Assembly (NCBI GenBank): GCA_007279775.1
Contig: QYPD01000003.1
Location: 1-8,466 of the forward strand
Reading direction: 5' to 3'
Length of the DNA stretch: 8,466 nucleotides
DNA from: Spirochaetia bacterium
Lineage (GTDB): Bacteria; Patescibacteriota; Minisyncoccia; UBA6257; UBA9933
Part shown: positions 1 to 8,466 of the stretch, one piece after another
How the letters are laid out: each line of letters opens with the position of its first letter
Numbering within the stretch: position 1 is the first letter of the stretch
Position numbers and translations under genes: made by a program
Notes under the pieces: model-generated
The model's input: the letters and a program-made list of their open reading frames with translations, nothing else
Database searches by the model: none
Told to the model about the DNA's origin: nothing

Positions 1-1
1 A

Positions 2-3000
2 TATAAAACAATGGACGTTGATTACATGGAATCGGTTTTGCGAGTTTTTAAAGATTTGTACGATAAAAACTTGATTTATAAAGGTTATAAGCCGATGCAT
101 ATTTGTCCTCGATGCGAAACAACACTTTCAAATTTTGAAGTTACGCAAAATTATAAAGATATTGAGGATTCATCGGTGACTGTTGAATTTGGATTAGAAG
201 GTGAGAAAAATACTTATGTGCTCGCTTGGACAACTACACCATGGACATTGCCTGGTAATGTGGCGCTCGCGATAAATCCAAATGTTAAATATGTAAAAGT
301 AGAAGGTCAAATTCCCGGTAATGCATATATCCTTGCCCAATCTCGCGTAGAATCTGTTTTTGGCAAAGAACATAAAATTGTCCGAACTGTAAATACTCGC
401 GATCTTATCGGTAAAAAATACGAGCCGCTTTTCAATTATTACTCCAAAAACAAAAAACTTGAGAATCACGACAATGGCTGGAAAATTTACGCCGGAGATT
501 TTGTCTCGACTGATGAAGGCACCGGAATCGTGCATATCGCACCCGCTTTCGGCGCGGATGATATGACTTTGGGCAAAAAACATAAAATGCCTTTTGTGCA
601 GCACATTTCAATGGATGGTAGATTCAAGCCTGAAGTAAAAGATTTTGCCGGATTGCCAACAAAGCCCAAGGGCGATCATCAATCATCCGACAGAAAAATT
701 ATCGAGCTTTTGGAAAAACATGACAAACTTTTTAAATCCGAAAAAATTACCCATTCGTATCCTCATTGTTGGCGGTGTGAAACTCCGCTTTTAAATTACG
801 CGGCGTCTTCGTGGTTCGTTAATGTGACGGCGATTAAAAACGCGCTTATTAAAAACAACCAAAAAATCAGTTGGTTGCCGGCGCACGTGAAAGACGGACG
901 TTTCGGCCAGTGGCTGAAAGATGCGCGGGATTGGGCGATTTCCAGAAGCCGTTTTTGGGGTTCGCCGATTCCGGTTTGGGAATGCAAAAAATGCGGAAAA
1001 TTAAAAATTATCGGCTCGGTTGAAGAAATAAAGAAAAATTCGGAAACTTCCGGTAATAAATATTTTGTTATGCGGCATGGACAAGCCGAGAGCAATCTAC
1101 TTGGCGTTGAAAGCTCCGATTACAAAAATAACCATCATTTAACAGACAAGGGGAAAAAAGAAGCTGCAGCGTCGTTTAAAAAGCTTAAAAACATTGATAT
1201 GATTTTTTCTTCGGATTTTGTCCGGACAAGAGAAACCGCGGAAATAGCGGTAAAACAATTGGGAATAAGAAAGATATTTTACGATAAAAGATTAAGGGAG
1301 GTTGATGCCGGCATTTTAAATAATAGGCCGACAAGGGAATACGGAAAATATTTTTCTTCTAATGAAGAAAAATTTATCAAACCGGCTCCGAAGGGCGAAA
1401 ATTTGACCGATTTGAAAAACAGGATGTCGGAATTTATTTATGATATTGAAGAAAAATATTCGGGCAAAAATATTTTGATTATTAGCCATGAATATCCGAT
1501 TTGGCTTTTGTTTGCCGGAGCTGAAGGGGCGAATGCCAAAAAAACGATTGAAATGAAAGGCAAAAAAGAAGATTTTATAAAAACCGGAGAAATAAAAAAC
1601 CTAAAATTCATTTCGTTGCCGCACAATCAAAATTTTGAACTTGATTTGCACAGGCCGTACATCGATAAGGTAGAATTTTCTTGCGGTTGCGGCGGCAAAA
1701 TGAAAAGAATTGAAGACGTTTTTGATTGTTGGTTTGAATCCGGTTCAATGCCGTACGGCCAATCGCATTATCCATTTTCAACGCCGAAGAAAAATTTTTC
1801 TCCGGTGCCAGCGGAATTTATCGCCGAAGGAATGGACCAAACGCGTGGTTGGTTTTACACACTGCTTGTTCTTTCAACGGCTTTATTTAATAAACCGGCG
1901 TATAAAAATGTTGTTATTAACGGGATTGTATTGGCGGAAAATGGCCAAAAAATGAGCAAGCGCCTGAAAAATTATCCCGACCCGATGGAACTTGTTTCAA
2001 AATACGGCGCGGACAGCTTGAGACTTTATTTGCTTTCTTCACCGGTGGTGGCGGGCGAGAATTTGAATTTTTCCGAAAGAGGTGTTGATGAAATTTATAA
2101 AAAAATGATTTTACGGTTGTGGAATACTTACAAGTTTTATGAACTTTACGCGGATAGTTCAAAAATACAAGATACAAAATACAAAATACAAAATACTAAT
2201 GTTTTAGACGTTTGGATTATTGCCCGGTTGGAACAATTAAAACAAGAAGTTTCAAATTCGCTTGAAAAATACGAGCTTGATAAAGCGGTCAGGCCACTCG
2301 GTAATTTTATTGATGATTTTTCAACCTGGTATATTCGGCGTTCGCGCGAAAGGTTTAAATCGGAAAGCAACGATAAACTCGCCGCGATAGAAACAACGAA
2401 ATACGTTTTGTTGGAGTTCTCAAAAATTCTTGCGCCGTTTGCGCCTTTTACGGCGGAAGCGGTTTATAAAAATCTCAAATCCCTGCCTTGCCGGCAGGCA
2501 GGTCAAATCTCAAATTTCAAATTTTGCGAATCGGTTCATTTGGAAAAGTGGCCGAGTTTTGACAAAAAATTGATAGATAAAAAATTACTGGATTCGATGG
2601 TGGAAATTAGAAGAGTCGTTTCTCTTGCTTTGGAATTAAGAACCAAGGCAGGAATTAAAGTAAGGCAGCCACTCGCTGTGCTCAAAATCAAAAATCAAAA
2701 ATCAAAAATCAAAAATAATAACGAATTACTACAGATTCTTGCGGATGAAATAAATGTTAAAAAAGTCATTTTTGACTCTAAGATAAAGCAGGAAATCGAA
2801 TTAGATGTGAAAATCACGCCGGAGTTGAAAGCGGAGGGGTTATTGAGGGAAGCGGCAAGAGCAATACAAGATTTAAGAAAAGAAGCAGGTTTTTCGCCTA
2901 AAGACAGGATTGATGTGTGGATGGAAGTTCCTGCGGAAATCCGTTCGGCGATAGAAAAAAACATAGGCGAATTCAAAGAAAAAATCTGCGCTCAAAACGT

Positions 3001-3088
3001 TAATTTTGGCCGGACCGATAAGTTTGACGCGGAGACTGAAACTAAAATGGATAATTCGCAAATTTGGGCGGGAATTAAAAAGATTTAA
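2..3088 (+). CDS. ileS: Isoleucyl-tRNA synthetase, 5'-truncated, with an internal histidine-phosphatase domain
   Basis: Class I aminoacyl-tRNA synthetase that charges tRNA-Ile with isoleucine in the cytoplasm. The frame is open to the window edge and reads Y-K-T before the Met at nt 11, matching the internal family stretch NAYKTMD. That Met is therefore internal, and about 140-150 residues with the HIGH motif lie upstream. Residues below are numbered from nt 11. The CP1 editing domain runs about 60-250 (WTTTPWTLPGN at 73, GTGIVHIAPAFGADD ending at 184) and is flanked by zinc pairs C32/C35 and C253/C256. A second ribbon has C325/C328 and C558/C560, and a phosphatase domain (about 345-541) sits between these pairs. 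DLHRP follows at 545, DCWFESGSMPYGQ after it, and KMSKR at 647-651. The anticodon-binding domain starts near LDVWIIARL. A C-terminal region common to long IleRS forms follows. Three 7-nt repeat arrays and a palindrome add linker residues in the last third. Assignment is very secure; the true start is outside the window. Confidence 0.97.
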   Translation, partial: YKTMDVDYMESVLRVFKDLYDKNLIYKGYKPMHICPRCETTLSNFEVTQNYKDIEDSSVTVEFGLEGEKNTYVLAWTTTPWTLPGNVALAINPNVKYVKVEGQIPGNAYILAQSRVESVFGKEHKIVRTVNTRDLIGKKYEPLFNYYSKNKKLENHDNGWKIYAGDFVSTDEGTGIVHIAPAFGADDMTLGKKHKMPFVQHISMDGRFKPEVKDFAGLPTKPKGDHQSSDRKIIELLEKHDKLFKSEKITHSYPHCWRCETPLLNYAASSWFVNVTAIKNALIKNNQKISWLPAHVKDGRFGQWLKDARDWAISRSRFWGSPIPVWECKKCGKLKIIGSVEEIKKNSETSGNKYFVMRHGQAESNLLGVESSDYKNNHHLTDKGKKEAAASFKKLKNIDMIFSSDFVRTRETAEIAVKQLGIRKIFYDKRLREVDAGILNNRPTREYGKYFSSNEEKFIKPAPKGENLTDLKNRMSEFIYDIEEKYSGKNILIISHEYPIWLLFAGAEGANAKKTIEMKGKKEDFIKTGEIKNLKFISLPHNQNFELDLHRPYIDKVEFSCGCGGKMKRIEDVFDCWFESGSMPYGQSHYPFSTPKKNFSPVPAEFIAEGMDQTRGWFYTLLVLSTALFNKPAYKNVVINGIVLAENGQKMSKRLKNYPDPMELVSKYGADSLRLYLLSSPVVAGENLNFSERGVDEIYKKMILRLWNTYKFYELYADSSKIQDTKYKIQNTNVLDVWIIARLEQLKQEVSNSLEKYELDKAVRPLGNFIDDFSTWYIRRSRERFKSESNDKLAAIETTKYVLLEFSKILAPFAPFTAEAVYKNLKSLPCRQAGQISNFKFCESVHLEKWPSFDKKLIDKKLLDSMVEIRRVVSLALELRTKAGIKVRQPLAVLKIKNQKSKIKNNNELLQILADEINVKKVIFDSKIKQEIELDVKITPELKAEGLLREAARAIQDLRKEAGFSPKDRIDVWMEVPAEIRSAIEKNIGEFKEKICAQNVNFGRTDKFDAETETKMDNSQIWAGIKKI
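1043..1633 (+). other. Histidine-phosphatase (PGM-like) domain inserted in IleRS
   Basis: About 195 residues of the IleRS reading frame match the histidine phosphatase superfamily and not any IleRS domain. Visible motifs (numbered from nt 11): FVMRHGQAESN with the RHG signature R355-H356-G357, where H356 would be the phospho-accepting His; SSDFVRTRETAEIA with R405; REVDAG at 429-434, the usual acidic site E-x-D-x-G; and IISHEYPIW with the second catalytic His at 493. All core catalytic residues are therefore present and the domain is probably active. It begins just after IGSVEEI and ends just before DLHRPYID, two segments that are nearly adjacent in ordinary IleRS. There is no stop or frameshift at either edge, so it is a true in-frame insertion. 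The substrate cannot be told from sequence. The boundaries are good to about 10 residues. Confidence 0.9.
2163..2197 (+). repeat. Heptamer array A in ileS (unit AAATACA, five copies)
   Basis: Five consecutive 7-nt units: AAATACA in copies 1, 3 and 4, AGATACA in copy 2 and AAATACT in copy 5. It encodes SKIQDTKYKIQNTN, at the junction between the catalytic core (ending NTYKFYELYAD) and the anticodon-binding domain (starting LDVWIIARL), a stretch of variable length in IleRS. The period of 7 is not a multiple of 3, so the repeat is a DNA property and the peptide only repeats every 7 residues. Confidence 0.85.
2470..2525 (+). repeat. Heptamer array B in ileS (unit AAATCTC), split by a palindrome
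   Basis: Copies of AAATCTC flank a 21-nt palindrome at 2482-2502. With the palindrome removed, the rest reads as AAATCTC three times, then AAATTTC and AAATTTT: five units, 35 nt. As it stands, an 11-nt direct repeat AAATCTCAAAT lies on each side (2470-2480 and 2505-2515). The tract encodes the loop between EAVYKNL and ESVHLEKWP, which in ordinary IleRS joins directly. Confidence 0.85.
2482..2502 (+). repeat. 21-nt GC-rich palindrome inserted in array B
   Basis: The left arm CCTGCC-T-TGCC pairs with the right arm GGCA-GGCAGG, with a single unpaired T and no loop (centre GCCGGC). It is the most GC-rich short stretch of the gene. It is translated as part of SLPCRQAGQ. None of its six reading frames contains a stop codon, and its length is exactly seven codons. 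It is not a terminator: there is no T-tract after it and it lies inside an essential reading frame. By analogy with Rickettsia palindromic elements, which also sit in-frame in genes, it may be a small dispersed element. Only one copy is visible here. Confidence 0.85.
2685..2719 (+). repeat. Heptamer array C in ileS (unit AAATCAA, five copies)
   Basis: Four perfect AAATCAA units followed by AAATAAT. It encodes KIKNQKSKIKNNN, between KVRQPLAVL and ELLQILADEINVKKV in the C-terminal region, where family members normally have only a few residues. It is the most regular array in the window, with no mismatch in four units. Confidence 0.87.
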
Positions 3089-3091
3089 ATT

Positions 3092-3844
3092 ATGCCCGAG
3101 ACTTCAATCATAATAAGGACTAGGAATGAAGAAAAGTGGATAGGAATTGTTTTGGAAAAAATCTTTAATCAAACATATAAAAATTTTGAAGTTATTTTGG
3201 TTGATTCCGGCTCAAATGATAAAACTTTAGAAATCGCGAAAAAATTTCCAACAAAAATTTTGGAAATACCATTTAAAGACTTTTCTTTCCCTTATGCTCT
3301 TAATTTTGGCATTAAAAATTCATCGGCCGCTAAATATGTTGTTATAATAAGCGCCCATTCGGCGCCTATTTCTGATACATGGCTTGAGGACGGATTAAAT
3401 AATTTCAAAAAATACGATAAGATAATGGGCGTGTACGGATTTTTGAAAGCCTTGCCCGATTCAAGTATTTGGGACAAAATTTTTATGAATTGGCGAGGCG
3501 CAATTAGGCGTTTGATAAACAGAGGTAATAGCGTCAGAATATTAATAAATTCGGCCAAGCTCGGCGTTATGGGTTTTACGAACGCGATTATTTTGAAAGA
3601 ACTTTGGGATAAAAGAAATTTTAACGAGAATTATGGAGCTGGTGGCGAAGACGGAGAATGGGCAAGTTTTTGGTTCGGCCGCGGCTACGAGGCGATAAAG
3701 GATGAAAAATTTACGGTGCTTCATTCGCACAATTTAAATTTAATTGGATGGCTAAGACAAATTAGATATTGGAAATCTACCGGTATCCCCAAGCAGTTCA
3801 ATCACAAAAATTTCTCTTTTAGAAAATCTAAAATGTTTGAATAA
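3092..3844 (+). CDS. Family 2 glycosyltransferase
   Basis: A 250-residue GT-A-fold glycosyltransferase, probably moving a sugar from a nucleotide-sugar onto a cell-surface glycan or lipid-linked acceptor. The N-terminal nucleotide-binding part shows SIIIRTRNEE (5-14) and VDSGSNDKT (37-45), typical of GT2. Where many members carry a D-x-D metal site, this one has ISAHSAP (86-92), a form seen in rhamnosyltransferase-like GT2 proteins. GGEDGEWA (184-191) fits the acidic motif that holds the catalytic base. There is no signal peptide or clear membrane helix, so it is likely cytoplasmic or membrane-associated. It starts 3 nt after the ileS stop, with no recognisable Shine-Dalgarno, and ends 6 nt before the glycerate kinase, so co-transcription is likely. 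Donor and acceptor cannot be read from the sequence. No repeat arrays occur in this gene. Confidence 0.88.
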   Translation: MPETSIIIRTRNEEKWIGIVLEKIFNQTYKNFEVILVDSGSNDKTLEIAKKFPTKILEIPFKDFSFPYALNFGIKNSSAAKYVVIISAHSAPISDTWLEDGLNNFKKYDKIMGVYGFLKALPDSSIWDKIFMNWRGAIRRLINRGNSVRILINSAKLGVMGFTNAIILKELWDKRNFNENYGAGGEDGEWASFWFGRGYEAIKDEKFTVLHSHNLNLIGWLRQIRYWKSTGIPKQFNHKNFSFRKSKMFE

Positions 3845-3850
3845 ATCAAT

Positions 3851-5158
3851 ATGATAATCACTAATTTTAAAAATTTGGCAAAAAGTCCGCTTCGCAAAAA
3901 AGCACTTCAAATTGTTGAAGCGGGATATGAAGCGATAAATATAGAAGAAGCGGTTAAAAATAAAATAGAAATAAATAAAAATAAACTTTTAATTTCCAAT
4001 TTTACAATTGATTTAAATAAATACCGGAAAATTTTTATCATTGGGATTGGCAAAGGTTCGGCTTTGGCAAGCGCAACTTTGGCAAAAATTTTGGGTAAAA
4101 AATTAGATAGATGTATCGCCTTGGATATTAGTAAGCCGCCCCTAAATTCTAAATTCTTAATTCTTAATTCTGAATTCTTAGTGGGTACGCATCCGTTTCC
4201 ATCAATTCAAAACATTAAAGCCACGAAAAAAATAATTGAAATGGTGGAAAAAGCCGGGAAAGACGACTTGATAATTTCTTTTATTTGCGGGGGAGGTTCG
4301 GCTTTACTTTGCGGTTCGGAAAAAGAATTAAAAGCTTCACGTGAAATTTTCAGCAAATTAACTAACGCCGGAGCCAATATAATTGAACTTAACACAATAA
4401 GAAAGCATTTATCGGAAGTAAAAGGCGGCGGCTTGACGAAGATCGCTTACCCGGCAACAATGATTTCACTTGTTGTTTCCGATGTTTTTAAAAACGATTT
4501 ATCTATGGTTGCTTCCGGTCCGACAATCTATGACAAAACGACAAAAAAAGATGCGGAAAAGATTTTAAGTAAATTTAATACGAAATACAAAATACTAAAT
4601 ATTAAATACCAGCTAAACGAGACGCCGAAGGACAAAAAATATTTCAAAAAAGTTAAAAATATTTTATTTATTTCCAATTGCGAGCCGATTACAGCAATGG
4701 CGAAAAAAGCTAAAAAATTGGGATTTTCGCCTAAAATTTACTCTTACAATTTGAAAGGAGAAGCGAGAAACATTTTGCTTCCATTAATTGAAGCTGGGAA
4801 AAGCGGAGCGGCGGTGATTTCTGGAGGGGAAACGACTATCGTTTTGGGCGAAAACCCAGGAAAAGGAGGAAGAAATATGGAGGCTGTATTGGGGTCAATT
4901 ACTAATCCCCGATGCCCAATTCCAAATAATTTGATAACAATTTCTTTTGCCAGCGACGGCAAGGATAACACCGAAGCCGCGGGAGCCATTGGCGATATTT
5001 TGACTATAAATAAGGCTGAAAAATTAAAATTGGACTTTGAAAAATATCTCAAAATACATAACACTTTTAATTTTTTCAAAAAAACCGGCGATTTGATTTT
5101 CGCGGACAAGAAAACTTTTAATGTCTCGGATTTAATGCTGGTTCTTAAAGAAAAATGA
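3851..5158 (+). CDS. Glycerate 2-kinase (DUF4147/MOFRL family)
   Basis: This 435-residue enzyme is of the GckA/TtuD type and phosphorylates D-glycerate to 2-phosphoglycerate with ATP. The N-terminal DUF4147-like region (about 10-245) holds IIGIGKGSALASATLA, where K68 fits the conserved lysine near the active site, then GTHPFPS, SFICGGGSALLCGS and SEVKGGGLTKIAYPA, followed by SLVVSDVFKNDLSMVASGPT. The C-terminal MOFRL region (about 320-430) holds GENPGKGGRNMEA (333-345; R341 matches a conserved arginine), FASDGKDNTEAAGAIGD (S368-D369-G370) and a degenerate TGDLIFADKKTFNVSDL ending. Length is near the family norm. Two heptamer arrays (D, E) lengthen loops at about residues 98-110 and 242-254. 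It overlaps the Nudix gene by ATGA (5155-5158), which suggests translational coupling. The gene-symbol choice between gckA and ttuD is uncertain, so none is given. Confidence 0.92.
   Translation: MIITNFKNLAKSPLRKKALQIVEAGYEAINIEEAVKNKIEINKNKLLISNFTIDLNKYRKIFIIGIGKGSALASATLAKILGKKLDRCIALDISKPPLNSKFLILNSEFLVGTHPFPSIQNIKATKKIIEMVEKAGKDDLIISFICGGGSALLCGSEKELKASREIFSKLTNAGANIIELNTIRKHLSEVKGGGLTKIAYPATMISLVVSDVFKNDLSMVASGPTIYDKTTKKDAEKILSKFNTKYKILNIKYQLNETPKDKKYFKKVKNILFISNCEPITAMAKKAKKLGFSPKIYSYNLKGEARNILLPLIEAGKSGAAVISGGETTIVLGENPGKGGRNMEAVLGSITNPRCPIPNNLITISFASDGKDNTEAAGAIGDILTINKAEKLKLDFEKYLKIHNTFNFFKKTGDLIFADKKTFNVSDLMLVLKEK
4144..4178 (+). repeat. Heptamer array D in glycerate kinase (unit WAATTCT, five copies)
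   Basis: The units are AAATTCT twice, TAATTCT twice and GAATTCT once. It encodes LNSKFLILNSEFL, just before VGTHPFPS, a loop of variable length in the family. A T as first base makes TAA. It is present in copies 3 and 4, where TAA is out of frame, and absent in copies 2 and 5 (A and G), where it would be an in-frame stop. Confidence 0.85.
4576..4610 (+). repeat. Heptamer array E in glycerate kinase (unit AAATACN, five copies)
   Basis: The units are TAATACG, AAATACA, AAATACT, AAATATT and AAATACC. The core is the same as array A in ileS, but more degenerate. It encodes NTKYKILNIKYQ, ahead of LNETPKDKKYF, in the variable segment between the two halves of the enzyme. Confidence 0.75.
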
Positions 5159-5643
5159 AATTATTAAAAACTATAAAATTTGATGAAGTGAATCCGGAAG
5201 AATTAGAAAAATATGAATTTCGGCAGACGGCGAGAGCGATCGTTTTCGATAAAGAGGGCAAGATTGCCCTACTTTTTGTTTCTAAAAAGGGCTATCACAA
5301 GTTGCCTGGAGGAGGGATTGAAAAAGGCGAAAGCATAGAAGATGCGTTAAAAAGGGAATGTCTTGAGGAAATTGGATGTGAAATAAAAATAACGGGTGAA
5401 ATCGGAACGATAATCGAACATCGGAAAGCATTTAAAATAAACCAAGAATCATTTTGTTATTTGGCCAAAGTTGTCGGAGAAAAAGGCGAACCGGCGTTTA
5501 TGGATGATGAAATAGAAGAAGGATTTTTAGCTCTGTGGGTAAGCCTCGACGAGGCGATAAAAATTTTGGAAACGGATAAGTCGGATGATTATCAAGGTAA
5601 ATTTATCAAAATAAGAGATTTAGCGTTTTTAAGAGAAATATAG
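5155..5643 (+). CDS. Nudix hydrolase
   Basis: A 162-residue single-domain Nudix protein. The Nudix box G-x5-E-x7-REUxEExGU is complete from G53 to C75: G53, E59, R67-E68, E71-E72 and G74, with the two hydrophobic U positions both filled by cysteine (C69, C75). The metal-binding glutamates are all present, so hydrolysis of a nucleoside-diphosphate-linked substrate is expected, though the substrate is unknown. A beta-rich N-terminal half (QTARAIVFDKEGKIALLFVSK) leads into PGGGIEKGE. The C-terminus (EEGFLALWVSLDEAIKIL) is typical of MutT/ADP-ribose-pyrophosphatase-like members. The start overlaps the glycerate kinase stop as ATGA, with only a weak AAAG upstream. A housekeeping or sugar-nucleotide role is possible given the neighbouring glycosyltransferase, but this is inference. 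Confidence 0.93.
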   Translation: MKLLKTIKFDEVNPEELEKYEFRQTARAIVFDKEGKIALLFVSKKGYHKLPGGGIEKGESIEDALKRECLEEIGCEIKITGEIGTIIEHRKAFKINQESFCYLAKVVGEKGEPAFMDDEIEEGFLALWVSLDEAIKILETDKSDDYQGKFIKIRDLAFLREI

Positions 5644-5675
5644 AGATTTATGGGATTTTATAGTAGAATTAGTCT
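5644..5675 (+). promoter_or_regulatory. Possible promoter for the PEP synthase gene (leaderless)
   Basis: This 32-nt gap is the only intergenic space of any size in the window. It contains TATAGT (5659-5664) running into TAGAAT (5664-5669), either of which could be a -10 hexamer. The second would place the transcript start at about the ATG itself, giving a leaderless mRNA, and no Shine-Dalgarno precedes this ATG. There is no convincing -35 at the right spacing, so the call is weak. Simple AT-richness could explain it, and read-through from the Nudix gene is equally possible. Confidence 0.25.
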
Positions 5676-8117
5676 ATGAATAAAAAACAAGATTTCATTA
5701 AACAATATAAAGAAGTCGGGATAAAAAACGTTTTGGAAGTTGGCGGAAAAAACGGCTCGCTCGGGGAGATGATTCAATATTTAAAGCCAAAAGGCTTGAA
5801 TGTTCCGGATGGTTTCGCGATAACAGCAGAAGCATATAGATACTTTCTTAAAAAATCCGTAATCCGTAATTCGCAATCCAGAATTATCAATTTGGAGACC
5901 TTTATAAAAAAAACATTAGCCGGTTTGAATACGAAAAATCTTCAAGATTTGGCTAAGCGCGGGAAAGCGGTTAGAGAAACGATAAAAAGTGTTGAGTTGC
6001 CAAAGGAGCTTGAAGAAGAAATAGTTATAAATTACCAAAATCTGGAAAAAGAATACGGTAAAAACTCGGACGTGGCGGTTCGTACCAGCGGCACAACCGA
6101 AGACGCGCCCGATGCTTCATTTGCCGGCCAATACGAGACCTTTTTGAACATTCGGGGCGCTAAGGAGGTTTTGGAGGCGGTAAAAGCGTCTTTCGCTTCT
6201 TTATTCACGGATAGGGCGATTTCTTACAGGGCGGATAAGGGATTCGATTATTCCAAAATGGCGCTTTCAGTGGGCGTGCAAAAAATGGTGCGTTCCGATT
6301 TGGGATGCTCGGGAATAATGTTCACGCTTGATACGGAATCGGGATTTCCGGACGTGGTTTTGATAAGCGGCGCCTGGGGCCTGGGAGAAATGGTTGTACA
6401 AGGAGAAGTAACGCCGGATGAATTTTTGGTTTTTAAAAAAACCGGCGCAATTATTGACAAAAGGCTGGGTGACAAAACCCGCAAGATGATTTATTCTACG
6501 GGCCAGGGCATTAAGAAAACAAAAGTCGTTGATACGAATAAAGAAGAAAGGGAAAAATTTGTTTTAAGCGAAGCGGAAATTTTGAAATTGGCGAAATGGG
6601 GAATGATAATAGAAAAACATTATACGGCTTTACGAAAAAAATGGACGCCAATGGACATGGAATGGGCAAAAGACGGCAAAACAGGCGAACTTTTTATTGT
6701 TCAGGCGAGGCCGGAAACCGTACATAGTCGCAGAGATTTTTCAAAAATAAAAGAGTATGAGCTTGCGAAAAGCGACAAAATGAAAAAGATTATCGTAAAG
6801 GGCGCCTCTGTGGGCAATAAAATTGCCATCGGCAAGGCACGGATAATTTTAGACGCCAAACAAATAGGCCAGTTTAAGGCAGGCGAAGTTTTGGTAACAG
6901 ATATGACAGACCCGGATTGGGAACCGATTATGAAAATTGCTTCGGCGATTGTTACGGATAAGGGCGGACGCACTTCTCACGCGGCCATAGTCTCCCGGGA
7001 ACTGGGCATTCCTTGCGTTGTAGGCTCAGGTAGCGCCACGAGAAAGATAAAAACAGGCCAGACTGTTACCGTAGATACAACGTCCAGCGAGGGCGTGGTT
7101 TACGATGGCGCTTTGAAATTTAAAGTGATAGAACATAACATAAAAAAATTCCCGAAGCCCAAGACCAAAATAATGATGAATATTGCCACTTCGGACACGG
7201 CTTTTGAAAAATCGCTTTTGCCGAATGATGGCGTTGGGCTTGCGAGGGAAGAGTTCATTATCGCTTCGGATATTGGAATACATCCGATGGCATTGATAAA
7301 CTACGGAAGACTTAAAGACTTAAAGCTTAAAGCTCAAATAGATAAAAAAACAATCGGGTATGAAGATAAAAAACAATTTTACGTTGATAAGCTCGCTTAT
7401 GGAATCGCGAAAATCGCCGCGGCATTTTATCCAAAACAAGTTATTGTCAGATTCTCCGATTTTAAAACAAATGAATACCGCACTTTAATCGGCGGAGAAA
7501 TTTATGAACCGCAAGAAGAAAATCCAATGATTGGCTGGCGCGGCGCGTCCCGTTATTACCATCCGAATTTTGCTCCGGCTTTCATATTGGAACTTGAAGC
7601 CATAAAAAAAGTCCGCGAAAAAATGAAATTGGATAATGTGGCGGTAATGGTGCCGTTTTGCCGGACAGTGGAAGAAGGAAAGAAGGTGGTAAAAATAATA
7701 AAATCCGCATTAATCAGTCAAAATCCGCATAAATCCGCGTTAAAAATATATATGATGTGCGAAATTCCTTCAAATGTTGTTTTGGCGGACGAGTTTTTGG
7801 ATGTTTTTGACGGCATGAGCATTGGCTCAAATGATTTAACACAATTGACTGTTGGTATAGACCGCGATGCTTCGGAATTGGTCCGCGATGTGGCAAACGA
7901 AAAAGACGAATCGGTTAAAAGGCTGATTTCCGAAGTTATCAAAAAATGCCGCAAGCGCAAGAAATATATCGGCATTTGCGGCCAAGCGCCTTCTGATTAT
8001 CCGGATTTCGCCGAGTTTTTGGTAGAACAGGGCATTGAAAGTATGTCTTTAAACCCGGACACGGTGATAAAAACGACTTTGAAGGTTTACGAGAAAGAGA
8101 AGAAGCTAAAGAAATAA
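5676..8117 (+). CDS. ppsA: Phosphoenolpyruvate synthase
   Basis: An 813-residue pyruvate, water dikinase: ATP + pyruvate + water gives AMP + phosphoenolpyruvate + phosphate. This is the gluconeogenic bypass of pyruvate kinase. The N-terminal ATP-binding domain (about 15-355) has GGKNGSLGEM from residue 23, AVRTSGTTEDAPDASFAGQ around R136, and QARPETVHS at 343-351. The phosphohistidine swivel domain (about 375-465) has GGRTSHAAIVSRELGIP with catalytic H435. The C-terminal PEP/pyruvate barrel (about 480-805) has VGLAREEFI, RFSDFKTNEYRTLIGGE (R592), MVPFCRTVEEG, MCEIPSN (E696), GSNDLTQLT and GICGQAPSD with catalytic C768. All hallmark residues are present, so it should be active. Length is close to the 790-residue norm, with the excess in loops lengthened by repeat arrays F and G. 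It follows the Nudix gene by 32 nt and ends 2 nt before the SGNH hydrolase. Confidence 0.96.
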   Translation: MNKKQDFIKQYKEVGIKNVLEVGGKNGSLGEMIQYLKPKGLNVPDGFAITAEAYRYFLKKSVIRNSQSRIINLETFIKKTLAGLNTKNLQDLAKRGKAVRETIKSVELPKELEEEIVINYQNLEKEYGKNSDVAVRTSGTTEDAPDASFAGQYETFLNIRGAKEVLEAVKASFASLFTDRAISYRADKGFDYSKMALSVGVQKMVRSDLGCSGIMFTLDTESGFPDVVLISGAWGLGEMVVQGEVTPDEFLVFKKTGAIIDKRLGDKTRKMIYSTGQGIKKTKVVDTNKEEREKFVLSEAEILKLAKWGMIIEKHYTALRKKWTPMDMEWAKDGKTGELFIVQARPETVHSRRDFSKIKEYELAKSDKMKKIIVKGASVGNKIAIGKARIILDAKQIGQFKAGEVLVTDMTDPDWEPIMKIASAIVTDKGGRTSHAAIVSRELGIPCVVGSGSATRKIKTGQTVTVDTTSSEGVVYDGALKFKVIEHNIKKFPKPKTKIMMNIATSDTAFEKSLLPNDGVGLAREEFIIASDIGIHPMALINYGRLKDLKLKAQIDKKTIGYEDKKQFYVDKLAYGIAKIAAAFYPKQVIVRFSDFKTNEYRTLIGGEIYEPQEENPMIGWRGASRYYHPNFAPAFILELEAIKKVREKMKLDNVAVMVPFCRTVEEGKKVVKIIKSALISQNPHKSALKIYMMCEIPSNVVLADEFLDVFDGMSIGSNDLTQLTVGIDRDASELVRDVANEKDESVKRLISEVIKKCRKRKKYIGICGQAPSDYPDFAEFLVEQGIESMSLNPDTVIKTTLKVYEKEKKLKK
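5853..5887 (+). repeat. Heptamer array F in ppsA (unit WAATCCG, about five copies)
   Basis: The units are AAATCCG, TAATCCG, TAATTCG, CAATCCA and GAATTAT, decaying toward the 3' end. It encodes KSVIRNSQSRII, in the variable stretch after AEAYRYFLK in the N-terminal domain. The two slots where TAA would be in frame (5853, 5874) carry A and C, while the two out-of-frame slots (5860, 5867) carry T. Confidence 0.75.
7701..7740 (+). repeat. Decamer array G in ppsA (unit AAATCCGCAT, four copies)
   Basis: Four 10-nt units: AAATCCGCAT, the divergent TAATCAGTCA, AAATCCGCAT and AAATCCGCGT. The first seven bases match the heptamer of array F, as if three bases had been added to it. It encodes KSALISQNPHKSAL, between VEEGKKVVKII and KIYMMCEIPSN, a surface segment of variable length in PEP synthases. 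Two perfect copies plus one with a single substitution make chance unlikely. Confidence 0.78.
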
Positions 8118-8119
8118 AT

Positions 8120-8466
8120 ATGACGATTCTTGTATTTGGGACCAGTATTACTTATGGCGTTTGGGATATTGAAGGTGGCTGGGTTCAGAGGTTAAGAAAA
8201 TTTTTGGACTACAAAAATATTTTAGAAGAAGGTTATTTTTTGGTTTATAATCTTGGGATTAGCGGCGATAACACGGGAAACTTATTAGAAAGATTTGAAT
8301 TAGAAACAAAATTTAGACTAAAAGACGAAGACGGAGAAATAGTTTTTATCTTTTCCGTAGGAACAAACGATTCCCAGTTTGTTCGTAGTAAAAACAGCTT
8401 AAGAGTTTCTCCTGAAAAATTTAAAGACAACCTTCAATCTTTAATAAATAGTGCTAAGCAGTTTTC
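8120..8466 (+). CDS. SGNH/GDSL hydrolase, 3'-truncated by the window
   Basis: The first 115 residues of a hydrolase of the SGNH superfamily, whose members cleave esters such as acyl or acetyl groups on lipids and glycans. Block I is VFGTSITYG (5-13), with the nucleophile S9; the usual GDS aspartate is T8. Block II is YNLGISGDN (43-51), with oxyanion-hole G46. Block III is FSVGTNDSQ (78-86), with N83 in the G-x-N-D motif. The block V Asp/His lie beyond the window end. No signal peptide is present, so it appears cytoplasmic. It begins 2 nt after the ppsA stop, within the same likely transcript, with only a weak purine stretch (AAAGAAA) upstream. The substrate is unknown; de-acylation of a glycan would fit the glycosyltransferase upstream, but this is a guess. 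Confidence 0.9.
   Translation, partial: MTILVFGTSITYGVWDIEGGWVQRLRKFLDYKNILEEGYFLVYNLGISGDNTGNLLERFELETKFRLKDEDGEIVFIFSVGTNDSQFVRSKNSLRVSPEKFKDNLQSLINSAKQF

What the first reader, a model, noticed from the sequence alone, without database searches (positions are those of the whole stretch)
2163..5887. Six intragenic arrays of five heptamers sharing the form WAATNNN
Arrays at 2163-2197, 2470-2525 (minus the palindrome), 2685-2719, 4144-4178, 4576-4610 and 5853-5887 all have period 7, about five units (35 nt) and a unit of W-AAT-three variable bases (ACA, CTC, CAA, TCT, ACN, CCG). The triplet differs between arrays but is largely constant within one. They start at all three codon positions, so the constraint is on DNA, not protein. 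All lie on the same strand relative to the genes, in what appear to be variable loops of three conserved enzymes, and are absent from the glycosyltransferase, the Nudix gene and the phosphatase domain. Cyanobacterial STRR sequences are also degenerate heptamer repeats, but as I recall they are mainly intergenic. A constant copy number with variable sequence suggests a specific generating process rather than random slippage.
Basis: partly seen in the sequence, partly recalled or inferred. Interest (0 to 1): 0.75.

Follow-up and report, generated by a model that had tools for sequence, protein, structure and literature searches.

The report
Swappable seven-letter repeats overwriting enzyme loops
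In this tiny-genome bacterium, short variable stretches of three household enzymes are encoded by DNA blocks of about five seven-letter repeats; related species often carry different repeats at the same spots, so the blocks were likely copied in ready-made rather than grown one repeat at a time.

Summary
All six tracts are there, with period 7 and about five units. They belong to a genome-wide population: 34 tracts in 210 kb of this genome, 0 in shuffles, other periods 0-6 except the harmonic 14. In 1.24 Mb from six Patescibacteria genomes, tract length peaks at 31-33 nt, unlike control periods. The WAAT frame is only a tendency: 89 of 189 arrays have it, and AAT is hardly better conserved inside arrays. 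Arrays also lie between genes, where some form convergent pairs that fold into hairpins.

New here: family orthologues carry period-7 arrays in the same loops with other units (IleRS site 1: 10 of 17 genomes, 8 units; glycerate-kinase loop 1: 12 of 21, 10 units); at three of six sites the loop is no longer than without an array. A congeneric genome differs at 13 of 14 compared sites. Because 7 is not a multiple of 3, an array in an essential gene cannot grow unit by unit. I favour one-step copying-in of a preformed block. The agent is unknown; a REP-type HUH transposase co-occurs with array-rich genomes but does not sit beside arrays.

The parts
2162..2197 (+). heptamer array AAAATAC x5 in IleRS (site 1)
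   Evidence: TRF; arrays here in 10 of 17 family genomes incl. the own one, 8 consensus units
2470..2524 (+). heptamer array AAATCTC x5 in IleRS (site 2), split by a 21-nt palindrome
   Evidence: unsplit period-7 arrays in 3 of 17 genomes at this site (the split window row counts there as without)
2482..2502 (+). GC-rich palindrome CCTGCCTTGCCGGCAGGCAGG, a clean 21-nt in-frame insertion in the array
   Evidence: removal restores the period; 24 related hits (up to 2 mismatches) at 15 places in the own genome, control 0
2684..2719 (+). heptamer array AAAATCA x4.7 in IleRS (site 3)
   Evidence: TRF; arrays in 11 of 17 genomes, 8 consensus units, same median loop length with and without
4142..4178 (+). 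heptamer array TTAATTC/TAAATTC x5 in the DUF4147/MOFRL glycerate kinase (loop 1); the unit TGAATTC sits where TTAATTC would give an in-frame TAA
   Evidence: TRF; sequence; arrays in 12 of 21 genomes, 10 consensus units
4576..4610 (+). heptamer array AAATACN x4.7 in glycerate kinase (loop 2)
   Evidence: TRF; 2 of 20 genomes
5853..5887 (+). degenerate heptamer array AATCCGT-type in PEP synthase (N-terminal loop)
   Evidence: TRF; 2 of 20 genomes; 10 residues longer than the 29-residue loop of 79 of 120 homologues
7307..7338 (+). weaker tract, period 8 passing into 7 (CTTAAAG), in PEP synthase; not in the finding
   Evidence: TRF
2..3088 (+). isoleucyl-tRNA synthetase, 5' end off the contig, with an inserted histidine-phosphatase domain
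   Evidence: Pfam; PDB matches
3851..5158 (+). DUF4147/MOFRL glycerate kinase
   Evidence: Pfam; PDB 1x3l, 2b8n
5676..8117 (+). phosphoenolpyruvate synthase (pyruvate, water dikinase)
   Evidence: Pfam; names

Best explanation
The six tracts are single members of a genome-wide population of roughly 35-nt, five-unit heptamer arrays that were likely copied into tolerant coding loops as preformed blocks, in one in-frame step that would partly overwrite the old sequence, and that are likely swapped for blocks of other units on the time scale of species. Shown: genome-wide abundance, dominance of period 7, a length peak near five units, arrays with different units at the same place in relatives, and a net loop length change well below 35 nt. 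Inferred: the single step (7 is not a multiple of 3, so one-unit steps break the frame of an essential enzyme) and patch-like copying of an array of intragenomic or foreign origin. Between genes, pairs of such blocks in convergent order fold into long hairpins and some multi-unit sequences recur at several loci, so those blocks probably do spread by copying. The agent of copying is not identified.
For: Period 7 against other lags and shuffles: 34 tracts in 210,029 bp, 0 in two kinds of shuffle; 8-21 per 100 kb in six genomes against 1 tract in 198 kb of 16 non-Patescibacteria loci (those are GC-richer). Length peak at 31-33 nt (80 tracts) with 22, 19 and 33 in the bins from 19, 22 and 25 nt, while five control lags are highest in the bins from 19 to 25. 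Same place, different unit, one row a genome, own genome included: arrays in 10 of 17 (8 consensus units), 3 of 17 (3), 11 of 17 (8), 12 of 21 (10), 2 of 20 (2), 2 of 20 (2) at the six sites; median loop with/without array 90/90, 90/75, 111/111, 66/72, 69/63, 109.5/87 nt, so -6 to +22.5 nt against a 35-nt array. In solved homologues the glycerate-kinase loop 1 aligns with gaps of two (1x3l) and two plus one (2b8n) residues. Congener G198: of 14 compared sites 1 has nearly the same unit, 6 have arrays of another unit, 7 have an array in one genome only; IleRS adds one same and one one-sided site. Degenerate tracts of 21 nt or more shared at different loci: 10 of 3,294 within-genome pairs, 11 of 1,716 G000-G198 pairs, 2 of 12,755 other pairs.
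Against: No donor-recipient pair was caught; for genic arrays no shared multi-unit tract was traced to a donor. Unit classes recur within a genome (0.023-0.075 of pairs in five genomes, 0 among the 7 arrays of G061) hardly more than between near relatives (0.020-0.024), so unit preference could come from composition. At three of six sites arrays lengthen the loop, as a plain insertion would. Several units counted as different are one base apart, which could be in-place drift. Near-perfect arrays also fit local expansion. 41 tracts of 67 nt or more form a long tail. In G137 lags 8 and 9 are also raised (10 and 15 against 32 at lag 7).
Confidence: 0.47

Rival explanations
1. Ordinary simple-sequence slippage: the polymerase slips by seven bases, arrays expand locally in AT-rich tolerant sequence and decay by mutation; five units is the balance of gain and loss.
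For: Heptamer repeats are over-represented in many bacteria and slippage by the polymerase footprint has been proposed (PMC4692102, passages and discussion, citing earlier work). No MutS_V match in 41 of 41 genomes searched, 11 of 14 controls positive. AAT is not a selected core. Many arrays are near-perfect; a long tail of 41 tracts of 67 nt or more exists.
Against: Peaked length distribution; change of the whole unit at a site between congeners; equal median loop length at IleRS sites 1 and 3 with and without array; out-of-frame intermediates in essential genes; MutS is missing in array-poor genomes too.
Confidence: 0.29
2. REPIN-like mobile DNA: the intergenic inverted array pairs are the mobile unit, moved as single-stranded hairpins by a REP-associated HUH (Y1) transposase; genic arrays are solo arms.
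For: 19 convergent, 11 direct, 4 divergent neighbouring array pairs within 150 bp; five elements of about 120 nt fold with z -4.3 to -6.7, 0 of 200 shuffles as stable. RAYT-like genes in 12 of 18 array-rich against 0 of 33 array-poor genomes of the order and 26 of 40 against 8 of 40 in the phylum; Fisher 1e-7 and 9e-5. The palindrome sits in the window array as an insertion without target duplication, as recalled for IS200/IS605-type insertion.
Against: RAYT-like genes are flanked by GC-rich palindromes, not by heptamer arrays (array-like tract within 500 nt in 2 of 19, one of them mostly the palindrome). 6 of 18 and 14 of 40 array-rich genomes lack the gene; 8 of 40 poor ones have it. Genomes are related, so the p-values are inflated, and I picked the rich and poor sets from the tables. 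Any inverted array pair would fold.
Confidence: 0.13
3. The arrays are binding sites for a DNA- or RNA-binding protein and are kept by selection in both genes and intergenic space.
For: Fixed pitch and preferred length; convergent pairs; in four loci read by eye the intergenic element runs from about the stop codon to about the next start codon.
Against: Units differ between sites and relatives; the AAT core is hardly conserved above the rest; presence or absence flips between congeners at 7 of 14 sites; 67 of 200 genomes of the order have no match to the AAT pattern.
Confidence: 0.07
4. The repetition is a protein-level matter: lysine-rich loops converge on the same residues and the DNA period follows.
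For: IleRS site 3 and glycerate-kinase loop 1 repeat LKIKN/KLEIRN-like motifs.
Against: Codon-order shuffles remove the period; unrelated peptides carry equally periodic DNA at the same place; arrays occur between genes.
Confidence: 0.03

Closest known systems
Heptameric GGGAATC / GGGGA(C/T)T repeats of Xanthomonas and Nostoc (PMC4692102)
   Same: Dispersed degenerate heptamer arrays, a preferred copy number (four there), convergent inverted pairs, sequence and length variation between close relatives.
   Different: There G-rich, one unit type per genome studied, 89-93% intergenic in Xanthomonas; here AT-rich, many units per genome, 83 of 175 inside ORFs by my heuristic, some in essential enzymes.
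Cyanobacterial STRR heptamers (mentioned in a PMC4692102 passage; otherwise recalled) and Beggiatoaceae TAACTGA repeats (PMC4679880)
   Same: Heptamer direct repeats of a few copies, some just before start codons; peptide versions in some ORFs.
   Different: One or a few fixed units, mostly intergenic or at protein ends; here the unit is free and the position often internal.
REPINs and their RAYT transposases (PMC3116915, PMC6006769)
   Same: Short inverted doublets forming hairpins; RAYT-like HUH genes co-occur in these genomes.
   Different: REP sequences flank their RAYT gene; heptamer arrays are not beside the RAYT-like genes.
Rickettsia palindromic elements (via PMC10969869 passages) and intragenic enterobacterial repeat units (PMC2759123 abstract)
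   Same: Small repeats kept in frame inside household genes; the window palindrome is of this sort.
   Different: Those are palindromic or MITE-like elements of about 100-170 bp; the arrays are direct tandem repeats of about 35 nt that change loop length little.

Membership tests
Bacterial heptameric simple-sequence repeats | tandem units of 7 nt above chance and above other periods | tested here: met
   lags 8 and 9 also raised in G137
Bacterial heptameric simple-sequence repeats | copy-number change by slippage | not testable with these tools
   one genome per species; no strain series
STRR / Xanthomonas-type repeats | mainly intergenic | tested here: not met
   83 genic, 46 edge, 46 intergenic of 175 (ORF heuristic)
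Xanthomonas-type repeats | convergent inverted pairs | tested here: met
   19 of 34 close neighbours convergent
Xanthomonas-type repeats | G-tracts able to form quadruplexes | tested here: not met
   most frequent unit classes such as AAAATAC, AAATTCT, AAAATTG; quadruplex formation itself not modelled
REPIN | inverted doublet forming a hairpin | tested here: met
   for intergenic elements only; the window arrays are single
REPIN | same repeat flanks a RAYT gene | tested here: not met
   palindromes, not arrays, flank the 19 RAYT-like ORFs looked at
REPIN | RAYT gene in the genome | tested here: inconclusive
   12 of 18 and 26 of 40 array-rich genomes; present in the window's genome
Rickettsia palindromic elements | palindromic repeat in frame within ORFs | tested here: not met
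   arrays are direct repeats; two of six fold at 0 kcal/mol; the 21-nt palindrome does fit
Phase-variable contingency loci | copy number switches the reading frame | tested here: inconclusive
   window frames intact, genes are household enzymes; no strain data

The most novel reading that the evidence does not exclude
A hitherto undescribed kind of mobile DNA: a five-heptamer, about 35-bp block, free in sequence but fixed in pitch and length, that is pasted over tolerant loops of essential proteins and exchanged in register between sites, with inverted pairs as the spreading form and a REP-type HUH transposase or short-patch recombination as the engine.
Probability: 0.24. Interest if true: 0.85.

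Novelty: new variant of a known kind. Interest (0 to 1): 0.6.

Why it matters
If blocks are copied in rather than grown, some loop sequences of Patescibacteria proteins are set by DNA turnover, not by selection on residues, and change as a whole between sister species. That gives a natural experiment on loop tolerance in essential enzymes, warns against reading such loops as functional insertions or using them in trees, and makes the old question of why bacteria favour heptamers testable.

Tried and rejected
AAT as a selected core: rejected by a test that fixes the register on the first two units, although AAT (85) and AAA (77) are by far the commonest triplets repeated five times at period 7, others at most 14. 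MutS loss as the cause: no match in 41 of 41, rich and poor alike. PolY: 3 of 18 rich, 3 of 23 poor. Palindromes preferring arrays as targets: 1 of 218 GC-rich palindromes inside an array (its stem threshold of 8 misses the window case; the glycerate kinase of G027, L085, is a second example read by eye). Rfam: no match in five sources. AlphaFold of the glycerate kinase: mean pLDDT 51, not used, so 'loop' rests on alignments only. Papers: the listings (capped lists) showed no paper on heptamer arrays in Patescibacteria; short-patch double illegitimate recombination is recalled, and the search for it listed nothing relevant. In one search I dropped one antisense-ORF duplicate and the reciprocal rows before counting 14 sites. 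One search counted some genes twice where two loci cover one gene; one search recounts with one row a genome, and its numbers are used.

Full report
What is there. The window is a whole contig (G000:C23) of a 427,610-bp, 65% complete assembly. Some homologues are named Candidatus Wolfebacteria, Paceibacterota or Patescibacteria (names as given by sources). The genes are IleRS with an inserted histidine-phosphatase domain, a family-2 glycosyltransferase, a DUF4147/MOFRL glycerate kinase, a Nudix protein, a PEP synthase and the start of a GDSL lipase. All six tracts are confirmed, and the one split by a palindrome becomes a continuous five-unit array when exactly 21 nt are left out. A seventh, weaker tract lies at 7307-7338.

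More than chance. In a sample of the genome taken without regard to matches (contigs 1-20 of 45, 210,029 bp) 34 lag-7 tracts reach score 16, against 0 in a Markov shuffle and 0 in a local triplet shuffle; other lags from 3 to 18 give 0-6, except the harmonic 14 with 14. Samples of G137, G145, G003 and G061 and of G198 show the same, 8-21 per 100 kb, with lags 8 and 9 also raised in G137 (10 and 15). Sixteen loci from other phyla gave 1 tract in 198 kb, and seven other Patescibacteria loci 1 in 84 kb (the former are GC-richer). The AAT form of the pattern has matches in 133 of 200 genomes of the order and 149 of 286 of the phylum; the others have none, and in some genomes the reversed control matches as often or more. 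A large published survey finds no enrichment of short tandem repeats in bacteria on average (PMC12699852, passages).

Copy number. Pooling 1,235,381 bp, period-7 tracts by length (bins of 3 nt from 19) count 22, 19, 33, 44, 80, 42, 21, 18, 9, and then 1-9 a bin, with 41 in the last, open bin from 67 nt (inverted pairs and long arrays run together there); the lags 5, 8, 10, 11 and 13 are highest between 19 and 25 nt and fall off, with 13 of lag 8 in the open bin. I take the mode of 31-33 nt as a five-unit array trimmed at its edges. Of 189 arrays, 89 have AAT in at least 80% of units, 23 partly, 77 not. With the register fixed on the first two units, later units keep AAT at 0.78 and other positions at 0.75, so WAAT looks like a compositional tendency.

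Genes and strands. By an ORF heuristic 83 of 175 arrays in five genomes lie inside ORFs, 46 at edges and 46 between genes. Of 65 genic arrays (score 16 or more, at most 60 nt), 43 have a consensus unit without a stop on the sense strand; 26 are stop-free on the sense strand only, 7 on the antisense strand only. In the window, the one deviating unit at 4142-4178 (TGAATTC) stands exactly where TTAATTC would place TAA in frame.

Same place, other unit. With the family's orthologues, one row a genome and the own genome included, counting an array only if the stretch scores 14 or more and at most 2 of 500 codon shuffles reach it, arrays are present at IleRS site 1 in 10 of 17 (8 consensus units), site 2 in 3 of 17 (3; the palindrome-split window row counts as without), site 3 in 11 of 17 (8), glycerate-kinase loop 1 in 12 of 21 (10) and loop 2 in 2 of 20 (2), and the PEP-synthase loop in 2 of 20 (2). 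Some of these units are one base apart; others, such as AAAATAC, AACGACT, AAGCATC and AAATTCC at IleRS site 1, are not. Median stretch with and without array: 90/90, 90/75, 111/111, 66/72, 69/63, 109.5/87 nt. So the median change is -6 to +22.5 nt, never the full 35; three sites show no gain, three do. The window's own PEP-synthase loop is 10 residues longer than the 29-residue loop of 79 of 120 homologues. Glycerate-kinase loop 1 aligns to the solved homologues with gaps of two (1x3l) and two plus one (2b8n) residues. One relative (L087) has a period-8 array there, and one (L085) a palindrome within the array.

Turnover. Between samples of G000 and the congeneric G198 (172 ORF pairs, median identity 83%), 14 array-bearing sites could be anchored: 1 has nearly the same unit, 6 carry arrays of another unit, 7 reach the threshold in one genome only; length differences, array minus no array, at the one-sided sites are +12, -3, -9, +9, +69 (poorly anchored), +12 and 0 nt. 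IleRS, split in G198, adds site 1 (same unit) and site 2 (one-sided).

Intergenic relatives. Close neighbouring AAT-type arrays are convergent in 19, direct in 11 and divergent in 4 cases. Eight such elements align over 134 columns; five folded as RNA give z -4.3 to -6.7 with 0 of 200 shuffles as stable, though any inverted array pair would fold. In L016, L019, L026 and L029, read by eye, they fill about the whole gap between a stop and the next start codon. Degenerate tracts of 21 nt or more are shared by 10 of 3,294 within-genome pairs, 11 of 1,716 G000-G198 pairs and 2 of 12,755 others, which suggests copying.

Mechanism. Seven is not a multiple of three, so in a gene that must stay in frame an array cannot pass through two, three and four units one at a time. 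Together with the length peak, the change of whole units and the small net length change, I infer a one-step copying-in of a preformed block. Short-patch illegitimate recombination is a candidate process (recalled). Slippage remains the main rival and offers the only published idea on the choice of seven that I saw.

A lead. RAYT-like Y1 proteins (HxH motif, ORFs of 224-291 aa) were found with PF01797 in 12 of 18 array-rich genomes and, as a strong short IS200-type hit, in 1 of 23 array-poor ones. With a model of 13 of them: 12 of 18 against 0 of 33 and, in other families of the phylum, 26 of 40 against 8 of 40. Within family f1 the median pattern count is 26 with and 9 without the gene (13 and 9 genomes, p = 0.04); genomes of 0.7-1.1 Mb give 22 of 34 against 6 of 30. 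I chose rich and poor sets from the tables, and taxa are not independent. Against a direct role: of 19 such ORFs 10 have a palindrome ending within 100 nt after the stop and seven carry one near codons 55-61, but arrays are not beside them, and in the stretches held their palindromes are few elsewhere.

Papers seen: PMC4692102 (passages, two sections), PMC4679880 (abstract, one section), PMC12699852, PMC10969869 and PMC6006769 (passages), PMC2759123 and PMC3116915 (abstracts). The 2007 survey of repeats and the STRR papers are known here only through these and from memory.

Noticed in passing
window 2-3088, residues about 355-515: A histidine-phosphatase domain (PF00300) is inserted in the catalytic part of IleRS; several family orthologues align over it.
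   Followed up: no
L244-L262: RAYT-like transposase genes in these Patescibacteria are flanked by near-perfect palindromes, and seven of 19 carry a palindrome inside their own ORF near codons 55-61.
   Followed up: partly
L080 and L248: The palindrome of a RAYT-like gene of G121 (AAGGACAT..ATGTCCTT) also occurs in the glycerate-kinase locus of the same genome, where loop 2 encodes RTSDV.
   Followed up: partly
41 genomes of the order: No MutS_V match in any of 41 genomes, while 11 of 14 control genomes have one.
   Followed up: no
PEP synthase homologues P0158-P0173: Several homologues are 1211-1216 aa long and carry PF14528, which I recall as a LAGLIDADG endonuclease domain, so probably an intein.
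   Followed up: no
G000:C22:6517-6600: A stretch 96% identical to the first 28 residues of the window's IleRS lies on another contig, so the contigs probably overlap or adjoin there.
   Followed up: no
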